Of a stretch of DNA of 6,797 nt, positions 1-6,797 are shown one piece after another; position 1 is the stretch's first letter, and every line of letters starts with the position of its first letter. The notes beneath the pieces were generated by a model, which was not told the origin of the DNA, did no database searches, and saw only the letters and a program-made list of their open reading frames with translations. The position numbers and the translations under genes were made by a program. This stretch comes from Candidatus Dadabacteria bacterium (lineage in GTDB: Bacteria; Bdellovibrionota_C; UBA2361; J135). The stretch is taken from positions 1-6,797 of the forward strand of contig RFKT01000247.1 of the NCBI GenBank assembly GCA_003694225.1, read 5' to 3'.

Positions 1-805
1 CCATGACATTTTCAAGCTTTGAAAAATTCACAGCAGGGGCTACTATAATCTTCTGAAAAAGCCTTCGGCTATCCCTTGCAACATCAACAACAACGCCGAT
101 AAGGAGTCCTTTGGGGTACATCCCCCCCGCGCCGGAAGTAATTATCCTATCTCCTATCTTAATATCCTCTGAGGAAAGAACATAACTCATCTTTGCCTTT
201 CCCCTACCGACCCCTTCAACAACTCCTCTTGCCCTATTCCTCTGCACGATAGCATCTATAGCGCTTGCATGATCAATTACCAACAGAACCCGCGAGCTGT
301 TCCGCGAAACTGCTGTCACATGCCCAACTACACCCTTTCCATCCACTACTGGCATACCTCTTTGGATTCCCGAAAGAGTGCCTTTATCCACCGTAACAGA
401 TCTTACCCACTTTGATGGGTCGTAGCCTATAACATTTGCAACAACGCCCTTCAAGGAAAAGGATTCTTTCATTCCAACTATAGCGCGCAACCTTTCGTTT
501 TCATGCTTGAACTCAAGAAGACGCGAATTCTGAGCTTCTAACGCATTTATGCGCTTTTTGAGGAGCTGGTTTTCCCTCTTGACATTTACCAAGTTTACAT
601 ACTTGTCCCATGCAGAGAATAGAGCCCTCTCTACACTTCCAAATACAGCCTCCACAGGCGCGACTATGCTACTTACAATCTGCGAACCGTATTGGGCGGT
701 TTCCGGATGCTTGGAACTATAGGAAGACAGCACAAGACTGGCAAAGAAAAGGACGGCACACGCGCCAATTACACGAGTTGAGGTAGGTGCATGGCCATTT
801 CCCAT
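1..805 (-). CDS. mreC: Rod shape-determining protein MreC (3' end outside window)
   Basis: My translation of the minus strand from ATG at 805 gives 268 open codons to the window edge; the C-terminus is missing. Visible layout: short cytoplasmic N-terminus, one membrane anchor at about residues 11-28 (VIGACAVLFFASLVLSS), a coiled coil at about 72-110 (ENQLLKKRINALEAQNSRLL), then the periplasmic beta-barrel MreC domain from about 118 on. MreC hallmarks are GMPVVDGKGVVGHV near 150-163 and DRIITSGAGGMYPKGLLIG near 219-237. The family is a periplasmic scaffold that couples cytoplasmic MreB, through MreD, to the PBP2/RodA elongation machinery. The start lies 14 nt after the mreB stop, so the two genes are almost certainly co-transcribed. 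No strong Shine-Dalgarno precedes it, which fits translational coupling. Given the usual family length near 280-300 residues, only a short C-terminal piece is probably lost. Confidence 0.96.
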   Translation of the reverse strand, partial: MGNGHAPTSTRVIGACAVLFFASLVLSSYSSKHPETAQYGSQIVSSIVAPVEAVFGSVERALFSAWDKYVNLVNVKRENQLLKKRINALEAQNSRLLEFKHENERLRAIVGMKESFSLKGVVANVIGYDPSKWVRSVTVDKGTLSGIQRGMPVVDGKGVVGHVTAVSRNSSRVLLVIDHASAIDAIVQRNRARGVVEGVGRGKAKMSYVLSSEDIKIGDRIITSGAGGMYPKGLLIGVVVDVARDSRRLFQKIIVAPAVNFSKLENVM

Positions 806-819
806 TTCATCCGCTAGGC

Positions 820-1887
<1,068 letters not shown>

Positions 1888-1893
1888 TTATGA

Positions 1894-1922
1894 AATTTAC
1901 CCGCCTGTTAAAGAAAAGGCAA
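1894..1922 (-). promoter_or_regulatory. Candidate sigma70-type promoter for mreBC
   Basis: On the minus strand, TTGCCT (1917-1922) and TAAATT (1894-1899) are separated by 17 nt, each matching 4 of 6 consensus bases. The start site would fall near 1887, leaving a leader of about 30 nt before the mreB ATG. Both boxes are weak, and mreB could equally be read through from the small gene upstream. Confidence 0.25.
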
Positions 1923-1949
1923 CAATAAAGAGAAAGTTCAAAGGAGAAA

Positions 1950-1963
1950 GTATCTCAAGATAC
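1950..1963 (-). terminator. Weak hairpin at the end of the small hypothetical gene
   Basis: GTATCTCAAGATAC is a perfect 14-base dyad (5-bp stem with a 4-nt loop, or 6 bp with 2 nt) spanning the stop codon of the 100-codon gene. On the minus strand a T-rich stretch follows (TTTCTCCTTT). The stem is AT-rich and short, so it could be an inefficient terminator, an mRNA 3'-end stabiliser, or chance. If it works only partly, it would set how much mreBC is transcribed from upstream. Confidence 0.25.
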
Positions 1964-2257
1964 TGCTTTGCCGCTGTCTTTAGGCAGAGCTATTTCAAGT
2001 TCTTGAATCTTTTCCATTAAAAAAGCGACCTGCTCACTCCCCTTAAGCCTTGAATCGACAAAGATAACATTTTTATCCACAGCCCGACACATCCCGCTTA
2101 TAGCCCTCCACCCATGCCCGCTTTTAAGCCTTTCACGGCGGACAGTAAATCCCTCTTCTGTGAGTAGAGACCTTAACTGTTGAAATAACCGCTCATTTTC
2201 TCTATCACAGCCTTTTGAGTAGGATCCTTTCCTTTTCTTTCTGATCTTTCGTATCAT
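1955..2257 (-). CDS. Small conserved-looking hypothetical protein upstream of mreB
   Basis: This is a 100-residue soluble protein with no signal peptide or membrane segment. The N-terminus is very basic (MIRKIRKKRKGSYSK). A predicted helix at about 20-35 (ENERLFQQLRSLLTEEG) is followed by FTVRRERL and a central SGMCR at 54-58, then a hydrophobic strand VIFVDSRL (64-71) and a C-terminal helix EQVAFLMEKIQELEI (75-89). The pattern 'helix, short strand, G-x-CR, VIFVD-R-L, helix' resembles small uncharacterised proteins I recall from deltaproteobacteria and planctomycetes, but I cannot name a family or a function. The ATG at 2257 is the only start in this frame: a stop lies upstream without an intervening start codon. 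No proper Shine-Dalgarno is seen. It lies 97 nt before mreB on the same strand, so it may share a transcript with mreBC. Confidence 0.75.
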   Translation of the reverse strand: MIRKIRKKRKGSYSKGCDRENERLFQQLRSLLTEEGFTVRRERLKSGHGWRAISGMCRAVDKNVIFVDSRLKGSEQVAFLMEKIQELEIALPKDSGKAVS

Positions 2258-2263
2258 CCTAAA

Positions 2264-2291
2264 ATTACAGAGAAATTCCTATCTCAAACAA
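2264..2291 (-). promoter_or_regulatory. Candidate promoter for the small hypothetical gene
   Basis: On the minus strand TTGTTT (2286-2291) and TGTAAT (2264-2269, 5 of 6 bases) are 16 nt apart. The start site would fall at about 2257, on or next to the A of the ATG. With no Shine-Dalgarno before that ATG, a leaderless message is possible. The -35 match is poor, so this is tentative. Confidence 0.25.
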
Positions 2292-2348
2292 GTTAAGCAC
2301 AGACTATGACTCTATTTTTCTGCTAATCACTTGTATTTTTATTCTTTT

Positions 2349-2377
2349 TTCCTTACCATCACACCCCCTATAAGGAA
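2349..2377. repeat. 7-bp inverted repeat in the mre/rplS intergenic region
   Basis: TTCCTTA (2349-2355) and TAAGGAA (2371-2377) are exact inverted copies with a 15-nt loop. Neither side has a T-run in the right orientation for a terminator. It could be an operator or chance; nothing further can be said. Confidence 0.3.
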
Positions 2378-2382
2378 GTGCT

Positions 2383-2500
2383 GTGGTTACGCCGAAAGTA
2401 TACCACTAAAGGGGTCGGTTAGTACACAGTAGAACCGCCAATTCTACACCGTGGTTAGCGGTAGGAAGCTTTAGTATCACGGCTAACCGTGTATAATTGG
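2383..2500. other. Hairpin-rich structured element upstream of rplS, function unknown
   Basis: Several pairings can be read directly. A first hairpin pairs GTGGTTAC (2383-2390) with GTATACCAC (2398-2406), 8 bp with one bulged T and a 7-nt loop. A long stem pairs 2438-2459 with 2482-2500: CCAATT/AATTGG, one C-T mismatch, TACAC/GTGTA, a 3-nt bulge, GGTTAGC/GCTAACC, in all 18 pairs around a 22-nt loop. Mutually exclusive local hairpins occupy the same bases: GTAGAA/TTCTAC (2429-2447), ACCG/CGGT (2448-2462) and CACGG/CCGTG (2478-2491). I found no match to tRNA, SRP RNA, 6S RNA or the riboswitch cores I know. It could be a small RNA, a cis-regulator or a miniature mobile-element remnant. It makes up the middle of the 2258-2623 gap; no gene is evident elsewhere in that gap. 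Confidence 0.5.
2470..2497 (+). promoter_or_regulatory. Candidate promoter for rplS
   Basis: A perfect -10 TATAAT (2492-2497) follows a weak -35 TTTAGT (2470-2475, 3 of 6) after 16 nt. Transcription would begin near 2504 and give a leader of about 120 nt. The -10 box lies inside the right arm of the long stem described at 2438-2500, so it could also be a by-product of that palindrome. Within the leader, GCATTT (2552-2557) pairs with AAATGC (2569-2574), just upstream of an AAAGGAGG sequence (2579-2586). Confidence 0.35.
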
Positions 2501-2623
2501 GGAGCTGTATGATTATCCGATATCGGCGGCAGTTGGGGAAAGGGCGTTGGTGCATTTTATCTTCAGGTAAATGCCGGCAAAGGAGGGATAGTAACGGATA
2601 TTTATTTTTTTGGTGAGATTGAA

Positions 2624-3121
2624 ATGGAAGGGTCGAACTCACAGACGCTGTTGGATAAAGTCAAAAATGCTGTCGTTAAAAAGCGTGTTCCAAAGCTTAG
2701 AGCTGGTGACACTGTCCGGGTGCATGTAAGGATTGTAGAGGGCTCAAAAGAGCGCATACAGGTCTTTGAAGGAATAGTACTTAAAAGGACCGGTGGAACT
2801 GGTCCAAACGCAACTTTCACTGTAAGGAAGGTTTCATTTAACATAGGGGTAGAGAGGACGTTCTTTCTTCACAGCCCGCGTATAGAAAAGATTGAGATTG
2901 TAAGGCACGGCCATGTAAGAAGGGCGAGACTCTTTTACCTAAGACCTCTCAGAGGCAAGGCCGCAAGGATTAGGGCGAAACATCTCTGGGAAAAGGACAG
3001 AGAAAGTGAAGAGGAGAGCGCGGCAACCGAGAGCGCAGAGACTATATCTCCATCCGGAAATGGAAACGGCGCATCACAACCGGTTATGATGGAAGAGACA
3101 GCCACCCCTTCTGAGCCGTAA
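2624..3121 (+). CDS. rplS: 50S ribosomal protein L19
   Basis: Residues 1-120 are a complete bL19, a large-subunit protein at the 30S/50S interface. Characteristic stretches are [20 protein letters not shown] (26-45), [10 protein letters not shown] (46-55), [17 protein letters not shown] (64-80), [15 protein letters not shown] (82-96) and [16 protein letters not shown] (101-116). The family usually ends near residue 115-120. Here about 45 more residues follow, starting KDRESEEES: acidic, rich in Ser, Glu, Ala and Thr, with a GNGNG patch, and probably disordered. ATG at 2624 gives a normal L19 N-terminus; GGTGAG at 2612-2617 is the likely ribosome site, 6 nt before it. The usual partners rpsP, rimM and trmD (upstream) and rnhB (downstream) are absent, so the gene looks monocistronic. 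It diverges from the mre cluster and converges with the LOG-like gene. Confidence 0.97.
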
Positions 3122-3195
3122 TTTTTGGTAACAAAATCAGCTTTCAGCGTCTGCTTTCACTGGCTTCACGGTTGATTCTTGATGCTGCAACTTAG

Positions 3196-3215
3196 AGCTA
3201 TAGCTGATCTTTTTT
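3196..3215 (+). terminator. Possible weak rho-independent terminator after rplS
   Basis: The dyad AGCTATAGCT (3196-3205) is followed by GATC and a run of six T (3210-3215). In addition ATCAGCT (3136-3142) is exactly complementary to AGCTGAT (3202-3208), a 7-bp longer-range stem ending just before the T-run. Neither stem is strong alone. This is the only T-run in the right place and orientation in the gap after rplS. Confidence 0.3.
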
Positions 3216-3277
3216 ATGGAGCGGGGCATCTTGCCCATCCGAAGCTCCCTCTGCAGGCTAGAAGCCTGCGCTCCATA
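3215..3277. repeat. 63-bp nested palindromic element (REP/MITE-like)
   Basis: An outer inverted pair TATGGAGC (3215-3222) / GCTCCATA (3270-3277) encloses two complete hairpins: GGGCA-TCT-TGCCC (3224-3236) and GCAGGCT-AGA-AGCCTGC (3253-3269), the latter abutting the outer arm exactly. Folded, it makes a three-way junction, in DNA or RNA. The wording (GGGGCATCTTGCCC, then GCAGGCTAGAAGCCTGCGCT) is of the type I recall as dispersed intergenic repeats in several environmental bacterial genomes. That is memory, not a search. It lies between the convergent rplS and LOG-like genes, a usual place for such elements. The rest of the 3122-3485 gap shows no clear gene. Confidence 0.6.
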
Positions 3278-3301
3278 GGTCGAAGTGGGGGATTACCTCG
3301 C

Positions 3302-3421
3302 ATGAAAAAAGTGACCAAGCTCCATCCCGACAGCAAAAGAAAAAAATATATCTCTCGAGGTCAAAGAAGCATCAACCGGTATAAAGGCAAGATAGCACTC
3401 CTTATTTTAGCTCCAAAATAG
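3302..3421 (+). CDS. Possible tiny basic ORF, doubtful
   Basis: ATG at 3302 opens 39 codons rich in Lys and Arg (MKKVTKLHPDSKRKKYISRG, then more basic residues and a hydrophobic end LLILAPK). No good Shine-Dalgarno precedes it; a GGGGGA lies about 11 nt upstream. The frame stays open to the left through the palindromic repeat (a TTG/ATG at 3179-3184 would give about 80 codons), but that part merely translates the repeat. I do not recognise it. It may well be chance in a gap between convergent genes. Confidence 0.15.
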   Translation: MKKVTKLHPDSKRKKYISRGQRSINRYKGKIALLILAPK

Positions 3422-3485
3422 AGGGCAAACAAACTTTACCTGCTGGATCCCTTACAACATAACATGGAAACTACCAACACTACAT

Positions 3486-5477
3486 CTACACATCCAAAAA
3501 CTTTATATGATCCAGTACAGGGGGATCTGCAGATCTTATTTCTTCTGAGGTCATAGTCAGAAGCTGCTTTCTTAGTCCATCCCAGAAGCGCCCGCTCCTA
3601 TTTAAAGCAGCGTTCATAAACAAAATCATAGGCAAAGGACGGCCGGAAAAGGGTGTAGTTACTATCTGCTGGAGCTGCACAGCCAACATTATAGATGAAG
3701 CAACTTCCAGTTCTGTAGGGCCTCCTGGATAAATGTAAAACGCAGAAGTGCGGCCTATCGAAGCCAAGAGGGCTGTTCTCAAACTAAGAGACTCAAGCGG
3801 TGGCCCTACAATCTCACTGTAGCCATATCTGCTATGAGCTCCTGTTTTCTCCCCATTAATCTTAAGTTGAAGCCTTACAAAATCAGATTTTGAATCTTCC
3901 CCTCTTTCTTGCCGAAACCGTTTCTTTGCTTCAAACCATTCATCCCTAAGCCTTTTGGATAAGCCTTCTCTTCCGTCTCCTCCAACGACAATGGTATATC
4001 CACGTGTTACAGCCTTCCTTACAGCTTTCTTCATGCTCTCTTCAAGGTTCCTGTTCCATACCTCGTCCTTAGCGCTTCCCACAAAAACTACTGTCTTATG
4101 TCCGTTAAACTGACCTATCAAGCCCTTTAGCTGTCCTCTCCACTTTCTCGCCATCTCCACAGCCTTATTGATACTTCTATCTACAGCATCGTTGAGAGAG
4201 ATCCCTTTCTTTCTCTGCCGCCTAAACTCCTCCAATACAAGCTCCTCCGCCTCAAGCATTACCTGCTCCTTATAGTGCGCATTAAGAAGCCTCTCATATG
4301 TGGTTGCGTTACCTCCTGTAAAGATCCTTTGGTTAAATGCGAGGTCGCCCTGCAAGATAGAATTTACAGCCCTAACAACTCCTCTCTCTGCTTCCGATAA
4401 ATTCTCTTTTCTTCTCTTCTCTTCCTTGGTTCTCCTGTCTCTAAGGAGGTTCATATGGCTTATAATCACTTCAGATAAGGTCTTTGGATCTTCCAATTCA
4501 TCAAAGCAGGTGCATCTAAAATCCACTCTCCTTGCAGCCCCCGCTTTAACCATCGCACCAAACTGCTGTTCCATCCCTTTCCAAAAATTTCCAACCCCTT
4601 TAAAACGAGCACTAAGAAAGAGGCCGGTTGGCTCAGTTGGTTGATGAGAGAAAAATGTCCTTAAATTCCTCCTCTGCCTTCCTTTCCCGATCTTTACCTC
4701 CGCCAAATACCGTGACATCTCTTCAAGGGTGCCGATCCCTCCGGGGAAATATAGCTCCACAGAACGGATGCCTAAGGCATACAAAGCCGGAGTTCTTGAA
4801 AGAAAGCTTTCCAGAGCCCTCGTTACAAACCCTTCAGAGCCATCGGAAGACGGTTTTTCCGTTGACTCTCCATGAAATCTTAATAAAACCAGTATAACTT
4901 CTGAGGAGGTCCCTGCCTCGCCCTTTTGGGATTGGGCATCTATCTCATTTCGCCACGCCCTGCTTACCCTTCCCATTACCCCTGTGCAGGCGCCCCCGTT
5001 AATTACAGAATAGCCATTTTTTACCCCCTCAGAAGCCAAATGCTTCAGAAAAGACTCAAGCTGATCATTCCAAACCCTGCTCCTTGCGCTTCCATAAGCT
5101 GCTATTACAAACTTGCCCTCGCACCGATCCCAGAGTTCTCTCCATTCATCCCTTGCAGAAATTGCCATCTGAACAGCACGGCTTATAGCCTCTTCTGTGG
5201 CTTGCGCCTCATCCTTCCCATGTGCAATAAGGTATGAATAAAGCCTTGTCGCCTCTCTCTCCGCTTCAATACAAAGCTGTTCCTGATAGTCCCTGTCGAG
5301 TATACGCGCTATCGAAGGAGCGCCCGGCTCAAATCTCGCACGGCGAAACTCCGGGTTAGAATCAAGCGATTCCTGCACCCGACTCTTTAATGAGATATCG
5401 CTATTTAATGATGTAACTGAACCCCTTGGCTGAATAGAGTGAGCCGGAGTTCCAGTTTGCACTGTTTCTATACCCAT
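3486..5477 (-). CDS. Tandem LOG-like (TIGR00730/PF03641-type) protein, two units
   Basis: This 663-residue soluble protein consists of two homologous units of about 270 residues. Each has a helical preamble (59-118 and 396-456), a Rossmann-like start (FVIAAYGSARSRVWN at 123-137; TVVFVGSAKDEVWN at 462-475), a glycine loop (GGACTGVMG 161-169; GGDGREGLS 499-507), the signature region (PGGIGTLEE 245-253; PGGPTELE 584-591) and a closing FW helix (FWKGM 298-302; FWDGL 631-635). The family hydrolyses the N-glycosidic bond of nucleoside 5'-monophosphates (LOG, PpnN); PGGxGTxxE lines its active site. Unit 1 keeps that motif; in unit 2 it is one residue short and lacks the Gly-Thr step, so unit 2 may bind ligand or only stabilise the fold. 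The first 50 residues look disordered; residues 346-365 are a charged linker. ATG at 5477 follows AGAGAAGAGG. The substrate is unknown; assignment rests on motifs. Confidence 0.8.
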   Translation of the reverse strand: MGIETVQTGTPAHSIQPRGSVTSLNSDISLKSRVQESLDSNPEFRRARFEPGAPSIARILDRDYQEQLCIEAEREATRLYSYLIAHGKDEAQATEEAISRAVQMAISARDEWRELWDRCEGKFVIAAYGSARSRVWNDQLESFLKHLASEGVKNGYSVINGGACTGVMGRVSRAWRNEIDAQSQKGEAGTSSEVILVLLRFHGESTEKPSSDGSEGFVTRALESFLSRTPALYALGIRSVELYFPGGIGTLEEMSRYLAEVKIGKGRQRRNLRTFFSHQPTEPTGLFLSARFKGVGNFWKGMEQQFGAMVKAGAARRVDFRCTCFDELEDPKTLSEVIISHMNLLRDRRTKEEKRRKENLSEAERGVVRAVNSILQGDLAFNQRIFTGGNATTYERLLNAHYKEQVMLEAEELVLEEFRRQRKKGISLNDAVDRSINKAVEMARKWRGQLKGLIGQFNGHKTVVFVGSAKDEVWNRNLEESMKKAVRKAVTRGYTIVVGGDGREGLSKRLRDEWFEAKKRFRQERGEDSKSDFVRLQLKINGEKTGAHSRYGYSEIVGPPLESLSLRTALLASIGRTSAFYIYPGGPTELEVASSIMLAVQLQQIVTTPFSGRPLPMILFMNAALNRSGRFWDGLRKQLLTMTSEEIRSADPPVLDHIKFLDV

Positions 5478-5488
5478 CCTCTTCTCTA

Positions 5489-5513
5489 ATAAGGTAATTA
5501 CCGCCTTATAGCA
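5489..5513 (-). promoter_or_regulatory. Extended -10 promoter and operator-like dyad for the LOG-like gene
   Basis: On the minus strand TGC-TATAAG (5505-5513) is an extended -10 element, 5 of 6 bases in the hexamer; no good -35 is present, as is usual for extended -10 promoters. Transcription would start near 5498, about 20 nt before the ATG. Two overlapping dyads lie across the start site: the perfect GGTAATTACC (5493-5502), and ATAAGG (5489-5494) / CCTTAT (5504-5509) around 9 nt. Both would suit a dimeric repressor; the second includes the -10 itself. Confidence 0.4.
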
Positions 5514-5609
5514 AAAGACACACCTTACAAAAGAAAAACTTTAGAGCGATTATTGGGAGAAAGAACAAAAATAGGAGCAAAAAACTTCCTTACATAATCA
5601 TACACTTTT

Positions 5610-5675
5610 TCAGAACTCAAGCAAGATGGAAGAATCGCTTGATATTTTAGAGATAGTGATATAGCCTTCAACCAT
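5610..5675 (-). CDS. Possible 21-codon peptide preceded by a strong ribosome site, doubtful
   Basis: In the AT-rich gap 5478-5788, minus-strand ATG at 5675 lies 9 nt after GAGGAGG (5685-5691), the best ribosome site of this gap. It opens 21 codons (MVEGYITISKISSDSSILLE, then F and stop). Another frame (TTG at 5671 to a stop at 5525) is open for 48 codons and runs farther toward the LOG-like gene. Plus-strand frames in the same stretch are also fairly open, so coding cannot be decided. The remainder of the gap holds only the promoter candidates. Confidence 0.15.
   Translation of the reverse strand: MVEGYITISKISSDSSILLEF
5639..5665 (+). promoter_or_regulatory. Candidate promoter for the glycosyltransferase gene
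   Basis: TTGATA (5639-5644, 5 of 6 to TTGACA) is followed after 15 nt by an extended -10, TGA-TATAGC (5657-5665). The start site would be near 5672. The spacer is short. A second option downstream, TTGTGG (5724-5729) with TATATA (5748-5753) 18 nt apart, would fit a start of translation at 5789 better. Neither is convincing alone. Confidence 0.25.
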
Positions 5676-5788
5676 AGATTTAATCCTCCTCAGAAATGCG
5701 CCTAAAAGAGCCTATTATATCGGTTGTGGTTTGCGCTCATATATATCTATATATCCATGGCTCTTTTTCCCAGATACTAACTAAAAAA

Positions 5789-6790
5789 ATGAGAATCATA
5801 AGTCCAATATCACGTGGCAGCGGGGCCTATATAGTGCATAAGCTTTTAGCCTCTAAGATAGCCGGATATGAGATAAGGGGGTTTTCGCACATTGCAGGTC
5901 ATTTCCCGCTTCTGATTGAAAGGTCGCTTGCGAAGTGCATCAAAGGCGCCGACTTGGTTCACACCTTGCCCGACTATGGAGGCGCTTTATTAAGCCACAC
6001 ACCTTCTATAATAACCTTCCATAATTACGTACTCTGCGGCGAAATCGTTAAGGATTATAATCCGATTCAAGCATTCCACAAACTGTTTTACCTAAAAAAC
6101 ATGGTACAAAAAGCTGTAAAAGAGGCTTCCAAAATAGTGGCCGTGAGCAGATTTACCGCGCAAATAGCCGCAAAAGACTTAAATATTCAAAATCCTATTC
6201 AGGTAATTTATAACGGAATTGACGAGAAGCTTTTTACTCCCAGTCCCTCTTCTCGCTCCTCAAAAAAAAGAGAAATTGTTGTTCTATTTAGCGGCAATTT
6301 AACGAAGAGAAAAGGCGCCCACTGGCTAAATGATATTGCCAAAAAGTTTAATCCCCGAATAAGGCTTATATATACCTCAGGACTCAGAACAAAAACCAAA
6401 CTGCCCTATCAAGCGAATATGGAGTGCGCGGGCAATATAAGGTACGAGGATATGCCTGACTTTTACCGCTCGGGGGATATTCTTCTCTTTCCAACAGTAA
6501 GAGAGGGATTCGGACTGTGTGTTGCAGAGGCTATGGCGTGTGGCCTTCCTGTAGTTGCATCTGACTGTTCATCCCTGCCGGAGTTAATAGATCACGAAAA
6601 GGGAGGTTTCCTTTGCAAAATAGGAGGTATAAAAGATTTTGCAGAGAAAATTAATCTCTTAGCAGAAATCCCATCTCCAAGGAGAGAGATGGGCGAATAC
6701 AATAGAGCTAAGGCAGAAAAAATGTTCACTTTAGATAAAATGGTTAAGGAATATAAGAAGGCGTTTGAAGATGTTGTGGATGGGAATTGA
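5789..6790 (+). CDS. Glycosyltransferase family 4 (GT-B fold)
   Basis: From ATG 5789 this is a 333-residue GT4-type enzyme, a cytoplasmic or membrane-associated retaining transferase that moves a sugar from a nucleotide-sugar donor to a glycan or lipid acceptor. The N-terminal domain begins with strand MRIISPI and glycine loop RGSGAY (9-14), then HTLPDYGG and ITFHNY. The linker motifs AVSRFT (118-123) and YNGIDEKLF (141-149) lead into the donor domain: SGNLTKRKG (168-176) and the EX7E pair E239/E247 in REGFGLCVAEAMACGLPVVAS. The C-terminal helix ends at 333. The frame is open back to ATG 5696, adding 31 residues, but the domain starts at 5789 and family members normally begin at that strand; neither start has a Shine-Dalgarno. 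Acceptor and sugar cannot be told; envelope polysaccharide synthesis is a reasonable guess. It diverges from the LOG-like gene; anything co-transcribed would lie beyond the right edge. Confidence 0.92.
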   Translation: MRIISPISRGSGAYIVHKLLASKIAGYEIRGFSHIAGHFPLLIERSLAKCIKGADLVHTLPDYGGALLSHTPSIITFHNYVLCGEIVKDYNPIQAFHKLFYLKNMVQKAVKEASKIVAVSRFTAQIAAKDLNIQNPIQVIYNGIDEKLFTPSPSSRSSKKREIVVLFSGNLTKRKGAHWLNDIAKKFNPRIRLIYTSGLRTKTKLPYQANMECAGNIRYEDMPDFYRSGDILLFPTVREGFGLCVAEAMACGLPVVASDCSSLPELIDHEKGGFLCKIGGIKDFAEKINLLAEIPSPRREMGEYNRAKAEKMFTLDKMVKEYKKAFEDVVDGN

Positions 6791-6797
6791 GGTTTTA

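Follow-up and report, generated by a model that had tools for sequence, protein, structure and literature searches.

Background

In Thoeris ThsA and in TRPM channels, SLOG domains are the ligand-sensing parts of other architectures, and PpnN (YgdH), the nucleotide 5'-monophosphate nucleosidase of Proteobacteria, is tied to the stringent response. Among the LOG phosphoribohydrolases, CgLOG has Arg99 and Glu122 as its proposed catalytic residues, holds the phosphate on the PGGxGT loop and also uses Lys100; its pocket forms upon dimerisation, with Glu125 and Trp129 of the neighboring subunit reaching the proposed prenyl site (PMC4979012, in excerpt). The equivalent lysine of a type-II LOG, Lys156, is needed for activity (PMC5379747, in excerpt). 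As for PpnN, a duplication event has been suggested as the origin of its gating domains (PMC6717881, in excerpt), and the ribose 5-phosphate from its breakdown of nucleotides has been proposed to feed the pentose phosphate pathway (PMC10311079, in excerpt).

The gene considered here encodes a conserved, asymmetric tandem of predicted LOG-fold units that lies below the curated cut-offs of the family. The window, i.e., the whole stretch of DNA that was analyzed (6,797 nucleotides), is one entire contig of a fragmented genome assembly (1.65 Mb, 343 contigs, 70% complete).

The gene and its surroundings

The tandem gene occupies 3486..5477 on the minus strand and codes for 663 aa from an ATG start, exactly as the sequence-only reading had placed it; its two-unit homologues are a 683-aa protein from a JGI metagenome (P0002) and a 703-aa protein (L002) from a genome, G014, that shares its order with the window genome. 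A purine-rich stretch, AGAGAAGAGG, at 5475-5487 directly abuts the ATG, nearer than a usual ribosome-binding site, and the true start could be a GTG five codons in. Six neighboring ORFs were scanned: mreC, mreB, an ORF of 100 aa, another of 80 aa, the convergent ribosomal protein L19 gene (2624..3121, plus strand; family profile searches) and a divergent family 4 glycosyltransferase (5696..6790, plus strand; family profile search). The 80-aa ORF has no family match, and the 100-aa ORF in the mreB-L19 interval (1955-2257) has neither a Pfam match nor an NCBIfam match near the cut-off. At 3253-3274 lies a palindromic element, GCAGGCTAGAAGCCTGCGCTCC, which is a REP-like repeat with 19 copies in the genome (at most 2 mismatches) versus 0 for the reversed control. 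A family 4 glycosyltransferase adjoins the tandem gene in both genomes, divergent in the window and convergent beside L002 (L017 10755-11834). Near the latter there is also a zeta-toxin-like gene (PF06414, 44.1 bits; L017 6494-7288), of which none was seen in the window.

The evidence does not support a role in defense. No known defense effector is present among the six scanned neighbors, and the sole PADLOC match, to the ThsA-type SLOG (STALD) model, is a weak one of 37 residues (E 0.0048). The window glycosyltransferase scores 31 bits against the cut-off of 26 of the 'GT4 in conflict systems' model and is far better matched by general families (94 bits as an ordinary glycosyltransferase); its counterpart beside L002, at 24.9 bits, fails that cut-off. 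The PADLOC result agrees with the earlier view that a defense role is not supported, while the 'GT4 in conflict systems' match points weakly the other way.

Two homologous halves in one protein

The gene is a real tandem duplication of a LOG-like unit. Unit 1 (residues 1-363; 4389..5477, minus strand), delimited by alignment, predicted structure and profile match, comprises N-terminal helices followed by a LOG Rossmann unit, and unit 2 (residues 364-663; 3489..4388, minus strand) comprises a second helical preamble and a LOG-fold unit. The halves align over nearly their full length at 28% identity over 278 aa (BLASTP, E 4e-24), and their Smith-Waterman score of 253 lies far outside that of 500 shuffles (mean 35.7, sd 5.3, maximum 64). 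With profiles built from three sequences per unit, hhalign aligns unit 1 to unit 2 at a probability of 99.7 (E 3e-26, 285 columns), which rises to 99.8 over 281 columns when unit 2 is compared with a profile of the unit 1s plus their single-unit relatives. Chance likeness of the halves is ruled out by these scores, and they bear out the end-to-end duplication proposed from the letters alone, whose paired motifs are all present in both units. In P0002 the direct similarity of the halves is weak (score 66 versus a shuffle maximum of 68).

The repeated part consists of the helical preamble and a complete Rossmann unit, and the predicted secondary structure recurs at an offset of 338-339 residues: helix 55-85/393-423, strands 123-128/461-466 and 157-160/495-499, and helix 248-264/586-605, with the start of the strand that follows (284/617) offset by 333. 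The preamble of unit 1 (residues ~33-119; 5121..5381, minus strand) has predicted helices at 23-40, 55-85 and 90-119, and that of unit 2 (residues ~394-456; 4110..4298, minus strand) at 393-423 and 428-456.

Both units are predicted to adopt the LOG Rossmann fold. The best structure matches of both unit models are LOG enzymes (CgLOG 5its/5zbl, AtLOG3 2a33, TtLOGII 1wek, CgLOGII 5wq3), in keeping with the earlier assignment of both halves to a LOG-like fold, and the profile built from the unit 1s and their single-unit relatives finds solved LOGs with an E of 1.1e-9. The unit-2 profile matched no LOG structure directly; taken alone, this would place only one half in the LOG/SLOG fold, the outcome that the earlier reading had set against itself, and it is overturned by the homology of unit 2 to unit 1 together with the unit-2 model. 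The whole protein scores 26.8 bits (E 6.6e-6) against PF03641 (Lysine_decarbox), under the curated cut-off of 27, and 31.1 bits over residues 125-267 against TIGR00730, under its curated cut-off of 96.35; a PF03641 search of its own genome gave no match at E 0.001. Since the curated cut-offs of PF03641 and TIGR00730 are missed, the identification as a LOG enzyme depends on motif and fold: the PGGxGTxxE signature and the catalytic Arg are found in unit 1 only, the Rossmann fold is present and the architecture is not that of a single unit.

Relatives and age of the duplication

Among the ~8000 candidates scored in each search of the protein database, P0002 and P0003 were the only homologues beyond the window protein; the viral collection gave none and the species collection at least two partial matches. 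At E 0.001, a two-unit profile has matches in 7 of the 45 genomes of the phylum, a sample that represents one class of a small phylum, and both units are spanned in two of these, the source genome and G014. Over 382 genomes, the phylum included, nine match and the same two alone span both units; two matches outside the phylum are open frames of 211 and 228 aa. Among the single-unit relatives, L003 (339 aa), from genome G005, which belongs to that order as well, matches unit 1 at E 5e-24; others are L004, L005 and L006, with a more distant one in L022.

The fragmentation of the source genome, with its 343 contigs and 70% completeness, might raise the suspicion that misassembly, or two genes read through by chance, produced the two-unit frame. 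The probability of this is next to negligible given P0002 (683 aa) and L002 (703 aa), two independent proteins whose units come in the same order and which rule out an assembly artifact. In a tree, the three unit 2s group together on one branch (100/99), as do the three unit 1s on a separate one (71/89); four of the seven inner branches are below 80, and of the four single-unit rows three are long. As the two kinds of unit branch apart, the duplication is older than the split of the three proteins.

An intact signature in unit 1 and its replacement in unit 2

The signature residues of unit 1 are R228 (codon 4794..4796, minus strand), aligned with the catalytic Arg99 of CgLOG (role per PMC4979012, in excerpt), G246-G247-x-G249-T250, E252 and E253, and motif comparison identifies PGGIGTLEE at residues 245-253 (4719..4745, minus strand) as an intact PGGxGTxxE. 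All three two-unit proteins have GGxGTxEE and the Arg in unit 1. This pattern bears on the idea that hydrolysis has been lost entirely and that the protein binds or carries a ligand, as do the molybdenum cofactor carriers that have the LOG fold. With only ~30% overall identity, each of the three unit 1s nevertheless retains both catalytic positions, the GxGT loop and E252, and the structure match of unit 1 scores higher for LOG enzymes than for the cofactor carriers, so that the carrier reading appears improbable. What does count against a LOG-type activity is T229, which sits at the Lys100 position of CgLOG.

The counterpart in unit 2 is PGGPTELEV (residues 584-592; 3702..3728, minus strand; motif comparison), with V592 at the catalytic Glu position; in P0002 and L002 the corresponding motifs are PFGLEGAEV and PVGSSGLSE, and the GxGT loop is thus missing from all three unit 2s. 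The three proteins (window, P0002, L002) have V, V and E at the Glu position and, read off the alignment, R, S and Q at the Arg position, where R567 of the window protein matches R228. Every unit 2 therefore lacks at least one catalytic residue, although the Glu kept by L002 and the Arg kept by the window protein count against a dead unit 2. The contrast drawn in the sequence-only reading between an active-type unit 1 and a degraded unit 2 holds, with both the Arg and PGGxGTxxE present in unit 1 and the pair not preserved in unit 2. Its statement that unit 2 is one residue short is wrong: the distance from the Arg to PGG is 17 in both units, and unit 2, like canonical LOGs, has the conserved Gln of the next helix at a distance of 17 residues from PGG. 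This unchanged spacing rules out a deletion in the motif and pairs PGGIGTLEE with PGGPTELEV residue by residue (G249/T588, T250/E589, E253/V592), i.e., the motif has been substituted.

The same asymmetry is common to three diverged proteins, a sample that shares one origin. In the two other two-unit proteins, unit 2 is 31-32% identical to that of the window protein and unit 1 28-30%, and the invariant columns number 51 in unit 2 and 48 in unit 1. Unit 2 is thus conserved as much as unit 1, which fits replacement under selection and not decay. This conservation of unit 2 in its own right, with invariant residues absent from unit 1, might be seen as favoring an allosteric sensor, in which the altered loop would bind another nucleotide or an alarmone and gate unit 1 in the manner of the PpnN PAG domains with (p)ppGpp; there is structural overlap between PAG2 of PpnN and a portion of the second LOG monomer, and duplication has been proposed as the origin (PMC6717881, in excerpt). 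Against it, no two unit 2s share the same degraded form of the GxGT phosphate loop, and this speaks against a phosphate site having been conserved there; in addition, profile searches with the protein or its halves found neither PAG1 (DUF4478) nor PAG2 (DUF3412) at E up to 10. On this evidence, a sensory unit 2 is unlikely.

Positions +3 and +7 after the catalytic Glu, whose residues the neighboring subunit of a LOG homodimer is proposed to contribute to the pocket, also distinguish the units: each of the three unit 1s has R and E there, and each of the three unit 2s has small residues, S/G and A/S respectively (S/A in the window protein). The residues of the cytokinin-specific LOG prenyl site (Glu125 and Trp129 of CgLOG) are accordingly absent from both units. 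A further difference concerns a Gln nine residues past the catalytic Glu (residues 262 and 601 of the window protein, at 4692-4694 and 3675-3677). All 28 canonical loci in which a motif filter picked up the signature have this Gln (30 examined, two missed by the filter), as do three of the four single-unit relatives tabulated and all three unit 2s; it is missing from all eight intact tandem units, namely the three unit 1s and the five intact units of the other tandem proteins described below. The degraded half of one of the latter, L055, has Asn at the site, and the count leaves out the degraded halves of L056 and L057-L059, where the anchor is uncertain. The Gln was entertained as a sign that unit 2 serves unit 1 in trans and then set aside: helix geometry, reasoned and not computed, places it opposite the trans residues, leaving the pattern unexplained.

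Proposed function

With slightly better than even confidence, the protein may be seen as two fused LOG-like units of which unit 1 keeps the signature, forming an enzyme with one active site that would split nucleoside 5'-monophosphates into the base and ribose 5-phosphate, and unit 2 would be its fused non-catalytic partner. The phosphoribohydrolase reaction is one that we infer for unit 1 from its residues. By analogy with LOG homodimers, unit 2 would pack against unit 1 and line its pocket, serving as a built-in partner that completes the active site of unit 1 and not as a second enzyme. The pTM of the full-length predicted model, 0.49, counts against such pseudo-dimer packing. The small +3/+7 residues of unit 2 would leave the base end of the pocket open; given these, and the missing Glu/Trp pair of the proposed prenyl site, an unmodified nucleotide would be a likelier substrate than a cytokinin precursor.

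Alternatively, the protein might form a homodimer or a larger assembly in which like units contact each other, unit 1 with unit 1 and unit 2 with unit 2; each dimer would then have two active sites, and unit 2 would be a scaffold outside them. Known LOGs are homodimers, or hexamers with an extra N-terminal helix (PMC5379747, in excerpt), and long helical preambles are predicted on both units; nevertheless, R256 and E260, which all three unit 1s share, lie at the positions from which a neighboring subunit would reach into the pocket and would be expected to crowd a unit 1-unit 1 site, and such an assembly appears quite unlikely. The sites of known LOG homodimers and hexamers are identical; as the halves of a fused pair can be altered separately, one with a single signature retained would allow a direct test of what the second subunit contributes.

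The genomic context of the wider family fits nucleotide hydrolysis. L003 adjoins the 5' side of a pentose-phosphate cluster (L018 4636-9825, G005), lying 201 bases ahead of a transaldolase gene, with the glucose-6-phosphate dehydrogenase and OpcA genes next along that strand, which hints at a use of ribose 5-phosphate. L006 stands beside purC (SAICAR synthetase), again on the same strand (L021 3151-5244, genome G039). No pentose-phosphate or purine genes were seen among the ORFs scanned around the window gene and L002, and the support from context is hence indirect.

Other tandem LOG-like proteins in the phylum

PF03641 matches occur in 41 of the 45 phylum genomes, mostly as short one-unit frames. 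The earlier remark that LOG-type proteins are normally single-unit stands insofar as the present gene does have two units; this architecture, though, is not unique to it, other tandem forms existing in the phylum. L055 (3976-5421, genome G015) is a 481-aa protein with two Pfam stretches, the first with PGGMGTLDE and the second with PGGIGTIDT, where T takes the catalytic Glu position. Its 494-aa relative L056 (3806-5290, genome G004) has a degraded second half; the first halves of the two match at E 3e-8 and the second halves at E 2e-5, and it is only via L055 that the halves of L056 are linked, as their own score of 34 is not above the top shuffle. L057 (911-2212), L058 (3719-4951) and L059 (4374-5669), of 410-433 aa, have an intact second (C-terminal) LOG unit, and their first half, by eye, looks like a degraded LOG unit. 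In hhalign this half reaches a probability of 15 versus its own second half and 12 versus a LOG-like profile, and the half-versus-half scores (39, 38 and 36) do not rise above the highest shuffle in any of the three.

It is tentatively conceivable, at less than even likelihood, that lineages of the phylum have repeatedly made the LOG homodimer into a single chain that pairs a live unit with a dead one, the latter being last in the window and L055/L056 families and the putative one first in L057-L059. If so, the duplication step that has been proposed for the PpnN gating domain would have living examples in these obligate one-site pseudo-heterodimers. Given that proposal, tandem proteins with one degraded half are the expected product of such a step, and the window protein would offer a natural model for it. 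A literature search for tandem LOG proteins found no paper among the matches listed.

Comparison with known systems

Type I (CgLOG, AtLOG3) and type II (TtLOGII, CgLOGII) LOG phosphoribohydrolases share with the window protein the Rossmann unit, the GSAR/GGG region, the Arg at the catalytic position and the PGGxGTxxE of unit 1. Unlike them, it has two units per chain, the second without the signature, and two long helical preambles, along with Thr at the Lys100 position, no Glu/Trp at the trans prenyl positions and scores below the cut-offs. The PpnN equivalog gave no match at E up to 1, and the window protein differs from PpnN in that its extra part is itself a recognizable LOG unit. L003 has in common with the window protein the unit-1 signature and the N-terminal helical region, whereas L003 consists of one unit only and sits in a pentose-phosphate gene cluster.
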